NCBI GenBank assembly: GCA_030523725.1
Contig: JAUNHV010000001.1
Location: 1 to 64,000, forward strand
Direction: 5' to 3'
Source of the DNA: Synergistaceae bacterium
GTDB lineage: Bacteria; Synergistota; Synergistia; Synergistales; Synergistaceae
DNA: 64,000 bases
The position numbers and the translations under genes were made by a program. Under the pieces are notes generated by a model, which saw only the letters and a program-made list of their open reading frames with translations, searched no databases and was not told where the DNA came from. Shown piece after piece: positions 1 through 64,000 of the stretch; positions within the stretch are counted from its first letter, which is position 1, and the number at the start of each line of letters is the position of its first letter.

Positions 1-107
1 GAGTGAGGCGGAGCCTCACTAAAAATCGTTTTTGCAAAGCAAAAACACCGCAATTTTCCATTCTCCATTCTCAATTTCAACGGGTTTGTTCTCTATGGCT
101 AAAAAAA
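1..107. repeat. Partial palindromic intergenic element (family A)
   Basis: Two perfect short inverted repeats (AGTGAGGC/GCCTCACT at 2-20 and GTTTTTGC/GCAAAAAC at 28-46) are followed by CTATGGCTAAAAAA at 93-106. That is the right-end signature shared by the other family A elements of this window. The left end lies outside the window. Bases 108-194 hold only an imperfect AATAATGGC/GCCAATTATT hairpin and no gene. Confidence 0.55.
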
Positions 108-210
108 TGAAAAAGTAAAAAAGAAAATAATGGCGTAAAGCCAATTATTTTATATATGTAGTACATTTATCATTTATTTCATTTCAAAACTTTGAAGGAG
201 GACATTAAAA

Positions 211-3200
211 ATGTACGGGATGAAACAAAGGAAGCGCCAAAGATTTTTGGCATTAGTTATGGTTGTCATGTTTGCGGTAATCAACGTGACGTTGGTTGTG
301 ACACCGGCACGGGCAGCCGAAGGGGAGCACATTTACACGTTAGTGGATATGGGAGCATACACGCCAACGCCAGGTCAATCTTTTCCATACGGTCATGTCG
401 TAAAGTATGACAAAGCGACAAAGAAATATGTGTTATACAAGGTGAAGAATGCTACCGGCAAGGCATGGGGACGTGAAGGACGCATGGATCCAAAAAAAGG
501 AATGCCAAAGTATTACAAATGGGGCGAAACCACGCTAGTAGGTGCAGACGCAGATACTGCCGACATTGTTGTAGGATACATTGACGCGAGTGTCCCGACT
601 ACAAGACAGGTGGATTATAGCGATCAGACTGCTTTTGTGGGTATAAAAACTTCAGATTCTAACGGTGTCAAAGGAGGTGCACTTTTCGTTAATTCAGCCG
701 CTAATCCAGTAGTAGAGGCAGACTTTATAGGCAACTACGCGTCATCGACTTTAAAAGCTTCTTATGGTGGGGCGGTTTATATTGATACTGGAGACGAAAT
801 TCTTGACTCTATTACGGGGGATTTTATAGATAACCACGTATCGTCAGAAAAATCCTCGTGCGCTGGTGCGATTTATATTTCAGAAGGCAAAATAGGCAGT
901 ATCACAGGAGATTTTATAGGCAACTCCTCCGCAGTGTACGCTGGTGCGATTGAAAACTATGGATATATAGGTACCTTAGTAGGAGATTTCATAGGCAACT
1001 ACGCATCGTCGTCAGGTACAATGACTGGAGAAGCTGGTGCGATTGAAAACATGAGCGGTGGAACGATAAATACCTTAAAAGGGGACTTTGTAGGTAACTA
1101 CGCATCGTCAGCAAATAACACTGCAAATGGTGGTGCGATTTATAACTCTAGTGTTAGTAGTATAAATGCGCTAACAGGGAACTTTATAGGCAACTATGTA
1201 TCGGCAAAGTCTGCAGCACATGGTGGTGCGATTTGGAATTGGGGAACTTTGAAACTCCTTGCTGAGGAAAAAGATATTCTCTTCAGTGGTAACTATGTTA
1301 GTAGCCAAAATTCCACTAATGTACTAGGTGGTGCAATCTACAACTTGGGCAGTGAAGGCGAGGGGGTATATTTGCGTGCTGCGGCAGGTAAGTCTATCAC
1401 CTTTGAGGGTAGAGACGGCGACCCAATAGTTGATAGTGTCCATAATCAAGGAACTCTTTCCATAAACGAACAAGATGGCGACACAGAATATAAAGGTACG
1501 GTCAACTTTGCAACGGTTACGGATAGTGGCACTGGCACCATGAACATACACAATGGCACAGTTAATGTGGCAGGTACTCTAACACAAAAGAATCTAGATA
1601 TAAAATCTGGTGCAACCATGGCCGCAAAGGCAGATGACGTAAATGTTAGCACATCCTTCACAAATGCCGGCACACTTGTCACATACGGTGATCTTAACCA
1701 CTTAACCCAACTAACCAACAGTGGCACTGTTCAGATTGCATCAGGCAAGACATTGAATGTTACGGCAGATATGGATTTAGGTAAGGGCAGTGATGGCGTA
1801 CTAGATTTGAATAACAGTATCTTAAATATGCAACAAGCAGCTGGTGCAACTCCTGCATACTCCACTTTATCTGTTAAGGCACTATCTAACAAGGGTGAAT
1901 TAAAAATCGATGTCGATTTAGCGGGTAATAATAACGACTGTATTTCCTATAGTAACTATATATCTATTCCAATAACCCTTTCAAGCATTCACCTCCATTC
2001 AGGGCTTACAGAAGAAACTACAACATCCTTGTATGTATTACGGGATGGAGCAGGTGCAGAGTTAGAAGTGGAAGGCAAGAATAAAGAAGGTAGCATTGCA
2101 ATACAGCGCGACGGTTTTCTTCACACATTTACAGCAGAACTGAATGGGCAGGTTCAAGTTAAAGTAGCAAAAAATGACATAAAATCGATAGAAGCTTTCT
2201 TTGATCAAGAAAGCGAAGTAGCAGGAGCAATAGACGAATATGACCTTGTAAAGGCAGAAACTATAAATAATAGTTCCGTTGATGTAGGTTCGTGGGGGGC
2301 CAGAAGCCACTACACAATAGGCTTAAACGGACAAAATTTAACAGGCGAATTCGCAATCTCGATTGGAAGTAACGCAACATTGTCTGTTTATAATACTTCC
2401 ACCACAGGCACAATTTCTGGCTTTGAGACGGCCTTTGTGCTCTATACAGGTAGCACGTTAGAGCTTGAAAATGTCAAATTTGGTGTCAACGACTATGCTG
2501 TCGATATGTCTGGTGGAAAATTAATCCTTTCAGGCACTAACGACTTTACAGCCACTGAAGAAACCTCCGAAGGTCAAGAGGGGAGAGCCAAGATTGAAGG
2601 TGATGGAGATGTAACAAACAAGGGCACCTTGAAAATTGCTACAGCAAATCTACTACCAGAAGATGGCTTGAAAAATGATGGCACAATGTACCTCACAGGC
2701 GGAAAAAATAATGCAGCTGGTGGATATTGGGGCGAAATAAGGTCATCAATTACTAATACAGATTCTGCTACTGCAGGCGAAGCCAAGACAACGGAGGGCA
2801 GGTTGGTAATTGGGGATGCCACTGCTGGAAATGAAAACAAGTCATATACCTGGTTGAAGAGTGGCGTCACCATTACGCAGAAGGAAATTGACATAACAAA
2901 TGGAGCACTCAGAAACACAGAGGGCGGACAAATAAACGCCAAAGTGATCAAAATCGGAGGCAAAATTGGTGGCGTAGACAATACTGAAAGTGAAATGTTG
3001 TCTGATGCAGGTAAAATTGCAGCAGAATACATTTATAACGATGGGTATTTGAGCCTTATTGGTGGAACCTCAGAGTCAAGAGATGTAGTTAACTATGGAA
3101 TTACTAACCTTGCTAAAAATACAGCAAGTGGTCACACAAGCCTGGGATCCGGAATAGGGGAGGTATATCTAGAGGTTAACCGCCCCATTACGCAACAGCA

Positions 3201-4914
3201 AATTAACATATTAAATGGCGCAAATGTGAAAAACAATGACGTAATGAAAGCTGGAACGCTAAAAATATTTGGTAAAGCATCAGATACAGATCCACTGTCA
3301 GCTGCTGTCCTGACATCAAATGCAAGTAACCTTAAAGCAGACACAATCATAAACGAAGGCACGTTAGAGTTCACAGGAACAGGAGGCACACTTGAATCCA
3401 AGGTGACGACACAGACCGCTGGCGCAAGAGGAACAATAGATTTGCAGGAAGCAACGAAAATTGCCAATACAATCAATAATCAAAACATTATTGTGAAGAA
3501 GGGCTATTCAGAGGTTACAGATGATAGTAATCTAATCAGTGGCACCAACAATGTAACCTTCAATGGTGATGCATATTCTGGTTTTGATTTTAGAAACGGT
3601 AAAACGTCAGATATCAAGTTCAATACCATCAATCTTGAAAAAGACGGCTATGTGAAGCTTGATGTTGACCTTGCAAATAAAAAAATGGATACTATAAATG
3701 CAGAGACAGTTACTGGAAGTGGAAAACTTCATATTACAGCTTTTAAGCTTTTGTCAGATGCCACAGTTGAGAAAGGTATACCTACCGAAGTTATATTTAC
3801 GGAGACAGATGGGTTGGATTTTGTAAGTGATGTTGCAGACGTTGAGTCAGATACGTTTAGATATCATATTATCTGCACTAAGCTTGCCGTTATCTTTGAA
3901 AAACAAAATAAATCTCAACTTGTTAACGTTTTAAAAGTAAAAAATGGTATAACTCTTGGTGATGTAGCAGCAGATGGGCTAACTTCTAATGGTGTTAAAC
4001 AATGTGTCTTTACCTTTTACAAGACTCCTGAAGTTAGTGAGACTGTAAAGGGATTGGCTTCCAGTGGTGTGGCAGCCGTGTCAGCATTAAGAGGCAATGA
4101 CCTCCAAAAACGTCTTGGTGACCTTCGTGGTGGAGCAGAAAGCAATACCGGTTGGGCACGTTTTGAGAGAAATAACGATGACATCAATGCTCAAAAGTCA
4201 GCAAACGTTTCTGGTAACCTATACCAGATTGGTTATGACTTTGCCTTGAAGAATGATGCAGCATCACGTGGTTACTTTGGTGTTTCTCTTGAGCGTTTTG
4301 ATGGAAGCCAGTCATTAAAAATAGGTGGAGGTGACCTTAAATCAACATCCCTTGGTGTTTACTACACAAAGATATACAATAGCGGTCACTATTTTGACTT
4401 AATCTTCCGTTATGGCAGATCCGAAAGTGATACCACGACCAATAGCGATGGTCTTGTTACAAAGTTGGATTACGCCTTGAATGGAGTTTCCTTCTCAGGA
4501 GAATATGGATACAGATGGAATCTTGGCAAGGGCGGAGTTTACCTTGAGCCACAGGTAGAGCTTTACTATGGCTATATTGCCGGTGCGAAGAAGACAAGTA
4601 GCAGAGGATTGCTGTTCAATATGGATAACACCAATCGTTTTATCACGAGATGGGGCGTTGCACTTGGTCAGAGGGTGAGGAACTTCAACTACTATTTAAG
4701 AGCGAGCTACCTTCACGACTTTGCAGGCACAGTGAAAATTGCGTATGGTGACGCACCATACGAACAGGATGGAGCCAAGAACTGGTGGGAAGTTTCCCTA
4801 GGCGGTGGCTGGAACATATCAGACACAAGCTACTTCTATGCAGAATTCACCAAACACTTCAAGGATGTAAGTAATAGTTTGAACTTCAATTTAGGTTTCA
4901 GATTCACACTGTAA
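211..4914 (+). CDS. Type V autotransporter with Pmp-like FxxN/GGAI repeats
   Basis: A 1,567-residue surface protein. The start at 211 is set by AAGGAGG at 195-201. Residues 1-35 form a signal peptide (basic start, hydrophobic core, TPARA cut site). Residues about 155-380 carry seven FxxN motifs (mostly DFIGN, often followed by YASS) alternating with eight GGAI-like motifs (GGAIYN, AGAIEN). These are the two hallmark motifs of chlamydial polymorphic membrane proteins. A long Asn/Gly/Thr-rich passenger follows, of the kind that usually folds as a beta-helix. Residues about 1290-1567 form a 12-strand-type autotransporter barrel (GWARFE near its start, alternating aromatic strands, final GFRFTL). 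The family secretes its passenger across the outer membrane, usually for adhesion. The ligand is unknown. The gene stands alone, and a family A element follows 3 bp after the stop. Confidence 0.93.
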   Translation: MYGMKQRKRQRFLALVMVVMFAVINVTLVVTPARAAEGEHIYTLVDMGAYTPTPGQSFPYGHVVKYDKATKKYVLYKVKNATGKAWGREGRMDPKKGMPKYYKWGETTLVGADADTADIVVGYIDASVPTTRQVDYSDQTAFVGIKTSDSNGVKGGALFVNSAANPVVEADFIGNYASSTLKASYGGAVYIDTGDEILDSITGDFIDNHVSSEKSSCAGAIYISEGKIGSITGDFIGNSSAVYAGAIENYGYIGTLVGDFIGNYASSSGTMTGEAGAIENMSGGTINTLKGDFVGNYASSANNTANGGAIYNSSVSSINALTGNFIGNYVSAKSAAHGGAIWNWGTLKLLAEEKDILFSGNYVSSQNSTNVLGGAIYNLGSEGEGVYLRAAAGKSITFEGRDGDPIVDSVHNQGTLSINEQDGDTEYKGTVNFATVTDSGTGTMNIHNGTVNVAGTLTQKNLDIKSGATMAAKADDVNVSTSFTNAGTLVTYGDLNHLTQLTNSGTVQIASGKTLNVTADMDLGKGSDGVLDLNNSILNMQQAAGATPAYSTLSVKALSNKGELKIDVDLAGNNNDCISYSNYISIPITLSSIHLHSGLTEETTTSLYVLRDGAGAELEVEGKNKEGSIAIQRDGFLHTFTAELNGQVQVKVAKNDIKSIEAFFDQESEVAGAIDEYDLVKAETINNSSVDVGSWGARSHYTIGLNGQNLTGEFAISIGSNATLSVYNTSTTGTISGFETAFVLYTGSTLELENVKFGVNDYAVDMSGGKLILSGTNDFTATEETSEGQEGRAKIEGDGDVTNKGTLKIATANLLPEDGLKNDGTMYLTGGKNNAAGGYWGEIRSSITNTDSATAGEAKTTEGRLVIGDATAGNENKSYTWLKSGVTITQKEIDITNGALRNTEGGQINAKVIKIGGKIGGVDNTESEMLSDAGKIAAEYIYNDGYLSLIGGTSESRDVVNYGITNLAKNTASGHTSLGSGIGEVYLEVNRPITQQQINILNGANVKNNDVMKAGTLKIFGKASDTDPLSAAVLTSNASNLKADTIINEGTLEFTGTGGTLESKVTTQTAGARGTIDLQEATKIANTINNQNIIVKKGYSEVTDDSNLISGTNNVTFNGDAYSGFDFRNGKTSDIKFNTINLEKDGYVKLDVDLANKKMDTINAETVTGSGKLHITAFKLLSDATVEKGIPTEVIFTETDGLDFVSDVADVESDTFRYHIICTKLAVIFEKQNKSQLVNVLKVKNGITLGDVAADGLTSNGVKQCVFTFYKTPEVSETVKGLASSGVAAVSALRGNDLQKRLGDLRGGAESNTGWARFERNNDDINAQKSANVSGNLYQIGYDFALKNDAASRGYFGVSLERFDGSQSLKIGGGDLKSTSLGVYYTKIYNSGHYFDLIFRYGRSESDTTTNSDGLVTKLDYALNGVSFSGEYGYRWNLGKGGVYLEPQVELYYGYIAGAKKTSSRGLLFNMDNTNRFITRWGVALGQRVRNFNYYLRASYLHDFAGTVKIAYGDAPYEQDGAKNWWEVSLGGGWNISDTSYFYAEFTKHFKDVSNSLNFNLGFRFTL

Positions 4915-4917
4915 TGG

Positions 4918-5130
4918 TTTTTTAGCCATAAAGAACATAAAGGGGATGGCGAGCTGAGCTCGCCATCCCTAACATAAAGGCTGGCTTCGCCAGCAAAAAG
5001 AAGATCTCGTTGAGTTTCGAGATTGGTTGTGTTGAGCAATAGAGCAAAATGCTTGAGGTGGCAACTGGAGCAAAAAAGCTCTAGCGAAGCTAGAGCCTCT
5101 GTGCCCTTTATGTACTTTATGGCTAAAAAA
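4918..5130. repeat. Complete 213-bp family A element with terminal inverted repeats
   Basis: The left end (4918-4944) and right end (5104-5130) are inverted repeats matching at 26 of 27 positions (TTTTTTAGCCATAAAG then a second CATAAAGGG block). Nested inside are a 13-bp palindrome with a one-base centre (4943-4969), GCTGGC/GCCAGC (4980-4994), ATCTCG/CGAGAT (5004-5023) and GCTCTAGC/GCTAGAGC (5078-5096). No coding potential is visible. This is the most complete copy and defines the family. It resembles a MITE or a BIME-like mosaic, and no target duplication was recognised. Confidence 0.75.
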
Positions 5131-5145
5131 TAAAAACAAATAAAT

Positions 5146-6054
5146 ATGAAATTTCGAGAATTTTATTTTGCAAATTATAGGTTGCTTCTTGATGAAGCAA
5201 TTTGTAACGAACCTCATACTGGGCATTTGGCGGACTTTGAAAAGCCTATGTCCTACACGGATACCTTTACAATTCAGCTTGGCGATGAAGCAGAGTTCAA
5301 GGCACGGTATGAAGAGGCCATAACGTCACCTAAGGTATTTGAGGATACGCAGCGCTATGCTGTTCATAAGCTAAAAGACGGTTGGGCTGTTGTTGCCCCA
5401 GCAAGGGAACAAATTTCCTGCATGTTGCTAGAAAGCTCTAGGGATTGTGCTCAAATGTCGATATATATGCCTAAAGAGAGAAATTTTATTTCGTCGGATT
5501 CAAAAATTGACAAAGCAAAAAAAATCCTTGTGACAGCGTATGTGCCACATTTTATTATAAGCTCTATGGCCTTGAGGGGTACTCTTGCATTGCACGCATC
5601 TTTGGTGGAGCGTGACGGCTTTGGTGTGCTCTTCCTAGGTCCATCTGGTATGGGCAAATCAACTCAAGCAAAGCTGTGGGAAAGGTATTTGGGCGCTGAC
5701 TTCATTATAGGTGACAGAGCTGTGTGTCGTCAATTTGGTAGTGTCTGGTATGGTTATGGCATGCCTTGGGACGGAACAGACGACATACAGAGACAAAAAT
5801 TCGTTCCTGTAAGAGCACTGGTAGCATTAGAGCAGGCGAAAGAAAACAGGCTTTGCAGACTGAGTGCAGTGGAAGCGATGCAGGTTCTCCTTCGTCAGGC
5901 TAGGTTACCTGTGTGGAATGAAGAGGCTATGCAAAAAAACACCGAGCAAATGTGGTCTATGGCACAGGATCTTCCATTTTATCATCTGCAAAATATGGCA
6001 GATGAAGAATGTGTGAATTTGGTATATAATACACTTTACGAAGTTAAAAAATAG
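5146..6054 (+). CDS. HPr-kinase-like P-loop kinase of a RiPP locus
   Basis: A 302-residue protein with a Walker A loop GPSGMGKS at residues 165-172, following ALHASLVER. This layout is typical of HPr-kinase/PEPCK-fold proteins found in peptide-modification clusters (ScmC, PadeK types). A later YGMPWDGTDD segment matches the region where these proteins hold catalytic acidic residues. PadeK in the paeninodin lasso-peptide system phosphorylates the C-terminal Ser of its precursor. Here the small peptide encoded next door ends in three serines, so a similar tailoring role is inferred. The start has no clear Shine-Dalgarno and lies 15 bp after a family A element. The N-terminal 130 residues are poorly recognisable. 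Confidence 0.75.
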   Translation: MKFREFYFANYRLLLDEAICNEPHTGHLADFEKPMSYTDTFTIQLGDEAEFKARYEEAITSPKVFEDTQRYAVHKLKDGWAVVAPAREQISCMLLESSRDCAQMSIYMPKERNFISSDSKIDKAKKILVTAYVPHFIISSMALRGTLALHASLVERDGFGVLFLGPSGMGKSTQAKLWERYLGADFIIGDRAVCRQFGSVWYGYGMPWDGTDDIQRQKFVPVRALVALEQAKENRLCRLSAVEAMQVLLRQARLPVWNEEAMQKNTEQMWSMAQDLPFYHLQNMADEECVNLVYNTLYEVKK

Positions 6055-6055
6055 C

Positions 6056-6131
6056 TATGCTATAGATGGCCGCTAATGCGGCTAACATAGAGGCTTTTTA
6101 GCCATAAGCGCGTGCTTCGCACGCTAACATA
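6056..6131. repeat. Family A element, two short units
   Basis: Contains GCCGC/GCGGC around 6069-6082, then TTTTTAGCCATAAG leading into GCGTGC TTC GCACGC and CTAACATAAAA. The same border words occur in the copy at 4918. It sits between the kinase and the small peptide gene. Confidence 0.6.
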
Positions 6132-6164
6132 AAAAACAAGTTAAATTTTTAGGAGGTAAAGGTT

Positions 6165-6293
6165 ATGGAAGAAAAAATGCGTTATGAAAAACCGACTGTA
6201 ACCAAGGTAGTAGTCGATTTTAATGAAGCAATTGTCGCAAGCGTTTGCATAATGGTTATGCCACCTGCCTGTCTGACAACAAGCAGTTCCTAG
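6165..6293 (+). CDS. 42-residue RiPP precursor-like peptide
   Basis: This short gene has a perfect ribosome site (AGGAGG at 6151-6156, 8 bases before ATG) and stops 12 bases before the radical SAM gene. The peptide begins MEEKMRYEKPTVTKVVV and ends CIMVMPPACLTTSSS. The YEKPTV segment resembles the YxxPxL-type leader motif bound by PqqD-like recognition domains, such as those of lasso peptides. The putative core has two cysteines (28 and 36), possible sites for a radical SAM thioether, and a C-terminal Ser run, a possible kinase target. No membrane segment or known toxin domain is seen. Precursor identity is inferred from position, ribosome site and leader motif. The core and the final product are unknown. 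Confidence 0.75.
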   Translation: MEEKMRYEKPTVTKVVVDFNEAIVASVCIMVMPPACLTTSSS

Positions 6294-6305
6294 TGACGAG
6301 CAGGG

Positions 6306-7397
6306 ATGCAGACAATATCACAAGAGGAGTTTCTCTATGCACTTTTAGAGAGTAGCTCTAAAAGTGAAATTCCAGCAACAGGGCTGTTTGAGCTCACACC
6401 GCTGTGCAACCTTGATTGCAAAATGTGTTATGTGCATCTAAATGACCCATCAGTTAAGGAACAGTTGCTGGATGGGAAACAGTGGATTTCAATTATAAAG
6501 GAAGCGATTTCTGGTGGAATGGTTTCTGCAACCTTGACAGGTGGAGAAGCCTTGACACATCCAGATTTTTGGGCGATTTATGATTGTCTTGTGCAGGCAG
6601 GAGTGCTAGTTCATGTAAAATCCAATGGCGTTCTGCTGAACGAAGAAAACGTGGAGAGGTTAAAACAATATCCACCAGAGCGTATAGACGTTTCCCTGTA
6701 TGGATGTGACAGGGAGTCTTACATAGCTGTAACTGGTAGGGATGTCTTTGACATTGTTGATGCCAATATAAAAAGTGTAATTGCAGCAGGCCTTCCTCTT
6801 TACATTGCAATCACGCCCAGCAAACCACTTATGCCTTGGCTTGAGCGGACATTAGAATATTTAAAAGACCTCGATGTTTCTGGGGGAGTGAATTTATTGT
6901 TGAACGAGCCAAGGGAAGAAACGGGACGGGTAAAGTCAGATTTCGATTTGACAATAGATGAATATCTGTATGTCCACCAGCGAAAAAAAGAATTATTCCC
7001 TAAAGAAGCGAAACTTACAGAAGGACAAAAACTTTTCCGTGAAGATATGGCAAAAAGACCACATGTCTCAGAACGAGGGCTATATTGTGGCGCGGCACGT
7101 ACTGCCTTTGCTGTATGCTGGGATGGAACGATGCTACCTTGCCCTGGTTTTCCTAAAGAAATTGCCAGTGCCAATGTGCTGCAAGGGGGCTTTGTTGCTT
7201 CTTGGCAGAAAATAAATAGGGCTGTCAAAAACTATTCTGTGCCAGAGAAGTGCCATTCCTGTAGCTATAACACAAGGTGTCATTATTGCCCAGCTCAGCA
7301 TGGAAAATGTGCCTTGAGACACGAATGTGACGAAAGAGTTTGTGAATTTGGGCAGAAGTATTGCGATTGGCTACAAGAGTCAAAAAAATTACGGTAA
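6306..7397 (+). CDS. Radical SAM/SPASM peptide maturase
   Basis: A 363-residue enzyme. Cys34-x3-Cys38-x2-Cys41 (CNLDCKMC) binds the SAM-cleaving 4Fe-4S cluster, and the following TGGEALTHPDF is the usual GGE motif. The C-terminal SPASM region is rich in cysteines (261, 271, 279, 316, 319, 325, 328, 335, 341, 346, 353), enough for two auxiliary clusters. Enzymes of this family crosslink or otherwise modify ribosomal peptides such as sactipeptides and PQQ-like cofactors. It lies 13 bp after the precursor-like peptide and before a separate PqqD-like gene, so that peptide is the likely substrate. The bond formed cannot be told from sequence. The start is ATG at 6306 with only a weak GCAGGG ahead. 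Confidence 0.9.
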   Translation: MQTISQEEFLYALLESSSKSEIPATGLFELTPLCNLDCKMCYVHLNDPSVKEQLLDGKQWISIIKEAISGGMVSATLTGGEALTHPDFWAIYDCLVQAGVLVHVKSNGVLLNEENVERLKQYPPERIDVSLYGCDRESYIAVTGRDVFDIVDANIKSVIAAGLPLYIAITPSKPLMPWLERTLEYLKDLDVSGGVNLLLNEPREETGRVKSDFDLTIDEYLYVHQRKKELFPKEAKLTEGQKLFREDMAKRPHVSERGLYCGAARTAFAVCWDGTMLPCPGFPKEIASANVLQGGFVASWQKINRAVKNYSVPEKCHSCSYNTRCHYCPAQHGKCALRHECDERVCEFGQKYCDWLQESKKLR

Positions 7398-7401
7398 ATT
7401 T

Positions 7402-7441
7402 AATGGCGAGCAGAAGTCGGATTGTCATTCTGCTCGCCATT
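7402..7441 (+). promoter_or_regulatory. Perfect 14-bp stem hairpin between the maturase and PqqD genes
   Basis: AATGGCGAGCAGAA (7402-7415) pairs perfectly with its complement at 7428-7441 around a 12-base loop. No T-run follows, so it is not a classical terminator. It may stabilise or partly attenuate the message between the two genes. Its GGCGAGC arm resembles the large palindrome at 4943-4969. Confidence 0.6.
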
Positions 7442-7470
7442 TATTGATAGGAAAGAGGTAAAAAAATACA

Positions 7471-7734
7471 ATGAAGAGAAAAGAAGGATTTGTTTTGCGT
7501 AAAATGCCAGGGATGAATCTCGTGATGCCAATCGGTGAAAACATCAAGGCCTATAAGGGCTCATTGATACTGAATGACACTGGGGTTTTCATTTATGAGA
7601 AATTATGCGAAGGCAAATCATCGGAAGAAATTGCAATCTCCTTAACAGAAAAATATGACGTAACACAGGAGGAAGCCATGAAAGACGTGGAAGCCACCTG
7701 TGCAGATTTGCTAGAAGCAGGTGTTGTTGAGTAA
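7471..7734 (+). CDS. PqqD-like RiPP recognition protein
   Basis: An 87-residue stand-alone PqqD/RRE protein. Visible family features are GFVLRKMPGMNLVMP in the N-terminal beta region, LNDTGVFIYEKLCEGKSSEEI in the middle, and YDVTQEEAMKDVEATCADLLEAGVV as the final helix pair. PqqD-like proteins bind the leader of a precursor peptide and present it to the radical SAM enzyme. The gene follows the maturase after a strong hairpin and is preceded by GGAAAGAGG. The partner inferred is the 42-residue peptide at 6165. Confidence 0.88.
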   Translation: MKRKEGFVLRKMPGMNLVMPIGENIKAYKGSLILNDTGVFIYEKLCEGKSSEEIAISLTEKYDVTQEEAMKDVEATCADLLEAGVVE

Positions 7735-7753
7735 CACAATTCTTGGTTTTTTA

Positions 7754-7858
7754 TTTTTTGCCATAAAGCGCCACTTCGCGGCTGACATAAGAGTTTTTTA
7801 GCCATAAAGCGCCAACGCCTTCGGCATTGGCTAACATAAAGGCTCTAGCGCTTAGGGC
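7754..7858. repeat. Family A element, two tandem units
   Basis: Two copies of the border word TTTTT(A)GCCATAAAGCG (about 7754-7770 and 7795-7812) are each followed by a small palindrome. The second reads GCCAACGCC TTC GGCATTGGC (7811-7831) and then CTAACATAAAGG. It lies between the PqqD-like gene and the S26 peptidase gene. Confidence 0.65.
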
Positions 7859-7888
7859 AAGAATTTGTATAAAATGAGAAAAAAGTAG

Positions 7889-8377
7889 ATGAAAGAGCGT
7901 TTTTTAAGTATAGAGGAATGGGCAGAGCTCGTTCAACTAGGTGCTGATGATGCTGGCACAGTTCCGATGTGGGTGAGGGTTATCAGTGGCAGTATGTTAC
8001 CCTTCATAAGGGCAAATAAGGACGATATTTTGCTTGTGCCTGTAAAACCTGATGAATTAAAGATTGGCGACATTGTTCTTTTTCCCATAAAGCATATGCG
8101 TGGTGATTATTGCCTACATCGTGTGTATAAAATGAAGGACAATTTGGTGCAGACCTTTGGTGATAACTGTAGGACTCCAGATGTCTGGATGCCAAAGGAA
8201 AAAATTATCGGTAAAGCTATCCTCATTAAACATGGTAGGATAACTATTGACTGCGAAAAGATACGATGGAAAATAGTGTTTAAGGTCTGGACATCTCTTT
8301 GGAGGGTTAGAGGGCTCTTGCGCCTGCCATTGCGAGTTGCTGCAAAAATTAAGAGAGGCTTGTTTGGCAAAAATTAA
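7889..8377 (+). CDS. S26-family (signal peptidase-like) peptidase of the RiPP locus
   Basis: A 162-residue protein with the S26 catalytic motif SGSMLP at residues 33-38 (nucleophile Ser35), then GDIVLF and CLHRV, where His77 is the likely general base as in SipW/ER-type signal peptidases rather than the Ser-Lys type. Unlike ordinary signal peptidase I it has no N-terminal membrane anchor. The only basic or hydrophobic tract is near the C-terminus (WTSLWRVRGLLRLPLRV), which may bind membrane. Such short S26 proteins recur with HPr-like kinases and PqqD genes and are assumed to remove the leader. That function is inferred here. The start ATG at 7889 has a weak ribosome site. Confidence 0.8.
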   Translation: MKERFLSIEEWAELVQLGADDAGTVPMWVRVISGSMLPFIRANKDDILLVPVKPDELKIGDIVLFPIKHMRGDYCLHRVYKMKDNLVQTFGDNCRTPDVWMPKEKIIGKAILIKHGRITIDCEKIRWKIVFKVWTSLWRVRGLLRLPLRVAAKIKRGLFGKN

Positions 8378-8409
8378 AAAATTTGACTTCAGTATTAGTG
8401 GAGAAAATT

Positions 8410-9615
8410 ATGATAAGCGAAACAAATAAAGCTACTTTGGCACTGCTTGCGAGTGTCCTTCATGGCAAAACGCCAGAAAAAATATCGCTAGAGCTTTGGC
8501 ATGATGTTTTGCACGAGCTTATGGCACAAGCTGTGGTTGCCTTGCCTGCACCATATATTTCTGCTCTTGCTTTGCCAGCAGATGCTCAGCAAGCCTACAA
8601 AAGTCAAGTTTGCCTTAATCTGATGAATTTTCATCTGTTAATGCAAGAACAAGAAAAAGTTATCTCATTGCTTAGCGAGGCAAATATTCCTGTAGTGGTA
8701 TTGAAGGGTTCTTCTGCTGCCGTCAATTATCCTGTTCCAGAGTATCGTGCTATGGGCGACATTGATATTCTTGTCCCACCAGAATATTTTCGCAGTGCTT
8801 ATGAAACGCTTGTTGAGGCTGGCTATAAAACGGAAGAATCACGTGATGTGTTTTATAGACACGTAGGTTTTATCACACCAGAGAATATTCATCTAGAACT
8901 ACACAACTATTTTTCAAGTAGCGATAACAAAGAGCAAAATACTACACTTGACAAAATGCTATTCGCTGGTATAGCTAATCGTCGTGTGCAAGTGCAAGTT
9001 GCAAATTACAATGTCGCCATGTTGCCGATAAAGGAAAATGGTCTTGTCCTTTTAGGGCATATCAATCAGCATCTTTCGGATGGCTTGGGGCTCAGACAGA
9101 TAATTGACTGGATGTGTTATGTGGAGCGTTATCTTGACGATGAGTTTTGGGAAAGAGAATTCGCCGAAGTGGCAGAAAAAATTGGTATGAAGCAACTGGC
9201 AATAATTACCACTGCTATGTGCCAAAAGTATTTAGGGCTAAAAAAAGACATTCACTGGTGTCCGTATGAACCAGCCTGTGATGAACTGATGGAATACATT
9301 TTATCTCAGGGTAATTTTGGTCAAAAAGCTATAGCATCAGAGGCGGAAAGGGCAAAGGCGACAGTAGCCTCACGCCTGAAAAAATTTCGTAATCCGTTGC
9401 GAGGGCTTGCTACAGCACAGAGGTATGGTTGTCTCAACTGGAAGGCATGCCAAAAGCACCGTTGCTTAAGGCCATTTGCTTGGCTATATCAGCTCATTCG
9501 TTGGGCAAGACGTGCAAGAGAAGAGAAGGTTGGTATGAAAATGTTCTTTGGTGCTAACGCTAAGGCAAGAGAAGAAACCCAAAAGTTAAAAAAGTTTTAT
9601 ATTACAAGGATGTAA
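8410..9615 (+). CDS. Family-5 nucleotidyltransferase-like protein of the RiPP locus
   Basis: A 401-residue protein of the uncharacterised NTP_transf_5 type. The signature VVLKGSSAAVNYP...YRAMGDIDILV contains a GSS and a DxD pair as in polymerase-beta-fold nucleotidyltransferases, followed by LELHN and a helical C-terminus. I chose ATG 8410 because GTGGAG lies 6 bases ahead. A TTG at 8383 would add nine residues. Homologues occur in lasso-peptide and other RiPP clusters with HPr-like kinases, where the reaction is mostly unproven. It is the last plus-strand gene of the locus and ends in a shared terminator. Confidence 0.82.
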   Translation: MISETNKATLALLASVLHGKTPEKISLELWHDVLHELMAQAVVALPAPYISALALPADAQQAYKSQVCLNLMNFHLLMQEQEKVISLLSEANIPVVVLKGSSAAVNYPVPEYRAMGDIDILVPPEYFRSAYETLVEAGYKTEESRDVFYRHVGFITPENIHLELHNYFSSSDNKEQNTTLDKMLFAGIANRRVQVQVANYNVAMLPIKENGLVLLGHINQHLSDGLGLRQIIDWMCYVERYLDDEFWEREFAEVAEKIGMKQLAIITTAMCQKYLGLKKDIHWCPYEPACDELMEYILSQGNFGQKAIASEAERAKATVASRLKKFRNPLRGLATAQRYGCLNWKACQKHRCLRPFAWLYQLIRWARRAREEKVGMKMFFGANAKAREETQKLKKFYITRM

Positions 9616-9666
9616 AAAGCAGTTGCTGTATCATATTGTTGAAATATGATGTAGCAACTGCTTTTT
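9614..9666. terminator. Bidirectional intrinsic terminator
   Basis: AAAAGCAGTTGCT pairs with AGCAACTGCTTTT with further pairing inside the loop (ATCATATT/AATATGAT). Its A-rich and T-rich flanks let it end both the plus-strand RiPP genes and the minus-strand ABC exporter gene. Confidence 0.85.
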
Positions 9667-9669
9667 GTT

Positions 9670-11391
9670 TTAACGCTCTTTTATAATTTTGCCATTTTGC
9701 ACACGATATACTACGTCACAATTTTCTATCGTTTGCGGACGATGAGCGATAATAATTATTGTTTTATGACCATGCAGGGCATTGACCGATTCTAGAATAG
9801 CTGATTCTGTTTCCGTATCCAGTGAAGAAGTTGCTTCGTCAAACACCAGTAATTTAGGGTTGTTGTACAGAGCTCGTGCTATGCCTATTCTTTGTCGTTG
9901 TCCACCTGATAAACGTATTCCCCGTTCACCAATTTGTGTATCAAGCCCCATGGGTTGTCTTTTTACGAAATCAGCCAATTGAGCTTCGTCTAAAGCTTTC
10001 CACACTTTAGCATCATCAAAGGAATTGTTACCGAAAACGACATTTTCTCGTATAGTGTCATCAAGCATAAAAATACTTTGCGGAATATAGCCGATTAGAT
10101 CCAACCAGCCAGCATAATTTTCCATCACATCTATGCCATCCGAAAGTATCTTTCCTGCCTGTGGCTGCAAAAGTCCAAGCAGGATGTCTGCCGTAGTGGT
10201 TTTTCCCGCCCCAGATGTTCCAACAATGCCAACAGTGCTTCCTGCCAATATCACCATAGAAGTATCTGAGAGGATAGGTTCGCTTTCTGCTTTGTATCTG
10301 TAGGTGATATTTTTTAGCTCAATCTTATCATGCAGTGTTATTGGAATGGCATTATTTTCAACTATATTTGTCTTGTCATCAAGAGAGCTGACATGCTCAA
10401 TCAATCTGTCAAGAGAATGGCCGTGATAGGAAATTACACCTACTGCATTGATAATGCGAACTGCAGCTGGCATAAGCTTTATCGATGCCATGGTGAAGGC
10501 CGCAAGGGCAGGAACCAATGATTTTGCATCATTTCCAGATGCGATCATTATGAGCATTGCTAGCAATGCAGAACATATACACCCCACCTCGATGATAATT
10601 CTTGGAATGCTGTTCAAAACTGAGTATTTTTTTTCAGAATTAATTAACAGTTGTCCAGATTGTTCAAAGTTACGTTCAAAGAAAATTTCACGCCTGCAGA
10701 TTTTTATTTCTTTAATGCCCTGAATTGATTGTAGCAACCACTTATATGTTTTTGACAAATGCTGTCTGAATATATCGCCATCCTTTTGCAAAATAGGTCT
10801 TATTGCTTTTGTAGTAATCAGCACAAGCAGTGTAACCATAGCCATAGTTAGGAGACTCATTAAAGGGTTAACGTGTACCACAACGATAATAATTGCACAA
10901 GACAGAAGGCTTTCAGATGCTAGGGATAGGAGGGTATTTAAAATGCTGTATGAACTTTGGACATCACCATAGACAATGCGCATTATTTCTCCAGATTGAG
11001 CATTAAGATAATATTCATACGGTTTTTTTAGAAATGCGTGGAGCATTTTTTGTTGCATACGAAAGCGACTGTTAAAGACAAATTTTGCAGAGTAGTAATT
11101 TTGAAAAACGAGAAACAAACTTTTTGCTATAAAAACAAGTATCATTACCGTTATGCACAAAATAATAAAGCCAATGTGGCTGTGAATGCAAAGTAAGCTA
11201 CACAGCTGTGCTATAAAAGAATTGCTTTTCATTATATCGGGTTGCATGATTGTCATGATAAGTGGTACTACCATGGAAACACCAATTATTTCGAAGAATG
11301 CCCCAACTATTGTAATTACAAGAAGCCAAATAACTTTTTTTTGTTCTTCTTCACTGAGCAGTCTTTTGAATTTTTTTATTATGGTCAGCAT
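9670..11391 (-). CDS. ABC exporter, fused permease and ATPase
   Basis: A 573-residue half-transporter. The N-terminal 320 residues hold about six membrane segments. The ATPase domain shows Walker A GTSGAGKTT, signature LSGGQRQR, Walker B LLVFDEATSSLD and the switch His in IIIAHRP. It resembles MsbA/PglK-type and RiPP exporters and lacks an N-terminal C39 peptidase domain, consistent with leader removal by the separate S26 protein. It points toward the RiPP genes and shares their terminator, so it may export the mature peptide. It also follows the lipid A genes on the same strand, so a glycan or lipid substrate is possible. The start ATG at 11391 has GGGAG further upstream. Confidence 0.88.
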   Translation of the reverse strand: MLTIIKKFKRLLSEEEQKKVIWLLVITIVGAFFEIIGVSMVVPLIMTIMQPDIMKSNSFIAQLCSLLCIHSHIGFIILCITVMILVFIAKSLFLVFQNYYSAKFVFNSRFRMQQKMLHAFLKKPYEYYLNAQSGEIMRIVYGDVQSSYSILNTLLSLASESLLSCAIIIVVVHVNPLMSLLTMAMVTLLVLITTKAIRPILQKDGDIFRQHLSKTYKWLLQSIQGIKEIKICRREIFFERNFEQSGQLLINSEKKYSVLNSIPRIIIEVGCICSALLAMLIMIASGNDAKSLVPALAAFTMASIKLMPAAVRIINAVGVISYHGHSLDRLIEHVSSLDDKTNIVENNAIPITLHDKIELKNITYRYKAESEPILSDTSMVILAGSTVGIVGTSGAGKTTTADILLGLLQPQAGKILSDGIDVMENYAGWLDLIGYIPQSIFMLDDTIRENVVFGNNSFDDAKVWKALDEAQLADFVKRQPMGLDTQIGERGIRLSGGQRQRIGIARALYNNPKLLVFDEATSSLDTETESAILESVNALHGHKTIIIIAHRPQTIENCDVVYRVQNGKIIKER

Positions 11392-11482
11392 TTTAGTTCT
11401 TTCAAGATTTCTCCCTATGCATATCTAGGCAAAAGAATGCAGATAAAATTTTGTGTGCCTTGAGTGTCACGTTGTTTATTGT

Positions 11483-13738
11483 TCATATTCTTTTTTGTTC
11501 AAGTGCTTCCTTTAGTTTTAAGAATGTTTCACACCTTGCATCCAAGCCTCGTTCTGTAGCTAGATAGTCGCAAACAGCATCAAGGCAACCTGTGCGTCCA
11601 AGGTTTTTAATTCCAGCTGCCTGCATTTTGTTTCGCATTACCTCATCTGTAATTACGTTGTATGTAGCTCCTGCAAGTGCTTCGGGATTTGCCTCAACCA
11701 AAATTTCAGCGTCTCGTAACAACATCTTTTGACGAAGCTTGCCGACTTCCAGGATAGATATGACAGGAATTCCAAGACCTGCACAAAGCTGATTTGCTGT
11801 GCCACCAAGACCTATTAATATTTCTGCACCACATGCAGCGGATGAAACTGGGGCTTTTGATATCTGTACCTTTAGCGTGGTATTTTTTTTGTGCGTTAAA
11901 ATGTCATCGGCAAAAATCCAATCATCAAGCTGGGATGATAACTTTTCTGCATCAATAGTTGGTGCAATAACCATAACAAAGGTACATAAAGTTTTTTCTG
12001 CCAAAATTACAACCGAGTCGAGGATTAGTTTTGCATCCTTGTACGCTCTTAGTCTGCTCCCGGGAAGTAATAATACTCTTGTTCCTTTACCATTCCAGGC
12101 AAATTCCGGTGTTTTTGCTTCTTCGAGTAAATCCATAACAGGATTTCCAGCAAATACGGCTTTAACTCCCGCATCGCGTAATTCCTGTGCAGTTTCTTCA
12201 TCACGAGTGAAGGTTGTAAGACTGCGTTTTTTTAAGAGCCATTTTTCAATGGAGAAATGCCCAGAAAGAAAGACTGTTTTTGCTGTAGCAACAAGCATTG
12301 GACTAAGTCCTGTGCCATAAAGCATTGTAGCAAAAAGATAAACATCTCCAACGCAAATTGGGGTGATATATCCGGATAGTTTACGCAAGGCATGGAGTTG
12401 CTCAATTACAGAACGCCCAAGTCCGCTACGTAAATCCTTGAGTAAATCAAGGAAGTTATATTTTATAACTCCACCAGAAGGCATTTCAACGGCAGGCGAA
12501 ATGACATGATACCCCTTTGCCTCATAAGGTGTTCCAGAACCTACAAAAGTGAAAACGTCGAGTGTTGCAGCAGGAAAACGTTTTGAAAGCTTTTGAGCTA
12601 AGACTACACCAATTGCATCTTCTCCATGACCATTTGATGCAAGTAAAATTTTCGGTTGAAGCTTAGAACAAATAATTTCAAAAAACTTTGTTTTTTCTTC
12701 CATTGTTACACAAACAGAAGGAACGTAAAGAGGCAAATTAAAAGTGTGACCGTGAGGAATGTTTGTTACGTCTTTTTCTGTGCAGACAAAGCCTGTTGCG
12801 CCTATTTGCTGGGCTTGCTTGTTCAGTTTTTTTATTTCTGAAGTTGTAAGCGTGTGGTGGTCTTGGAAAGTTTCAGTTGCTATAACTTCAATCCCTTCTT
12901 GTCGCAATGAATCGCTAAAACTTTTGGGACTTCCGATAGCGGAAATTGCAAAAAGCTTACCTGCTGGTGCCTTGTGAATTTCTAATTTAGCTGTTTTGGG
13001 ATTATAAATATTCCAGTTTTGTAATACAAGATTAGAGACAAAGATTTTGTCAGGTTTGATATATTTTGAAAGAATTTGCTTTATTTCTTCTACCTTTTGT
13101 GGAGTAGATTGGTTTGCCTTTGTAATTACTACTATGTCAGCACGACTAAAGGCGCTCATTGGTTCTCTCATAGAGCCAGCCGGAATGAGTGAGCCGTTGC
13201 CAAAGGGGCATGAGGCGTCAACCAATACAACGTCAACATCACGTTTGATGGCTCTGTGTTGGAAAGTGTCGTCAGTGACGGCAACCTTGGCACCAAGCGA
13301 TGCCAAAAGTTTTACCCCCTCCAGTCTGTTTTTGGAAACTACCACTGGACAATTTTGTAGGCGAGAAGCGAGCATAAGAGGTTCATCACCGGCAAAATTG
13401 CGAGTTAGGCTTCTCTTGTCTTGACCTATATAAAGGGGGGGGTGATTCTTTGTATGGTAGCCACGGGATACGACGCCAGCAGGAATTCCCGCTGCCACAA
13501 ATTCGCGTACCAAAAATTCTGTCATTGGTGTTTTGTTTGTTCCACCAAAACAGTTATTACCAACACTAACGGTTGGTAAACACGGATTGGTAACGGAAAA
13601 GATTCCTCGGTCAAAACACCAAAGACGGAAAATCATCCACAACTTTGTTGCAAATTGTACGGGGTAAAGCAATTTCCAAAGAGGACTTCCACCTTCGCCT
13701 CGTGCAAAATGCAAAAAATTCCTAGCAATTTTTTGCAT
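11483..13738 (-). CDS. lpxK: LpxK-type 4'-kinase fused to a LpxB-like glycosyltransferase domain
   Basis: A 751-residue two-domain protein, against about 330 for usual LpxK. Residues 1 to about 360 match tetraacyldisaccharide 4'-kinase: N-terminal membrane helix, P-loop region SVGNNCFGGTNKTP (60-71), SRGYHTKN, GDEPLMLA, TDDTFQHR and CTEKDVTN. LpxK phosphorylates the lipid A disaccharide at the 4' position. The loop reads GGTNKTP where GGxGKTP is usual, a notable change. Residues about 363-751 (KILLASNGHGEDAIG start, VLLLPGSR, GTANQLCAGLGIPVISI) look like the lipid-A-disaccharide-synthase-related family, whose role is unknown. It follows msbA by 26 bp in a lipid A operon. Confidence 0.85.
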   Translation of the reverse strand: MQKIARNFLHFARGEGGSPLWKLLYPVQFATKLWMIFRLWCFDRGIFSVTNPCLPTVSVGNNCFGGTNKTPMTEFLVREFVAAGIPAGVVSRGYHTKNHPPLYIGQDKRSLTRNFAGDEPLMLASRLQNCPVVVSKNRLEGVKLLASLGAKVAVTDDTFQHRAIKRDVDVVLVDASCPFGNGSLIPAGSMREPMSAFSRADIVVITKANQSTPQKVEEIKQILSKYIKPDKIFVSNLVLQNWNIYNPKTAKLEIHKAPAGKLFAISAIGSPKSFSDSLRQEGIEVIATETFQDHHTLTTSEIKKLNKQAQQIGATGFVCTEKDVTNIPHGHTFNLPLYVPSVCVTMEEKTKFFEIICSKLQPKILLASNGHGEDAIGVVLAQKLSKRFPAATLDVFTFVGSGTPYEAKGYHVISPAVEMPSGGVIKYNFLDLLKDLRSGLGRSVIEQLHALRKLSGYITPICVGDVYLFATMLYGTGLSPMLVATAKTVFLSGHFSIEKWLLKKRSLTTFTRDEETAQELRDAGVKAVFAGNPVMDLLEEAKTPEFAWNGKGTRVLLLPGSRLRAYKDAKLILDSVVILAEKTLCTFVMVIAPTIDAEKLSSQLDDWIFADDILTHKKNTTLKVQISKAPVSSAACGAEILIGLGGTANQLCAGLGIPVISILEVGKLRQKMLLRDAEILVEANPEALAGATYNVITDEVMRNKMQAAGIKNLGRTGCLDAVCDYLATERGLDARCETFLKLKEALEQKRI

Positions 13739-13764
13739 AGCTATCTCGTTTCTTTTGAAATTTT

Positions 13765-15543
13765 TTATTCCTTATCATTAATGTCTTCACTTTCATCTGT
13801 GAAGATATTCGCGGCGTACATTTCAGCGTAGGTACCACCAAGTGCAATCAGAGAATCATGGGTTCCACTTTCAACAATATGTCCGCCATCTATGACTAAA
13901 ATTCTGTCAGCATTTTTAATGGTAGAAAGCCTATGTGCAATGATTATAGATGTTCTTCCAACCATAGCAGCATTCATTGCCCCTTGTACTTGTTGTTCGA
14001 CAAGCGCATCAAGAGAGCTTGTTGCTTCATCCATTATCAAAATCCTTGGGTTTCGGCAAACAGCACGAGCAATAGCTACACGTTGACGTTGCCCCCCTGA
14101 AAGTGTAACTCCGCGTTCACCTACTTCAGTGTTAAAACGGTTGGGAAGTTCATTGATAAAATCATATATCCCGGCAATGTTTGCTGCACGCTCCAGCATA
14201 TCTTCTGTAACATCATCAATGCCATAGCCAATATTATAAGCGAGGCTTCCCTTCATAAGTACTGGATCTTGTGGTACAACACCAATTTGCTTGCGGTAAT
14301 TTTTCAAGTCAAGTTCTTTTAATGCTAAACCGTCAATAAGAATTTCACCTTCTGTGGGGTCGTAAAATCTCATGATTAGGTCTGCAATTGTAGATTTACC
14401 AGCTCCAGTATGCCCGACTATTGCGACCTTCTCTCCCTCTTTTATTTCAAGAGACAAGTTGTTTAGCACATTAGCGTCAGCCACATAGGCAAAGGACACA
14501 TTCTTGAATTCAATATGTCCTTTCATGTTATCAAGCTTTATTGGATTTTTTGCTACGGGGACTTCATTTTTTTCATCCAAAATTTCAAAAATTCTATCAG
14601 CAGATGCCACTCCTTGTTGGATTTGGCCTATAACACTTGAAATTGTTTTTACTGGCTGAACCAGCAAACCGAGATAAGTTAAGAACGCAATTAGTCCACC
14701 AGCAGTAAGTTTTGACAGGATAACATTTCTGCCTCCCCACCAAAGAACAAATGCTAAGGCGATAATTAAAATTATCTCCACAACGCCTTCCAAAATCCCC
14801 TTAAGCTTGGTAGATTCAATGAGTGTTTCAAAATGACGGTAACTTTCATCCTTGAAACGATTATATTCCTGTTCTTCTGTTGCAAAACTTCTTACAACCT
14901 TTATGCTAGAAACAGCTTCCTGTGCTATCGCTGCAACAGACGCTAGACGTTCTTGTGTTGCTTTCCCAACTACGCGAAGTCTTTTCGAAGTTTTGTCTAT
15001 AATAAAAGCTGTTGGTGGAATAATAGCAAAGGTTATAAGGGTTAGACTCCAGTCAAGGGTGAAGAGAAAACACAAAATTCCTAAGAAAGTAACGCCTTGA
15101 ACAACAAAACTAATTACCGTCGTAGAAAGAATTCCTTGTATAGTTGCTACGTCGTTTGTTATGCGAGACAAAAACTCACCGCTGCGTCTGCCATAAATTA
15201 CTGTTAAGGGCAAGCGCTGAGTTTTGTCGTAGAGCTCAAGACGAAGATCAATAACGACCTTGTTTCCCACCCAGGTCATAAGATAAAGATGAAGATAGTT
15301 AAATATGCCTTTTAGGGTATAAAAGAAGACAACTGCAAGACAAAGAAGAACAAGGAGACTGGAGTCTCCTTTGATTAAAACATCGTCGACCACATTTTTA
15401 ATGAGCCATGGAGGTGTTATGGATGCCAAAGCTCCAAGTGCCATGCAAATTACACCCCAAAAGAGACGTTTTTTGTAAGGCCAACAATATTTTAGAAGTC
15501 TGATGTAAGATGTCCAATCTCTCTTATTTGTAAAAATGTTCAT
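13765..15543 (-). CDS. msbA: MsbA-type lipid A export ABC transporter
   Basis: A 592-residue half-transporter with six membrane segments in residues 1-330, then an ATPase with Walker A GHTGAGKST, signature LSGGQRQR, Walker B ILIMDEATSSLD and switch His in IIIAHRLS. The start at 15543 (MNIFTNKRD) is set by GGGAG 8 bases ahead. An in-frame TTG at 15579 would add 12 residues without support. It lies between lpxB and lpxK, so flipping of lipid A core across the inner membrane is the likely job. MsbA is one of many similar exporters, and the assignment rests mainly on context. Confidence 0.88.
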   Translation of the reverse strand: MNIFTNKRDWTSYIRLLKYCWPYKKRLFWGVICMALGALASITPPWLIKNVVDDVLIKGDSSLLVLLCLAVVFFYTLKGIFNYLHLYLMTWVGNKVVIDLRLELYDKTQRLPLTVIYGRRSGEFLSRITNDVATIQGILSTTVISFVVQGVTFLGILCFLFTLDWSLTLITFAIIPPTAFIIDKTSKRLRVVGKATQERLASVAAIAQEAVSSIKVVRSFATEEQEYNRFKDESYRHFETLIESTKLKGILEGVVEIILIIALAFVLWWGGRNVILSKLTAGGLIAFLTYLGLLVQPVKTISSVIGQIQQGVASADRIFEILDEKNEVPVAKNPIKLDNMKGHIEFKNVSFAYVADANVLNNLSLEIKEGEKVAIVGHTGAGKSTIADLIMRFYDPTEGEILIDGLALKELDLKNYRKQIGVVPQDPVLMKGSLAYNIGYGIDDVTEDMLERAANIAGIYDFINELPNRFNTEVGERGVTLSGGQRQRVAIARAVCRNPRILIMDEATSSLDALVEQQVQGAMNAAMVGRTSIIIAHRLSTIKNADRILVIDGGHIVESGTHDSLIALGGTYAEMYAANIFTDESEDINDKE

Positions 15544-15608
15544 CTTTTTTCTCCCATTTCTCAAATCAATTTTGTACAATCAAAGAAAAATATCACAACT
15601 TGCTGAAA

Positions 15609-16712
15609 TTAAATAATCTGTGATGCCCAAAATCTATAGGTATCACCACTCCCAAAACTTTCTTTTGCTTTGCTTAATAGTGCTTGGTAGGTTTCGTCGT
15701 GCCCTTTTTGCCCATTCCAATAAGCCTCAAGCTCGTGCAAAATATTTTCTTTTGTGCAGTGTTCCTGCAAAAGCTCGGGGAAAATTTCATTATTTGCCAA
15801 AATATTAGCCATACCAAAAAAACGTATAGGAATTAAAATTCTTGCAAGGTAACCTGCAATATTGCTGATACGATAGACAATTATGGAATAGCAATTTGCA
15901 AGTAGCGCTTGAACAGTTACTGTTCCAGATGCAATAACAGCCACATCACAGGCATAGAGCAAATCCTGTCCTGAGCCTTCATAGTAGGGCAAATTATTGT
16001 TTTTTAATTCTTCTTTCAAAAGCCTTTTTGTATCTTTTGCCAAACCAGGTGCTACGGAGAAAATAACGTGATGACCTCTTGCTGTAATGTCGTGCGCCAC
16101 GTCTTGTAAAATAGGCAAAAGGCGTTTTATCTCACCTCTTCTTGAACCAGGCAAAAATGCAACTGTATCAGTGCCCAAACTCCACTTGGAAGCTAAAATG
16201 TTTTCTTGTGCTTCTTGCTTCAAAGGATAGCTTTGCCACAGACTTTTAACATTGTGCTTCAAAAGAAATTCATGTTCAAATCTGAAGAGTGGTAAACAGA
16301 GGTCAATATTTTTACGTAAATCTCTTACGCGCCATCTTTTCCAAGCCCAAACTGTTGGTGGCGAAACGTAAACAATACGTCCTTTATAACCTTTTTTGCG
16401 CAAAGCCTTTGCTAGTTTCATGTGAAAAGTTGCACCGTCACAAACGATTACAGTTGTACAGTTATTTTCTAATATAAAATTCAGAACTTTATTAAATATT
16501 TTTAGTATCTTGGGCAAGGCAAATACCACATCGAAAAGCCCCATGACTTGTAACTCGTCACCATTTTGGACTATCTCAGCATCTGTCTGACGAACTTCTA
16601 CCCCTCCCAATGCAAAAATTTTATCTGTATAGCCAACTTCTCTAAGCGATTTAACTAGTCTAGCAATATAGTGATCAGCTGAAGATTCAGTTGCACTTAC
16701 AAAGATTGACAT
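15609..16712 (-). CDS. lpxB: Lipid-A-disaccharide synthase LpxB
   Basis: A 367-residue GT19 glycosyltransferase that joins UDP-diacylglucosamine and lipid X to form the lipid A disaccharide at the inner membrane. Family marks are the N-terminal VSATESSADHYIA (usually GExSGD), VIVCDGATFHMKLAKALR, the highly conserved YVSPPTVWAWKRWRV, LPGSRRGEI, and ASGTVTVQALL in the donor site. The N-terminal motif is more diverged than usual. It overlaps lpxI by 16 bp, showing tight coupling. Confidence 0.93.
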   Translation of the reverse strand: MSIFVSATESSADHYIARLVKSLREVGYTDKIFALGGVEVRQTDAEIVQNGDELQVMGLFDVVFALPKILKIFNKVLNFILENNCTTVIVCDGATFHMKLAKALRKKGYKGRIVYVSPPTVWAWKRWRVRDLRKNIDLCLPLFRFEHEFLLKHNVKSLWQSYPLKQEAQENILASKWSLGTDTVAFLPGSRRGEIKRLLPILQDVAHDITARGHHVIFSVAPGLAKDTKRLLKEELKNNNLPYYEGSGQDLLYACDVAVIASGTVTVQALLANCYSIIVYRISNIAGYLARILIPIRFFGMANILANNEIFPELLQEHCTKENILHELEAYWNGQKGHDETYQALLSKAKESFGSGDTYRFWASQII

Positions 16713-17506
16713 GGAGAAACTCCAATAACCGCTATGTTATATTTATCTGCTAATTGAAAAAATTTTTCTTTTTCCACGATAAGCGTGTGTTCAGCATGAA
16801 CTGCAAGACATGTAAGGTGTGCATCCTTCATATTTTTTAATGTAACTGGTCCCACAGTTGGAATGTCGTAACGTTCGTCTTGGTCAAGGCGCATCATCTT
16901 TGCCACTACACCGCCTTTACAAAGCCCGCCGCTACGCAAAATTATGGCGTCTGTGCCTTCCATAGCTTCAACTGCAATAACAGCAGTTTTATGCACAACA
17001 ATACTCTGTCCAAAGGACAAGGGAACAAGTTTTTGGCAGATATCAAAGCCGAATTTAACATCCTGTAGCTCTTGTTTTGTAGGTTTTCTTCCAGCAATTT
17101 GCCCCTCATGTGCAATGAGCTCCGCTACTATATTTTTATATGGCATAACCTTAAAACCTTGCTTCTCAAATAGGTCAACTATGGCTCCAAGCAAAGAATG
17201 ATCGTCTCGTAATATTAGGCTTGCTAAAAATTTTTGTGCCATAAGGTCAAAGAGCGATGGCTTAAAGGCAAGAGTTTTTGAGACTTTACCTGCCATTATG
17301 ATGTGGGTAATACCGCGTGATTTCATATCCTTTATTGTAAAGCTAAGGTTAGGTTTTGAAATGTCAACTACATCGAGCGAATAACGAGACAGTTCACCAA
17401 CATGTTCCCTCATTGAGTAGGTAACAGGTGGCGTTCCGTCTAAAGTTAATTGTTTGGCTATGGAAACTGGGAGAGCACCCTCACCAGCGATGATTGCAAT
17501 CTGCAT
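16697..17506 (-). CDS. lpxI: UDP-2,3-diacylglucosamine pyrophosphatase LpxI
   Basis: A 269-residue protein of the LpxI (DUF1009) family, which cleaves UDP-2,3-diacylglucosamine to lipid X and takes the place of LpxH in many bacteria. Supporting motifs are IAGEGALPVSIA at the start, HIIMAGKVSK, LRDDHSLLGAIVDLFEKQGF, AVEAMEGTDAIILRSG and the C-terminal FDIPTVGP-like stretch (YDIPTVGPVTL). It is the first gene of the lpxI-lpxB-msbA-lpxK run, and its product feeds LpxB directly. Confidence 0.92.
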   Translation of the reverse strand: MQIAIIAGEGALPVSIAKQLTLDGTPPVTYSMREHVGELSRYSLDVVDISKPNLSFTIKDMKSRGITHIIMAGKVSKTLAFKPSLFDLMAQKFLASLILRDDHSLLGAIVDLFEKQGFKVMPYKNIVAELIAHEGQIAGRKPTKQELQDVKFGFDICQKLVPLSFGQSIVVHKTAVIAVEAMEGTDAIILRSGGLCKGGVVAKMMRLDQDERYDIPTVGPVTLKNMKDAHLTCLAVHAEHTLIVEKEKFFQLADKYNIAVIGVSPCQSL

Positions 17507-17607
17507 TCAAAAACACTTCCCCTTTACAAAATCAAGCTTATTATATCAAAAAAAAATATTTTACAATGTTTTTTTTACAATATAATTGCTACAAAAAACA
17601 TTAGCTC

Positions 17608-17723
17608 TTTTTGCCATAGAGAATATAGAGAGCATAGAGCTGTCGGCTACGCCGACAAAAAAAATAGTGAGAAGTTGTTGAATTTGCCAACAGCTTCTCG
17701 CCTTTATGTGCTTTATGGCTAAT
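17608..17723. repeat. Family A element, degenerate left end
   Basis: The right end CCTTTATGTGCTTTATGGCTAA (17701-17722) matches the consensus. The left end TTTTTGCCATAGAGAATATAGAG is a decayed complement. Inside are GTCGGC TAC GCCGAC and a long GAGAAGTTGTTG/CCAACAGCTTCTC hairpin. It occupies part of the 424-bp gene-free stretch between lpxI and pncC. Confidence 0.65.
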
Positions 17724-17749
17724 GTTTTAACTTTAACTAAATTTTCTTA

Positions 17750-17836
17750 AAATTTTCTCAAAATTTACACTGCTTTTTTATATGATATTACTGCTTTTAC
17801 CACTTACACTATGTTCACAAAAGTGAACATTTTTTT
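17750..17836 (+). promoter_or_regulatory. Repeated 85-bp module, copy 1 (orphan)
   Basis: Three blocks are seen: AAATTTTCTCAAAATTT (17750-17766), TATGATATTACTG (17781-17793) and the perfect hairpin ATGTTCAC AAAA GTGAACAT (17811-17830) followed by seven Ts. The middle block resembles a -10 region. The hairpin plus T-run could be an operator or a very early terminator. No plus-strand gene follows, since pncC is convergent. Matching copies are at 44336 and 55049. Confidence 0.5.
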
Positions 17837-17847
17837 ATCAGCTTTTC

Positions 17848-17920
17848 GGGGGCTACAAGTAGACCCCCTACTTGCTCTGGCGAAGCCAGAGCCTTTATGG
17901 TCTTTATGTTTATGGCTAAA
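17848..17920. repeat. Family A element, right part
   Basis: GGGGG/CCCCC hairpin (17848-17868), GCTCTGGC GAA GCCAGAGC (17874-17892) and the right border CTTTATGTTTATGGCTAAA. It lies just after module copy 1 and before pncC. Confidence 0.6.
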
Positions 17921-17930
17921 TCCTTTATTG

Positions 17931-18470
17931 CTAATGTTTTTTTAGAAATTCTATAAATGCTAAGAGAGTTTCAAAAGCTATTACAGCAATTTGCAACCGA
18001 ACGTTTTCTCTTGTCCCCTCAAATATTTTCTTAAAGGTTTTTGTTATTCCACTCTTTGTTGCAATTCCAAAAAAAACAGTGCCAAGCGGATTTTCCTCTG
18101 TGCCTCCGTCCGGTCCTGCGAAGCCGGTTACAGAAATTGCTATGTCACTAGGAATTACGCCAAGCACACCGCTCGCCATTTGGGAAGCACAATCAGCACT
18201 CACTGCTCCAACCTCATCAAGCGTTTTAGGGCAAACACGCAAGACACTAGCCTTTACTTCGTCCGAATAAGAAACAACACTGCCATAAAACACAGCAGAA
18301 GAACCGGCAATATCTGTTACGCTCTTTGCCAAAAGTCCCCCTGTGCAAGACTCGGCAAAGGTAAAGTGTAGCCCTTTTTCTTTTGCCTTTGTTACAACCT
18401 GCACGGAAAGTTCATGCAACATGGCCGTCAAATCATTATCGCTTCTAATTTCTGCCATTTTGCTTAACAA
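17931..18470 (-). CDS. pncC: Nicotinamide-nucleotide amidase (CinA C-terminal type), copy 1
   Basis: A 179-residue stand-alone CinA C-terminal domain. The family deamidates nicotinamide mononucleotide in the pyridine nucleotide cycle. Motifs are [23 protein letters not shown] (nucleophile Ser region), [26 protein letters not shown] and [25 protein letters not shown]. It overlaps deoC by 26 bp. It is one of two near-identical copies (about 9 residue changes in 179 against the gene at 58076), part of a 1,175-bp gapless direct repeat. No N-terminal molybdopterin-like domain is present. Confidence 0.92.
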
Positions 18471-19110
18471 TCTTTACAATGCGAGAAGTACCAAGACGTT
18501 TTGCACCCAGGTTTAAGAAATCTTCTGCATCTTCCAAGCTCCCTATTCCGCCAGCGGCTTTAATTTTTTTACCGTTTGTGACGTGTTTTGCAAAGAGTGC
18601 AATGTCCTCTTTTGTGGCTCCACCAGTGCTGAAACCAGTTGAAGTTTTGATAAAATCTGCATCCGATTTGCTCACAATCTCACACATTTTTATTTTCTCT
18701 TCTTCTGTTAAAAGGCAGGTTTCTATTATTACCTTCAAAATTTTTTCAAGGCAATTTTGCTTTATCTCGTTAATTTCTTCCAAAATTTCGTCATAATTTT
18801 TGTCTTTTAGATCACCAATGTTGATGACCATATCAATTTCATCTGCACCATTCTGAACTGCTTGACGAGCTTCAAAACATTTGACTTCTTTTGTGGCATA
18901 GCCATTTGGAAAACCGATGACAGTGCAAATTGCGACACGCCCTGCCGCATATTCGCTAGCACGCTTCACATAAGTTGGTGGAATGCATACAGAAGCAGTT
19001 TTATATGCTATACCATCGTCAATAATTGACCTAATTTCGCTCCAAGTTGTCCCCTGTGACAAAAGCGTATGATCACAATGATTTAATATGTAGTTAATGT
19101 CCATTTTAAT
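17936..19110. repeat. 1,175-bp direct repeat, copy 1
   Basis: Covers pncC and deoC in full. The matching copy is 58081-59255, same orientation, 40,145 bp away, aligned without gaps. Homology stops 6 bp ahead of the deoC start. A further homologous block with terminator, tRNA and tRNA promoter follows at 19297-19504. Confidence 0.9.
18445..19104 (-). CDS. deoC: Deoxyribose-phosphate aldolase, copy 1
   Basis: A 219-residue class I aldolase that splits 2-deoxyribose 5-phosphate to acetaldehyde and glyceraldehyde 3-phosphate. Conserved parts are NHCDHTLL at the start, [34 protein letters not shown] with the Schiff-base Lys, and KAAGGIG. ATG 19104 has GGAG 11 bases upstream. It is about 98 percent identical in protein to the gene at 58590 (5 changes noted). 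Sequence upstream of the start differs completely between the copies, so expression may differ too. Confidence 0.95.
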
Positions 19111-19296
19111 TAGCTCCGTTTATTTTTCAATTTTTTTTAGTGCAACAATATTACAACGTGCAATGCGTGGAAAATTTTATTTTTGCATTTGCATTCAACT
19201 TGTAGCTTGGAAATGTGTGGTGAAAATAGACATGTTTTCGTAGCTACACTTTTGTTTGATATTTGTTTTAATCAGTGTTTCCCTAATAACTAACAC

Positions 19297-19326
19297 AAAA
19301 AGCCACTGAACCTATCAGTGGCTTTT
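19297..19326 (-). terminator. Intrinsic terminator after tRNA-Leu(CAA)
   Basis: AAAAGCCACTGA/TCAGTGGCTTTT stem with a short loop. Read on the minus strand it follows the tRNA by 22 bases and ends in Ts. It is duplicated at 60601-60629. Confidence 0.85.
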
Positions 19327-19348
19327 TGTTTGAAAATTTTTCAAAAAA

Positions 19349-19436
19349 TGGTGCCGGAGGGGAGACTCGAACTCCCACGAGGTGTTAGCCTCGGTGGATT
19401 TTGAGTCCACTGCGTCTGCCATTCCGCCACTCCGGC
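19349..19436 (-). tRNA. tRNA-Leu(CAA)
   Basis: An 88-nt gene with encoded CCA (19349-19351) and A73. The acceptor stem GCCGGAG/CTCCGGC pairs perfectly. The anticodon loop CTCAAAA gives CAA (reads UUG). A long variable arm CGAGG/CCTCG marks a class II tRNA, and TTCGAGTC is the T-loop region. Every visible stem is intact, so it should be functional. Confidence 0.95.
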
Positions 19437-19475
19437 AACTGTGCGACAAATCAACGTATCGCTAACTTCTATCTG

Positions 19476-19504
19476 ATTATATAATAAAATAGCACTTTTG
19501 GCAA
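19476..19504 (-). promoter_or_regulatory. Promoter of tRNA-Leu(CAA)
   Basis: On the minus strand TTGCCA (19499-19504) lies 17 bases ahead of TATAAT (19476-19481), about 40 bases before the tRNA. This is a good sigma-A promoter, and the second tRNA copy keeps a similar one. Confidence 0.75.
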
Positions 19505-19589
19505 ATAGATTTTTTCACTGTAATTCTTTTTAGCCATATCATGATATAATTTTAGAAAGTTATTTCAGTATAAAAAGAGGGAAAACACG

Positions 19590-22289
19590 TTGGACGAAAT
19601 GAACAATAGACAAGAAAGACAAAAAAGACAAAAAATACTTTTAATAGATGGACACGGGCTTTTGTTTCGTGCCTTTTATGCCTTACCAATTACAATGAAA
19701 GCGCCAGACGGAACGCCAACAGGTGCTTTAACTGGTTTTGCAAATATGTTGAAAGGAATAATTGACACTGTGAAGCCTATCCACACAGCGGTGTTTTTTG
19801 ACGCTGGGGGAAGCGATGCAAGAAAAAATATTTTTAGAGATTACAAGGCAACAAGAAAGCCAACGCCAGATGAAATAAAAATACAAACACCTTTAGCTGA
19901 AGAATTTTGTCGTCTTGCTGGTTACGCTGTGAAATTTGAAGTTGGAGTGGAAGCAGATGACCTTATTATTTCTACGGCAAAAAATTTAGAGCATGAGGGC
20001 TATGAAGTTCTTATTTTAACTTCTGATAAAGACCTTATGCAGACGATAACAGATCATATAACAATCCTTCGTCCTAAAAAAGGCGTAAACGAATTTGCAA
20101 CATACACACCACAGACATTTTTTGACGAACGTGGTTTTGAACCAAGCAAAATTGCAGACGTTTTGGCAATTATGGGAGACACGGCAGACAATGTACCTGG
20201 CGTGCATGGCATTGGTGAAAAGGGTGCGAATGATCTTGTTAAACAATTTGGAACACTGGATGAAATTTATGAACAAATAGAGGAAGTAAAGGGAGTTAAG
20301 CAAACTTATCTGCGAGAGGGAAAAGAAGCTGCTTATTTAAGTTTATCTCTTGTTTTGCCACAACCAACAGCCCCACTAGCAACAGAAGAAATCTTAAAAG
20401 CAGAGATGAATGCGACGGAACTTGGAAAGTTTTGTGACAGATTAGCCTTAAGAAAAATTAAACAAGATTTTTTGAATGAAAAAGATTTATTTTTGTCCTC
20501 CTTTGAAAACTTTGCTTTAAAAAATGAACCAACTACAAAAAACAAAACCACCGCAAAAGCAAATGAAACAATAATCCAAGAAAACATTTTTGAATCTGTT
20601 GGTATAGAGGAAGCACACTTTATAGAATGTGATTTAGTTGCGTTGCTCGAAGCGAATAAAAAAAATTTACTTGCACTTGATTTTCTTGAAAGGGACGCAA
20701 GTAAGCTTTTGCTAATTTCAAATGATAAAAACTACACCGTCGTTTCTTTAGACAATGAAAAAAAAGTTGAAGCATTAAACAATTGGCACAATTCAGACGG
20801 GATTTTTATTCTTGAGTCTTACCCAAAGTTTATAGAAACGCTTGAGGACAAAAACTCTACTTTACGTTTGAATTTCTATAATATTATTTGTCTTGCAACT
20901 CATCATTACCTTTTGCACCCAGATAATGCAGGGCAAAAATGGCAAGAGAAAGGTGGCTATACTTCTCTACACCGTGCCGTAAGTCAAAAGGCAAAGCTAT
21001 TCTCATATTTTGAGCTTTCAAAGAAACTAGCTCTTAGTGAAAAGCTAATAAATTTGAAAAATACACTTGATATGCCTCTTGCTAGTGTATTGCTGAATAT
21101 GAAACGCAATGGACTTTTTGTGGATGTTGCAAAACTAAAAGCACTTGAATTGGAGTTACAAGAAGCAATAGCAAAAAAAGAAAAAGAAGTTTTTACATTA
21201 ACAGGGCAGGAATTAAACCTTGCTTCGCCAAAACAGGTTAGAGCACTTCTCTTTGAAACGCTTGGACTGCCAGCAATAAAAAAGATAAAAACAGGTTATT
21301 CAACGAGCATAGAGGTTATGGAAGAACTGGCGCGACTACCAGAGCCATTCTGTCTTGTCCCGCAAGCGATAATTGAATATAGAGAATTGACAAAAATTTA
21401 CAGTAGCTTTGTTGAACCTTTTTTGAAATTTGCACTAGATGAAATAGTTAAAGGACGTGAGCCGATAATTCACTCTACCTTTGACCACCTTGCTACTGGA
21501 ACTGGACGTCTAGCCAGCTACAATCCAAATGTGCAAAATATGCCTCAATTTGGCAACTTTGCAAAATCATTCCGCTCTTGTTTTATACCACGCAAGGAGA
21601 GTCATGTTTTTGTTTCAGCGGATTATTCGCAAATTGAGCTTCGTGTTCTTGCCTCAGTGACCGGTGAAGAAAAATTAAAGGAAGCATTTGCTAAAGGACA
21701 AGACATACACAAACAAACTGCCTGCATGATCTATGGTTATGACGAAAGCCAAATAGGTCAAGAGGAGCGTAGAGTAGCCAAAACAGTAAATTTCGGACTT
21801 ATCTATGGCATTAGTGCCTTTGGTTTATCAGAAAAGCTAGGCATTCCACGTAGAGAAGCCACATCACTTTCAGAAAGATATTTTGATGCCTTGCCAAACG
21901 TTAAAGCATACATAAAAGATGCCAAGAAAAAAGGGCAGGAGAGAGCCACACTTGAATCAATTTTTGGCAGAATTCGCCCTACAAGCGAAATTGTTATGGC
22001 AACGAGAGGAAATTCTCCATACGAAAGAATTTGCCAAAATAGCCCGATTCAAAGTGCAGCATCCGATATTGCTAAAATTGCCTTGATAAAGTTTGAAAAG
22101 GTTTTGTCGGAGCAATTTCCGAAGGCAAAAATTATTTTACAAATTCATGATTCTATAGTTTGCGAATGTGATGAATTTGACGCGGAAGCAGTAAAAAAGA
22201 TACTTGTTTCCACAATGGAAAGCATAAGAGCAATAAATGTTCCGTTAGTTGCAGAGCCAAAGATTGGCAAAAATCTAGCGGAGGTTTAA
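19590..22289 (+). CDS. polA: DNA polymerase I
   Basis: An 899-residue Pol I for primer removal and repair synthesis. Residues 1 to about 300 are the 5'-nuclease (LLIDGHGLLFRAFYAL, EADDLI, TSDKDLMQ, GDTADNVPGVHGIGEKGA). Residues about 480-899 are the polymerase (SADYSQIELRVLA motif A, RRVAKTVNFGLIYG motif B, QIHDSIVCE motif C). The middle 3'-5' exonuclease-like domain shows LALDFLERD in place of the usual DxE, so proofreading is probably lost, as in many Firmicutes. The start is TTG at 19590, set by GAGGG 8 bases ahead. The nearby ATG at 19599 has no ribosome site. Confidence 0.96.
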   Translation: MDEMNNRQERQKRQKILLIDGHGLLFRAFYALPITMKAPDGTPTGALTGFANMLKGIIDTVKPIHTAVFFDAGGSDARKNIFRDYKATRKPTPDEIKIQTPLAEEFCRLAGYAVKFEVGVEADDLIISTAKNLEHEGYEVLILTSDKDLMQTITDHITILRPKKGVNEFATYTPQTFFDERGFEPSKIADVLAIMGDTADNVPGVHGIGEKGANDLVKQFGTLDEIYEQIEEVKGVKQTYLREGKEAAYLSLSLVLPQPTAPLATEEILKAEMNATELGKFCDRLALRKIKQDFLNEKDLFLSSFENFALKNEPTTKNKTTAKANETIIQENIFESVGIEEAHFIECDLVALLEANKKNLLALDFLERDASKLLLISNDKNYTVVSLDNEKKVEALNNWHNSDGIFILESYPKFIETLEDKNSTLRLNFYNIICLATHHYLLHPDNAGQKWQEKGGYTSLHRAVSQKAKLFSYFELSKKLALSEKLINLKNTLDMPLASVLLNMKRNGLFVDVAKLKALELELQEAIAKKEKEVFTLTGQELNLASPKQVRALLFETLGLPAIKKIKTGYSTSIEVMEELARLPEPFCLVPQAIIEYRELTKIYSSFVEPFLKFALDEIVKGREPIIHSTFDHLATGTGRLASYNPNVQNMPQFGNFAKSFRSCFIPRKESHVFVSADYSQIELRVLASVTGEEKLKEAFAKGQDIHKQTACMIYGYDESQIGQEERRVAKTVNFGLIYGISAFGLSEKLGIPRREATSLSERYFDALPNVKAYIKDAKKKGQERATLESIFGRIRPTSEIVMATRGNSPYERICQNSPIQSAASDIAKIALIKFEKVLSEQFPKAKIILQIHDSIVCECDEFDAEAVKKILVSTMESIRAINVPLVAEPKIGKNLAEV

Positions 22290-22459
22290 GTAAAAATACC
22301 TGTATTGGTATAATTTTTTGACAGAGTAATTTTATCGTGCTAAAATTACCCTGTATTTTTTTTGCATACCTCGTTGTGCAGATGTTAACTCAATTTACCG
22401 TTGAAGTTTCTGTCCTGGGAATATGCAAAATACATATTATATTTAAGGAGGAGAACTCT

Positions 22460-24079
22460 ATGAAGTTCCAAAAAAAAGTTGTTTTAGCCGTAGCATTATT
22501 AGCTTTTTTTGTTTCACCAGCTTTGGCAGTAAATGTTCAGTTCTTGTCAACAAATGACATGCACAGCCGTCTTTATTCAGAGAAGAATGCCAAAACACAG
22601 GAAATTTCTAGTGGTTTTGCAAAGCTTCGTACAGCGATTGATATTGCCAAGAAAGCTTACAAGGGTGATACTCTTGTATGCTCAGGCGGTGACTACACTG
22701 AAGGCTTCTTCTATTACTACTTCAAGGGTATTCCAGAGGCAACAGCTTCTAACATGGTTGGTTATGATATTACAACCGTTGGTAACCACGAATTTGATGC
22801 GGGTGGTGAGGATTTTATCAAGTTCTTGAATATTATCAAGTATCCAATGATTTCTAGCAACTTGACCTTCAAAGATCCATCATTAAACAAAAGAGTAAAG
22901 CGTACTCACATTATCAAAACTAAGGGTGGGGTTAAGGTCGGTTTCGTTGGTCTTACCACAACAGAGCTTGCAGCTACGAGCCACATTTGCGAAACAGGTT
23001 TTGTTACAGTTGAGCAGGATACAACAAAGGTTGCTCAAGCAGCAGTTGATGAGCTTAAGAAGAAAGGCTGTGACATGATTATTGTTTTATCACACCTTGG
23101 TCATGAGACAGAAATTTTGCTTGCACAGCGTGTACGTGGTATTAATGCAATTATTGGTGGTCACACACATACAAAAGTTGAAGAGCTTATGTCAAGAAAA
23201 GACCCAGATGGTAATGATGTTATCATAACCCAGACAGGTTGCTATGTAGAGAACATGGGTAAGCTAGACCTCTGTGTTGAAAATGGTAAAACTGTTCTTG
23301 CCAAATCAAAGTGGAAATTGGAACCACTTGGTGCAAAATATAAAGAAAATGAAAAAATCGTGAAATATTTAGCGCCATTTAAAGCAGAGCTTGAGAAAAA
23401 GCTTGGTGTTACTATTTCAACGTGCCTTGATCCAATTAACCTTGGGAAAACTTGGACGAGATCAAATGAGTCTCCAATAGGAAGCATGATTGCAGATGCG
23501 ATGAGAGAGGGTGCGAAGACTGACATTGCTATTCAGCACGCAGGTGGTATTCGCGGGGGCTTGACACTTGAACCAGGTCCTGTGAGCGCACTTACAATGA
23601 ACACCATTCTCCCATTTGGTAACAACGTTTGCGTTACAGAGTTAACAGGGGAAGAATTAAAACAGGTTATGGAAGTTGCAGCTTCTGCCTATGTTTACGA
23701 AGGAGATGGCTTTGACGGTCAGTTCCGTACGCCAGGTGGCGGCTTTATGCAGATTTCTGGTATGCGTGTAACGTATGACATGTCAAAGAAGCCAGCACTT
23801 GTTGATAACAAAAATAATGTTAAATTTCCAGGCGAAAGAGTTGTAAAGTTGGAGATATTGCAGGGAAACAACTTTGTCCCTGTAGATCCTAAAGCAACCT
23901 ACAAAGTTGCCTCAACTGACTGGACAGCAAGTGCTGCTGACAAGTATTATCCATTTGCTGGTAAAAAGCCTGTTAACACAGCAACCACCAATAAAGAATT
24001 TTTCATTCAAAAGCTCACAAAAATTGGTAAAGAGTTTAAATTACCAAAACAGGATAGAATGATTTTCTTGAAGAAATAG
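22460..24079 (+). CDS. Secreted 5'-nucleotidase/2',3'-cyclic phosphodiesterase family (UshA-like)
   Basis: A 539-residue exported enzyme. ATG 22460 follows AGGAGG (22446-22451). The signal peptide ends SPALA at residue 23 or so. The metallophosphatase domain shows STNDMHSR, SGGDYTEG, GNHEFDAGG, VLSHLGHE and GGHTHTKVEE, the usual two-metal ligands. The C-terminal 5'-nucleotidase domain (from about 320) has NESPIGSMIADAMREG and AIQHAGGIRGG. Such enzymes strip phosphate from extracellular nucleotides in the periplasm. The exact substrate is not determinable. It is a single-gene unit with its own terminator. Confidence 0.93.
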   Translation: MKFQKKVVLAVALLAFFVSPALAVNVQFLSTNDMHSRLYSEKNAKTQEISSGFAKLRTAIDIAKKAYKGDTLVCSGGDYTEGFFYYYFKGIPEATASNMVGYDITTVGNHEFDAGGEDFIKFLNIIKYPMISSNLTFKDPSLNKRVKRTHIIKTKGGVKVGFVGLTTTELAATSHICETGFVTVEQDTTKVAQAAVDELKKKGCDMIIVLSHLGHETEILLAQRVRGINAIIGGHTHTKVEELMSRKDPDGNDVIITQTGCYVENMGKLDLCVENGKTVLAKSKWKLEPLGAKYKENEKIVKYLAPFKAELEKKLGVTISTCLDPINLGKTWTRSNESPIGSMIADAMREGAKTDIAIQHAGGIRGGLTLEPGPVSALTMNTILPFGNNVCVTELTGEELKQVMEVAASAYVYEGDGFDGQFRTPGGGFMQISGMRVTYDMSKKPALVDNKNNVKFPGERVVKLEILQGNNFVPVDPKATYKVASTDWTASAADKYYPFAGKKPVNTATTNKEFFIQKLTKIGKEFKLPKQDRMIFLKK

Positions 24080-24109
24080 TTTTATGTTGCTATCATAACA
24101 TTGAATAAC

Positions 24110-24155
24110 AAAGCAGGGACATTTGCGGATGTTGCAAATTTCCCTGCTTTTTGTA
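24110..24155 (+). terminator. Intrinsic terminator after the 5'-nucleotidase
   Basis: AAAGCAGGGA pairs with TCCCTGCTTT, with inner pairing ATTTGC/GCAAAT, followed by Ts. It probably also serves mutS2 on the other strand. Confidence 0.82.
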
Positions 24156-24183
24156 TTATTACTTGGTAGAATTTAGATCAAGA

Positions 24184-26550
24184 TCAACCTCGTTTAAATA
24201 TTACAATGGTTGCACCATATCCTCCATCAGATATACCAGCCAGTGCAAAGCTTTTTACAAAACTAGTTGCAGCGCAAACATCATGAACTGCTTGTCTCAT
24301 AACGCCCTTTCCATGTCCATGAATAATCCTCACAGATCCATATCCTGCCCTATAAGCTCTATCTAAATATTGTTCAAGCTCAGGTAAAGCGGTAGCTCTA
24401 TCCATTTCGTGGAGGTCTAGCTCCATGGGAACATTTGTTGGGCGTTCTATGAAAATCGTAACGTTTTTCTCTGGCTTTTTTTCTTTAGTAGAAGCAACTA
24501 ATTTTAGGTTAGATAGTTTAACATGAGATATTGTGACATTTCCGTTTTTACTAGTTACAGTAGCTTCTTTATTATTAACTTCTTGTATGATAGCCTTTGT
24601 TCCAAGTGATAAGATCATTACTGTATCACCTGTCTGCAAAGTTTCCCCAGTTACAGCAACAGATTCTTTTTTTAATTTATCTTCAATTGAACGAGTATGA
24701 GAAGTAGCTCTTTCTTTTACGCTCTTGTTTTTCTTTTCAAGAATTCTCTGGGCATCTTTTAAATCATGAGAATTCCTGATTTTTTTTATAAAGTTTTTGG
24801 CTTCATTTTGTGTAGAGCGAAGAATTTCATTTGCTTTTTCTTTTGCTGAGTTAACAATTTCAAATTCATTATCTGTAAGATTTTTTAGTTTCTTATCGTA
24901 TTTCTCTTTTTGCTCGGTTGCTTTTTGGAATAAAGATTCGGTCTTTCTTTGCTTTAGTTCAAGTGCCTCAGTCTTTTGAATAAGTTCAGAGATCATCTCC
25001 TGAGTATTTGCTTCGCCCTGCATAGCATTTTTTGCGCGAGCAATTATCTTTTGTGAGAGACCAAGTACAGAGGCAATTGTAATGGCGTTGCTTTGACCTG
25101 GAACTCCTATTAAAATCTTGTATGTTGGGCAAAGTGTCTTTGCATCAAATTCAACGCTTGCTGCTTCAACTCCTTTGTGGGTTATTGCAAAATATTTTAT
25201 TGGGTTATGGTGGGTTGAAGAGATAACTAACGAGCCACGCTCGAGAAAATTTTCTAGCATTGCAATTCCGAGGGCAGCACCTTCCTCTGGATCTGTTCCG
25301 GCACCAAGTTCATCAAGCAAAATTAAACTTTTTCCCGTTGCTGCTTCATCTATTTCTTTTATTTGCTTTATATGGGCACTAAAGGTAGAGAGACTTTGCT
25401 CTATACTCTGCTCGTCGCCAATGTCAGTAAATATTGCGTCAATATCACCTATTGTCGAATCGTCAGATGCAGGTATTGGCCAGCCAAACCACGTAAGTAT
25501 CGTACAGACTCCTACGGTCTTTAGTGCAACGGTTTTTCCTCCAGTATTTGGACCTGTGATTACTAGGCTAGAAAAATCCTCTCCGCAACAAATGTTTATA
25601 GGGACAGAATTTTGTGGCAAAAGTGGGTGACGGGCTTCCTTCAAATTGACGTATGTTTTTGTAGCGATGTGTGGAATATGCCACTTGTATTTCCTTATTA
25701 TTTCGGCTAGAGAAAAGAATAAATCAAGGGTCCCAATGACATTTTCAGCGCTGTTGATTGCACCTAGTCGAGCAATGAGATTGGTGGTAATTGCTGTCAA
25801 TATTCTGTCGGATTCATTTTTTTCTTCAGCGCAGAGTGAATTGTATTGTGCATTGAGGTTATCTAGTACATGAGGTGCCATATATACACTATTTCCTCTT
25901 GGGGCTACTTCAATTAGTGTACCTGGGAAGGTGGTACGTGCATCAGCTCGGACGAGGCATACAAATTTACCATATCTCTGAGAAAGAACACGTTCAGTAA
26001 GGAGAGGGGAAATTTGTTTATCATTAAAAATCGTGTTAGCACGAGCTCTAATTTTATCACGGATGTTGCGAATATTCATTCTTGTGTTTGATAAATATTC
26101 GCTTGCGGAATCGTACAAATAACCATCTTCATCAATTACAGATAGCTGTTCTAACTCAGAAGAAAAGTCTCTAAGTTGCTCTGTTAAAATTTTAAACTGG
26201 GGATATTCATCTAAAAATTCCATCAGTGTGTATTTTAACCTATCTGCAAGTGACATCAGTATACGTACAAATATTAACTCCTGACCAGACAATATACCGC
26301 AGGATTTTGCTGAATCAATCATATGGTAAATTGGTACTATCTTAGGTGACCATGGTAAATCGCCGTTTTTGTCTATAAAATTGATATAACTACTAAATAA
26401 TGCTAGCCGTTCCTTTAAGTCTGATAAATTTTCTGCTGGCCTAGTATTTTCTGAAACAAAAAAGCCAAGTTCGCATCTACAAAATTGAGATGCGAACTTG
26501 GTTATTTCTTTTATTTCTAAACTATTTAATGCATTTGGGTGAATAAACAT
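24184..26550 (-). CDS. mutS2: MutS2 family ATPase/endonuclease
   Basis: A 788-residue protein. The clamp and lever helices are at the N-terminus. The ATPase shows Walker A ITGPNTGGKTVAL and SLILLDELGAGTDPEEG with SSTHHN. A long coiled-coil insert (LELKQRKTESLFQKATEQKEKY region) is followed by a C-terminal Smr domain (LDLHEMDRATALPELE, IIHGHGKGVMR). MutS2 lacks the mismatch-reading domain of MutS, and it acts in recombination control or in rescue of collided ribosomes. It is the last gene of the pheST operon, 8 bp after cvpA. Confidence 0.95.
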   Translation of the reverse strand: MFIHPNALNSLEIKEITKFASQFCRCELGFFVSENTRPAENLSDLKERLALFSSYINFIDKNGDLPWSPKIVPIYHMIDSAKSCGILSGQELIFVRILMSLADRLKYTLMEFLDEYPQFKILTEQLRDFSSELEQLSVIDEDGYLYDSASEYLSNTRMNIRNIRDKIRARANTIFNDKQISPLLTERVLSQRYGKFVCLVRADARTTFPGTLIEVAPRGNSVYMAPHVLDNLNAQYNSLCAEEKNESDRILTAITTNLIARLGAINSAENVIGTLDLFFSLAEIIRKYKWHIPHIATKTYVNLKEARHPLLPQNSVPINICCGEDFSSLVITGPNTGGKTVALKTVGVCTILTWFGWPIPASDDSTIGDIDAIFTDIGDEQSIEQSLSTFSAHIKQIKEIDEAATGKSLILLDELGAGTDPEEGAALGIAMLENFLERGSLVISSTHHNPIKYFAITHKGVEAASVEFDAKTLCPTYKILIGVPGQSNAITIASVLGLSQKIIARAKNAMQGEANTQEMISELIQKTEALELKQRKTESLFQKATEQKEKYDKKLKNLTDNEFEIVNSAKEKANEILRSTQNEAKNFIKKIRNSHDLKDAQRILEKKNKSVKERATSHTRSIEDKLKKESVAVTGETLQTGDTVMILSLGTKAIIQEVNNKEATVTSKNGNVTISHVKLSNLKLVASTKEKKPEKNVTIFIERPTNVPMELDLHEMDRATALPELEQYLDRAYRAGYGSVRIIHGHGKGVMRQAVHDVCAATSFVKSFALAGISDGGYGATIVIFKRG

Positions 26551-26557
26551 ATCGTGC

Positions 26558-27139
26558 CTAATATCTTCTTCTTATAGTTTTGTCCGTTTTCTCTGTTAAA
26601 TTTTCTTGGTTGTAATTGAGTATAAAGTCACTCAAGGTTGTGTCTGGAACAGATGTGTTTTCAGGAAGTAAACCGGTTGCTTTTAGTGTCCCCGTTACTC
26701 GTGGTAAATAGTCACCAAAGCGCATCATGATAACGCTGTTGGTCATCCAGTTTGGAGAGGCGTAGTAAGCTGCATTGACTCCCAATATTATAAGCAAATA
26801 TACCAATAATAAAGTTTTTACAACCCCTGCAAGCATACCAAGCAGTCTGTCTAGTGCTCCCAATCTTACAGAAACAACAGCGCCATGCAAAATTTTCTTT
26901 ACGAGGAAGACTACAAGTGTGGTGAGGAACCAAATTGCTATAGCGCCCAGTATGTTTGCAAGAAAAAAATTCATTCCTATAGCTGTTTCAAGTAACATTC
27001 CAGCGTCGCTAAAAAAGTGGAATGTAAAATAGCATGCAGCGATGTAGCCCACGTTTGACATAACTTCGCCGATAAAGCCCCTACTAATTCCACGAATGGT
27101 AAAGTATAAACAAAGAAAGATAAGTAGTGTGTCTAGCAA
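26558..27139 (-). CDS. CvpA family membrane protein
   Basis: A 193-residue inner-membrane protein with about four hydrophobic segments. It begins MLDTLLIFLCLYFTIRG with GFIGEV following, the pattern of the CvpA (colicin V production) family, linked in other bacteria to envelope homeostasis. The C-terminal third is polar. It sits between zapA and mutS2, an arrangement common in Firmicutes. The molecular role is unknown. Confidence 0.85.
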   Translation of the reverse strand: MLDTLLIFLCLYFTIRGISRGFIGEVMSNVGYIAACYFTFHFFSDAGMLLETAIGMNFFLANILGAIAIWFLTTLVVFLVKKILHGAVVSVRLGALDRLLGMLAGVVKTLLLVYLLIILGVNAAYYASPNWMTNSVIMMRFGDYLPRVTGTLKATGLLPENTSVPDTTLSDFILNYNQENLTEKTDKTIRRRY

Positions 27140-27151
27140 GCTAAATACTCC

Positions 27152-27394
27152 CTAGGACAAATTTGTTACGATTGATTTCAGCTTTTTTTCAAGAGTATCG
27201 AAATCAGCTGTTAGTGTTAGAAGTGTAAGTAGCAATTTTTCGTCTTGTGTTAGATATGGAGGAAGAGCCATTACATTAGCATTGACGCGCTCTAATAATT
27301 CCTCCATCTGTTCACGTGGCAGGGGAGAAGTTAAACAATACTGCTTGTTTCCAACTATAAAAGAGAATTTTTCTGTATTCTTAGTGATAAACAT
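27152..27394 (-). CDS. zapA: ZapA-like cell division protein
   Basis: An 80-residue ZapA-type protein: a short N-terminal beta region (KFSFIVGNKQYCLTS) followed by a helical part (MEELLERVNANVMAL... LLLTLLTLTADFDTLEKKLK). ZapA bundles FtsZ filaments at the division site. Sequence similarity in this family is low, so position upstream of cvpA-mutS2 counts as much as the motif. Confidence 0.75.
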   Translation of the reverse strand: MFITKNTEKFSFIVGNKQYCLTSPLPREQMEELLERVNANVMALPPYLTQDEKLLLTLLTLTADFDTLEKKLKSIVTNLS

Positions 27395-27457
27395 CGTTGT
27401 TTCATTTCCTTAATTATTAGATTTACAAATGCGCCAATGTGTTATGAAGCTTGTCCT

Positions 27458-27832
27458 CTAAAAAATCTGCTGTTGATTATTATTGTCCCAGTTGTTGTCC
27501 CAGCTATTGCCCTGGTTATCTTGTCCCTCGTTATTCTCATTTGAAATTTGTTCCATGCGAGAAATAATGTTATTCATATCCCCAGAAAGTTCATTCATAT
27601 GATTCTGGGTTTGTGTGTTTAGTTCATCTAATTGTCTTGCAAGGTCTTCACTCTTTTGTTTTTCATGGTCAAGATCTTCCTGGAGTTGGAGAAGTTGAAA
27701 ATCTTTTTCGTCCATTTCATTTTTTTGTCTTTTTATAGTGTCATTTAGAGTCTCATTTGTTTGCTTTAACAAACGAAGTTTGCCCTCTAGTGTGTCAAGT
27801 AAATCGTTAAATCTCTGTAACTGCTCGTTCAT
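27458..27832 (-). CDS. Coiled-coil protein with Asn/Gln-rich tail
   Basis: A 124-residue protein not assigned to a named family. Residues about 1-100 show an almost unbroken heptad pattern (LNDTIKRQKNEMDEKDFQLLQL and following), and the last 25 residues are rich in N, Q and W. There is no signal peptide. It lies between pheT and zapA, so a role near the division ring as a ZapA or ZapB-like partner is conceivable but unproven. The upstream TAAAAGGAGAG gives a good ribosome site. Confidence 0.7.
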   Translation of the reverse strand: MNEQLQRFNDLLDTLEGKLRLLKQTNETLNDTIKRQKNEMDEKDFQLLQLQEDLDHEKQKSEDLARQLDELNTQTQNHMNELSGDMNNIISRMEQISNENNEGQDNQGNSWDNNWDNNNQQQIF

Positions 27833-27863
27833 AGTAAAACTCTCCTTTTATAAAATATTTATT

Positions 27864-30287
27864 TTAAATTCTGACGTAGCCGCCGAATTTTTTTTCAATC
27901 TTCTTTGATACTTGTTTTTGAGCAAGTTCTATCTGCTCACCTGTTAATGTTCCCTTATCGCTTGCAATCCAAACGCGGAAGGTTACAGATTTTTTGTTGT
28001 TCCCCACCTTGTCGCTTCTATATTCGTCAATAAAAGCGGCATCCTTTACCATCTCAACGCGTTCAATCTGTTTTTTGATATCTTCCCATTTTACATTTTC
28101 GTCAAACACAATGGACAGGTCAAAGTCTGAAGTGGGGTAGAGTGGTAAATGTTCAAAAGTGTTGGTGCGGGAAGCGAGGGGGGTAAGTTTTTCAACATCA
28201 AGTTCGCAAAGTACAACGAGGCTACGTTTTATACCACAAGCCTTGCTAACCTTAACGGACATGAGAGCGAATGAACCAATTACTTCTTTTCCTGCATTTA
28301 TGTTCAGCCACATTGCTTCATCTGCCCAACTAGGTTTATTGATTTGCGCAAAGGCTAAACTTTCCATCTGCGTGGCTCTGTGCATTTGCTCAAGTACTCC
28401 CTTTGCCTCACGGAACAGCTGTCGTGCATTGCTTCCAACAAAAGCAAATGCAAGGTGACGAGCCATTTCTGGAAGTTTTTCAACTTCATCACTGACACTG
28501 GCAAAATTTCTGTTAAAAAATACAGGCGTTAATTCAAAAATTCTGAAATCTGTGTAATAGCGAAGATTCGATACAACAGAAGAAATCATACCAGGAATCA
28601 AACTTGAGCGAAGATGTGCTTCTTCTGGGGATGGTGGGGTAGAGAGGCGGAGCATATCTTCTTCTGGAATTTCTGCCATGCGAATAAATTCATCGTTTAT
28701 CCATGGATATGTAAAAATTTCTTGTGCATTACAACGAAAAGCTAAATATTCACGGATACCTCTTTCCAAATTATACTTTGGTTGATTTATCGCATTTGTT
28801 ATTTTAATGGTTGGTGCAACAAAATCAAAGTTTTCATAACCCATTAGACGGGCAACTTCTTCCAAAATATCATCAGGTAACGAAATATCGCCTGTGGAAC
28901 GCCATGAAGGCGCGGTGATATGGAGTGTATTATTTTCCGCTTTTGTCTCAAAGCCAAGTAAATTTAATTTTTCTGTAACTTCATTTTTAGTTACGTTTCT
29001 GCCGAGCCTTTTGCAAAGAAAATCAAGGGTAACATCTACTGTCGAATTTGCCAAGGGCTTAGCATATACATCGTTGAAAGCGGTCATTTGTGCTTCGGGG
29101 AAATATGTTGCAAACATCTCGCAAGAAACTGTGAATGCTAAATCAACCCTCTGTGGATCAATTGATTTTTCATACCTAGTTGCGGCTTCTGTCCTTGTGT
29201 CGTAGCGTTTGGAAGTGCGGCGAATTGACAAAGCATTGAAATTTGCAATTTCTAAAATTATTTCATTGGTGTCTGTTAGGATTGAATCGTGTTTCCCTCC
29301 CATAACACCAGCAAGAGCTACAGGCTTTTCGTGGTCGGCAATGACCAAATCATCAACTGATAAGTCTAACTGTGAGCCATCGAGTAATTCAAGTTTTTCA
29401 TTGTTATAAGCACTTCTAACGACAATGCCATCCTTTATGTGAGATTTGTCAAATGCATGGGTTGGCTGTCCTGTGGCAAACATAACGTAGTTTGTGAGAT
29501 CAACTGTTAAGTTGATCGGGCGTTGACCAACTCTCCATAGCAAACTTTGAAGCTCAAATGGTGAAGTAACGGTCTTAACGCTACTCCAAACAACTCCCAT
29601 GTAGCGTGGGCAGAGGTCAGAGTTTTGAATATCCACTGGCAAGCAAGGCAAATCTGTTGGATGTTTTGCCAAAGTTATTGGCTTTAGGTAAGATCCATAT
29701 ATTGCGGCAAGCTCCCTTGCCATGCCGTAATGTCCCCAAAGATCTGGTCTATTTGTCATAGACTTATTGTCTATATCTAAAATTATATCATTTAAATTTA
29801 GCACATCTGCAAGTTTGTCTCCTGGCTTGCAGTTGAATGCTGAGATGTCTAAAATTTCTGCGTGTTCTGCAGGAAAAAGCTCTGCGAGTCCAATTTCGTT
29901 GGAGGCACAAATCATGCCATAACTCATAACGCCACGGAGTTTTGCCGGTTTTATTTCCACAGGTTCACCTTCACCGTGCCATTTAACCATAGAACCCGGC
30001 ACGGCCACGACCACCTTGTGACCAACCACAAGGTTAATACCACCACAGACAATAGAAAGTGGCTCGTCTTTACCGCAATTTACAGAGCAAATGCGAAGCT
30101 TGTCTGCGTTGGGGTGAGCATCAATAGACAATATTTCGCCAACAAAAAGTCCTTGTAACGAAGCACCAAGGTCATAAGCTTCCTCAACCTCAACAGTTGT
30201 CATGGTTAGGTCATAGGAAAGTTTTTCTGGTGTAAGGTTACTCGGCAAATCTACATATTTTTTTATCCAATTCAAAGAAAATTTCAT
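27864..30287 (-). CDS. pheT: Phenylalanyl-tRNA synthetase beta subunit
   Basis: An 807-residue subunit of the alpha2-beta2 enzyme. Order of domains: N-terminal MKFSLNWIKKYVDLP, the tRNA-binding EMAP-like domain (about 40-150, LRICSVNCG and VVAVPGS), B3/B4 editing domain, B5 domain, a catalytic-like core, and C-terminal FDX-ACB anticodon-binding domain (LPLYPTSDFDLSIVFDENV, VTFRVWIAS). The length is normal. It starts 18 bp after pheS. Confidence 0.97.
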   Translation of the reverse strand: MKFSLNWIKKYVDLPSNLTPEKLSYDLTMTTVEVEEAYDLGASLQGLFVGEILSIDAHPNADKLRICSVNCGKDEPLSIVCGGINLVVGHKVVVAVPGSMVKWHGEGEPVEIKPAKLRGVMSYGMICASNEIGLAELFPAEHAEILDISAFNCKPGDKLADVLNLNDIILDIDNKSMTNRPDLWGHYGMARELAAIYGSYLKPITLAKHPTDLPCLPVDIQNSDLCPRYMGVVWSSVKTVTSPFELQSLLWRVGQRPINLTVDLTNYVMFATGQPTHAFDKSHIKDGIVVRSAYNNEKLELLDGSQLDLSVDDLVIADHEKPVALAGVMGGKHDSILTDTNEIILEIANFNALSIRRTSKRYDTRTEAATRYEKSIDPQRVDLAFTVSCEMFATYFPEAQMTAFNDVYAKPLANSTVDVTLDFLCKRLGRNVTKNEVTEKLNLLGFETKAENNTLHITAPSWRSTGDISLPDDILEEVARLMGYENFDFVAPTIKITNAINQPKYNLERGIREYLAFRCNAQEIFTYPWINDEFIRMAEIPEEDMLRLSTPPSPEEAHLRSSLIPGMISSVVSNLRYYTDFRIFELTPVFFNRNFASVSDEVEKLPEMARHLAFAFVGSNARQLFREAKGVLEQMHRATQMESLAFAQINKPSWADEAMWLNINAGKEVIGSFALMSVKVSKACGIKRSLVVLCELDVEKLTPLASRTNTFEHLPLYPTSDFDLSIVFDENVKWEDIKKQIERVEMVKDAAFIDEYRSDKVGNNKKSVTFRVWIASDKGTLTGEQIELAQKQVSKKIEKKFGGYVRI

Positions 30288-30304
30288 TTTATTTCACCTG
30301 ATAC

Positions 30305-31369
30305 CTATTTGAATTGTTGCAAGAAACGTAGGTCTGCTGAGTGGAATAGACGGACATCGTCGACTCCGTAACGCATCATAACGAGTCTGTCAAGTCCGAT
30401 GTTGATATAAAATCCGCTCCAGATGCTAGGGTCGAGCCCCGCTGCCTTCAGAACGTTCGGATGTGGTGTGCCGCCAGGCATAACCTCTATCCAACCGACG
30501 TGTTTGCAAACACGGCAGCCCTTTCCGCCACAAACTTGACATTCCATATCAATCTCAAATCCTGGCTCAACAAATGGGAAAAACCCGGTTCTCATACGAA
30601 CTTTTATTTCTCTGCCAAAGACCTTTTCTAAGATTGTTTTAATTAGTATCATGCCGGAGGAAAAGGAAAAATCCTTGTCTACAATGAGTGCCTCATACTG
30701 GAAGAATGCTCTTTCGTGTCTTGCGTCTGTAGTTTCATTGCGATAAACCCTGCCTGGATAAACAAAACGGGCAGGAGCCCCATGTTCTTTAAGGTAACGA
30801 ACGCTGCCACCCGTTAGGTGAGGTCTCATACAGAGTCTTTCGCTCCCGTTTCCAGTTTCGTGCCCTTCTATCCAGTAGGTGTCCATGCTCTCTCTTGCCG
30901 GGTGTTCTGGGGCAAAGTTTAAATTGTCAAAAGCATATTTTTCGCTGGTGATTTCCGGCTCAGAGTAAATTTCAAATCCTAGAGAACGAAAAGCATCATT
31001 TAAGTCATAGCACATTTGAGTGATTGGGTGTAACCCACCAACGAAGGGGAGGATACCTGGAACTGTTATGTCAACTTCCCCATCGTATGCTTTGGCTTTT
31101 GATACAAGTTCGTCACTTTTTTTATCGCAAATTTCTTGTAGAAATAACTTTATTTTGTTTGACGCCATTCCGATATCTTTTCTCATATCTGGTGAGAGAC
31201 TGCCTAGGGTCTTTAATATTTCGGTTAGACGTCCTTTTTTGCCCAAAATGGTTGACCTGACGAGTTGCAAAGCCTCAGAGTTTTTGGCATTCTCAATGTT
31301 TTTAATTGCTTCTTCTTTTATCGTTTCGAGACGTGAAATTATCTCGTTGACTGTTGTATGTTCTGGCAT
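30305..31369 (-). CDS. pheS: Phenylalanyl-tRNA synthetase alpha subunit
   Basis: A 354-residue catalytic subunit. It has an N-terminal helical hairpin that binds tRNA, then class II motifs: motif 2 in PARFVYPGRVYRNETTDARHERAFFQYEALIVD, and motif 3 in GLDRLVMMRYGVDDVR. A CQVCGGKGCRVC insert is usual in Firmicute PheS. GGAGG precedes ATG 31369. No T-box motif was found in the leader, so control by tRNA-Phe attenuation is not supported. Confidence 0.97.
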   Translation of the reverse strand: MPEHTTVNEIISRLETIKEEAIKNIENAKNSEALQLVRSTILGKKGRLTEILKTLGSLSPDMRKDIGMASNKIKLFLQEICDKKSDELVSKAKAYDGEVDITVPGILPFVGGLHPITQMCYDLNDAFRSLGFEIYSEPEITSEKYAFDNLNFAPEHPARESMDTYWIEGHETGNGSERLCMRPHLTGGSVRYLKEHGAPARFVYPGRVYRNETTDARHERAFFQYEALIVDKDFSFSSGMILIKTILEKVFGREIKVRMRTGFFPFVEPGFEIDMECQVCGGKGCRVCKHVGWIEVMPGGTPHPNVLKAAGLDPSIWSGFYINIGLDRLVMMRYGVDDVRLFHSADLRFLQQFK

Positions 31370-31712
31370 AAAAATTTCCTCCGCAAAACAAATTCCAACC
31401 CCGCCAGTATATCACAAAACAAGAAAAATTTTCCTGTGATGTCATTTTTTACGTTTTTACGTACGATGTATGTATCTTATTTGTTTGTGATAATATTCCG
31501 TCTGGTACTCCACAAGAGAAAATACCCCAAGGTAGTATCCAACTCACCATGTTCTTACAGTTATCCTGGGGCTGTGTGTGCTTTCTGAAATGTATAGGCG
31601 GTGAATCTGTTTTATACATCCAAAAGTGAAGATGAGATAGATTTACAGCTAAAATGTCTATATTTTTATCTCCTAAATCTCACCTTCACTTATTAGGGAG
31701 TAGAATTTTAAT
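31370..31712. other. Gene-free structured stretch between pgm and pheS
   Basis: Next to pgm, a long stem (AAGTGAAG and TGAGAT arms, 31624-31691) may be the pgm terminator. Then follow ATGTATA/TATACAT (about 31595-31620) and CCCCAAGG/CCTGGGG (about 31533-31577), enough to suggest a folded RNA on either strand. Near pheS the minus strand carries TATACT, a possible -10. No open frame of note. I could not match it to a known RNA class. Confidence 0.4.
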
Positions 31713-33311
31713 TTATTTTATTGCATCAAGCACAATTTTCTTTGCTTCTTCGTTGATGAGCTCCAAATGATCCTGTCCCTTGAAGCTTTCTGCGTAAATT
31801 TTGTAAATATCCTCTGTGCCAGATGGACGTGCTGCAAACCAGCCATTTTCTGTAATGACCTTCAAGCCACCAATGGCAGCTCCATTGCCTGGTGCCTTTG
31901 TAAGGCAGCGAATAATCTTTTCTCCAGCAAGCGTTTCTGCTGTAACGTTCTCCGGAGAGAGCTTTTTGAGTTTATCTTTTTGATCTCTGTTTGCGGCTGC
32001 GTCTTTTCTGGAATAGTAGGATTTTCCATACTTTGCTTCAAGTTCTTTATAAATCTGTGATGGTGTCTGTTTGGTAACTGCAAGGATTTCACAAGCCAAG
32101 AGGCTCATAATTATACCGTCTTTATCTGTGCTCCATGCCTCACCATTTTTGCGAAGGTAACTTGCACCTGCACTCTCTTCACCACCGAATGCAAGGTCAC
32201 CAGAAAGAAGCCCATCAACAAACCACTTAAATCCAACAGGAACTTCACAAACTTCTTTGCCAATTCCTGCTGCGACTCTATCAATCATGCTGGAAGAAAC
32301 AAGTGTCTTACCAATTTTTGATGTCGGTTTCCAGCCTGGTCTATTCTGGAAAAGATACTGGTTCGCAACAGAAAGGAATGCGTTTGGATTCATAAGTCCG
32401 TCTGGTGTAACAATTCCATGGCGGTCATAGTCTGGGTCATTTCCGAAAGCTACGTCAAATTTGTCTTTCATTGCGACGAGCTTTGCCATTGCCCATGGGC
32501 TTGAGCAGTCCATACGAATCTTGCCATCATGGTCAAGTGGCATAAAGGAGAATGTTGGGTCAACTGCCTCGTTTACAACGGTAAGGTTAACACCCCAAAT
32601 TTCCTTGATTGGCTGCCAGAAATAAATTCCAGAGCCACCAAGTGGATCAACTCCGACCTTAACTCCACTCTGTGCAATTGCCTCCATATTGAGGACATTG
32701 CCAAGATCTTTTACGTATGGAATTACATAATCATAGAAGTGAACATTTGAGCACTTAAGAGCCTGTTCAAATGGCATACGTTTGACACCTTTAAGACCAT
32801 TTTTGAGCATTTCATTTGCATGGTCTTCAATTATCTTTGTTGTCTCTGCGGAAGCAGGACCGCCACTTGGTGGATTATACTTAAAGCCACCGTCTGTTGG
32901 TGGGTTGTGTGACGGAGTGATGACAACACCGTCTGCCACACTTGAATTTGCCTTGTTCCAGCACAAAATCGCGTGTGAAATTACTGGCGTTGGTGTATAT
33001 GAGAAACCATCTTGCAAATAGAGCTCAACTCCGTTTGCTGCAAAGACCTCTGTTGCTGTGCGGAGTGCCGCTTCTGACAAAGCATGGGTATCCATTCCCA
33101 TAAAAAGAGGTCCTGTTGTGCCTTGCTTTGCTCTGTAATCACAGATTGCCTGTGAAATTGCAAGAATGTGATCTTCGTTAAAACTATTGTTAAAAGACTT
33201 TCCTCTGTGTCCGGAAGTTCCAAATGAAACTGCTTGATTAATGTCGTTTGCATCTGGCTTTTGCGTATAGTAAGCAGAAATCAAACGAGGAATATTTACC
33301 AAATTACCCAT
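31713..33311 (-). CDS. pgm: Phosphoglucomutase
   Basis: A 532-residue alpha-D-phosphohexomutase interconverting glucose 1- and 6-phosphate. The start ATG 33311 is set by GGAGG 8 bases ahead (33320-33324), and an earlier in-frame codon is unlikely. SFGTSGHRG lies at the N-terminus, the phosphoserine loop is VVITPSHNPPTDGGFKYN, the metal site GNDPDYDRHG, the sugar loop FGGEESAGAS and the phosphate site RPSGTEDIYKIYAESF. This matches the E. coli Pgm type rather than PgcA. Single-gene unit. Confidence 0.95.
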   Translation of the reverse strand: MGNLVNIPRLISAYYTQKPDANDINQAVSFGTSGHRGKSFNNSFNEDHILAISQAICDYRAKQGTTGPLFMGMDTHALSEAALRTATEVFAANGVELYLQDGFSYTPTPVISHAILCWNKANSSVADGVVITPSHNPPTDGGFKYNPPSGGPASAETTKIIEDHANEMLKNGLKGVKRMPFEQALKCSNVHFYDYVIPYVKDLGNVLNMEAIAQSGVKVGVDPLGGSGIYFWQPIKEIWGVNLTVVNEAVDPTFSFMPLDHDGKIRMDCSSPWAMAKLVAMKDKFDVAFGNDPDYDRHGIVTPDGLMNPNAFLSVANQYLFQNRPGWKPTSKIGKTLVSSSMIDRVAAGIGKEVCEVPVGFKWFVDGLLSGDLAFGGEESAGASYLRKNGEAWSTDKDGIIMSLLACEILAVTKQTPSQIYKELEAKYGKSYYSRKDAAANRDQKDKLKKLSPENVTAETLAGEKIIRCLTKAPGNGAAIGGLKVITENGWFAARPSGTEDIYKIYAESFKGQDHLELINEEAKKIVLDAIK

Positions 33312-33388
33312 AAGTGACACCTCCAAAGAATTTATGCTGATATTATACAGTAAAAAATATAAAATAAAAGAAAAAATTTAAGAATTTT

Positions 33389-33436
33389 GTTTTTAGCCAT
33401 AAGCACCAAAGCCCTTGGCTTGGCTAACGCAAAGGA
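33389..33436. repeat. Family A element, short copy
   Basis: TTTTTAGCCATAAGCA border, CCAAAGCC CTT GGCTTGG palindrome (33406-33424), then CTAACGCAAAGG. It lies between pgm and the small secreted protein's terminator. Confidence 0.6.
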
Positions 33437-33442
33437 CAAAAA

Positions 33443-33476
33443 AAGTGCGGCTTGGACATAAATCCAAGTCGCACTT
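33443..33476 (-). terminator. Intrinsic terminator of the small secreted protein gene
   Basis: AAGTGCG and CTTGGA arms pair with TCCAAG and CGCACTT. On the minus strand it ends in a T-run and lies 14 bases past the stop of the gene at 33490. Confidence 0.85.
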
Positions 33477-33489
33477 CAACTCTTAACAG

Positions 33490-33711
33490 CTAAAAATGAG
33501 GGTCGCTCACTATATTATCCGAAGTATCCCTACATTGTTTACATACGGCGTATGTACTACTACCCGCATAAATAAAATAGTCTTGACTTCCGCATTTTTC
33601 GCAGTTCGGATTAATACGGTATGTATAACCAAACTCACATTTAGCAAATGCAGGAGCAACAAGGGCAACCAATGAAACAACCAAAACTAACGATGCTAAA
33701 AACTTTTTCAT
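33490..33711 (-). CDS. Small exported protein with two CxxC pairs
   Basis: A 73-residue protein with a clear signal peptide (MKKFLASLVLVVSLVALVAPAFA) and a mature part of about 50 residues. The mature part contains NCEKCGS and AVCKQCRD, a pattern suited to a zinc knuckle or two redox pairs. GGGAGG lies 9 bases ahead of ATG. It has its own terminator, so it is a single-gene unit. I do not recognise the family. The periplasm is the likely location, and the function is unknown. Confidence 0.75.
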   Translation of the reverse strand: MKKFLASLVLVVSLVALVAPAFAKCEFGYTYRINPNCEKCGSQDYFIYAGSSTYAVCKQCRDTSDNIVSDPHF

Positions 33712-33900
33712 ACGAATACACCTCCCTCAAAAAATTTATTTATATTTCAAGTGATTCCTTACGGTGCACCAAGTATATATATATATTATGTCAAGCCTTT
33801 TTTTTTGAATTTTTTACGATTTTTTTACGTAATCAACAACTTTTTTCTCTCTTCTGTTATTCGCATTGCAATGTGAATAAGCTTTTTGTTAGAAATGACG

Positions 33901-33940
33901 TAGCCATTTCGGCTTTATGTGCTTTATGGCTAATAAAAAA
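33901..33940. repeat. Family A right-end fragment
   Basis: GGCTTTATGTGCTTTATGGCTAATAAAAAA matches the family right border in two blocks. The rest of the 33712-34082 stretch is AT-rich with a TATATATA tract near 33775, and an 11-bp-arm inverted repeat with one mismatch at 33858-33880 (TTATTCGCATT/AATGTGAATAA). Confidence 0.5.
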
Positions 33941-33994
33941 ATTAAAAATTGCTTTAAGAAAAATTGATTTCTGTGCTTAAAGCCTGCTCAAATG

Positions 33995-34023
33995 TTCACA
34001 AAAGATATAAATTGTTGTATAAT
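33995..34023 (+). promoter_or_regulatory. Promoter for serA
   Basis: TTCACA and TATAAT are separated by 17 bases, 60 bases ahead of the serA start. Five of six and six of six matches to the sigma-A consensus. Confidence 0.8.
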
Positions 34024-34082
34024 CCACACTCAGAAAATTTGCATGACAAATGATATTTTTATGTAGTATGAGGTAAGCTGAT

Positions 34083-35717
34083 ATGGAAAAGAAATTTAAG
34101 GTATTAGTTACAGAACACGTAGGAGAAGCAGGGCTTGACCTTTTAAGGCAAGCTCAGGACGTTGAACTTGACATCAAGATTGGACTTTCACTTCCAGAAT
34201 TACTCGCAATATTACCGGAATATGACGGCATCTTGACAAGAAGCGGAACTACAATGGATGCAGAAAAGATAGATGCTGGTAAAAACCTAAAGGTAATAGG
34301 CAGAGCCGGCGTTGGTGTTGACAATATTGACCTTGCAGAAGCTTCACGCCGTGGAATTATCGTAATTAACGCTCCGTCTGGCAACACCTTTGCAGCAGCA
34401 GAGCTGACTATGGCAAATATGCTTTCCGTTATTCGCCACATCCCACAGGCTTTTGAAACAATCAAAAAAGGAATTTGGGAACGCGCAAAGTTCACCGGTA
34501 TGCAACTCCTCAATAAGACAGTGCTTATTATCGGTCTTGGACGCATTGGTTCTGAAATTGCAAAAAGATGCCATGGCTTTGGCATGAAGGTAATCGCATA
34601 CGACCCATACATTACCAATCAAAAGGCAGAATCACTTTCCGTTGATTTGTATGACGATCTTGAAAAAGCATTAGCACAAGCGGATATTGTTACAATCCAC
34701 ACACCTTTGACAGAAGAAACAAGCCAGATGATAAATGCAGAGCTCTTGTCTCACTTTAAAGACGGAGCATGCTTAATAAATTGTGCAAGAGGCGGAATCG
34801 TGGACGAGCTTGCAATCTGCGAAGCACTCAGAAGCAAAAAACTTTCCTGCTTTGCAACTGACGTCTATCCAAAAGAGCCGCTAAAGCTTGACCACCCATA
34901 TTTAGCCGAAGATTTGGCTGATAGGATTGTTTTAACACCTCATATTGGAGCAAATACCTTTGAGGCACAGGACGAAGTTGCTCGCATTGCGGCACAAAAT
35001 ATGCTTGCAGTTTTGCGTGGTGAAGAGTATGAACACGCTGTCAACCTTCCATTCATTGAGCAGTCGCTTACTTCAACACAAAAGAAATATCTCTCAATTT
35101 CTCGCAAACTTGGTTTGCTTGTTGCACGCATGGCGCGACTTAATAATTCTTCAATCCACTCCTGTCATGTAACCTTAAGAGGAAGTCTCTTTAACACAGA
35201 ATTAAAGCTTATGGCTGGTGTCTATCGTCCTTATACAGTAGCTGCCTTGAAGGGTGTGCTTGAAGCGAGCGGAAATGAAGGCGTTAGCTACATGATGGCA
35301 CCGCTTATCGCAGCAGATAGGCATGTTGACATTGTAGAAACTACAGGCGATCCAAAGACATACAAGAATACAATTTCCGTTTCTGTTGACACACCAAAAG
35401 GTCCAGTTTGCGCGACTGCAACGATAACAGAAGAAGGTCGTCAACGTATTGTTCAAGTGAATGATTATTGGATTGATTTTGTTCCACAAGGGAAAATTTT
35501 ACTCTTCCAAAATCACGATACACCAGGCGTAATTGGAAAAATTGGTAGTATCTTAGGAAACGCCAATGTCAACATTGCAAATTTTGCCTTGGGTAGAAAA
35601 GACGGTGGAACGGCACTCGGTGCAATATCTTTTGATGGTGACATAGAGCCGCAGACGCGAAAGAGACTACTGGAAGATACCGGACTTATTTGGGCAACAA
35701 CTGTTAATTTTGACTAA
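34083..35717 (+). CDS. serA: D-3-phosphoglycerate dehydrogenase
   Basis: A 544-residue long-form enzyme for the first step of serine synthesis. The substrate domain starts VLVTEHVGEAGLDLL. The NAD site is VLIIGLGRIGSEIAKR, catalytic Arg lies in NCARGGIVDE and the His in LTPHIGANTFEAQ. Residues about 320-460 are the intervening ASB domain, and the last 75 form an ACT domain (LLFQNHDTPGVIGKIGSILG), which may bind serine for feedback. It is first in a plus-strand run with a good promoter, and the next gene begins 7 bp later. Confidence 0.96.
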   Translation: MEKKFKVLVTEHVGEAGLDLLRQAQDVELDIKIGLSLPELLAILPEYDGILTRSGTTMDAEKIDAGKNLKVIGRAGVGVDNIDLAEASRRGIIVINAPSGNTFAAAELTMANMLSVIRHIPQAFETIKKGIWERAKFTGMQLLNKTVLIIGLGRIGSEIAKRCHGFGMKVIAYDPYITNQKAESLSVDLYDDLEKALAQADIVTIHTPLTEETSQMINAELLSHFKDGACLINCARGGIVDELAICEALRSKKLSCFATDVYPKEPLKLDHPYLAEDLADRIVLTPHIGANTFEAQDEVARIAAQNMLAVLRGEEYEHAVNLPFIEQSLTSTQKKYLSISRKLGLLVARMARLNNSSIHSCHVTLRGSLFNTELKLMAGVYRPYTVAALKGVLEASGNEGVSYMMAPLIAADRHVDIVETTGDPKTYKNTISVSVDTPKGPVCATATITEEGRQRIVQVNDYWIDFVPQGKILLFQNHDTPGVIGKIGSILGNANVNIANFALGRKDGGTALGAISFDGDIEPQTRKRLLEDTGLIWATTVNFD

Positions 35718-35724
35718 TTAAACA

Positions 35725-36786
35725 ATGGCTGTTGGCGCTACTGAGTATTTTGATAGCCTAATTGATAAGGCGATAGAAATCGGTGCATCTGACATTCACC
35801 TTGAACCTCACCGTTTACGTTTTCGTGTATTAGGTACTCTTCTTGAATTTCCATATTTGACTGAGCACCATAGAAACATTATCAACATCATAAAAAACAT
35901 GGCGCAACTTGATACATCCGAAAGTCGCCTACCTCAGGATGGAAAATTCCATGTGCATGCTACAGGAAGAAACATAGACATAAGAGTTTCCACCATTCCT
36001 CTAGGTGATGATGAGTTTTTCGCAAGAAATGAAAAGGCCGTACTCCGTCTGCTTGACCCCAAAGCGTTCTGTCTTGAGCTTGATAATTTAGGTTTTGATA
36101 CAAAACAACTTGAAATTCTACGAAAAGCAATCACTTGCAAGAGCGGTATGGTAATATTGACCGGTCCTACGGGAAGCGGAAAAACTACAACCCTCTATTC
36201 CTTGTTACAAATTTTGAACAAACCAGACGTTAACATTGTTACAGTTGAAGACCCCGTTGAGTATAAAATTGATGGAGTCTCCCAAATACAAGTTAACGAT
36301 AAAATTGGCTTAAGCTTTAATAACATTCTGCCATACATTTTGAGACAAGACCCCGACATAATTATGATTGGGGAAATTCGTGATAAAGAAACAGCTTTAG
36401 CAGCTACACAAGCAGCTCTCACTGGCCACCTTGTTTTAGCAACTTTACACACGACAAATGCGACCACCGCAATAGAACGATTGCAAAACATGGGTCTTCC
36501 CAGTTACTTGATTTCTGCTTCTGTATCTCTTATTGTTGCACAGAGATTAATTCGTTGTGACATAAAGGATGGATATTTTACAAAGAGAGTTGCAGTATGT
36601 GAAATTCTACAACTGGATAAAAATATAATAGACCTCATAAACTCTAACACGCCAGAAAGTGTCCTGCGAGAGCAGGCAATAACAAACGGTATGACAACGA
36701 TGAAGCAAAACGCATTAAAACTTTTGCAGGAAAATAAAACAACAAAGGAAGAAATATCGTTTTTGTTAGACGATGCAGAGTGTTAA
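35725..36786 (+). CDS. GspE/ComGA-type secretion ATPase
   Basis: A 353-residue traffic ATPase. Seen: ASDIHLEP near the start, Walker A LTGPTGSGKTTT, Asp box TVEDPVEY, Walker B ILRQDPDIIMIGEIRD and His box TGHLVLATLHTTNA. It lacks both the long N-terminal MshEN domain of PilB/GspE and the tetracysteine zinc loop, giving a size close to B. subtilis ComGA (DNA uptake pseudopilus). No other pilus gene adjoins it. The only possible partner in the window is the A24 peptidase at 44431. It sits oddly between serA and a peptide transporter, with only a weak ribosome site. Confidence 0.85.
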   Translation: MAVGATEYFDSLIDKAIEIGASDIHLEPHRLRFRVLGTLLEFPYLTEHHRNIINIIKNMAQLDTSESRLPQDGKFHVHATGRNIDIRVSTIPLGDDEFFARNEKAVLRLLDPKAFCLELDNLGFDTKQLEILRKAITCKSGMVILTGPTGSGKTTTLYSLLQILNKPDVNIVTVEDPVEYKIDGVSQIQVNDKIGLSFNNILPYILRQDPDIIMIGEIRDKETALAATQAALTGHLVLATLHTTNATTAIERLQNMGLPSYLISASVSLIVAQRLIRCDIKDGYFTKRVAVCEILQLDKNIIDLINSNTPESVLREQAITNGMTTMKQNALKLLQENKTTKEEISFLLDDAEC

Positions 36787-36787
36787 C

Positions 36788-38434
36788 ATGAAAAAAAATA
36801 TAATAATTAGCATTTTATTAGTATTAGTATTATGCCTATGTAACGGAAAAGCATACTCAATGGTTTCCGTGCCAAAAATAGACGAGCTAACCTACCTCAT
36901 AATTAAAAATCCAGACGCACAGACTATGGCTCTTGCCTCTGGTGCCGTAGATATGCTTGGCGACTTGACACGACCAAGCGACATTGAACTTTTGAGCAAA
37001 CATAAAAATCTCAAGATGTCAGTCGCCCCAATGAGTCATGCTTTTTTTCTGCTTTTTAATAACAAAAAAACTCCGCTCAATGACAAAGCAATAAGACAGG
37101 CAATATCCATTGTAATTCCTCGATCGTCTATTGTTCGTCTTATTTTCTCTGGCTACTCAATGCCCTTGACTTCTTACCTTCCACCAACATCACCCTGGGC
37201 AGTGTCACAAACGGGCGAGGCTGCTTCTTCTGCAAAAGCTGAAGAGATAATGAAGAAAGCTGGTTACAGCAAAACATTACTTGGAAAATGGCAAGACAAA
37301 AATAAACGTACCTTGCTTAAGATCGAAATATTATCTCCAACGGCAAGTGTTGCACCAACAACGGAAGAAATTGCTAAAGATATAGCAGACACGTTAACTG
37401 CCTTTGGCTTTGATGCCTATGTAACACCAATAGACTTTTCAACTATGATTTCACGCCTTGACAGACGTGACTATACTGCCTCTGTTTTGGCTTGGAGCAT
37501 GGGACGTAATCCTGACAGCCTCTACAATTTTTATCACTCCGAGTGTGACACAAAGGGTGGTTACAATATGACAAGTGTCTCAAGCAAAGAGCTTGACAAT
37601 GTACTAAAAAAACTGCGAACCGCAAAGGATAAAGAGGAAGCCACTCTTTACTCAAAAAAAGCACAGGAAATTTTATGTGATTTGCGACCCATGGTGCCAA
37701 TTTACAGCAGAATGTCTGTTTCCTGTGTGAGTGATAAATGGAAAAACATATTTTCTACAAAGAAAACTTCCGCAGTAAATTCTTACACCTACCTTTTTGC
37801 TGAACCAAAGGTGCATAAAAAGGGCGAAAAAAAAGTTTTGCGGACTATTTTGGCGGAAGAGCCAAGAAACTTGAATCCATTTGTTGCAAGTTCTGCCTAT
37901 GATTGGGAAATATTGGGGCTTCTATATGAAAGCCTTATTTCTTCTGATCCGTACACAATGGAAGACATTCCATGGCTTGCTTCATCATGGAAGTTAACAA
38001 CAGATAAAAAACAAAACACGACCACGATAACATTTGTGATAGATACTTCTGTCCGTTTTAGTGATGGCTCAAACCTGACAGCACAAGACGTTGCTAGTAC
38101 ATTTGAGTTTTTGAAAAAAAATAAAGTGCCACGTTTTTATGATTCCGTAAAGGACATAGCAAAAATCTCTGTAATTTCTAATAACAAAATTGCAATCATC
38201 TTGAACGGAATAAGCTATTGGTATCTTGATAAAGTTGGTGGAATGTTTGTCATGCCTAAAAAAATTATAGATTCTGTAAAGAATTGGCAAACATGGAAGC
38301 CAACCTTCTCACAACTCGTTGGCACCGGACCATTTGTGATAGGCAAATACAAGCCTGGTGAATTTATAACTATGAAGAAAAATCCACATTACACTCGCAC
38401 AAAATTTCCAGTAAAAAAGGAGGACCTTAGATGA
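36788..38434 (+). CDS. Oligopeptide-type ABC substrate-binding protein, apparently circularly permuted
   Basis: A 548-residue exported SBP family 5 protein. ATG 36788 starts a signal peptide (MKKNIIISILLVLVLCLCNG). The domain order is reversed. Residues about 30-340 match the C-terminal half of DppA-like proteins (QTMALASGAVDML, PLNDKAIRQAISIVIPRSSI, AFGFDAYV, then LRPMVPIYS). Residues about 345-548 match the normal N-terminal half (LRTILAEEPRNLNPF, LLYESLI, FSDGSNLTAQDV, GTGPFVIGKY, MKKNPHY). Both halves look complete in one frame, which fits circular permutation via tandem duplication. Its 3' end overlaps the permease gene by 4 bp, so it should serve that transporter. Specificity is unknown. 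Confidence 0.88.
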   Translation: MKKNIIISILLVLVLCLCNGKAYSMVSVPKIDELTYLIIKNPDAQTMALASGAVDMLGDLTRPSDIELLSKHKNLKMSVAPMSHAFFLLFNNKKTPLNDKAIRQAISIVIPRSSIVRLIFSGYSMPLTSYLPPTSPWAVSQTGEAASSAKAEEIMKKAGYSKTLLGKWQDKNKRTLLKIEILSPTASVAPTTEEIAKDIADTLTAFGFDAYVTPIDFSTMISRLDRRDYTASVLAWSMGRNPDSLYNFYHSECDTKGGYNMTSVSSKELDNVLKKLRTAKDKEEATLYSKKAQEILCDLRPMVPIYSRMSVSCVSDKWKNIFSTKKTSAVNSYTYLFAEPKVHKKGEKKVLRTILAEEPRNLNPFVASSAYDWEILGLLYESLISSDPYTMEDIPWLASSWKLTTDKKQNTTTITFVIDTSVRFSDGSNLTAQDVASTFEFLKKNKVPRFYDSVKDIAKISVISNNKIAIILNGISYWYLDKVGGMFVMPKKIIDSVKNWQTWKPTFSQLVGTGPFVIGKYKPGEFITMKKNPHYTRTKFPVKKEDLR

Positions 38435-39396
38435 CGAAAGAATACATAGCAAAAAAAATACTTTCAGCTTTATTTGTCCTTCTTTGTGTAATTGTGCTTA
38501 ATTTCTTTTTATTCAGGCTGATGCCTGGAGATGCAGTAAGCACTATAATTGATCCAAACTTTTCACAAGAAGCAAAGGAACACTTACGTCATCTATATGC
38601 TCTTGATAAAACTCTGCCAGAGCAATTTTTAGTTTATATAAAGAGTATGGTCACCTTTGACTTTGGTATGTCATTTTTGTCACAAAAACCTGTTTGGGAA
38701 GAAATTCATTCCCGACTCTTGAACACATTGTTTCTTTCTTGCTCTGTTATGATTTGTTCTGCCATTACTGGTATAATTCTTGGCATAAAGGCTGCATATT
38801 CAAGAGGTGGCAAAACAGAAAAATTTGTGCTTCGCAGTGCTGCTTTGACCAGTGCTTTTCCTTCATTTTTTGTAGAGCTACTATTTTTGATGTTCTTTGC
38901 TTATGGCTTAGGGTTTTTTCCACTCCGTGGTACGACCTCTATTCCAGAGCCAGTTGGTGCTTTCAATATTTGTATTGACTATATCTGGCACATGGCGTTA
39001 CCTGTAATTTCGCTTTCGTTACTTTCCTTTGGCTCATGGGCACTCTATGTACGAAACTTGACAATAAAAACAACTCAGGAAGATTTTGTTTTTGCAGCAA
39101 GAGCAAGGGGGCTTTCTGAAAAAGCTATTTCGCATCATATCTTTCGCACAATACTGCCAACAATCATCACAATAATCCTAATGTCCCTACCTGGGCTTGT
39201 TTCTGGCGCTGTCATCACAGAGACCATCTTTTCTCTTAGAGGGCTAGGAACATTTTTGCTTGAATCTGTTACGGCACAAGATTATCCGTCTGCACAAGCT
39301 TCATTTTTCTTGCTTGCTCTGATTACAATAACAAGCAATATGCTAGCAGATATCTTTATTTGCGTTGCTGACCCACGAATAAAGGCAGAAAACTAG
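38431..39396 (+). CDS. Peptide ABC transporter permease, DppB type
   Basis: A 321-residue inner-membrane permease. It starts with the usual IAKKILSALFVLLCVIVLNFFLFRLMPGD segment and carries the coupling motif FAARARGLSEKAISHHIFRTILP and LVSGAVITETIFSLRGLG. Six membrane segments are expected. It works with the DppC-type permease 9 bp downstream and the two ATPases. It starts inside the end of the binding-protein gene (ATGA-type overlap region). Confidence 0.93.
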   Translation: MTKEYIAKKILSALFVLLCVIVLNFFLFRLMPGDAVSTIIDPNFSQEAKEHLRHLYALDKTLPEQFLVYIKSMVTFDFGMSFLSQKPVWEEIHSRLLNTLFLSCSVMICSAITGIILGIKAAYSRGGKTEKFVLRSAALTSAFPSFFVELLFLMFFAYGLGFFPLRGTTSIPEPVGAFNICIDYIWHMALPVISLSLLSFGSWALYVRNLTIKTTQEDFVFAARARGLSEKAISHHIFRTILPTIITIILMSLPGLVSGAVITETIFSLRGLGTFLLESVTAQDYPSAQASFFLLALITITSNMLADIFICVADPRIKAEN

Positions 39397-39404
39397 GTGC
39401 AACC

Positions 39405-40574
39405 ATGAAAAAGAATCTTTTAATTTTTTCATTTTCACTTTTTCTATTTGTTGGGATTTTCGGCTCTTGGATTGCTCCCTATTCTCCACGAATGACCGTT
39501 GCTGCTCCTTTTGCTTCTCCTATTTGGTCTTCGTTCCTTTCAAAAAATGAAACTTATAATTTTGACAACGCGCTAACCTTTGAAACGGCAGATGGAGCTC
39601 CTGCAATTTTTTCTCTCTTTGGAACATTAGAGGTGGAGCAAAAGGACGGTGCAAAAATAGTTTTGACAAGAGAGCTTGAAGGCAAAACAGATAAATTTAT
39701 TCTATTTGAAACAAAAGACAATAACGTTCATGGAATAGACTTGGATGCAAGGGATATCTCGTTCAAACAACAACTTTCTCTTGCTCCAACGGACACTGCT
39801 ACAGAGTTTTTGTTTCAAAAGGGGGCAAAATACAAGATAGAAGTATTAGGTGGCAAGGCGCATTTAGAGATGCAATTGCTAGGCAAACGCTTTGGCTTCT
39901 TGGGAACAGACCACAAGGGGCGTGATATCTTCAGTATAATGCTCACAGGCGCAAAAACATCGCTCTTTATTGGTATTTCAGCTGCTCTGGTATCGTGTAT
40001 TCTGGGAGTTATAATAGGTTGTATTGCCGGCTTTTTCGGTGGAATTTTGGACACCTTACTAATGAGACTCTGTGACATTCTTATGTCAATCCCTACCTTG
40101 CCAATTCTTTTAATTCTCGCTGCTTTTTGGGGCAAAGGAATTTTGCAAATAGTTTTTATTATGTCCATTTTTGCATGGATGGGAACGGCGAGGACAATCC
40201 GTGCCTATGTCAAGAGCCTGCGTGAATCCGCATGGGTTCAAAGTTTACAGGCAATGGGGGCAAGCAATAAATACATAATCAGTCGTCACATAATTCGAGA
40301 AACTTACCCTATAATTTTAGCAAACATAGTAATTGGTGTCCCATCTGCAATTATGGGGGAGGCTGGACTATCATTTCTTGGTATGTCTGATCCTCGCATA
40401 ATTTCTTGGGGGCGAGTGTTACATGACGCTCATTCATTTGGAGCTTTTACTCATCTTGCTTGGTGGATACTTTTGCCACCTGGACTTGCAATTTGCCTTT
40501 TGTCTTTAACCTTTATCACTGCCGGAAGATTTATGGAAGAAAAACTTGACCATAGATTGCAGGACAAGTTTTAG
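39405..40574 (+). CDS. Peptide ABC transporter permease, DppC type, with large periplasmic insert
   Basis: A 389-residue permease. The first membrane helix (residues about 5-24, then WIAPYSPR) is followed by about 140 residues before the family landmark LGTDHKGRDIFS (166-177). In DppC this distance is roughly 40, so about 100 extra residues, likely periplasmic, are inserted. They show alternating charged and beta-like stretches (AKIVLTRELEG, YKIEVLGGKAHLEM). The rest is normal, with coupling loop QSLQAMGASNKYIISRHIIRE. The insert could contact the permuted binding protein, which is only a guess. Confidence 0.9.
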   Translation: MKKNLLIFSFSLFLFVGIFGSWIAPYSPRMTVAAPFASPIWSSFLSKNETYNFDNALTFETADGAPAIFSLFGTLEVEQKDGAKIVLTRELEGKTDKFILFETKDNNVHGIDLDARDISFKQQLSLAPTDTATEFLFQKGAKYKIEVLGGKAHLEMQLLGKRFGFLGTDHKGRDIFSIMLTGAKTSLFIGISAALVSCILGVIIGCIAGFFGGILDTLLMRLCDILMSIPTLPILLILAAFWGKGILQIVFIMSIFAWMGTARTIRAYVKSLRESAWVQSLQAMGASNKYIISRHIIRETYPIILANIVIGVPSAIMGEAGLSFLGMSDPRIISWGRVLHDAHSFGAFTHLAWWILLPPGLAICLLSLTFITAGRFMEEKLDHRLQDKF

Positions 40575-40596
40575 TGCTTGGGGAAAAGGTAGCAAC

Positions 40597-41490
40597 ATGA
40601 TTGAAATTAAAAACTTAACTATTTCCTACAAAAATAACAATGGTACATTTGACACTCCTGCGGTTCAAGATGTTTCTTTCACCATACAGGACAACGAAAC
40701 GTCTTGCCTTATAGGTGAATCCGGAAGCGGAAAAAGCACAATAATGTCTGCCATCTTGGGACTTTTGCCACTGGGCACAAAGATTGAAGGGCAAATCCTG
40801 CTTGACGGTGTAAACCTCTTGACCTACGATGAAGAAAAATTTCTCTCCATTCGTGGCAAAAAAATTTCTCTTATTCCGCAGGCTTCTTTGAATTCTTTTA
40901 CGCCAGTTTTCACACTCGGAAAAATTTTGGAAGAGCTTGTTACCTTGCACAGCAAAGAGAAATTGACAAAAGAAGAAATTAAAAACACAATCTGTGCAAC
41001 GCTTGCTGACTGCGGTTTATCTAGCGAATTTTTGCCGAAATACCCACACGAGATGTCCGGTGGAGAAAGACAGCGTGCTGCAATCGCAGCCGCCCTTGTA
41101 ACAGGGTGTCGTGTGCTTTTGGCAGACGAGCCAACAACGGCGCTTGATGTTGTGACACAGGACAAAATTTTGCAACTCCTAAAGCGTTTGCAAAAGGAAA
41201 AGAATTTAACCATTCTTCTTGTTACACATGACCTCGCTGTTGCTTCAAGCCTTGCCACAAACTTTTTTGTCATGGAACACGGACACCTGATAGAAACAAC
41301 AACACGAGATAAAATTTTTGTTGCACCACAGGCAAAACACACAAAAGAACTTGTTGAAGCAGCAAATTTTTATAGAAAGAATTTTGTGCAAAATGAAAAC
41401 ACAGAGAAAAATCAAGAAACTGAAAGCAAATGGGATAAATTGACAAAATGGATAAAATTGATAAAAAAATCTTTGAATGTGAAAATCTAA
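40597..41490 (+). CDS. Peptide ABC transporter ATPase, DppD type
   Basis: A 297-residue ATPase: Walker A GESGSGKST, Q-loop region IPQASLNSFTP, signature MSGGERQR, Walker B LLADEPTTALD and switch His in LLVTHDLAV. ATG 40597 is preferred (AAAGG ahead), since upstream in-frame codons lie inside the permease gene. The C-terminus lacks the usual Cys-containing DppD tail and ends in a Lys-rich stretch. It overlaps the second ATPase gene by 43 bp. Confidence 0.92.
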   Translation: MIEIKNLTISYKNNNGTFDTPAVQDVSFTIQDNETSCLIGESGSGKSTIMSAILGLLPLGTKIEGQILLDGVNLLTYDEEKFLSIRGKKISLIPQASLNSFTPVFTLGKILEELVTLHSKEKLTKEEIKNTICATLADCGLSSEFLPKYPHEMSGGERQRAAIAAALVTGCRVLLADEPTTALDVVTQDKILQLLKRLQKEKNLTILLVTHDLAVASSLATNFFVMEHGHLIETTTRDKIFVAPQAKHTKELVEAANFYRKNFVQNENTEKNQETESKWDKLTKWIKLIKKSLNVKI

Positions 41491-42227
41491 CCTTAATATA
41501 TAAATCAGCCAAGGCAAAAGCAAAGCTTGCCTTGGACAATTTGTCCTTTTCTCTTGAAGCAGGGCAGACTTTGTCCGTCGTTGGTGAATCTGGAAGCGGA
41601 AAATCGACTCTCCTAAAGTGTTCCACGGGGCTTTTGCCTGCAACAAAGGGAAAAGTCTGTGTTTTTGGCAAAGAGCTAAACACAAAGAACAAAAAACTTT
41701 TGCAAGAAATGCGTTTCAAATTCTCACTTGTCTTGCAGGATACCTATGGAGCTTTGCCACCGGCAAGCAATGTGTTGGATGCTGTTACAGAACCACTCTT
41801 TATTCAAAATGGCGTTGTAAAAGACTCGGACAATGAGCGCGCCTTGACACTCTTGGATTCGCTCAAACTTGCTGACGAAAGATTACTAAAATCAGAGTCC
41901 TACGACCTCTCTGGCGGTCAAAGGCAACGTGTGCAAATAGCACGTGCCCTCGTAACAAACCCGATGTTACTATTTGCAGACGAACCCACTTCAATGCAGG
42001 ACGCAAGCACAAAAAAAGACATAATCAATTTGTTAAATTCATACAAAGAACGTGGAATGGCGATGATATTCGTTACACATGATATTTTGCTTGCTTCTTC
42101 AATTGGCGAAAAAATGCTGGTGTTGAAAAACGGCGTTTGTGTTGAACAGGGCAATTCCCACGAAATTCTCACATCTCCAAGCCACGAATATACAAAAGCA
42201 CTTCTTGCAGCACTTCCAAAAATTTAA
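41448..42227 (+). CDS. Peptide ABC transporter ATPase, DppF type
   Basis: A 259-residue ATPase, second of the pair: Walker A GESGSGKST, LVLQDTYGALPP Q-loop, signature LSGGQRQRVQIA, Walker B LLFADEPTSMQDAST (Gln-Asp where Leu-Asp is usual) and switch His in FVTHDI. Opp/Dpp transporters use two different ATPases, so this gene completes the five-gene transporter. The next gene begins 17 bp later. Confidence 0.92.
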   Translation: MDKIDKKIFECENLTLIYKSAKAKAKLALDNLSFSLEAGQTLSVVGESGSGKSTLLKCSTGLLPATKGKVCVFGKELNTKNKKLLQEMRFKFSLVLQDTYGALPPASNVLDAVTEPLFIQNGVVKDSDNERALTLLDSLKLADERLLKSESYDLSGGQRQRVQIARALVTNPMLLFADEPTSMQDASTKKDIINLLNSYKERGMAMIFVTHDILLASSIGEKMLVLKNGVCVEQGNSHEILTSPSHEYTKALLAALPKI

Positions 42228-42244
42228 TATCACAGGACAAAGCT

Positions 42245-43102
42245 ATGAAAAAACTTTTGCAAATGGACAAAAACATAAACAAAAATTCAAGAGGCAACCT
42301 CTTAATAATTGCAGGGAGTGATATGTATCCCGGAGCAGCAACCCTCTCGGCTCTTGGTGCTTTAAGAGCTGGGGCAGGGCTTGTCTTTGTGGCTACAACG
42401 CACTTTGCCGCTTCCTCTCTAAATGTTGCTTTGTCCGAAGCAATTCCGCTTGTTTGTGAAGCAAAAAACGGGGCAATTTCTTTTGCTTCTCTCACACAAA
42501 AGATAGAGCCCATCATGCCAAAGATAGACGCTATTGTTCTTGGTCCAGGACTTTCACGCACAGCAGAGGCACAAAAGATTTTGCAGTTTGTTGCAACACA
42601 ATTTCCACACTTGCCAAAGGTTTTTGATGCAGACGCCTTGTATTACTTAACACGCTTCACACCAAGTGAAGAAGACGGGAAAAACATTATCATCACTCCA
42701 CATCTAGGCGAGGCAAGCAGGATTTTGGGCAAGGACGTTACATTAACTAAATTGACCGCCGCAAATTTGATAAAGGCGACAAATTGCCACGCACTTTTGA
42801 AGGGACATGGATCACTTCTTGCGATAAAAGACGGGCAAAAAATTCTGACAACAAAAATTTCTTCCGGAAGTCCTTCCCTTGCCGTTGCAGGAAGTGGCGA
42901 TGTTTTGGCTGGTGCCATCGGTGCTCTCTTGGCTCGTGCAAAGAAAAGAAATTTGTCAAACCTAGACACCTTTCACCACGCTGTTTATTTGGCAGCAAAT
43001 GCACATGCACAGGCAGGAATTTCTTTGGAAGAAAAATTTGGTGTAAATGGTAATCTAGCCAGTGAAATTGCAAACGAGCTACCGAGGTTTTTGAATGTTT
43101 AG
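42245..43102 (+). CDS. nnrD: ADP/ATP-dependent NAD(P)H-hydrate dehydratase
   Basis: A 285-residue ribokinase-fold enzyme that repairs hydrated NAD(P)H. Motifs: LLIIAGSDMYPGAATLSALGALRAGAGL, DAIVLGPGLSR, DADALYYL, ITPHLGEASRIL, LLKGHGSLL and AVAGSGDVLAGAIGALLA with the catalytic Asp. Many bacteria fuse it to an NnrE epimerase; here only the dehydratase is present. It overlaps tsaE by 8 bp, a neighbourhood often seen in Firmicutes. Confidence 0.92.
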   Translation: MKKLLQMDKNINKNSRGNLLIIAGSDMYPGAATLSALGALRAGAGLVFVATTHFAASSLNVALSEAIPLVCEAKNGAISFASLTQKIEPIMPKIDAIVLGPGLSRTAEAQKILQFVATQFPHLPKVFDADALYYLTRFTPSEEDGKNIIITPHLGEASRILGKDVTLTKLTAANLIKATNCHALLKGHGSLLAIKDGQKILTTKISSGSPSLAVAGSGDVLAGAIGALLARAKKRNLSNLDTFHHAVYLAANAHAQAGISLEEKFGVNGNLASEIANELPRFLNV

Positions 43103-43583
43103 CGTAACTACATACGCACCAGAACAGACTACTGATATTGCTAGGTGCTTTGGCAGGCACATAGAGAATTCAACGCTTGTCCTTTTTTATGGTGACCTTG
43201 GAGCTGGCAAAACGCTTTTTACACAGGGAATTGGTTATAGCCTTGGCATAAAACGCATGAAAAGCCCTAGTTTCATCATTGCAAGTGAGTATGAAGACAC
43301 AATTCCTCCATTACTGCATATTGATTTATATAGAATATCGACAGCAAGGGAAATTGACTCATTAGAGATTGATAACTATTTACAAGATGGCTTTGCTGTT
43401 TGCATTGAATGGAGCGAAAATTGGAAGGAATTGCCAAGCGAGTACATAAAAATTGAAATAAAAAAAATAAGCGAAAAAGATGAATCAAGTAGACTGATCA
43501 CCTTTTCAGCTTTTGGTGAAAAACACGAACAAATTTTATCAAGAGTAAAAGAAGAACTTGCCAATGATTACACTATCAATTAA
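43095..43583 (+). CDS. tsaE: tRNA t6A biosynthesis ATPase TsaE
   Basis: A 162-residue P-loop protein: VLFYGDLGAGKTLFTQGIGYSLGI at residues about 29-52, KSPSFIIASEY, HIDLYRIS and CIEWSEN. It forms the TsaBDE complex that adds threonylcarbamoyl to A37 of ANN-decoding tRNAs. TsaB is encoded next, overlapping by 20 bp, which supports the call. TsaD and TsaC are not in the window. Confidence 0.94.
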   Translation: MFSVTTYAPEQTTDIARCFGRHIENSTLVLFYGDLGAGKTLFTQGIGYSLGIKRMKSPSFIIASEYEDTIPPLLHIDLYRISTAREIDSLEIDNYLQDGFAVCIEWSENWKELPSEYIKIEIKKISEKDESSRLITFSAFGEKHEQILSRVKEELANDYTIN

Positions 43584-44214
43584 CACATCGACAAAAATAA
43601 CACACCTTGCTTTGCACAATGAAAAAGAAATTCTTTCTTCATTCTGTGCTGATCTTGGACGAGAACAGTCCAATCTTTTGCAAGAAAAAATTTCCGCACT
43701 ACTAGCAGAAGCCAATCTTTCGAAGGAAGACATAGAACTCATTGCTGTAACAAATGGACCAGGGTTTTACACTGGAATCAGGTGTGGCCTAACCTTTGCT
43801 TTGGGACTTGCCTATGCCCTAAAGCTTCCTGTTGTTCCGCTTTCTTCCTTGGATTTGTTGCAGGAAGCTGCCTTGATGCAAGAAAAATTTTCTGATAAGA
43901 GATTTATAATTCCTTATATTAAATCTAAAAGCAACTCTGTATTTGCGCAAATTTTTGATAGAACTGAAAATAAGTTAATTGAGAATCCTGCTTGTCACAC
44001 TCTAGACTGCTTGTTAGATTTTGTAAAGCAAAATAAAAATACAATTTTTGTTTCTTACGACACAGCACTTTACGAGGACCTTGCTCAGCTCTCAATTTCA
44101 TTAGAAAATGACATAACCAAGTGTTTTATAAATCTTTTGGCAAAACAAACTGCAAAGCCGCAATCACCGCTAGATGTCAAGGCTATCTATTACAGAGAGC
44201 CGGATATAGGATAA
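43564..44214 (+). CDS. tsaB: tRNA t6A biosynthesis protein TsaB
   Basis: A 216-residue ASKHA-fold protein: LSINTSTKITHLAL at the start and VTNGPGFYTGIRCGLTFALGLAYAL, the diagnostic TsaB segment. It partners TsaD in t6A formation. ATG 43564 is chosen over an in-frame TTG two codons earlier because the family begins with M(I/K)xLxIxTS. It ends the plus-strand series that starts at serA. Confidence 0.93.
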   Translation: MITLSINTSTKITHLALHNEKEILSSFCADLGREQSNLLQEKISALLAEANLSKEDIELIAVTNGPGFYTGIRCGLTFALGLAYALKLPVVPLSSLDLLQEAALMQEKFSDKRFIIPYIKSKSNSVFAQIFDRTENKLIENPACHTLDCLLDFVKQNKNTIFVSYDTALYEDLAQLSISLENDITKCFINLLAKQTAKPQSPLDVKAIYYREPDIG

Positions 44215-44335
44215 GGCTTCTTAGCCATTTTCCTTGCCTTCTCCTTTACCAGCTAGGCATACTGTTTTATTTAATCAAACCATACAACCAAAACAAGAAA
44301 AATATTTTAACCTCTTACTGCACATGTTTTTTCTT

Positions 44336-44413
44336 AAATTTTCTTAATATTTTTAACCAATTTATCCTTGATATTACTGCATCGTGTATTTTTACTATGT
44401 AGAAAAAAGTCTG
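44336..44413 (+). promoter_or_regulatory. Repeated module, copy 3 (orphan, hairpin decayed)
   Basis: AAATTTTCTTAATATTT (44336-44352), TTGATATTACTG (44368-44379) and ACTATGT at 44394-44400 keep exactly the spacing of copy 1 (33 and 28 bases between block starts). The palindrome half reads ATGTAGA and no longer pairs. It lies between two convergent genes (tsaB and the A24 peptidase), so it drives no recognised gene. Confidence 0.4.
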
Positions 44414-44430
44414 CGTACGAAAACTTACTT

Positions 44431-45120
44431 TTAGAAAAAAATATTAACGCGAAAATTTGGAAGCACATAAAACAATACAATCCCCATTGCGTAGCCGATA
44501 AAGAGAAATGGCGCAAAGGGGATTTTTGTTTTTCTTGTGATTTTTTTTGCCACTAGGAGTGCCACTGCTACAATTGCACCAAACAAAAAGGAAAGATAAA
44601 GGCACAATGTGCATTCTGCTACGCCAAAACAACCACACCCAAGACATGACGCTACAAAAACGTCTCCCGCTCCGCTTTTGCCCCGTGAGGCAAGAAATAT
44701 TAAAAGCATTACTCCTAGAGACATGAGCATTGAGTAAAGTCCTTGTAAAAAGAAATCTAGCCCAAAGCATAGGCGAAGCAACAATAGGCACGGAACAAAG
44801 GTATATGTAACTAGGTCAAAGGTTATGCCGGTCAGATAATCTGTGCAAGCGTGAAAAAATAGCACACAAAAGGTAAGGCACACGACGAAAAGCTCAGGAG
44901 AAATGCCGAATAACCTATAAAAAATTATAAAAAATGCGAAGAAGAGAAATAAAAAAATGCTCAAGGCTAAGGTGTGAAAACATTGGGGCTGGATTTTTGC
45001 CATGCTCTTGTCACAATGAAGTTTTGTTAAACTCTTGGCATAGCGCAGTATAAAATAGCCAAGGCAAGAACCGAGACAGCCAATCAGAAATATGCTGCCT
45101 ATTGCTAATAACTGTTCCAT
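44431..45120 (-). CDS. A24 prepilin peptidase lacking the methylase domain
   Basis: A 229-residue polytopic protein. The two catalytic aspartates are visible in FHACTDYLTGITFD and in GKSGAGDVF (GxGD motif). The family cuts prepilin leaders at the inner membrane face. The cytoplasmic N-methylation domain with its tetracysteine, found in PilD, is absent, though an N-terminal hydrophobic part remains. The start ATG 45120 follows GTGAGG. It may process pseudopilins for the ATPase at 35725, but no pilin gene is in the window. Confidence 0.87.
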   Translation of the reverse strand: MEQLLAIGSIFLIGCLGSCLGYFILRYAKSLTKLHCDKSMAKIQPQCFHTLALSIFLFLFFAFFIIFYRLFGISPELFVVCLTFCVLFFHACTDYLTGITFDLVTYTFVPCLLLLRLCFGLDFFLQGLYSMLMSLGVMLLIFLASRGKSGAGDVFVASCLGCGCFGVAECTLCLYLSFLFGAIVAVALLVAKKITRKTKIPFAPFLFIGYAMGIVLFYVLPNFRVNIFF

Positions 45121-45200
45121 AATAATCCTCACTTTAATTTAATTTTTAGATAATGTTTAACATAATTTTAAGTGATATAATTTTAAGCCAAAAAGTCGTA

Positions 45201-45228
45201 TTGACAAAACACTTTTATATGCTAGAAT
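45201..45228 (+). promoter_or_regulatory. Promoter of the polyamine operon
   Basis: TTGACA (45201-45206) and TAGAAT (45223-45228) are separated by 16 bases. Transcription would start near 45235, giving a 5' leader of about 360 bases before the decarboxylase. Confidence 0.8.
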
Positions 45229-45234
45229 AACTGC

Positions 45235-45580
45235 GATGTTCTTAGCAACCTAAGACATAAGACCTTAGAGAAATGTTGAAATAATTTCTTGAATGGCTCA
45301 TCGGACAGGGCTGGTCGCCGCCGCGGGTGACGGTTTCGCGTCACATATTCAACGAGCAATTTTTTGCTCATTGAGCATTGTTTGCTCATTTTACGGGTGC
45401 CCATTTGGGTAAAAGTTGGTTACTTTATAACCTTGTGTGCTTTCGCACGCCACTTGTAATGTTGGATAAGCCGAAGCGTTATGTCCGCTTTTGTTGCTTT
45501 ATGCAAAATGCAAAAAAAAATTTTTGTAAATTTAAATTACAGGTAGGCTGTGTTTGTGCACTAGCCTACCTTTTTCTTTT
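45235..45580 (+). promoter_or_regulatory. Long structured leader upstream of arginine decarboxylase; riboswitch candidate
   Basis: Between the promoter and ATG 45595 lie many pairings: CTAAG/CTTAG (about 45251-45269), GAAAT/ATTTC, TTGAAT near 45290 with ATTCAA near 45350 enclosing the hairpin GTGACG/CGTCAC (45327-45344), tandem GAGCAA/TTGCTC and GAGCA/TGCTC hairpins (45354-45387), GTGTGC/GCACGC (45435-45450), and a final intrinsic terminator. The middle (45295-45330) is far more GC-rich than its surroundings. It does not show the consensus of SAM-I, lysine, guanidine or T-box leaders as I know them. A small-molecule sensor or translated leader peptide is inferred, not shown. Confidence 0.55.
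45541..45580 (+). terminator. Attenuator terminator before arginine decarboxylase
   Basis: AGGTAGGCT (45541-45549) pairs perfectly with AGCCTACCT (45563-45571) and runs into TTTTTTCTTTT, ending 14 bases before the ATG. Its place between promoter and first gene marks regulated termination. Confidence 0.85.
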
Positions 45581-45594
45581 AATGGAGAATAGAT

Positions 45595-47043
45595 ATGAAT
45601 TTAGAAAGACAAAAACACGCACCAGTTTATGAAGCATTAGAGCGATTCCGCAAATTGCGCGTCGTTCCTTTTGATGTGCCTGGTCACAAACATGGCAGGG
45701 GAAATCCAGAGTTAGTCCAATTTCTAGGACAGCGTTGTGTTGAAATAGACGTAAATTCCATGAAACCTTTAGATAATTTGTGTCATCCACTTTCTGTCAT
45801 AAAGGAAGCAGAGGAATTGGCAGCTGATGCTTTTTGTGCTGCAAGTGCTTTCTTTATGGTGGGCGGAACAACAAGTGCTGTTCAAGCGATGGTGTTGGCA
45901 TCTTGCAAAGCAGGAGACAAAATTATTTTGCCACGCAATGTTCATAAAAGCGTGATAAATGCTCTTGTGTTATGTGGTGCTGTACCAATATATATTGACC
46001 CAAATGTTGATAAAAAACTTGGCATTCCGCTTGGCATTACAGTAGAAGAGACAAAAAGGGCAATAGAAGAAAATCCAGATGCAGTAGCAATCTTGATAAA
46101 CAATCCAACATACTATGGAATATGTTCAAACATAAAAGAAATAGTAGCTTTAGCTCATAGGAGTGGGATGTTGGCACTCGTAGACGAAGCACACGGAACG
46201 CACCTATACTTTGGAAACGATTTGCCGCAAAATGCAATGAGCGTTGGAGCAGATATGTCTGCTGTTTCCATGCATAAATCCGGTGGCAGTCTTACTCAAA
46301 GTTCGCTTCTTTTGCTTGGAGAAAAAATAAATGCACGTCACGTTGCGCAAATAATTAACCTTACGCAGACCACTAGTGCATCGTATCTTTTAATTTCAAG
46401 TCTTGACATCTCACGAAGAAATCTTGCTTTGCGTGGTCAGGAGTCTTTTGACAAGGTGAGCAAGATGGCAGAATATGCCAGACAGGAAATAAATTGCATT
46501 GGCGGTTATTATGCTTATGGCAGAGAGTTGTGTAACGGCGGAAGCATTTTTGATTTCGACGTGACAAAACTCTCCGTCCTTACAACGAATATTGGGCTTG
46601 CTGGAATAGAAGTTTATGATTTACTTCGCGATGAGTATGATATCCAAATTGAATTTGGTGACATAAGCAATATTTTGGCGTATATTTCAATAGGCGATAG
46701 GATTCAAGATATTGAGCGTCTTGTAGGTGCCTTGGCAGATATTGCACGTCTTTATATCAAGCCCAAGAGAGATCTATTCACTGCTGAATACATTTCTCCA
46801 ACGGTTAAAATGACTCCGCAAGAAGCATTTTATGCCCCCAAAGAAACAGTAACGCTTGAAAGTTCCGTTGGCAAAATTTGTGGTGAATTTGTAATGTGTT
46901 ATCCACCAGGAATTCCAATCCTGGCACCTGGCGAAGTTATTACAAGGGATATTTTCGAATATATTTTGTATGCAAAGGAAAAAGGTTGTTCTTTGCAAGG
47001 GCCTGAAAGCCTTGACGTTTCAACATTAAACGTGATTAAATAA
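45595..47043 (+). CDS. speA: Arginine decarboxylase-type PLP enzyme (Orn/Lys/Arg decarboxylase class I)
   Basis: A 482-residue fold-type I PLP decarboxylase. Landmarks: PGHKHGRGNP near the start, MVGGTTSAVQAMVLA, LVDEAHGTH, and SMHKSGGSLTQSS with the PLP-binding Lys. The short form resembles Firmicute SpeA/YaaO proteins. Arginine as substrate is inferred from the agmatine deiminase at the operon end; lysine or ornithine cannot be excluded. AATGGAGA lies ahead of the start. It is first in the polyamine operon and sits behind a terminator-bearing leader. Confidence 0.9.
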   Translation: MNLERQKHAPVYEALERFRKLRVVPFDVPGHKHGRGNPELVQFLGQRCVEIDVNSMKPLDNLCHPLSVIKEAEELAADAFCAASAFFMVGGTTSAVQAMVLASCKAGDKIILPRNVHKSVINALVLCGAVPIYIDPNVDKKLGIPLGITVEETKRAIEENPDAVAILINNPTYYGICSNIKEIVALAHRSGMLALVDEAHGTHLYFGNDLPQNAMSVGADMSAVSMHKSGGSLTQSSLLLLGEKINARHVAQIINLTQTTSASYLLISSLDISRRNLALRGQESFDKVSKMAEYARQEINCIGGYYAYGRELCNGGSIFDFDVTKLSVLTTNIGLAGIEVYDLLRDEYDIQIEFGDISNILAYISIGDRIQDIERLVGALADIARLYIKPKRDLFTAEYISPTVKMTPQEAFYAPKETVTLESSVGKICGEFVMCYPPGIPILAPGEVITRDIFEYILYAKEKGCSLQGPESLDVSTLNVIK

Positions 47044-47065
47044 GTGGGAGAAATTGGAGTAAAAA

Positions 47066-47920
47066 ATGGATTTTTGGTTTAGTGAAATGCACACCGGAAA
47101 TGTAAAAATTTCCGTTAGAGTAGATAAACAATTAGCATCTGTTCAGAGCGAATATCAGAGAATAGATGTTTTTGAATCACCACAGTTTGGCAGATTTTTA
47201 ACGTCGAATGGAAGCATTATTTTCTCTGAAGCTGATGAATTTACCTACGATGAAATGATTGTTCATGTTCCTATGGCTGTCCATCCAAATGTTAAAAGCG
47301 TTTTGGTAATTGGTGGTGGCGATGGTGGTGTTGCAAGAGAATTAGAGTATTACGATGAAATTGAAAAAATTGACATCGTTGAACAGGACAAAAAATTTGT
47401 TGAAATTTGTAACACATATTTTCCTGATAGTGTTCGTTGGCTCTCAGATCCACGAGCGCATGTCTTTTACGAAGATGGGCTTCGTTTTTTGCGTGGAAAA
47501 ACAGGCGAATATGACCTCATCATTAACGATTGTACCGATCCTCTCGGACACGCTGCAGGAATGTTTACAAAAGAATTTTATGGGAACTGTTTTAAGGCAC
47601 TAAAAAAAGATGGGATAATGGTTTATCAGCACGGAAGCCCATTTTACGACGAAGATGAGGAAACCTGCCGAGCAATGCACAGGAAAGCTTTTAAAAGTTT
47701 TCCAATAAGCAGAGTTTATCAGGCACATATTCCGACCTGTCCTGCTGGCTATTGGCTCTTTGGTTTTGCTTCAAAAATTTATCATCCTTTAAACGATTTT
47801 AATCCTGAGAGATGGTTGGAAAGAAACATTAAAACTTGGTATTACACGACGCATCTACATAAAGGCGCATTCATGTTGCCAAAATATGTTGAAGATTTGC
47901 TTACTGAGGAGGAAAAATAA
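47066..47920 (+). CDS. speE: Spermidine synthase-type aminopropyltransferase
   Basis: A 284-residue enzyme with the dcSAM-binding signature LVIGGGDGGVARELEYYDEIEKIDIVEQD, LIINDCTDPLGHA with the catalytic Asp, and PTCPAGYW. The family transfers aminopropyl from decarboxylated SAM to putrescine or related amines. No SAM decarboxylase (speD) is in the window. It is followed at once by the rival carboxynorspermidine pathway, so its true acceptor is uncertain. Ends one base into the next gene. Confidence 0.93.
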   Translation: MDFWFSEMHTGNVKISVRVDKQLASVQSEYQRIDVFESPQFGRFLTSNGSIIFSEADEFTYDEMIVHVPMAVHPNVKSVLVIGGGDGGVARELEYYDEIEKIDIVEQDKKFVEICNTYFPDSVRWLSDPRAHVFYEDGLRFLRGKTGEYDLIINDCTDPLGHAAGMFTKEFYGNCFKALKKDGIMVYQHGSPFYDEDEETCRAMHRKAFKSFPISRVYQAHIPTCPAGYWLFGFASKIYHPLNDFNPERWLERNIKTWYYTTHLHKGAFMLPKYVEDLLTEEEK

Positions 47921-49185
47921 TGTCTAGACTATTAGTTATTGGTTGTGGTGGAGTTGCACAGGTTGCAATTCAAAAATGCTGTCAAAATGATGAAGTTTTC
48001 ACAGAACTTTGCATTGCAAGTAGAACCAAGTCAAAATGTGATGCGTTAAAAGAAAAAATCGAGCAAGATGGCTATTCTAAAACAAAACTTTCTACTGCAC
48101 AGGTGAATGCAGACAACGTGCAGGAGCTTGTCGCACTAATAAAAAGCTACAAGCCAGATTGTGTTTTGAATGTTGCCCTGCCTTACCAAGATTTGACCAT
48201 AATGGATGCGTGTCTTGAATGTGGCGTGCATTACATTGACACTGCAAACTACGAACCTGAGGACACCAACGACCCCGAATGGAGAAAAATATATGACGAG
48301 CGTTGCAAAAAATTAGGTTTTTCTGCCTACTTTGATTATTCATGGCAATGGGCTTACGACGAACGCTTCAAAAAAGCAAATTTAACTGCACTATTGGGGA
48401 CAGGTTTTGACCCAGGTGTAACAAGTGTATTTGTGGCTTATGCAAAGAAGCACTATTTTGACACAATTGATGAGGTTGATATTCTAGATTGTAATGGTGG
48501 CGACCACGGTTACCCCTTTGCAACAAATTTTAACCCTGAAATAAACCTGCGTGAAGTGTCTGCTCCTGGTAGCTACTGGGAAGATGGGCACTGGGTGGAA
48601 ATTCCCGCAATGAGCATTAAACGTGAGTATGATTTCCCCTGCGTGGGTAAGAAGGATATGTATCTTTTGCACCACGAGGAAATTGAAGCACTTGGAAGAA
48701 ATTTCCCAGAAATTAAACGCATTCGTTTCTTTATGACATTTGGACAGAGCTACTTAACGCATATGAAGTGTCTTGAAAATGTGGGAATGCTTGGAACTGA
48801 GCCCGTTATGCATAATGGCGTTCCTATTGTGCCTATTCAGTTTTTGAAGACACTGTTGCCAGACCCTGCTACACTTGGTCCTCGCACGGTTGGCAAAACA
48901 AATATTGGTTGTATCTTCCGTGGAAAGAAAGATGGAAAAGAACGCACAATATATATTTACAACGTGTGTGACCATCAGGAATGTTATAAGGAGCTAGGAA
49001 GCCAGGCAATAAGCTATACTACTGGTGTTCCGGCAATGATTGGTACTGCTTTGGTCGCGAGTGGCGTATGGAATGGGCGCGGTGCAAAAACAACCGATGA
49101 ATTTGATCCAGATCCATACATGGATATGTTAAACAAATTTGGTTTGCCGTGGGTTGTTGTGGAAAATCCAGTCCTAGTTGACTAA
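47920..49185 (+). CDS. Carboxynorspermidine/carboxyspermidine dehydrogenase
   Basis: A 421-residue saccharopine dehydrogenase-like enzyme. It begins with the nucleotide fold LLVIGCGGVAQVAIQKC, followed by DCVLNVALPYQDLTIMDACLECGVHYIDTANYE and GTGFDPGVTSVF. Members of this branch condense aspartate semialdehyde with putrescine or diaminopropane to a carboxy-polyamine. The decarboxylase that completes the route is next, which separates it from lysine-pathway relatives. GAGGAGG sits before the start. Confidence 0.92.
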   Translation: MSRLLVIGCGGVAQVAIQKCCQNDEVFTELCIASRTKSKCDALKEKIEQDGYSKTKLSTAQVNADNVQELVALIKSYKPDCVLNVALPYQDLTIMDACLECGVHYIDTANYEPEDTNDPEWRKIYDERCKKLGFSAYFDYSWQWAYDERFKKANLTALLGTGFDPGVTSVFVAYAKKHYFDTIDEVDILDCNGGDHGYPFATNFNPEINLREVSAPGSYWEDGHWVEIPAMSIKREYDFPCVGKKDMYLLHHEEIEALGRNFPEIKRIRFFMTFGQSYLTHMKCLENVGMLGTEPVMHNGVPIVPIQFLKTLLPDPATLGPRTVGKTNIGCIFRGKKDGKERTIYIYNVCDHQECYKELGSQAISYTTGVPAMIGTALVASGVWNGRGAKTTDEFDPDPYMDMLNKFGLPWVVVENPVLVD

Positions 49186-49198
49186 AAACTTTGCCTTA

Positions 49199-50341
49199 AT
49201 GAAAGATATATTCAAATTACTAAAAGATATAAAAACCCCTGCTTATGTAATAGACGAGGCAAGACTGCGTTCAAATTGTGAAATTTTAGCCGATGTTGAA
49301 AGGCGAAGTGGAGCAAAGATACTCCTTGCGCAAAAGGCTTTTTCTGCCTTTGCTACCTACCCGTTAATTTCCAAATATATCAGCGGTGCAACGTCTAGTG
49401 GGCTTTTTGAAGCTAGGTTAGCACATGAGGAAATGAAAGGTCAAAATCACGTTTTTTCACCTGCCTACTCAGATGAAGAAATGACGGAACTATGCCAGAT
49501 ATGCGACCATATAATTTTCAATTCACTTTCGCAGCTTGAACATCATAGAGCAAAATGGAGCTTGTCAAATGCAAGTGTCGGACTTAGATTAAACCCTGAG
49601 CATAGCACTCAAGAAGGGCATGAAATGTATGACCCCTGCGCCCCAACTTCACGACTTGGAATCAAACAGCACAACATGACGGTACATTTACCAAAAGGAG
49701 TTGAGGGGCTTCACATTCACACACTTTGTGAACAGATGGTTGAGCCTTTAATTGAAACTGTTGAAGTACTAGAAAAAAAGTTTGCAACACTTTTGCATGA
49801 AGCAAAATGGCTTAATCTTGGTGGAGGACACCACATTACAAAAGATGGTTACAACATAGAAAAATTGGTTGCTCTCATTGTTCGTTTGAGACAAACTTAC
49901 AATTTAGAAATTTATCTTGAGCCGGGCGAAGCTGTTGCGCTAGATGCGGGCTATCTTGCAACAAAAGTTATGGACATTGTAGATAACGAAATTCCAATTT
50001 TAATCTTGGATACCAGTGCAACTTGCCACATGCCAGACGTGTTGGAAATGCCATACAGGCCGCCTCTTTTTAACTGTGGTGAAGTAGGTGAAAAACCTTT
50101 CAACTATTGTCTTGCTTCTCGTACATGTTTGGCCGGAGACGTAATAGGAACATATAGCTTTGACCAAAAACCTGAGGTTGGTGATATGTTGATTTTTGGA
50201 GATATGGCAATTTATTCCATGGTAAAAAATAATACGTTTAATGGTATGCCTCTTCCCGATATTGTATTATTAAAAGAAAATAACACCTGCGAAATTGTAA
50301 AAAGTTTCGGTTATAAAGATTTCAAGGAGCGATTATCCTAA
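49199..50341 (+). CDS. nspC: Carboxynorspermidine/carboxyspermidine decarboxylase
   Basis: A 380-residue fold-type III PLP enzyme. IKTPAYVIDEARLRSN at the start and KILLAQKAFSAFA (PLP Lys) match NspC, as do GLHIHTLCEQ, LNLGGGHHITKDGYN, YLEPGEAVALDAG and DTSATCHMPDVLEMPYRPP. It yields spermidine or norspermidine. ATG 49199 fits the family start; an in-frame TTG at 49178 overlaps the previous gene. Neither has a strong ribosome site, so translational coupling is likely. Confidence 0.93.
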   Translation: MKDIFKLLKDIKTPAYVIDEARLRSNCEILADVERRSGAKILLAQKAFSAFATYPLISKYISGATSSGLFEARLAHEEMKGQNHVFSPAYSDEEMTELCQICDHIIFNSLSQLEHHRAKWSLSNASVGLRLNPEHSTQEGHEMYDPCAPTSRLGIKQHNMTVHLPKGVEGLHIHTLCEQMVEPLIETVEVLEKKFATLLHEAKWLNLGGGHHITKDGYNIEKLVALIVRLRQTYNLEIYLEPGEAVALDAGYLATKVMDIVDNEIPILILDTSATCHMPDVLEMPYRPPLFNCGEVGEKPFNYCLASRTCLAGDVIGTYSFDQKPEVGDMLIFGDMAIYSMVKNNTFNGMPLPDIVLLKENNTCEIVKSFGYKDFKERLS

Positions 50342-51438
50342 TGCTTGCAACAATTCCAAAGCAAGATAATTTTTATATGCCTGCTGAATATGAGACACAC
50401 GAAGCCACCTGCCTAATTTGGCCAACTAGGGCTGGTTCATGGGGCAAAAACCCTGTAAAATCTCAAATTGCCTTTACAAATGTTATTAAAGAAATTGCTA
50501 AGGGTGAAAAGGTTTATTTGATTTGTGACGAAAAACACCTTGAAGATGCAAAAAAGATGGTGGGGAATAGTGCTACCATAATAATTGCAGAAACTGACGA
50601 TTCATGGGCGCGTGATGTTTGTCCAACTTTTTTGACAAATGGTCAAGCTGTTCGTGGTGTTAACTGGCAATTTAATGCGTGGGGTGGAGATTATGACGGG
50701 CTATACGCATCGTGGAAAAAAGATAATGCTTTAGCACCGTTTGTCTGTCACAAATTGGGGCTCGATTATTATGATGCCTCACATTTTATCCTTGAAGGCG
50801 GTTCCATACATAGTGATGGTGAAGGAACAATCGTTACTACGGAAGCTTGCCTTTTAAGTAAAGGCAGAAACTCCAAGCTAAGTAAGATAGAAATTGAAGA
50901 AAATCTTAAAAATTATCTCGGCGCTCAAAAAATTCTTTGGCTTCCTCGCGGAATTGCTGGGGACGAAACAAACGAACACGTGGATAATATTTGTGCCTTT
51001 ATTGATTCTGCCTGTGTTGTTTTAGCAACAACAGACAATAAAAATGACATTCAATATGAGCCGTCACAAGAAACACTGGAATATTTAAAAAATGCTTGTG
51101 ATGTACTAGGGCAAAAGATAAAAATTGTTCCCCTTCCAATCCCGGATTATCCAATTACACTAACAAAAGAGGATTGCGATGAGTATGTCTTTGAGGAGGG
51201 GGAAGACAAGCGAGAAATTGGCGAAAGACTTGCTGCAAGTTACGTCAATTTTTATTTTTGCAATAACTCTGTATTAGTTCCGCAATTTGGTGGTAAAAAT
51301 GAACAAAGTGACAAAAGAGCTTTGCAGATTTTGTCTGATGCAATGCCACACAGAAAAATTATTGGAATAGATGCCATTGATATATTAAAAGGTGGTGGAA
51401 ATATCCACTGTATTACGCAACAAATTCCTGGAATATAA
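50341..51438 (+). CDS. aguA: Agmatine deiminase
   Basis: A 365-residue guanidino-group hydrolase. MPAEYETHEATCLIWPTR, DDSWARDVCPTFL, WQFNAWGG, ILEGGSIHSDGEGT, NEHVDNICAFID and the catalytic Cys in GGGNIHCITQQIPG are all present. It converts agmatine to N-carbamoylputrescine. The partner hydrolase (aguB) is not next to it. It is last in the operon, and overlaps nspC's stop codon by one base. Confidence 0.95.
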   Translation: MLATIPKQDNFYMPAEYETHEATCLIWPTRAGSWGKNPVKSQIAFTNVIKEIAKGEKVYLICDEKHLEDAKKMVGNSATIIIAETDDSWARDVCPTFLTNGQAVRGVNWQFNAWGGDYDGLYASWKKDNALAPFVCHKLGLDYYDASHFILEGGSIHSDGEGTIVTTEACLLSKGRNSKLSKIEIEENLKNYLGAQKILWLPRGIAGDETNEHVDNICAFIDSACVVLATTDNKNDIQYEPSQETLEYLKNACDVLGQKIKIVPLPIPDYPITLTKEDCDEYVFEEGEDKREIGERLAASYVNFYFCNNSVLVPQFGGKNEQSDKRALQILSDAMPHRKIIGIDAIDILKGGGNIHCITQQIPGI

Positions 51439-51450
51439 AAAAATAAAAAA

Positions 51451-51481
51451 AGAGCAGGCGAGAAAAATTCTCGTCTGCTCT
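51451..51481. terminator. Bidirectional terminator between aguA and rplL
   Basis: AGAGCAG and CGAGAA arms pair with TTCTCG and CTGCTCT around AAA, with A-rich left and T-rich right flanks. Confidence 0.87.
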
Positions 51482-51496
51482 AAATTTTTTGCAAAA

Positions 51497-51880
51497 CTAT
51501 TTAAGTTCAGCCTTTGCTCCGGCTTCTTCAAATTTCTTCTGCATTGCTTCGGCTTCTTCCTTTGCAACGCCTTCTTTGATTGTCTTTGGAGCTCCATCAA
51601 CAAGCTCCTTTGCTTCTTTCAAGCCAAGACCTGTGATTTCGCGAACAACCTTGATAACAGCAATTTTGTTTGCGCCAACTTCTGCCAAGACAACATTGAA
51701 GTCTGACTTTTCTTCAGCTGCTGCTGCGCCACCTGCTGCTGCACCTGCTGCTGGAGCAGCCATCATCATTGCTGGAGCTGCTGCTGAAACACCAAATTTC
51801 TCCTCCAAATCCTTCACGAGTTCTGACAACTCAAGAACGGACATTTCGCTAATTGCTTTGATAAGATCTTCACGTGACAT
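51497..51880 (-). CDS. rplL: Ribosomal protein L7/L12
   Basis: A 127-residue stalk protein. An N-terminal dimer helix region ([25 protein letters not shown]), an Ala-rich hinge, and the C-terminal domain ([37 protein letters not shown]). It recruits translation factors to the ribosome. It follows rplJ by 67 bp. No rpoB follows, unlike the usual order. Confidence 0.98.
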
Positions 51881-51947
51881 TGTAAAATTCCTCCTAATTT
51901 TGTTTTTAATTTTTTAATTTTTTTACTGTCTAGTGAGTAGCATATTT

Positions 51948-52475
51948 CTATGCTGATTTTTTGTCTTTCAATGCTGACAAAGCATTGACTAAGCCGCGAG
52001 CTGGTCCAGAAAGGGCTGTAACAAGTCCACGCATAGGACCGGCGAGCAAGCCAACAACCTGTGCGAGCAGCTCTTCTCTTGATGGAAGATCTGCCAAGGC
52101 AAACACTTGCTTTTGATCAAGAGTTACATCCTTACCAAGGATACCCCCCTTAACAACAAATGCCGAATTTTCTTTTACCTTTGCAAAGTCACGAATTGCC
52201 TTCGCTACTTCTGCCACATGACCATAGGACAAAATATAACCGTTTGGACCGGTATCAATTCCATCGGCACGAATCATGCCAGCTTCATCCAAAGCTAAAC
52301 GCATAAGCGTGTTTTTGCAAACTTTCATTTCACCACCTGCGTCGCGTATTGCCTTACGTAGCTCAGTAGTTTTTGCAACGGTTAAGCCGCGATACTCAGC
52401 AACATAAACTGCATCTGCTTTAGCAAGAGCTTCGACAAGAGCTGAAATGTTTTCACGTTTTGCCTCTGTTGGCAT
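51948..52475 (-). CDS. rplJ: Ribosomal protein L10
   Basis: A 175-residue L10 that anchors L7/L12 dimers. AVYVAEYRGLTVAKTTELRKAIRDAGGEMKVCKNTLMRLAL is the conserved rRNA-binding part, and the C-terminal helix carries the L12 sites. AGGAGG lies 8 bases ahead of ATG. The upstream leader RNA is the known L10 autoregulatory type. rplK and rplA are not upstream. Confidence 0.97.
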   Translation of the reverse strand: MPTEAKRENISALVEALAKADAVYVAEYRGLTVAKTTELRKAIRDAGGEMKVCKNTLMRLALDEAGMIRADGIDTGPNGYILSYGHVAEVAKAIRDFAKVKENSAFVVKGGILGKDVTLDQKQVFALADLPSREELLAQVVGLLAGPMRGLVTALSGPARGLVNALSALKDKKSA

Positions 52476-52530
52476 TTGGTTTCACCTCCTGAAAATAAAA
52501 TTTTATTTGCTATGACCTCTCGTGTGGCAT

Positions 52531-52652
52531 AAAAAAAAGACCCCGCACAAGAGGGTCAGGAAGTTACATAATAAAAATTAACTTCAAAAAAACTGACCTC
52601 GGTTGGAAATTAAGTAGAAATACTCCTACACCAACTGTCTTGAGCCATAACG
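52531..52652 (-). promoter_or_regulatory. L10 leader RNA with terminator
   Basis: On the minus strand, AGTTGGTGTAGGAGTA and CCAACCGAGGTCAG match the conserved L10-L12 binding leader. The 3' part holds GACCC/GGGTC with a long T-run (52531-52557), an attenuator. L10(L12) binding is expected to reduce rplJL expression, as known for this RNA class. Confidence 0.85.
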
Positions 52653-52658
52653 CGAGGA

Positions 52659-52686
52659 ATTATATCACAAAAAGCAAACTTGTCAA
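52659..52686 (-). promoter_or_regulatory. Promoter of rplJL
   Basis: TTGACA (52681-52686) and TATAAT (52659-52664), both perfect, 16 bases apart on the minus strand, directly ahead of the L10 leader. This confirms that rplJL is its own transcription unit. Confidence 0.9.
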
Positions 52687-52712
52687 GCCTTAAGGTCAAA
52701 AGCTAACAAAAA

Positions 52713-52740
52713 AGGTGCTCCCAAAATTTAGGGAGCACCT
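52713..52740 (-). terminator. Intrinsic terminator of the TonB receptor gene
   Basis: AGGTGCTCCC/GGGAGCACCT perfect stem. On the minus strand it ends in TTTTTT. Confidence 0.88.
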
Positions 52741-52771
52741 ACCAAAGAAAGGGTCAACCAAAATCTATATG

Positions 52772-54646
52772 TTACAGATTATAGGTTGCTTTGAACATAA
52801 AGCGTCTTTCTGGATTGAGGTATCCATCTTTACTGGTGAAATATTCCTTGTTAAATATATTAGTTACTGAAAATTGTAGTGTTAAATCCTTAATCTGTTT
52901 TGCAAGAGAAAAATCCATGGTGAAGATGCTGCCAGAATCATATATGTAATTACCTTCGCCAAAGGTTCTATCAGCATAAAACAAGCCATTTAGCGAAGCT
53001 GTCCAACCGTTTTTCTTGAAGCCTAAGATGACACTTGCTTTCCACCTTGGTTCACCTGACCTTACCCAATGAGAAGAAGCATATTTTTCTTCACCTTTTG
53101 TGAATGAAATTGCAGGGGTTAAGCTCCAATTTTTGTGCCAATTCCACTGATAACTTGCTTCAAAGCCCCATGCACGATATTTATCTACATTTCTATATTG
53201 TCCCTTCCATGAAGATGGATCTGTTGTTACGTAGTTGATTTTGTCATCTAGATTGATGTAGAAAATACCGGCACTCCACGGATTTTTGCTTTCTGCATTT
53301 TTAATGCCAATTTCGTAATCCCATCCCTTTTCAGCTTTTAAATCTGGGTTGATGGATAAGTATGCACTCTCACCGAACATCTGATATAAGGTTGGCATGG
53401 AAAAATGACGGGCAATTGTTAAGTAATATGTAGTTCCTTGCTCATTTGCAAAATTAAATGAAAAACGTGGCATCAGCTCTTTATAATTTGCCCCATCTGA
53501 TATATTCCAGTATTCATAACGCAATCCGATATCAAATGCACATACACCAATAGGTAGCGATGTTTCAATGTAGGGAGCAACTTCAAACCGTGATTTGTCG
53601 TAGGGATAAGAAAAGCCAGTTCTATCTGTATAGGCTGCTTTGTCTTTCTTGTAATCTATTCCGTAGGAAAATGGAAGGATACCTATGTGTGTTTTCCTTG
53701 TCAAGGTGCCACCGTATGTTGTTGAGGACATGTCTGAGTTTTCCGAATTATCTCGTGCAGCCGTGATGCTTTCGAGCTTATTTATAAAAACTCTTCCTAA
53801 AAATTTTCCATCATCGTATTGCAATGTATAACGACCATAGGTGTTTTTCTGGTCATATTGCTGGAAGCCTAATTGAGAAGATTCCCAGTCTGATTTATTC
53901 TGCCCAGCAAAACCTACAAACTTCCAATTATTGTAACCAATGGAAAAATTATAGTCATTTGATGAATAGTGGTTTGCGTGGTCGTAAGTGCCGTCCTCGC
54001 TTTTTCTAATTCGTGTTTCTCCTTCTCTTGTATAACGGTAACCTAGGGTGACACGCCATGCGTCTTCTACCACACCTGCTCTTGTGGAAGTGGAGAAGTA
54101 GCCGTTGCTTCCAGCAAATAGTGATGTGGAAGCGTGGGGCTTGTCAAAACTTTTCTTTGTTATGATGTTTATTACGCCACCTGCGGCATCACTGCCATAA
54201 ATTGCAGAAGAACTGCCCTTTAACACCTCAATTCGTTCAACTGTATCTAAATCTATCGTGCGTAAATCTAATGGACCGCCTAAATCGCTCCCCGTCCCAT
54301 GATTTGGATCGCTTACTGCTATTCCGTCAATCAAATAAAGCATTTCACTTGTGAGCCCTCTTATGGTTAGTCCTTTTTTTTGAGCCATAGAAGCATCATT
54401 CACAGTGGTGCAGAGACCTGGAATATATTTCAATGCATCATGGATTGTTTTTGCCCCAGAATTTGCAATATCTTCTTTTGTCACGACATAGGTCTGTGCA
54501 GGGACTTCATCAAAGCTTTCTACTATGCGTGACCCTGTCACTTCAACAGTGTCAAGCTTTTTAATTTCTTCGTCCTTGGCAAAAGCATAGGTTGAAGCAA
54601 AAACAACCGTAAAAGATAAAATAAGTGCTGTAATTTTTTTGTGCAT
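52772..54646 (-). CDS. TonB-dependent outer membrane receptor, BtuB-like
   Basis: A 624-residue receptor. The signal peptide ends near FAFAKD-like STYAFA (residue 23). A TonB box-like LDTVEVTGSR follows, then the plug domain (PAQTYVVTKEDIANSGAKTIHDALK, LIDGIAVSDPNHG, RIEVLKGSSSAIYGSDAAGGVINIITKK) and a 22-strand barrel ending FKATYNL. Cobalamin is the likely cargo because a cobalamin riboswitch lies in its leader; the protein size is close to BtuB. No TonB/ExbBD or btuCDF genes are nearby. It is a single-gene unit with its own terminator. Confidence 0.93.
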   Translation of the reverse strand: MHKKITALILSFTVVFASTYAFAKDEEIKKLDTVEVTGSRIVESFDEVPAQTYVVTKEDIANSGAKTIHDALKYIPGLCTTVNDASMAQKKGLTIRGLTSEMLYLIDGIAVSDPNHGTGSDLGGPLDLRTIDLDTVERIEVLKGSSSAIYGSDAAGGVINIITKKSFDKPHASTSLFAGSNGYFSTSTRAGVVEDAWRVTLGYRYTREGETRIRKSEDGTYDHANHYSSNDYNFSIGYNNWKFVGFAGQNKSDWESSQLGFQQYDQKNTYGRYTLQYDDGKFLGRVFINKLESITAARDNSENSDMSSTTYGGTLTRKTHIGILPFSYGIDYKKDKAAYTDRTGFSYPYDKSRFEVAPYIETSLPIGVCAFDIGLRYEYWNISDGANYKELMPRFSFNFANEQGTTYYLTIARHFSMPTLYQMFGESAYLSINPDLKAEKGWDYEIGIKNAESKNPWSAGIFYINLDDKINYVTTDPSSWKGQYRNVDKYRAWGFEASYQWNWHKNWSLTPAISFTKGEEKYASSHWVRSGEPRWKASVILGFKKNGWTASLNGLFYADRTFGEGNYIYDSGSIFTMDFSLAKQIKDLTLQFSVTNIFNKEYFTSKDGYLNPERRFMFKATYNL

Positions 54647-54690
54647 AATAGCACCTCCGTTAATTTTGTTTTTTCCGAAGTTGCAACGAT

Positions 54691-54728
54691 AAAAAAATTG
54701 CGGTTTCCTAAAAACTTGGAAACCGCAA
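54691..54728 (-). terminator. Riboswitch expression-platform terminator
   Basis: TTGCGGTTTCC pairs perfectly with GGAAACCGCAA and is followed on the minus strand by TTTTTTT, about 45 bases before the receptor start. It is the likely off-state of the cobalamin switch. Confidence 0.88.
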
Positions 54729-54809
54729 CAAATAGTTTAGCAATTTTTACAAATTCTCTGCATAGAAAAGAAAATTACGCAAAGAAAAAATCTTAATAAA
54801 GAAAGTAAA

Positions 54810-54995
54810 AAGCCTCACAGTGTTCGCTCGCCACAGTTAGGAAAATAATTCACTGCGTAGGTTTTCCGACTCTCCTTCACCCTCACCAAACCTTCCCAGT
54901 TTTAACAACCAGTGGTATTTATGGTTCGTCCAGATTACGGCAGCGTGACTGTTTTGGATTTTCACCAAATTCCCTTCCGCAATTACTACCCGAAT
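54810..54995 (-). promoter_or_regulatory. Cobalamin riboswitch
   Basis: Read on the minus strand: GGGAATTTGGTGAAAATCC, CAGTCACGCTGC, a CCACTGG box, ACTGGGAAGG, and GAGTCGGAAAACCT in this order. This is the conserved core of adenosylcobalamin-type riboswitches. With the terminator at 54691 it should shut off the receptor gene when B12 is plentiful. Confidence 0.93.
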
Positions 54996-55048
54996 TTTAA
55001 CATGAAATATTTATTTGTCAAATATATTGATAAGTAAAACTGTTCAGT

Positions 55049-55146
55049 AAATTTTCTCAAAATTTTTTGCGTTTTTAGCGTGTTTTTGCTATGATATTAC
55101 TGTATTTTGAATTTTGGCTATGTTCACAAAAGTGAACATTTTTTTT
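55049..55146 (+). promoter_or_regulatory. Repeated module, copy 2, upstream of the XRE gene
   Basis: AAATTTTCTCAAAATTT (55049-55065), TATGATATTACTG (55090-55102) and the perfect hairpin ATGTTCAC AAAA GTGAACAT (55120-55139) with eight Ts. The spacing from second to third block is 30 bases, as in copy 1. The first interval is 10 bases longer. It is probably the promoter and operator, or attenuator, of the XRE gene. Confidence 0.6.
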
Positions 55147-55170
55147 AGCACAATTTTTGGAGGAAAATTT

Positions 55171-55422
55171 ATGATTCTTTACGAAAAAACAAATTTACCA
55201 GAGACCTTGAAAAAATTACGGGTTAGCCAAAAAATATCGCAAGCTAAATTGGCAGAAAAGCTGAAGTGCTCTCGGCATGAAATTATTAACATAGAAAGAA
55301 GTAATCGTGCACCTAATTATAAAACGTTGTGCTGTTGGATTAGAGCCTGTGGGGGAGAGCTCATTTTGCGTGTGAAAACAAAGGGAGATACAGAAATTCC
55401 GATAGAAGATACAGAAGAGTAA
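55171..55422 (+). CDS. XRE-family helix-turn-helix regulator
   Basis: An 83-residue protein. Residues about 10-65 form an HTH_3 domain (LKKLRVSQKISQAKLAEKLKCSRHEIINIERSNRAPNY). ATG 55171 has GGAGG 8 bases ahead; in-frame codons from 55114 lie in the hairpin region and are unlikely. No toxin gene adjoins it. It may bind the TGTTCAC palindrome in its own leader, which is inferred from position only. Confidence 0.85.
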   Translation: MILYEKTNLPETLKKLRVSQKISQAKLAEKLKCSRHEIINIERSNRAPNYKTLCCWIRACGGELILRVKTKGDTEIPIEDTEE

Positions 55423-55475
55423 AAAAGTAGAAAATTATGCAAAAATTATGCTAAAATTGCACGCGGGGTGATTTC

Positions 55476-55964
55476 ATGGCGAATGTAAAGAACGTGAAGA
55501 AAACAAATGCAGTTAGAATACTAGAGAACCTAAAAATTCCTTTTGAACTTATGGAATATGAAATTGACCCAGTGCTTTTATCGGCGGAAGATGCAAGTGC
55601 AAAAACGGGGATCCCGATGGAGCAAACCTTCAAGACAATCTGTTGCAGAGGAGATAAAACAGGTGTTTTCTTTGCAGTTGCCCCAGCAGGAACAACCTTG
55701 AATGTAAAAGCTCTTGCTGCAATTTCCGGCAACAAGTCTGCCTCTCCCGTGCATTTGAAAGAAGTTACTGCTCTTACGGGTTACATTCGAGGTGGATGTA
55801 GCCCAATAGGTGCAAAGAAAAATTATCCCGTAGTGATAGACGAAACTGCAATTTTGTTTGATTACATTACGGTAAACGCTGGAGCACGAGGGCTGTTATT
55901 CAAGATGAAGCCAGATGACCTTATAAAAGCAACAAACGCAAAATTAGGGAGTATAACATTATGA
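55476..55964 (+). CDS. ybaK: Cys-tRNA(Pro) deacylase YbaK/EbsC
   Basis: A 162-residue editing protein that hydrolyses Cys mis-attached to tRNA-Pro. It shows KTNAVRILENLKIPFELMEYE at the start, EQTFKTICCRGDKTGVFFAVAPA with the conserved Lys, and GYIRGGCSPIGAKKNYPVVIDETA. GGGGTG lies ahead of the start. It overlaps rnhA by 4 bp, starting a ybaK-rnhA-HD-mnmA run. Confidence 0.94.
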   Translation: MANVKNVKKTNAVRILENLKIPFELMEYEIDPVLLSAEDASAKTGIPMEQTFKTICCRGDKTGVFFAVAPAGTTLNVKALAAISGNKSASPVHLKEVTALTGYIRGGCSPIGAKKNYPVVIDETAILFDYITVNAGARGLLFKMKPDDLIKATNAKLGSITL

Positions 55965-56356
55965 TTATTGGGCATTTTGATGGTGCATCACGTTCAAATC
56001 CTGGTGAAGCAGGAGCAGGTGCATACATTGAAGAGGACGGGCAAATCCTTTGGCAAGAGGCACGTTACCTCGGGCAAAAGACAAATAACGAAGCGGAATA
56101 CACGGCGCTCATTATGCTACTTACCGCTGCAAAAAATTTGAAGATAGAAAATTTGATAGTGCAAGGAGACAGCAGGCTTGTAATCTGCCAAGTGAAAAGA
56201 GAATGGAAAATAAATCTTCCACACTTGAGAGCTCTTGCCATGCAGGTGTGGCAACTTACAGAAGGAATGAATGTGACATTTGAGTGGGTGAAGCGAGAAA
56301 AAAATAAATATGCTGATATGCTAAGCAACAAGGCATTGGACGAAAAGGAGAAGTAG
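55961..56356 (+). CDS. rnhA: Ribonuclease HI
   Basis: A 131-residue enzyme that degrades the RNA strand of RNA-DNA hybrids. The catalytic acidic residues are visible: Asp7 in HFDGASRSNPG, Glu in NNEAEYTAL, Asp in VQGDSRLVICQV and a final Asp in NKYADMLSNKA. The form is short, without an N-terminal hybrid-binding domain. It is followed after 2 bp by the HD protein gene. Confidence 0.94.
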   Translation: MIIGHFDGASRSNPGEAGAGAYIEEDGQILWQEARYLGQKTNNEAEYTALIMLLTAAKNLKIENLIVQGDSRLVICQVKREWKINLPHLRALAMQVWQLTEGMNVTFEWVKREKNKYADMLSNKALDEKEK

Positions 56357-56358
56357 AA

Positions 56359-56910
56359 ATGGTTACAAGAGAACAGGCACTTGAACTTTTGAAGAAGTAT
56401 AACAAGGACGATTTTCATCTTCGTCACGCTTTTACTGTGGAAGCAGTAATGAGATGGTTTGCGCAAAATCTTGGACAGGACAATGTTGATTTTTGGGCAA
56501 CAGTTGGTTTACTGCATGATATTGATTTTGAAATGTATCCGACGGAGCACTGTAAAAAAGCTCCAAGTCTCTTGGCAGAGATAGACGCGCCAGAAGAAAT
56601 GGTGCATGCAATTTGCAGTCACGGCTATGGACTTTGCTGTGACATAAAGCCAGAGCACATAATGGAGCGTGTGCTTTTTGCAAGTGACGAATTAACAGGG
56701 CTAATTTGGGCAGCAGCACTCATGAGACCATCAAAGAGCACAAAGGATATGGAATTAAAGAGCTTAAAAAAGAAATTCAAGGACAAAAAATTTGCTGCTG
56801 GTTGTGACAGAGAAGTGATAAAGCAGGGTGCAGAACTTTTGGGCTGGGAACTTGACGAGCTTTTGTCAAAGACGCTTTTAGCAATGCAGGAAACGGAGGG
56901 GACTTTCTAG
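56359..56910 (+). CDS. HD-domain phosphohydrolase
   Basis: A 183-residue protein with HLRHAFTVEAVMRWFA, VGLLHDIDFEMYPTEHC and AICSHGYGL, matching a HD metal-binding domain (the H...HD...H pattern). Homologues are annotated as HDIG-type or haloacid-like hydrolases with unknown substrates. It lies in a tight run between rnhA and mnmA. Confidence 0.85.
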   Translation: MVTREQALELLKKYNKDDFHLRHAFTVEAVMRWFAQNLGQDNVDFWATVGLLHDIDFEMYPTEHCKKAPSLLAEIDAPEEMVHAICSHGYGLCCDIKPEHIMERVLFASDELTGLIWAAALMRPSKSTKDMELKSLKKKFKDKKFAAGCDREVIKQGAELLGWELDELLSKTLLAMQETEGTF

Positions 56911-56911
56911 C

Positions 56912-57946
56912 TTGAAGATTTTAGTCGCGTCAAGCGGTGGTGTGGATAGCTCTGTCGCTTGCCTGCTTTGCCAATCTGTAACGCAGGATGTGGCAGCTGC
57001 CACGATGAAACTTTTTGACGGAGATGAAAAAGACGAGCAAAATTTAACCCGTGCAAAAAAAGTTTGTGACAGGCTTTCTATTCCTTATCTTGTCTTTGAT
57101 TTTTCCGAAGAATTTAGCAAAACAGTTATAGAGAATTTCAAGGCAGAATATTTGGCAGGCAGAACTCCAAATCCCTGTGTTGTTTGCAACAAAAAAATAA
57201 AATTTGGTGCATTTTTGCAAACTGCAAAAGAAAATGGATTTGACACAATCGCTACAGGCCATTATGCAAGGGTGGAAAAACACGGACAAAAATATTTTGT
57301 GCGGAAGGCACGAGACGAAGCAAAGGATCAAAGTTATGTCTTGTATAACCTGACGCAGGAGATTTTGTCACACCTTTTGTTGCCACTTGGCGAATTAACA
57401 AAAAACGAAGTTAAATACATAGCACGAGAGAAAAATTTTGAAACAGCAAATGCAAAGGAAAGTCAAGACATTTGCTTTGTCCCGCACGGCAATTACATTC
57501 AAGTATTAGAAAAATTGTGTGACAAGCTTCCCCCTGAGGGTAGTGTTGTGTCAAGTGACGGACAGCTCCTTGGTCGTCATAATGGTCTGCATTGTTACAC
57601 CCTGGGGCAAAGAAAGGGGCTTGGAATTGCAAGCACAGCTCCATTGTATGTTGTGGGCAAAAATCTTGAGGATAACACAGTTATTTTAGGGCAAGAAAGC
57701 GAGCTCTATTCAAAAAAAATGGTGGTGCGTAATGTTAATTTTATAGACGGACTTTCCTTGACTGCTCCCTTGAGGTGCAGAGTAAAAACTCGTTACAAAC
57801 AAAAAGAATCGTCAGCAACGCTTTTTCCTCTTGATGGCAATTCTCTTGTTGTTGAATTTGATGAGCCTGTTAGGGCAATTACAAGCGGACAATCCGCTGT
57901 GTTTTATGCCGATGATTATTTGCTCGGTGGCGGTGTAATTGTTTGA
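56912..57946 (+). CDS. mnmA: tRNA-specific 2-thiouridylase
   Basis: A 344-residue enzyme that thiolates U34 of Lys, Glu and Gln tRNAs. PP-loop VASSGGVDSSVACLL, NPCVVCNKKIKFG with the first catalytic Cys, ATGHYARVE, KDQSYVLYNL, ESQDICFVPHGNY with the second Cys, and LGQRKGLGI. The start is TTG at 56912 with GGAGGG 11 bases ahead; the family's usual start aligns here. It ends the plus-strand run. Confidence 0.96.
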   Translation: MKILVASSGGVDSSVACLLCQSVTQDVAAATMKLFDGDEKDEQNLTRAKKVCDRLSIPYLVFDFSEEFSKTVIENFKAEYLAGRTPNPCVVCNKKIKFGAFLQTAKENGFDTIATGHYARVEKHGQKYFVRKARDEAKDQSYVLYNLTQEILSHLLLPLGELTKNEVKYIAREKNFETANAKESQDICFVPHGNYIQVLEKLCDKLPPEGSVVSSDGQLLGRHNGLHCYTLGQRKGLGIASTAPLYVVGKNLEDNTVILGQESELYSKKMVVRNVNFIDGLSLTAPLRCRVKTRYKQKESSATLFPLDGNSLVVEFDEPVRAITSGQSAVFYADDYLLGGGVIV

Positions 57947-57950
57947 TTTT

Positions 57951-58020
57951 TCTTTTGCCATAAGCACCAAGCCGTAGGCTTGCCTAACATAAGTAAAACG
58001 ACAGCGTCGTTTCTTACATA
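57951..58020. repeat. Family A element, two short palindromes
   Basis: TTTTGCCATAAGCAC border, CAAGCC GTA GGCTTG (57968-57982), CTAACATAAG, and AAACGAC AGC GTCGTTT (57996-58012). It follows mnmA by a few bases. Confidence 0.6.
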
Positions 58021-58026
58021 AAAATT

Positions 58027-58062
58027 ACAAGGCATTGCAAAAAAATATTTGCAATGCCTTGT
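58027..58062. terminator. Bidirectional terminator between mnmA and pncC copy 2
   Basis: ACAAGGCATTGCAAA pairs perfectly with its complement around AAAATA. Both flanks suit termination. Confidence 0.87.
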
Positions 58063-58075
58063 TTGTCTTTTATAG

Positions 58076-58615
58076 TTAGCGTTTTTTTAGAAATTCAATA
58101 AATGCTAAGAGAGTTTCAAAAGCCGTTACAGCAGTTTGCAAGCGAACGTTTTCTCTTGTCCCCTCAAATATTTTCTTAAAGGTTTTTGTTATTCCGCTCT
58201 TTGTTGCAATTCCAAAATAAACAGTGCCAAGCGGATTTTCCTCTGTGCCTCCGTCCGGTCCTGCAAAGCCCGTTACAGAAATTGCTATGTCACTCGGAAT
58301 TACGCCAAGCACACCGCTTGCCATTTGAGAAGCACAATCAGCACTCACTGCTCCAACCTCATCAAGCGTTTTTTGGCAAACACGCAAGACACTAGCCTTT
58401 ACTTCGTCCGAATAAGAAACAACACTGCCATAAAACACAGCAGAAGAACCGGCAATATCTGTTACGCTCTTCGCCAAAAGTCCCCCTGTGCAAGACTCGG
58501 CAAAGGTAAAGTGAAGCCCATTTTCTTTTGCCTTTGTTACAACCTGCACGGAAAGTTCATGCAACATTGCCATCAAATCAATATTGCTTCTAATTTCTGC
58601 CATTTTGCTTAACAA
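58076..58615 (-). CDS. pncC: Nicotinamide-nucleotide amidase, copy 2
   Basis: A 179-residue twin of the gene at 17931, with about 95 percent protein identity. All family motifs remain ([33 protein letters not shown]), so both copies are probably active. Changes are scattered (for example DNDLT to NIDLM near the start, and VFFG to VYFG), which suggests a recent duplication. It overlaps deoC copy 2 by 26 bp as in copy 1. Confidence 0.92.
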
Positions 58616-59255
58616 TCTTTACAATGCGAGAAGTGCCAAGACGTTCTGCACCTAGATTTAAGAAATCTTCTGCATCTTTCAAGCTTCCTATTCCACCGGC
58701 GGCTTTAATTTTTTTACCATTTGTGACATGCTTTGCAAAGAGTGCTATATCCTCTTTGGTAGCTCCACCAGTGCTGAAGCCAGTTGAAGTCTTGATAAAA
58801 TCTGCCTCTGATTTGCTCACAATCTCACACATTTTTATTTTCTCTTCTTCTGTTAAAAGGCAAGTTTCTATTATTACCTTCAAAATTTTTCCAAGACAAT
58901 TTTGCTTTATTTCGTTAATTTCTTCCAAAATCTCGTCATAATTTTTGTCTTTTAGATCGCCGATGTTGATAACCATGTCAATTTCATCTGCACCGTTTTG
59001 AACCGCCTGACGAGCCTCAAAACATTTTACTTCTTTTGTGGCATAGCCATTTGGAAAACCGATGACAGTGCAAATTGCGACACGCCCTGCCGCATATTCG
59101 CTAGCACGCTTCACATAAGTTGGTGGAATGCATACAGAAGCAGTTTTATATGCTATACCATCGTCAATAATTGACCTAATTTCGCTCCAGGTTGCCCCCT
59201 GTGACAAAAGCGTATGATCACAATGATTTAATATGTAGTTAATATCCATTTTAAT
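58081..59255. repeat. 1,175-bp direct repeat, copy 2
   Basis: Gapless partner of 17936-19110 in the same orientation. Homology ends 6 bases ahead of the deoC start, where the antiporter gene begins. It resumes at the terminator, tRNA and tRNA promoter (60601-60807). Confidence 0.9.
58590..59249 (-). CDS. deoC: Deoxyribose-phosphate aldolase, copy 2
   Basis: A 219-residue aldolase differing from copy 1 at about five residues (GTTW to GATW, LEKI to LGKI, SDAD to SEAD, SLED to SLKD, AKRL to AERL), none in the Schiff-base motif FIKTSTGF. Unlike copy 1 it directly follows the antiporter gene (1 bp gap) and should be co-transcribed with it. Confidence 0.95.
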
Positions 59256-60564
59256 CGTCCTTTTTCATAAATAAAATAGCAATAACTGTAGTAATGCATA
59301 GACAAAATGGATAAACGACACACGGAATGACATCAAAGGGAGAAACTTCTGCCTTTAATTGTGATGCTATGCCAAGTGCAACAAGCATTTGTGCCCCGTA
59401 GGGCAAGAGCCCTTGCACAACACAGCTGAATATATCAAGCACAGATGCAACTTTCTTGGGGGCAATTTGATATATTTTGGCAAGCTCTTTTGCTATTGGA
59501 TTTGCAATAATTATTGCCACAGTATTATTCGCTGTCGCCACATCTAACGCAGAAACTAAAATACCTATACCAAGAAGCCCAGCGCGTTTTGTTTTGCAAA
59601 GCCATTTTATTTTTATGATAAGTGCTTCAAAACCTCCGCTATCTGCTATCAAGGCACATATTGCAGAAACGAGAATTGCCACCATGGACGTCTCAAACAT
59701 TCCACTGGCACCACTGCCCATTTTTGTAAAGATTCTCAAAAAATCAATATGACCGGAAGCAATTGATATTACCATTCCAGAAATAATTCCTACCAGTAAA
59801 TCTATAAAGACATTCAGCCCTAGCACTCCCCCTACAAGAACCAGAAAATATGGTATCACTGAAACCAAATTGCTATTTTCTCCAACAATTTCTATGGAGG
59901 AATGACCACGAGCGAGAAGCGCAAAAACTATTATGGCAAGCAAAGCGGCAGGTATCGCTATAGCAATATTAGTCCTAAATTTATCCTTCATTTGACAACC
60001 TTGATATTGACACGCAGCAATTGTTGTGTCTGAAATTAATGACAAATTATCTCCAAACATAGCACCGCTGATTACCGCACCTAGACAAAGCGTAACTGGG
60101 AAATGTGCTGTCTGTGCCATTACAGTAGCTATAGGTACCATTAATGCAATCGTACCAACTGAGGTGCCCATTGCCATGGAAACTAAACTGCAAGAAACAA
60201 AAATCGCAGGAAGATCAAGGTATGGTGGGCAATTAGGGAGTATGTAGTAAACAATATTTTCTGCCCCTTTTCTACCAATAACACCTACAAAAATTCCTGC
60301 CTCGAGAAAAATGATTAACATCGTTATCAAATTTGCGTCGCCCAAACCCTTAGCCATTTGTGCCAATTTTTCTTTCAAGCTTGGCAAAGGTGATTGTATA
60401 ATTGCTACACCAAGAGAGATTAAAAATATAACAACAATCGGGACTTGGTAAATACCGTATTCCTTTGGCAAAATAAACTCAAAAGCTAATCCAAGTGCAA
60501 TATAAATTAATACAAATATAGCAATTGGAAGTAATTTGAATAAACTTGGTTTTCTTTCTTGCAT
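59251..60564 (-). CDS. NhaC-type Na+/H+ antiporter family protein
   Basis: A 437-residue membrane protein with about eleven hydrophobic segments. [40 protein letters not shown] and [16 protein letters not shown] are typical of the NhaC/ion-transporter superfamily, which also includes organic-acid exchangers. The actual substrate is not clear from sequence. It lies between deoC copy 2 and the second tRNA, a place that holds only about 190 bp of unrelated DNA in copy 1. Confidence 0.88.
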
Positions 60565-60600
60565 GTTATATTTTCACTCCATTCTTTTTTATTTAATTAA

Positions 60601-60629
60601 AAAAGCCACTGAATTTATCAGTGGCTTTT
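60601..60629 (-). terminator. Intrinsic terminator after the second tRNA
   Basis: AAAAGCCACTGA/TCAGTGGCTTTT, same stem as at 19297 with a changed loop. It separates the tRNA from the antiporter gene. Confidence 0.85.
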
Positions 60630-60651
60630 TGTTTAAAATTTTTTCAAAAAA

Positions 60652-60739
60652 TGGTGCCTGAGGGGAGACTCGAACTCCCACGAGGTGTTAGTCCCGATGG
60701 ATTTCGAGTCCACTGCGTCTGCCAGTCCGCCACTCCGGC
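60652..60739 (-). tRNA. tRNA-Leu-like gene with CGA anticodon; possible pseudogene
   Basis: An 88-nt homologue of the gene at 19349 with encoded CCA and A73. The anticodon loop reads CTCGAAA, giving CGA (a Ser UCG anticodon) from CAA by one A-to-G change. The body stays Leu-like: D-arm, long variable arm and acceptor end. Damage: G4-A69 mismatch in the acceptor stem, G27-T43 wobble, and a weaker variable arm (CGGGA against CCTCG). Promoter and terminator are kept. It could be a decayed copy, or a charged tRNA that places Leu at UCG. Confidence 0.7.
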
Positions 60740-60778
60740 AACAGCGCGACAAACTAACGCATCGCTAACACTGGGCGG

Positions 60779-60807
60779 ATTATATAACAAAATATCTTTT
60801 TTTGCAA
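60779..60807 (-). promoter_or_regulatory. Promoter of the second tRNA
   Basis: TTGCAA (60802-60807) and TATAAT (60779-60784), 17 bases apart on the minus strand. Homologous to the promoter at 19476 with a slightly weaker -35. Confidence 0.65.
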
Positions 60808-60840
60808 GCTTTTCGTGATATACACGAATGCTATATTATT

Positions 60841-60892
60841 CTTTTTTGCCTTTATGTTAGCGAGGCGAAGCCGAGCGCAGATGGCTAAAAAA
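60841..60892. repeat. Family A element, short copy
   Basis: GCCTTTATGTTAGCG, the near-palindrome GAGGCGAAGCCGAG, then ATGGCTAAAAAATAAAAAC, which equals the right flank of the copy at 4918. It lies between the second tRNA and ppiB. Confidence 0.6.
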
Positions 60893-60976
60893 TAAAAACA
60901 TCAGTTAAATTTAACCAAGAATAGCATTGTGTGGTAGAATACTGCATACAAAATTTTATACGAACGAGGAAAAATT

Positions 60977-61444
60977 ATGACAAAAAGACAGATAGCAACA
61001 TTTGAAACAACTTGCGGAACATTCAAGATTGAGCTTTACAATGACCTTGCACCAAGGACTGTGCAAAATTTTACAGACCTCGTGCAGAAAGGTTTTTATG
61101 ACGGGCTTATTTTTCATCGTGTAATAGATGACTTTATGATTCAAGGTGGCTGCCCACTTGGCACTGGAACTGGTGGTCCTGGCTACACAATAGACGATGA
61201 GTTTGGCGAGGGCTTGAAGCACGATGCACCGGGGATTCTTTCCATGGCTAACGCTGGGCCAAATACAGGCGGGAGTCAATTTTTTATCACGCTTGTTCCG
61301 ACACCTTGGCTTGATGGTCATCATGCAATTTTTGGTCACGTTATTGATGGCATGGATGTGGTGGAAACAATTGGTCATGTTCCAACAGATAGATTTGACA
61401 GGCCAATGCAAAAAATGGAGATTAAAAAAATTTCTGTGGACTAA
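60977..61444 (+). CDS. ppiB: Cyclophilin-type peptidyl-prolyl isomerase
   Basis: A 155-residue cytoplasmic cyclophilin (no signal peptide). [15 protein letters not shown] with the catalytic Arg, [30 protein letters not shown] and [17 protein letters not shown]. It speeds proline isomerisation in protein folding. A TAGAAT -10 box lies near 60932. Single gene. Confidence 0.95.
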
Positions 61445-61499
61445 AGCACCAAAAGCAAAACATTAGCAAAATTTGTTGACGTGCAAAGGTGGATTTTAT

Positions 61500-62180
61500 A
61501 TGACAGATAGTGTTAGGAAAATTGATATTCAAATTTTGCCTGATTACACAATAGGTGAGGAAATATTTAACACCATAACTCACATTGTTGGTGGCGTTAT
61601 GTCTATTGTAATGATTGTTTTGGGAGTAATAAAAGGAACTGCGTTACACAATCCGTGGATAATTGTAACAGGGAGTGTTTATGGTTTCTTTGTCTTTTTG
61701 ATGTTTACAATTTCTTCGCTTTATCACGGGTTACCACCATGCATGGGCAAGAAAGTGCTGAGAATAATAGATCATTGTGATATTTACCTCTGTATCGCTG
61801 GAACCTATACTCCAATATTATTAGTAGCCATAAGACCACTGTATTCTACAACTGCTTGGATAATTTTTGGAATAGAATGGGGATTAGCTATTCTTGGGAT
61901 TATATTGAATGCTGTAGATATGGACAAATTTGAAAAAATTTCGTTTGTAATTTATTTGGGTATGGGATGGTGTATTATACTTGGTTTAACTAAAGCTATA
62001 TCTGCTATGTCTTTGGCGGGCTTTATGTGGTTATTAGCAGGTGGTATTGCTTTTTCTCTTGGTGCTGCTTTTTATTTGATGCACTCAAAAATTAGATATA
62101 TGCATTCCATATTTCATATTTTGGTAGATGTGGGAGTTTTATTACAATTTTTCAGTATCTTCTTTTTTGTATTCAAATAA
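61500..62180 (+). CDS. Hemolysin III/YqfA family membrane protein
   Basis: A 226-residue seven-helix protein of the PAQR-like hemolysin III family: GEEIFNTITHIVGGVMSI near the start, SSLYHGLP, LRIIDHCDIYLCIAGTYTPILL, and MHSIFHILVDVGVLLQF. Conserved His and Asp suggest a metal site and hydrolase activity on lipids; lysis is not proven. The ATG at 61500 has AAAGGTGG ahead; an earlier in-frame codon would add nine residues. Confidence 0.9.
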   Translation: MTDSVRKIDIQILPDYTIGEEIFNTITHIVGGVMSIVMIVLGVIKGTALHNPWIIVTGSVYGFFVFLMFTISSLYHGLPPCMGKKVLRIIDHCDIYLCIAGTYTPILLVAIRPLYSTTAWIIFGIEWGLAILGIILNAVDMDKFEKISFVIYLGMGWCIILGLTKAISAMSLAGFMWLLAGGIAFSLGAAFYLMHSKIRYMHSIFHILVDVGVLLQFFSIFFFVFK

Positions 62181-62188
62181 GATATGAG

Positions 62189-62236
62189 AAAAGCAGGTCA
62201 ATGCAACTTGTTGATTGTATTAACCTGCTTTTTTTT
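62189..62236 (+). terminator. Intrinsic terminator after the hemolysin III gene
   Basis: AAAAGCAGGT/ACCTGCTTTT stem with extra inner pairing, followed by TTTTTTT. Confidence 0.85.
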
Positions 62237-62350
62237 GTATATTTTAAGATGTAGAAAAGTTGATTTTATTAAATTTTTGTGCAGCAAAGTTGAAAGTATG
62301 CTAGAATGCGCGTTAATAAATATTATACAAATATCTCGGAGGAGAATTAG

Positions 62351-63592
62351 ATGCAACAAGTCCAAACAAAAAAACTAAATAATCTAAGTTTTTATAATCT
62401 TATAGCTGTTGCTTTGGGAATCTTAGTAGGAATCATTTGTAAAAAAACTGGAAATGCTAGCTTTGGAATTGAGCAAATAAAACCGATAGGACAAGCTTTG
62501 GTAAATCTTATGTCAGGGCTTACAGTTCCTCTCGTTTTCTTTTCCATTATTGAAACAATAGCTTCCTTAAAAGGTGTAAAGCAGCACAAAAAGATGTTAG
62601 GTAGGGCTGCAGCATATTTTTTAGGAACAACAGTTATGGCTTGTATCATTGGAATTGTTGTAGCACTAATTTTTAAGCACCTTAATTTGTTTAAGGAGAT
62701 AGTAATATACAGTAAGACATTAGTTGAAGATAGTAAACAGATAGCATTTATGCAATCCTTGACAAACATTATTCCTGCTGATTTGGTTGATGCTGTATTA
62801 AAAGAAAATGTTGTGATGATTTTAATTTTTTCTCTTCTTATTGGTTTTTCCATTTCTGCAGCAGGAAAAGCCGGGGAAATGTTTAACCAGTTAATTGTCT
62901 CGCTAAATTTTGTTATTAAAAAAATGGTTTCAATTGTTGTGAAAATTACACCAATTAGCGTTTTTGCAATGTGCGCATGGCTTGTTTCTGAATTTGGCTA
63001 CAAAAGAATGGGACAGTTGAAGTGGCTACTTGTCGCCGTGTTAATTGGTTACGTACTTCACATTGTGATTACCTTTGGTTTTGCTTTGAAATTTTTTGCT
63101 AAAATTCCAGTGCTTAATTTCTTTAAGAAAATTTTCCCCGTCATAGCATTTGCCATGACCTCTACTTCCTCAATTGCGAGCATTCCTGTTGCAGAGGAAG
63201 TCTCGCACTCTCTTGGTACAAGGGACACAGTCACCTCACTTGTTATCCCTTCAGGTTCCGTTGTAAATATGGATGGAACAGCAGTTTATCTCACAATTTG
63301 TGCTATTTTTTTCGCTACTGGCTCTGGTGTTTCCCTTTCCATTTGGCAGATGATTTTGATGACTTTTACTGTAATATTAGCTGTTTTTGGAACTGCCGGT
63401 GTGCCAGGCGCTGGTTTTATTATGCTTTCCATGGTTATGGGGGCATTGAAGCTTGATGTTAATCTTATAATGCTGATTTATATTGTAGATAAAATTTTTG
63501 ACATAGGACGCACTTGCCTTAATGTAACAGGAGACATGGTTGCCTCAGTTTGCATCGAGCAGTGGTGCAGGGAAGCAGAGAAACAAAATTAA
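62351..63592 (+). CDS. Dicarboxylate/amino acid:cation symporter (SDF family)
   Basis: A 413-residue GltP/SstT-type carrier. AMTSTSSIASIPVAEE holds the Ser-rich re-entrant loop, VIPSGSVVNMDGTAVYL the conserved NMDGT motif, and GVPGAGFIML and DRTCLNVTGD-like IGRTCLNVTGD the substrate and cation sites. GGAGG lies 9 bases ahead of ATG. Substrate may be glutamate, aspartate, serine or a dicarboxylate. A second SDF gene follows 27 bp later. Confidence 0.93.
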   Translation: MQQVQTKKLNNLSFYNLIAVALGILVGIICKKTGNASFGIEQIKPIGQALVNLMSGLTVPLVFFSIIETIASLKGVKQHKKMLGRAAAYFLGTTVMACIIGIVVALIFKHLNLFKEIVIYSKTLVEDSKQIAFMQSLTNIIPADLVDAVLKENVVMILIFSLLIGFSISAAGKAGEMFNQLIVSLNFVIKKMVSIVVKITPISVFAMCAWLVSEFGYKRMGQLKWLLVAVLIGYVLHIVITFGFALKFFAKIPVLNFFKKIFPVIAFAMTSTSSIASIPVAEEVSHSLGTRDTVTSLVIPSGSVVNMDGTAVYLTICAIFFATGSGVSLSIWQMILMTFTVILAVFGTAGVPGAGFIMLSMVMGALKLDVNLIMLIYIVDKIFDIGRTCLNVTGDMVASVCIEQWCREAEKQN

Positions 63593-63619
63593 TCACGAAA
63601 ATTTACTTAATGTCGTAAC

Positions 63620-64000
63620 ATGAGTAGCCCCAAAAATAAATCACAATTAATCAACATTCTTGCTCTTGTCTTAGGTTGTGTTGCTGGCTGTGTGCTAAAC
63701 ATTACCAGAAATACAGGTTTTACATACACAGTCCTTGCACCCTTTGGTTCGTTGTATATCCGAGTGCTGCAATTTGTTACCTTGCCCATGATATTTTGCC
63801 TTATCATTGTTTCTGTCATTTCATCGCCAAGCTTGAAAAATATGGTTCTATTAAGTGTTGGAACTCTTCTTTGCAACATTGTTGTGGTAATTTTTCTATG
63901 TAGTATTGTCTTTTGTGTTGCAATCCTTTTTGTTTCAAAGCGTTATATAACAATAACATCAAGGGCTATGTCTGATGAATTTATAGTTCCTGCAATAAGT
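63620..64000 (+). CDS. Second SDF-family symporter, 5' part (cut by window end)
   Basis: An open frame from ATG 63620 to the window end, 127 codons without a stop. It begins MSSPKNKSQLINILALVLGCVAG, and APFGSLYIRVLQFVTLPMIFCLIIVSV matches the N-terminal SDF segment. The core motifs lie beyond the edge. It differs clearly from the preceding carrier, so it is a paralogue pair rather than a recent tandem copy. No strong ribosome site is seen, so coupling to the upstream gene is likely. Confidence 0.8.
   Translation, partial: MSSPKNKSQLINILALVLGCVAGCVLNITRNTGFTYTVLAPFGSLYIRVLQFVTLPMIFCLIIVSVISSPSLKNMVLLSVGTLLCNIVVVIFLCSIVFCVAILFVSKRYITITSRAMSDEFIVPAIS

Follow-up and report, generated by a model that had tools for sequence, protein, structure and literature searches.

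The closest described system is that of the Linear Polyphosphorylated Peptides (LPP), the lppAKBSDN cluster of Paenibacillus alginolyticus (PMC13381572, May 2026). LPP clusters combine a SpI peptidase, a discrete RRE, an HprK kinase, an NTP transferase, and an MsbA-like exporter; from heterologous data, LppK phosphorylates Ser3 of LppA, 18 residues from the leader Tyr, and LppS cuts together with LppB, after F-E-T and with a preference for the modified precursor (PMC13381572). The same paper gives the RRE-binding motif of lasso and LPP leaders as [Y/W]xxPx[V/L] and states that LPPs are restricted to Bacillota; the word “radical” is absent from its text (PMC13381572). Kinases of the paeninodin type modify the C-terminal Ser of lasso peptides, and PsmN adds a hexose to a phosphorylated lasso peptide (PMC9266682). 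In both groups, as known RiPPs, HprK-type kinases leave the phosphate on (PMC13381572, PMC9266682).

The sequence evidence indicates that the locus at 5146-11391 of the window (the whole stretch analysed, 64,000 nucleotides from a Synergistaceae bacterium) is a genuine RiPP cluster, conserved yet rare, whose product is probably a small two-Cys peptide altered by a radical enzyme and a phosphate-adding kinase. Family scans and gene calls give six plus-strand genes at 5146-9615, from an HprK-like kinase through NTP_transf_5, followed by a gene on the opposite strand:

5146..6054, plus strand: HprK-like peptide kinase, 302 aa, proposed LppK counterpart (Walker A GPSGMGKST; His150, Lys171, Asp190)
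6151..6157, plus strand: Shine-Dalgarno sequence AGGAGGT, 7 nt 5' of the precursor ATG (direct sequence reading)
6165..6293, plus strand: precursor MEEKMRYEKPTVTKVVVDFNEAIVAS-VCIMVMPPACLTTSSS, 42 aa (RRE motif YEKPTV; conserved Ser26, Cys28, Cys36)
6306..7397, plus strand: radical SAM/SPASM peptide maturase, 363 aa (CxxxCxxC at C34/C38/C41 and seven more conserved Cys; PF04055, 1.5e-16)
7471..7734, plus strand: discrete PqqD-type RRE, 87 aa (PF05402, 1.2e-11)
7889..8377, plus strand: S26 leader peptidase of archaeal/SipW/SEC11 type (S24/S26 peptidase), 162 aa (TIGR02228, 1.2e-13)
about 8410..9615, plus strand: family-5 nucleotidyltransferase (NTP_transf_5, here NTP5), 401 aa, proposed LppN/PsmN counterpart (PF14907, 4.4e-37)
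9614..9666: bidirectional terminator-like hairpin between the NTP5 and ABC genes (24-nt arms, 92% complementary; terminator scan)
9670..11391, minus strand: ABC transporter, 573 aa, PglK/MsbA-like, possible exporter and tentative member (PglK model 1.3e-91, below the equivalog cut-off)

A preliminary description had named these gene types (kinase, radical SAM, PqqD, S26, NTP5, ABC) around a 42-residue peptide with a strong ribosome site, and the scans found all of them, and the peptide, where it had put them. Its “compact set of plus-strand genes” holds from the kinase to NTP5; the ABC gene falls outside, since it lies on the minus strand and converges on NTP5. The precursors match no NCBIfam or Pfam family model above cut-off. 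The description had missed the LPP family.

Searched with the radical SAM protein, GTDB genomes yielded 79 loci, including a tight group (L011-L039) of 27 distinct loci once near duplicates were removed, from gut and rumen Lachnospiraceae, Oscillospiraceae, and Prevotella-type genomes. Homologues of the kinase, PqqD, and S26 genes are present in the tight group wherever the contig is long enough; in L033 no kinase turned up near the radical SAM gene, and its contig ends just past the precursor. The preliminary description was right to single out the combination of radical SAM and proposed kinase tailoring as unusual. A short, motif-bearing ORF adjoins the radical SAM gene in 27/27 of these loci, a rate that is partly circular because these loci also supplied the motif, although the position of the ORF is not; ORFs with the leader motif were found neither elsewhere in 354 kb nor in block-shuffled sequence. 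The claim of a RiPP locus, which turned on whether homologous gene sets have a conserved peptide as neighbour, survives this comparison. Beyond the tight group, a more remote one (L040-L089) resembles the cassette in its radical SAM, S26, and kinase genes and in its precursors.

Alignment of 28 precursors gives the leader consensus YExPTVxKVEFDxxxRIAAS, whose YxxPxV agrees with the lasso/LPP motif. After the leader there usually come Gly and a first Cys, which 6-15 loop residues separate from a second Cys close to the C-terminus. The conserved residue at the end of the leader is Ser in 27/28 (Thr once, in L031, at +19) and stands 19 residues past the Tyr in 27/28 (the Ser of L030 is at +21); in more distant relatives a conserved Ser lies 18-20 residues after the Tyr. 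The core is hypervariable and acidic, with four Lys or Arg in total, usually two Cys as its constants, and no conserved acceptor residues in the loop. Over 120 pairs of Prevotella-type loci, the leader is 90% identical, the radical SAM enzyme 81%, and the core 32%, vs 27% for shuffled cores. In L023, L024, and L025, Trp replaces the first core Cys, and L023 has one Cys only. The precursor gene is single-copy in the window genome.

With LPP the locus shares an HprK-like kinase, a discrete RRE, a SipW/SEC11-type leader peptidase, an NTP transferase, the YxxPxV leader, a conserved Ser 18-20 residues past the Tyr, and the lack of a macrolactam cyclase; the convergent PglK/MsbA-like ABC gene, of low identity to cassette exporters, may correspond to the MsbA-like exporter. 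There are differences: the radical SAM/SPASM enzyme present here goes unmentioned in the LPP paper, the core here is short and usually has two Cys, and the LPP leader continues as LxHQxIxFET but here as KVEFDxxxRIAAS, so that of the full LPP consensus YxxPxVLxHQxIxFETxxS only YxxPxV and the downstream Ser agree. LPPs were described as confined to Bacillota, whereas the present cassette occurs in gut Clostridia, Prevotella-type bacteria, and the window genome. It appears to be a variant of the LPP family equipped with a radical enzyme.

The RRE (45-72% identical to other cassette RREs) scores nearer to that of the lasso protein TfuB1 (6.5e-10, 42 bits) than to LppB (9x8z; 0.03, 18 bits); its pocket residues N35, Y62, and D72 are comparable to those of LppB. 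The peptidase falls just under the TIGR02228 cut-off (51.2 vs 51.85 bits) and matches the SEC11A profile at 1.3e-5; S35, H77, D92, and D121 are invariant in the cassette alignment, making Ser35/His77/Asp92 or Asp121 a candidate catalytic triad.

Our preferred reading, to which we give a probability of roughly 0.6, is an LPP-like pathway with an added radical SAM crosslinker of the Cys core and a kinase acting on Ser26. Gene content, conservation, the leader, the conserved residues, and the folds are direct observations; the chemical steps and their order, the phosphosite, the thioether, the cleavage site, the role of NTP5, and the exporter are inferred, the chemistry by analogy with LPP, paeninodin/pseudomycoidin, and SkfB. 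The RRE (7471-7734) would bind YEKPTV of the 42-aa precursor and make the precursor available for modification. The radical SAM/SPASM enzyme would oxidatively modify the Cys core; the kinase would then phosphorylate Ser26, which lies two residues ahead of the first core Cys, once or more than once. Release by the SEC11/SipW-type serine peptidase, probably favouring the modified precursor as LppS does, would come next, with a cut near residues 19-26, followed by capping, in which NTP_transf_5 would decorate the phosphate with a sugar or nucleotide, and by export through an ABC transporter, for which the convergent gene is a possible candidate.

SkfB is a thioether maturase, and the related SPASM enzymes have several chemistries, including the carbon-carbon crosslink of SuiB, the oxidation by anSME, and that of PqqE. 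These four are the nearest solved enzymes both in the profile search, with SkfB best at 9e-27, and in Foldseek comparison of the AlphaFold model (pLDDT 90), with SkfB again on top. The enzyme is 45-56% identical to its cassette homologues, with C34/C38/C41 and C261, C279, C316, C319, C325, C328, and C346 invariant in their alignment. SPASM clusters together with a Cys-containing precursor, and the closeness to SkfB, are features of sactipeptides and ranthipeptides (SkfB, AlbA, PapB type); the present system differs from these in its separate RRE, kinase, and S26 peptidase, in lacking a conserved acceptor, and in that no maturase model is at cut-off (SkfB, AlbA, PapB, and WgkB all score far below it, and no NCBIfam equivalog is reached). 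By analogy with SkfB, the likeliest product is a Cys-derived thioether (loss of 2 H). The two Cys might instead form a plain disulfide, with the radical enzyme carrying out another chemistry such as epimerisation or a carbon-carbon crosslink. The unconserved loop acceptors, the variable loop length, and the diversity of the SPASM enzymes would suit such an arrangement, but it is rather unlikely: Cys (with Ser) is the sole constant of the core and therefore the only residue on which the radical enzyme could rely, the best structural and sequence match is a thioether maturase, and L023, having a single Cys, could not form an intramolecular disulfide.

The kinase matches the ScmC, HprK_rel, and HPr(Ser) kinase models at 5e-9 to 3e-4, all below cut-off, and its AlphaFold model (pLDDT 85) matches PEPCK/HprK folds at modest TM-score; it is 43-48% identical to other cassette kinases, and H150, K171, and D190 are invariant across them. 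Of the four catalytic residues of lasso kinases, only three could be located, since the sequence reads GDRP (Gly-Asp) where the usual Asp-Asp would be expected. The distant radical SAM-linked kinases mostly have GDRP too, and NDDxP is found in second, extra kinases of Prevotella-type loci. The window genome has no second copy of the kinase. In L024 the radical SAM gene and the HprK-like kinase each have an additional counterpart, at 3863-5164 for the former and with the usual Asp-Asp in the latter.

Another reading of the conserved Ser is that it marks cleavage rather than phosphorylation, since it would suit position -1 where signal peptidases cut (a small residue, then any residue, then Ser). 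It would then be P1 of the peptidase site (A/T/V-x-Ser | G-Cys), and the kinase would act on another molecule or on a variable Ser/Thr elsewhere in the core or tail. Residues -3 and -1 obey the small-residue rule in nearly all of the 28 precursors (AAS, TAS, VAS, TPS, AHS, AYS, TAT), and the window core ends in TTSSS, which recalls the C-terminal Ser targeted by paeninodin-type kinases. The C-terminal residue varies between precursors, however (V, F, A, E, S, L, W, Y, N, M), the LppS cut after F-E-T is no small-x-Ser site, and L034 has no Ser or Thr past its first core Cys, leaving the AST just before that Cys as its only phosphosite candidates. On balance we consider this reading improbable and retain Ser26 as the proposed target of the kinase.

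Paeninodin/pseudomycoidin-type lasso clusters share with the locus an HprK-like kinase, a discrete RRE with a [Y/W]xxP leader, an NTP transferase, and an ABC exporter; here the cyclase, the B2 cysteine protease, and a conserved C-terminal Ser are lacking and a radical SAM enzyme is present. SynChlorMet clusters (ScmC/D/E/F) share an HprK-related protein, a PqqD-like protein, and radical SAM/SPASM, but have two radical SAM enzymes where there is one here, and the S26 peptidase and NTP5 are found here. The link to SynChlorMet drawn in the preliminary description fails, all four Scm models scoring well under their curated cut-offs (35.9/125, 19.8/100, 44.2/400, and 60.3/400 bits for ScmC, D, E, and F). 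Its observation that the locus has neither lasso cyclase nor lanthionine synthase stands. A lasso assignment was rejected for want of an Asn-synthase-like cyclase or B2 protease in the cluster, and a lanthipeptide route for want of a LanC-like gene: genome-wide, neither Transglut_core3 (lasso B2) nor LanC-like (PF05147) was found, and the one Asn_synthase-type match is on another contig. That the locus is a lasso- or SynChlorMet-type cluster minus its cyclase is very improbable: the RRE is close to TfuB1, a kinase and NTP transferase are common to paeninodin-type clusters, and there are weak Scm matches, but the cassette is kept without a cyclase across phyla, and B2, absent from the window genome, is not found above cut-off in the genomes of five relatives either. 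Elimination of phospho-Ser to dehydroalanine and capture by Cys into a lanthionine-like ring, with the radical SAM enzyme as an extra step, would use the invariant Ser near an invariant Cys and the kinase, but can scarcely be credited with neither a lyase domain at the locus nor LanC in the genome, and with known RiPP kinases of HprK type keeping the phosphate on.

NTP5 and an ABC gene are frequent additions in Firmicute loci. Prevotella-type loci have the gene order radical SAM-precursor-RRE-S26-kinase; in the close ones, such as L016, no NTP5 was seen in the flanks examined, and an ABC gene is rare among them, so that those steps are not universal. The window NTP5 is closest to those of the distant radical SAM/HprK loci L050, L064, and L059 (3e-79 to 5e-69) rather than to the close clade, which suggests that the cassette is a mosaic. 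The ABC gene is about 25-36% identical to cassette ABC genes, a distant relationship, and is convergent on the minus strand, sharing the terminator-like hairpin with NTP5; its role as the cassette exporter is tentative. Accessory genes in other loci, for an arylsulfotransferase-like protein (L011:9915-11792), a Ser/Thr kinase (L012:11603-12694), and a glycosyltransferase-looking protein (L031:2968-4119), hint at further peptide tailoring.

An intergenic repeat (TTTTTAGCCATAA + palindrome + TAACATAAAG) occurs at 4912-5130, 6088-6120, 7747-7850, 33390, 19527, and other positions; the window has 10 near matches against an expectation of 0.37, several of them between cassette genes, and a 14-mer has 11 exact copies genome-wide. 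The intergenic hairpins were ruled out as locus-specific elements, the repeat being spread through the intergenic regions of the genome, and an Rfam scan of the locus found no RNA element.

Distances between loci for the radical SAM enzyme, kinase, and RRE correlate (r = 0.87-0.96, Mantel P 0.0005); correlations with S26 are lower (0.38-0.47), owing to a different type of S26 in L037 and a few Prevotella-type loci. The present locus groups with L011, from horse-gut Lachnospiraceae (99/98 support), on long branches. Seeds included, the cassette is found in 1/183 genomes of its own class (the window genome being the sole carrier), 2/392 of the order of L011, and 1/399 of the family of Prevotella ruminicola; within its own family and order, the search for radical SAM orthologues gave weak, distant enzymes only. 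Given this absence from relatives, the cassette was probably acquired horizontally. In plasmid searches, all radical SAM matches were below 60% identity (23-27% among the 15 matches listed), HprK and S26 gave only a few distant matches, and no named plasmid carrying the cassette was found. Anaerolineaceae and actinobacterial labels were rejected as true hosts: the genes so labelled either match Clostridia sequences almost exactly or fall within groups of them, so misbinning is likely.

Directly upstream of the cassette is a 1567-aa autotransporter (PF03797, 211-4914); with lipid A-type genes also present in the genome, it makes a diderm host probable. Further along the window, 17931-19104 and 58076-59249 (both minus strand) are a near-identical pair, each with a 179-aa CinA-like ORF and a 219-aa DeoC-like ORF and with a tRNA gene nearby (19352-19436 and 60655-60739). 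A cobalamin riboswitch (54837-55019, minus strand) lies upstream of a TonB-dependent receptor-like gene (52772-54646).

No RiPP tailored by both an HprK kinase and a radical SAM enzyme has been described in the literature searched, which was mostly outside subscription journals, an earlier listing in a radical SAM atlas being possible. We suggest tentatively, at a little under even odds, that the cassette defines a distinct RiPP class of gut and rumen anaerobes in which one short peptide is crosslinked and (poly)phosphorylated, and possibly then glycosylated or nucleotidylated at the phosphate, with a hypervariable two-Cys core, different in nearly every genome, like that of a strain-specific signal or inhibitor. 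LPP-type logic may extend beyond Bacillota, to which the LPP paper restricts it (PMC13381572). The family has a small five-gene core, intact-looking catalytic-type residues, and about 26 different peptide cores that nature has joined to a nearly constant leader. It would be useful for asking how a single substrate is passed by an RRE to three enzymes, one radical, one a kinase, and one a signal-peptidase-like protease.

Follow-up and report, generated by a model that had tools for sequence, protein, structure and literature searches.

The window, that is, the whole 64,000-nucleotide stretch of Synergistaceae DNA that was analysed, carries a gene for a family-5 substrate-binding protein (SBP) whose parts do not follow the canonical order. 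A single open reading frame on the forward strand runs from 36788 to its stop at 38434 and encodes 548 amino acids (548 to 553 depending on the start). There are two candidate ATG codons, at 36773 and, more likely, at 36788 (MKKN...); the latter, which comes immediately after the stop codon of the PilB/GspE-type gene upstream, gives a typical signal-peptide start. The N terminus, MKKNIIISILLVLVLCLCNGKAYS (36788 to 36859), resembles a signal peptide, based on its sequence, on the similar hydrophobic leaders in relatives and on the structural model, in which a helix (residues 2 to 17) is followed by a stretch of low confidence (residues 19 to 25). Its cleavage site was placed by eye, and no lipobox was recognised. 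Behind this leader lies segment C1 (residues 26 to 165; 36863 to 37282), which is the middle of a canonical protein and corresponds to residues ~237 to 372 of the E. coli DppA precursor, and then segment C2 (residues ~166 to 325; 37283 to 37762), the canonical C-terminal part, which contains AWSMGRNPDSLYNFYHS. A junction (residues ~326 to 350; 37763 to 37837), delimited by comparison with canonical ends, leads from the old C terminus to the old mature N terminus. Segment N (residues 351 to 540; 37838 to 38407), the canonical N-terminal half, corresponding to DppA precursor residues ~27 to 236, comes last and ends with GTGPFVIGKY...KNPHY.

The segments were assigned with Pfam (C1 and N) and with alignments. 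The SBP_bac_5 profile (PF00496) matches the protein with 210 bits, against a curated cut-off of 32.4, which makes it a member of the family, and does so in two stretches of reversed order. Profile positions 144 to 363 match at 36866 to 37540 and positions 3 to 145 at 37967 to 38404, with E values as separate DNA matches of 3.5e-37 and 1.6e-24, respectively. In a phmmer comparison with solved structures, residues ~28 to 310 aligned to the C-terminal part (~200 to 490) of canonical OppA/AppA/DppA/NikA-type chains and residues ~350 to 545 to their N-terminal part (~15 to 230). AlphaFold2, supplied with 46 natural homologues, returned one fold (mean pLDDT 93.0, pTM 0.88), with pLDDT values above 90 in both halves and in the junction region. 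About 300 of the 548 residues were aligned to canonical cluster C structures (TM ~0.45) by Foldseek, which keeps chain order and makes no permutation-aware superposition, and such a partial alignment is what a permutant with the predicted fold should give under a sequential aligner. A solved chain with this order was found neither by sequence search nor by Foldseek against solved structures. The original prediction, made from the DNA, was that landmarks of DppA and OppA occur here in reversed order, in one open frame behind a signal peptide. All landmarks are where it placed them, and the separate alignment of each half to DppA, OppA, NikA and GsiB upheld the permutation, as did the single confident fold. 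The gene thus encodes a full-length family-5 SBP, circularly permuted to C1-C2-N, where canonical members have N-C1-C2. We refer to this form as cpA.

The gene heads a dppBCDF-like operon, all on the forward strand. It overlaps by 4 bases with the gene for a DppB/OppB/GsiC-like permease (38431 to 39396), behind which lie genes for a DppC/GsiD-like permease (39405 to 40574), a NikD/OppD-type ABC ATPase (40597 to 41490) and a DppF/OppF-type ABC ATPase (41448 to 42227). The permeases were assigned by Pfam, NCBIfam and comparison with E. coli systems, and the ATPases by their reading frames and NCBIfam. The NCBIfam models closest to the permeases are Opp4B and Opp4C, all scores being below the cut-offs; of the four systems used for comparison, GsiC/GsiD and DppB/DppC of E. 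coli come closest. The same linkage to Dpp/Opp-type permeases and ATPases exists in nearly all relatives examined. Among 40 neighbourhoods, the DppB-like permease gene directly follows the SBP gene in 39 and has the DppC-like permease gene beside it in 37; the two ATPase genes are usually next. A small number of loci are cut short or contain frames that overlap. In the genome to which the window belongs, PF00496 matches the permuted gene only, which leaves the importer without any alternative family-5 SBP as an encoded partner, and the permuted protein must be able to fold, be exported and dock. Of all the evidence, this gene content speaks most strongly for a working permuted protein.

Several observations concern the surroundings of the SBP gene. 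The DppC-like permease has a conserved insert of ~100 amino acids between its first transmembrane segment and its core, which is kept in the corresponding operons of most relatives and over which no Pfam domain was found. Directly upstream of the operon lies the PilB/GspE-type ATPase gene (35725 to 36786), a neighbour that none of the related loci examined showed. In Synergistaceae relatives, the position directly upstream is taken by a shortened LacI-family regulator, often overlapping the permuted SBP gene (L043:7214-7795; also L044, L045 and L047-L050) and absent beside the gene in the window. It consists of ~190 amino acids, with a helix-turn-helix and part of the sugar-binding domain. The idea that this small upstream gene is the leftover N half of an SBP was rejected once it was recognised as a LacI-type regulator.

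The permuted order is widespread in the phylum. Collinear homologues with 38 to 53% identity, nearly all full length and with their parts in order, are present in 108 of 188 Synergistota genomes and in 46 of 63 genera, almost always as a single copy per genome. SBP_bac_5 is matched by all 46 aligned relatives, which retain the permuted order, and the phylum matches listed all have C1-C2-N. Homologues lie on closed chromosomes such as G078 (1,980,592 bp), which we take to be Aminobacterium colombiense ALA-1, and G080 (2,427,830 bp), taken as Aminobacterium sp. MB27-C1; the gene is absent from G001 (1,848,474 bp), taken as Thermanaerovibrio acidaminovorans Su883. In two genomes of one genus, g55 (G161 and G158), the frame is broken by TGA and TAG codons (L079:8289-9949 and L039:47-1702), which reflects either sequencing errors or a pseudogene. 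An order that spans 548 amino acids and is kept in more than 40 genera excludes chance. The permuted form, the sole binding protein that its importer operon encodes, has been passed down across a whole bacterial order, and this age was not foreseen by the original prediction. Outside Synergistota, C1-C2-N was sought in plasmids only, where inspection of the best matches showed either canonical proteins or pairs of tandem genes. A search of genome contigs with the single protein gave two weak matches in Peribacteria and is uninformative on the spread outside the phylum.

We also found a second permutation of family-5 SBPs, with the order C2-N-C1 (cpB), which was likewise unforeseen. It emerged from the plasmid and phylum searches as single genes that match residues 173 to 536 contiguously and residues 30 to 167 afterwards. 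Carriers are Alphaproteobacteria and Haloarchaea, namely Nitratireductor, Maritalea, Neorhizobium, Roseomonas, Ketogulonicigenium and several Haloarchaea, as well as one Synergistota genome, G037 (L089:4929-6527, L090:4890-6662, L133-L140 and L093:5617-7293). In the phylum search there was no match in the second order (f11) at an E value of 1e-40. Pfam splits the cpB proteins in two stretches as well, and no solved chain with this order was found by sequence search. Most cpB genes head ABC importer operons, and public records label them just 'ABC transporter substrate-binding protein'. Some lie beside genes for M28 or M20 peptidases, D-aminoacylase or dipeptide epimerase. The two forms share the family and the junction of old C to old N terminus; they differ in the breakpoint, which lies between N and C1 in cpA and between C1 and C2 in cpB.

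For phylogenetic analysis, the segments of the permuted sequences were put back into canonical order before comparison with canonical SBPs, and long-branch sequences were removed before the careful tree was built. In that tree the two permutants form clades with support of 100/100 and 100/99, which are sisters at 97/91. Together with canonical SBPs from L101, L121, Cytobacillus, Meiothermus, Streptomyces and Sinorhizobium they make up one group (99/98). The C half alone gave the same topology (98/93 and 97/94). With only the N half, the origin was not settled (p-AU 0.485 and 0.548), and holding the permutants with the same canonical subclade comes at no cost to its tree (p-AU 0.548). In the parent subclade, canonical relatives have LVKLEPKK or IDIQPVK at the C terminus and YRIGYPNETDSLSPLAAYSAY at the start, and the junction of the permutants reads WTLLxAEPkdGk..L..EEPRNLNPFxASSAY. 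By this comparison, the old C terminus is fused almost directly to the old mature N terminus, so the two ends must lie close together in the fold. The 'EP' motif in the junction of both permutants was considered as proof of one fusion and rejected, because the canonical proteins of L101 and L121 end similarly. The motif is thus an ancestral tail, and it is only the tree that argues for a single origin.

How did such a gene arise, and is it what it seems to be? An assembly or annotation artefact in this one genome has nothing in its favour except the oddity of the gene itself, and it is exceedingly improbable, since full-length collinear homologues occur in more than 100 independent assemblies, closed chromosomes included. 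Some SBPs have roles in chemotaxis or signalling, and the permuted protein could be a sensor or another periplasmic factor that stands in the operon by chance, the more so as it reaches no named NCBIfam equivalog. We regard this as quite unlikely: in nearly all relatives the gene comes first in a complete importer operon, which has two permeases and two ATPases, and no other family-5 SBP is encoded in its genome. The protein may also be a mosaic of two paralogues: a deletion between neighbouring SBP genes would have joined the C part of one to the N part of the other. Rhizobial plasmids carry unrelated canonical SBP genes in tandem whose arrangement would suit as a starting point (L091 and L092), a deletion between such genes would give exactly the C-N order, and the N half is not firmly placed by its own tree. 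Against such a fusion, the whole-length and C-half trees agree, the N-half tree is no worse when the permutants are kept with the same canonical subclade, and the sister permutant has the same junction in spite of its different breakpoint; a mosaic is therefore unlikely.

A more probable origin is the one originally proposed, in which one gene was duplicated and the outer halves were then lost. Tree and junction are consistent with it, and the duplication step itself remains inferred because no intermediate was caught. Most likely, a tandem duplication in an ancestor fused two canonical SBP copies end to end, after which the outer parts were lost. A fused tandem duplicate could give both orders through different trimming. 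We think it rather likely that one ancestral fused duplicate gave rise both to C1-C2-N, which became fixed across Synergistales, and to C2-N-C1 in Alphaproteobacteria, Haloarchaea and one Synergistota genome. If so, three rotations of one binding-protein fold coexist, each with its own position of the chain start with respect to cleft and permease.

Taken together, the gene very probably encodes a permuted cluster C SBP of tandem-duplication origin that is exported, folds as a Venus flytrap and passes its solute to its own importer. Its N-terminal signal would export it, and the usual two-lobed Venus flytrap could form because the old N and C termini meet on the same domain; the new termini would derive from the surface loop that follows the 'KNPHY' strand. 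In the periplasm the protein would bind a small solute and pass it on to the operon's own importer of two permeases and two ATPases. The ligand may be peptide-like or a related small molecule. A binding mode like that of DppA is not supported by the sequence. The Asp of the WxxD motif (D436 in DppA, precursor numbering), which binds the alpha-amino group and marks the dipeptide-binding subfamily, is replaced in all sampled homologues, which have W-S-M-G/T/S. As AppA, a nonapeptide binder, also lacks this Asp, its absence does not argue against peptides as such. None of the named NCBIfam equivalogs (NikA, OppA, DppA, GsiB, SapA and CntA) was reached; the best score, 115.7 bits, was obtained with Opp5A_nikA, whose cut-off is 600. 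Peptides are plausible ligands, given that Synergistota ferment amino acids (PMC3035294, PMC3035242).

Canonical cluster C SBPs such as DppA, OppA, AppA, GsiB and NikA have the same Pfam domain over both halves and the same length class as cpA, and are encoded likewise in operons with DppB/C-like permeases and D/F-like ATPases. What sets cpA apart is the C1-C2-N order, the location of its termini in the loop after segment N, the joined old termini and the missing WxxD Asp. It has what is expected of a circularly permuted SBP: an intact domain, a cyclically shifted order and conservation of that order in relatives. Another natural permutation is on record for one other class, in TpMglB-2 (Tp0684) of Treponema pallidum, a cluster B sugar binder (PMC4990184). 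Both are importer-associated SBPs with a natural circular permutation that is conserved in a bacterial group. However, TpMglB-2 is a lipidated two-domain protein of type I/cluster B and represents an independent event. For TpMglB-2, folding and ligand binding were found to be kept (PMC4990184). We found no report of a permuted family-5 SBP in the open-access literature, and the case is apparently new. Natural circular permutation is rare for a large three-domain binding protein, and this one is ancient and kept in more than 40 genera. The class is hidden, because annotation pipelines treat its members like any other SBP and because aligners that keep chain order recover just half of the match. 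With three natural rotations at hand, it can be tested directly which features of chain order are important for folding, export and docking.

Some other features of the window may be mentioned. There are two copies of a deoC/cinA-like gene pair (17921 to 19110 and 58066 to 59255), which are 94.7% identical over 1190 bp. The 209-bp stretches around tRNA-Leu(CAA) at 19349 and tRNA-Ser(CGA) at 60652 are 87.6% alike. A cobalamin riboswitch on the reverse strand (54837 to 55019) lies upstream of a TonB-receptor-like gene (52772 to 54646).

Follow-up and report, generated by a model that had tools for sequence, protein, structure and literature searches.

A leucine-type tRNA gene with a serine anticodon in a Synergistaceae bacterium is probably a decaying duplicate of tRNA-Leu(CAA)

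Introduction

Four described groups of tRNAs come close to the gene reported here. The Streptomyces tRNA-ProX likewise joins the body of one amino acid to the anticodon of another, and it also has an odd 15-48 pair, A15-A48, yet works according to the account in PMC11415595. The same source treats the yeast tRNA-Ser(CAG) and the CUG reassignments, which resemble our case in that a duplication was combined with a change of anticodon and with a synthetase that ignores the anticodon (PMC11415595). The nev-tRNAs of nematodes have the long arm and non-Leu anticodons and are described as accepting leucine in vitro (PMC4300185). Finally, the so-called isotype-disagreement tRNAs are, like our gene, recent copies from one tRNA family that have another family's anticodon; published examples have been explained by gene transfer or as pseudogenes, silenced or repetitive, a silenced pseudogene being among the authors' readings of the human case. 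For leucylation by the E. coli leucyl-tRNA synthetase (LeuRS), A15-U48, G18G19 and A20a are reported to be essential together with A73, and the anticodon is reported to be unneeded (PMC9976931).

Here we analyse a Leu-type tRNA gene with a CGA anticodon in a Synergistaceae bacterium (GenBank assembly GCA_030523725.1). It lies in a window, by which we mean the whole stretch of 64,000 nt that was analysed (contig JAUNHV010000001.1, positions 1 to 64,000). The original prediction for this gene was that its product could carry leucine to UCG codons, with decay of the gene as the alternative.

Results

Two tRNA genes were found in the window, and ARAGORN labelled them tRNA-Ser(cga) and tRNA-Leu(caa) (Table 1). 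They are paralogues of 88 nt each, which differ at six positions and have the variable-arm loop in common. With the Rfam model RF00005 (cut-off, 29 bits) the CGA gene scored 46.6 bits and the CAA gene 56.7 bits; the former was the lowest of the 47 hits in the genome (1.55 Mb, 15 contigs), and tRNA-Leu(GAG) (47.9 bits) and tRNA-Glu(CTC) (48.4 bits) came just above it. We also built a covariance model from the tRNA-Leu(CAA) of 29 relatives, and the same 29 genes, when scored on it, gave 96.6-113.3 bits. The CAA gene reached 105.0 bits on this model and the other four Leu tRNAs of the genome 64.6-84.9 bits. Because the CGA gene scored 86.9 bits and the true tRNA-Ser(CGA) of the genome 48.3 bits, in a comparison made on the Leu model alone, the body of the CGA gene is, judged by these scores, of the leucine type rather than the serine type, and is closest to the tRNA-Leu(CAA) at 19349. 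The discriminator is A73, as expected of a functional tRNA-Leu, instead of the G73 of a functional tRNA-Ser, and the anticodon has neither the N-A-A nor the N-A-G form of a functional tRNA-Leu. ARAGORN, Rfam and the Leu(CAA) model thus bore out what had been predicted, a Leu body with a Ser anticodon and a paralogue of the gene at 19349, and the tRNA-type scoring that had been proposed placed the CGA gene below the CAA gene on both models. The intact tRNA-Leu(CAA) at 19349 provides the redundancy that is expected for a tRNA pseudogene or a decaying duplicate.

Table 1 Features of the two copies of the block in the window.
Feature	Position	Strand	Remarks
cinA C-terminal-type gene, copy A	17931..18470	(-)	PF02464
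deoC, copy A	18445..19104	(-)	DeoC/LacD aldolase, PF01791
Terminator, tRNA-Leu(CAA)	19295..19329	(-)	Terminator scan
tRNA-Leu(CAA), intact parental type	19349..19436	(-)	ARAGORN and Rfam
Promoter TTGCCA-17-TATAAT, tRNA-Leu(CAA)	19476..19504	(-)	Promoter scan
cinA C-terminal-type gene, copy B	58076..58615	(-)	PF02464 identified on copy A
deoC, copy B	58590..59249	(-)	PF01791 identified on copy A
Na+/H+ antiporter family gene	59251..60564	(-)	PF03553; between tRNA and deoC, in the CGA copy alone
Terminator-like hairpin and T tract, CGA copy	60600..60630	(-)	Same arms as in the CAA copy
Leu-type tRNA gene, anticodon CGA	60652..60739	(-)	A73, encoded CCA, C15.U48, G4.A69, G27.U43; variable arm with G.U and A.C
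Sigma-70-like promoter TTGCAA-17-TATAAT, CGA copy	60779..60807	(-)	Consensus match only

From the CAA gene to the CGA gene, the six differences are A>C at position 15, A>G at 35, C>U at 43, A>G and G>A in the variable arm, and C>A at 69. The change at 35 turns the anticodon from CAA into CGA, and all the other five sit on paired positions, where three of them break a pair and none is compensated. The A15-U48 Levitt pair becomes C15.U48, C69A yields G4.A69, and C43U converts G27-C43 into a G.U; in the variable arm, the A>G gives a G.U and the G>A an A.C mismatch. The G4-A69 mismatch and the weakened variable arm of the original prediction were therefore found again. In the tRNA-Leu(CAA) of all 29 relatives, positions 15-48, 4-69 and 27-43 were A-U, G-C and G-C, respectively, so that the CGA copy holds the derived state at these three places, and their acceptor, anticodon and T stems contained no mismatch at all (29/29). 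The direction of the two variable-arm changes cannot be firmly polarised.

The A15-U48 pair, which is expected of a functional tRNA-Leu and is lost in the CGA gene, was present in all five Leu tRNAs of the genome and in 29/29 relatives, and among the 44 distinct tRNAs of the genome only the CGA gene had no purine at 15. Five other tRNAs of the genome had one stem mismatch apiece. The CCA, U8-A14, G18G19 and the T-arm remained intact. Among the Leu features said to be retained, A73 and the long variable arm were indeed kept, whereas the D-arm, with its changed position 15, is not fully Leu-like. Since tRNA-ProX works with A15-A48, an odd 15-48 pair alone is no proof of loss. The minimum-energy fold of the CGA copy (−34.7 kcal/mol) was not a cloverleaf, whereas that of the CAA copy (−37.5 kcal/mol) was, which is weak evidence because energy-only folds of tRNAs are unreliable.

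The duplication extends beyond the tRNA. Positions 17921-19110 and 58066-59255, spanning cinA and deoC, were 94.7% identical over 1190 bp without gaps, and positions 19297-19504 and 60600-60807, spanning the tRNA with its promoter and terminator, were 87% identical over 208 bp. A search of the whole genome returned the same two matches and no third copy of that length. The gene had been taken for a copy of a tRNA gene; the paralogy holds, and the copied unit is larger than a single gene, being a block with cinA and deoC in which the tRNA stands at one end. The interval between deoC and the tRNA holds the antiporter gene in the CGA copy as opposed to 186 bp in the CAA copy. Between the two cinA copies dN was about 0.025 and dS 0.11, and between the two deoC copies dN was 0.01 and dS 0.21-0.27; by these values, both copies of cinA and deoC are under purifying selection and maintained. 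As to the ancestral place of the block, no window gene that we tested was found within some 1.5 kb of tRNA-Leu(CAA) in the 29 relatives, or of deoC in 29 relatives. A mobile-element attachment site, with its half-tRNA repeat, was considered and is not favoured, the copied unit consisting of a promoter, a whole gene, a terminator and two protein genes.

The cinA-deoC copies (17921-19110 and 58066-59255) form direct repeats about 40 kb apart; the interval would be lost if they recombined with each other. Elsewhere in the window, a pair of 109-bp intergenic stretches (17729-17836 and 55038-55145) was 77% alike, the second lying near a cobalamin riboswitch at 54837-55019(-).

The synonymous distances, from 0.11 (cinA) to 0.27 (deoC), lead one to expect 4.8-11.9 changes in 88 nt on one unconstrained branch, if every change is placed on the CGA branch and gene conversion is assumed absent; six were observed. 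At the largest dS, the six changes fall a little short of the neutral number (P about 0.05), which leaves room for weak constraint on the CGA copy. When five changes were placed at random in a simulation, at least three pairs were broken in 45% of the runs, and in 9% every change lay on a pair. Three uncompensated pair-breaking changes at a near-neutral rate are what a tRNA pseudogene or decaying duplicate would have, and the pattern is, as far as these comparisons go, that given by drift and unlike that of a conserved tRNA.

The promoter and terminator were predicted to be kept in the CGA copy, and we found both, the −10 box and the 17-nt spacer being common to the two copies and the terminator arms the same. 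The −35 box is TTGCAA in the CGA copy and TTGCCA in the CAA copy. Promoter-like matches around the CGA copy were at the level of chance (three, against a mean of 2.3 in shuffled sequences); the calls are credible because they fall at the same place in both copies. The terminator scan listed none for the CGA copy, though its arms match those of the paralogue by eye. The upstream stretch of promoter and leader diverged more (17/68 positions) than the tRNA (6/88). Because the −10 box, the spacing and the terminator are intact, the CGA copy probably retains some transcription.

The genome has four normal Ser tRNAs (GCU, GGA, CGA and UGA), all with G73, and five Leu tRNAs. The normal tRNA-Ser(CGA) is located on contig 8, which led us to reject the possibility that the CGA copy replaces a missing tRNA-Ser(CGA); a match to tRNA-Ser(CGA) or to another Ser tRNA was found in each of the 36 genomes searched, the one of the window among them. 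In a search for a dedicated synthetase, one LeuRS gene and one SerRS gene exceeded the family cut-offs in the genome, and lesser hits fell below them. Neither tRNA-Ile(GAU) nor tRNA-Ala(UGC) was among the tRNAs recovered from the genome; both were probably lost with the rRNA operons at contig breaks.

TCG was the rarest Ser codon in the window ORFs counted, which were chosen by length (at least 150 aa), with 70 occurrences among 18,620 codons, of which 1,198 were Ser codons. As predicted, it is used for Ser in the NYASS repeats, in all three of them and at 4 of their 6 Ser codons. We aligned three proteins (PolA, PheT and OppC) with up to 29 relatives per gene. Of the 297 aligned cells that faced their 11 TCG codons, 44.8% were Ser and 1.0% were Leu, and in the same alignments other Ser codons faced Ser in 26-50% and TTG faced Leu in 51%. 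UCG occurred at near-invariant serines, namely PolA 546 (Ser in 28/28), PolA 680 in the motif DYSQIE (27/28) and OppC 186 (29/29). Because TCG aligns with serine, at near-invariant positions too, UCG means serine in this genome as far as the alignments tell, and wholesale insertion of leucine would be harmful; with Leu at 1.0% of the cells, a reassignment of UCG to leucine was rejected.

With a strict pattern, which required a Leu D-arm together with CGA, one of 180 genomes of the order matched, namely the window's own, and none of the other 179 contained anything like the CGA copy, so that the recurrence known for tRNA-ProX was not seen; the genus holds no other genome. A wider pattern, allowing any N-G-A anticodon, found 41 stretches in 84,980 species genomes. 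Twenty of the stretches gave no tRNA call and were set aside, as by their look they are mostly what we take to be group I introns in tRNA-Leu(UAA). The other 21 held a complete tRNA of this kind; a script assigned A73 to 13 and G73 to six (five DPANN archaea and one Hymenobacter) and left two without assignment. A stem free of mismatches throughout was seen in four of the 13 A73 tRNAs (L078, L100, L101 and L110). Among the bacterial ones the anticodon CGA was seen once (L080), where, by eye, an extra base precedes the acceptor strand. These sequences suggest that tRNAs of the Leu type seldom have a Ser anticodon, that such chimeras recur and that most of them are imperfect in body; many of them derive from metagenome assemblies. 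Viral stretches were also searched, and 2 of 12 (L275 and L285, IMG/VR contigs) held a Leu-type tRNA with a UGA (Ser) anticodon. In the literature found on Leu/Ser anticodon mismatch and mistranslation, no title or abstract opening concerned a bacterial tRNA with a Leu body and a Ser anticodon.

Several of these stretches formed groups. In five alphaproteobacterial ones (L079, L081, L090, L092 and L113) the tRNA is of the Leu type, with A73 and an anticodon that reads UGA or AGA. In L079, L090 and L113 an IS1595-family transposase gene (PF12762/PF12760) lies just upstream of it, and in L081, L092 and L113 it is followed by a small coiled-looking ORF, the one in L092 giving no Pfam match; after this ORF, L081 and L113 have a second tRNA, which is short and has the anticodon GCU. 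The set looks like a transposon-borne cassette of odd tRNAs, and titles and abstract listings yielded nothing on such a cassette. The five DPANN loci (L087, L096, L111, L112 and L115), two of them from one Diapherotrites genome, combine G73 and a Ser anticodon (GGA or CGA) with A15-U48 and a D-arm like that of Leu tRNAs, and probably hold genuine Ser tRNAs whose core resembles that of tRNA-Leu. Two different Leu-type tRNAs with GGA (Ser) anticodons and A73 (L086 and L101) came from a single Hyphomicrobiales metagenome assembly (CLI1_bin_3); that of L101 has no stem mismatch.

Discussion

The CGA gene is probably a decaying duplicate of tRNA-Leu(CAA) that is possibly still transcribed. Of the two readings offered originally, decay is the better supported, with three broken pairs, a change that fits no constraint, and a score on the Leu(CAA) model below those of the paralogue and all 29 relatives. 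It is the best supported reading overall because of the duplication, the broken pairs, the near-neutral change, the low scores and the absence from 179 genomes of the order. A block of cinA, deoC and tRNA-Leu(CAA), including the promoter and terminator of the tRNA gene, would have been copied to a site on the same strand at a distance of about 41 kb. Both copies of the protein genes would then have been maintained, while one tRNA copy kept the Leu(CAA) job and the other, being redundant, drifted, CGA being one of six hits. The CGA tRNA should then fold, mature and be leucylated poorly, and would do little or no work in translation; we infer expression, instability and poor charging.

A working missense tRNA, charged by LeuRS through A73 and inserting some leucine at UCG in competition with tRNA-Ser(CGA) and tRNA-Ser(UGA), seems unlikely to us, whether as tolerated noise or, as may be, with some stress-related benefit. 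LeuRS would have A73, G18G19, U8-A14 and an intact T-arm to work on, and that of E. coli leucylates without the anticodon, as had been predicted (PMC9976931), but A15-U48, which is reported as essential in E. coli, is lost, and there is damage at G4.A69 and in the variable arm. The promoter and terminator would permit such a function, and its cost would be small because UCG is the rarest Ser codon, yet UCG stands at near-invariant serines of PolA and OppC. Encoded mistranslation is known in bacteria (tRNA-ProX) and in yeasts (PMC11415595); here there is no dedicated synthetase and no conservation in the order, and nematode nev-tRNAs, although charged with Leu in vitro, gave no detectable misincorporation according to PMC4300185. 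That we have caught a freshly born mistranslating tRNA, transcribed, charged by LeuRS and placing Leu at a fraction of UCG codons beside the normal tRNA-Ser(CGA), is in our estimate quite unlikely. The original proposal that the CGA tRNA brings leucine to UCG, which had missed the loss of A15-U48, gained no positive support; mistranslation at a low level is possible, again with no positive support.

A remoulded tRNA-Ser, charged with serine by SerRS and thus a harmless extra tRNA-Ser(CGA), is very unlikely. SerRS recognition is independent of the anticodon and the long arm is present, and remoulding seems possible from the five DPANN loci, where a Ser anticodon is paired with a Leu-like D-arm and G73; the present gene, however, has A73 where all four normal Ser tRNAs have G73, has a Leu(CAA)-model score far from that of the true tRNA-Ser(CGA), and coexists with this normal gene. 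The Leu-to-Ser switches reviewed in PMC9976931 were made by A73 -> G73. Likewise very unlikely is a role outside translation, as a decoy, a source of RNA fragments or an aminoacyl donor, for which a bad fold and an arbitrary anticodon would be acceptable. Retention of the expression signals despite damage to the body would fit such a role, but no neighbouring gene hints at it, the gene is not conserved, and the duplication is young enough for the signals to have survived by chance.

If the CGA gene is decaying, it illustrates how a duplicated tRNA gene of a bacterium can come to have, for a time, an anticodon that would be dangerous in a charged tRNA, and it shows that annotation programs plainly label such a copy tRNA-Ser. 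If it is charged, it would be a natural bacterial missense tRNA placing Leu at a serine codon, the reverse of the yeast CUG case, and a freshly born mistranslating tRNA would be an ambiguity of the genetic code caught soon after gene duplication. The small set beside IS1595-type transposases may be the more interesting lead.

The known systems differ from the decaying duplicate that we favour in several respects. tRNA-ProX is a recurrent family, is encoded together with a dedicated ProRSx and mistranslates in E. coli, as described in PMC11415595, whereas the CGA copy has no partner synthetase and no family and is visibly decaying. The nev-tRNAs are reported to be conserved in nematodes (PMC4300185), whereas the CGA copy was found in no relative examined. 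The yeast tRNA-Ser(CAG) runs in the opposite direction, with a Ser body reading a Leu codon, is fixed in clades and, by the account in PMC11415595, was shown to decode. Compared with the isotype-disagreement tRNAs, the CGA copy is bacterial, combines a Leu body with a Ser anticodon, and is a single copy within a segmental duplication that includes protein genes.
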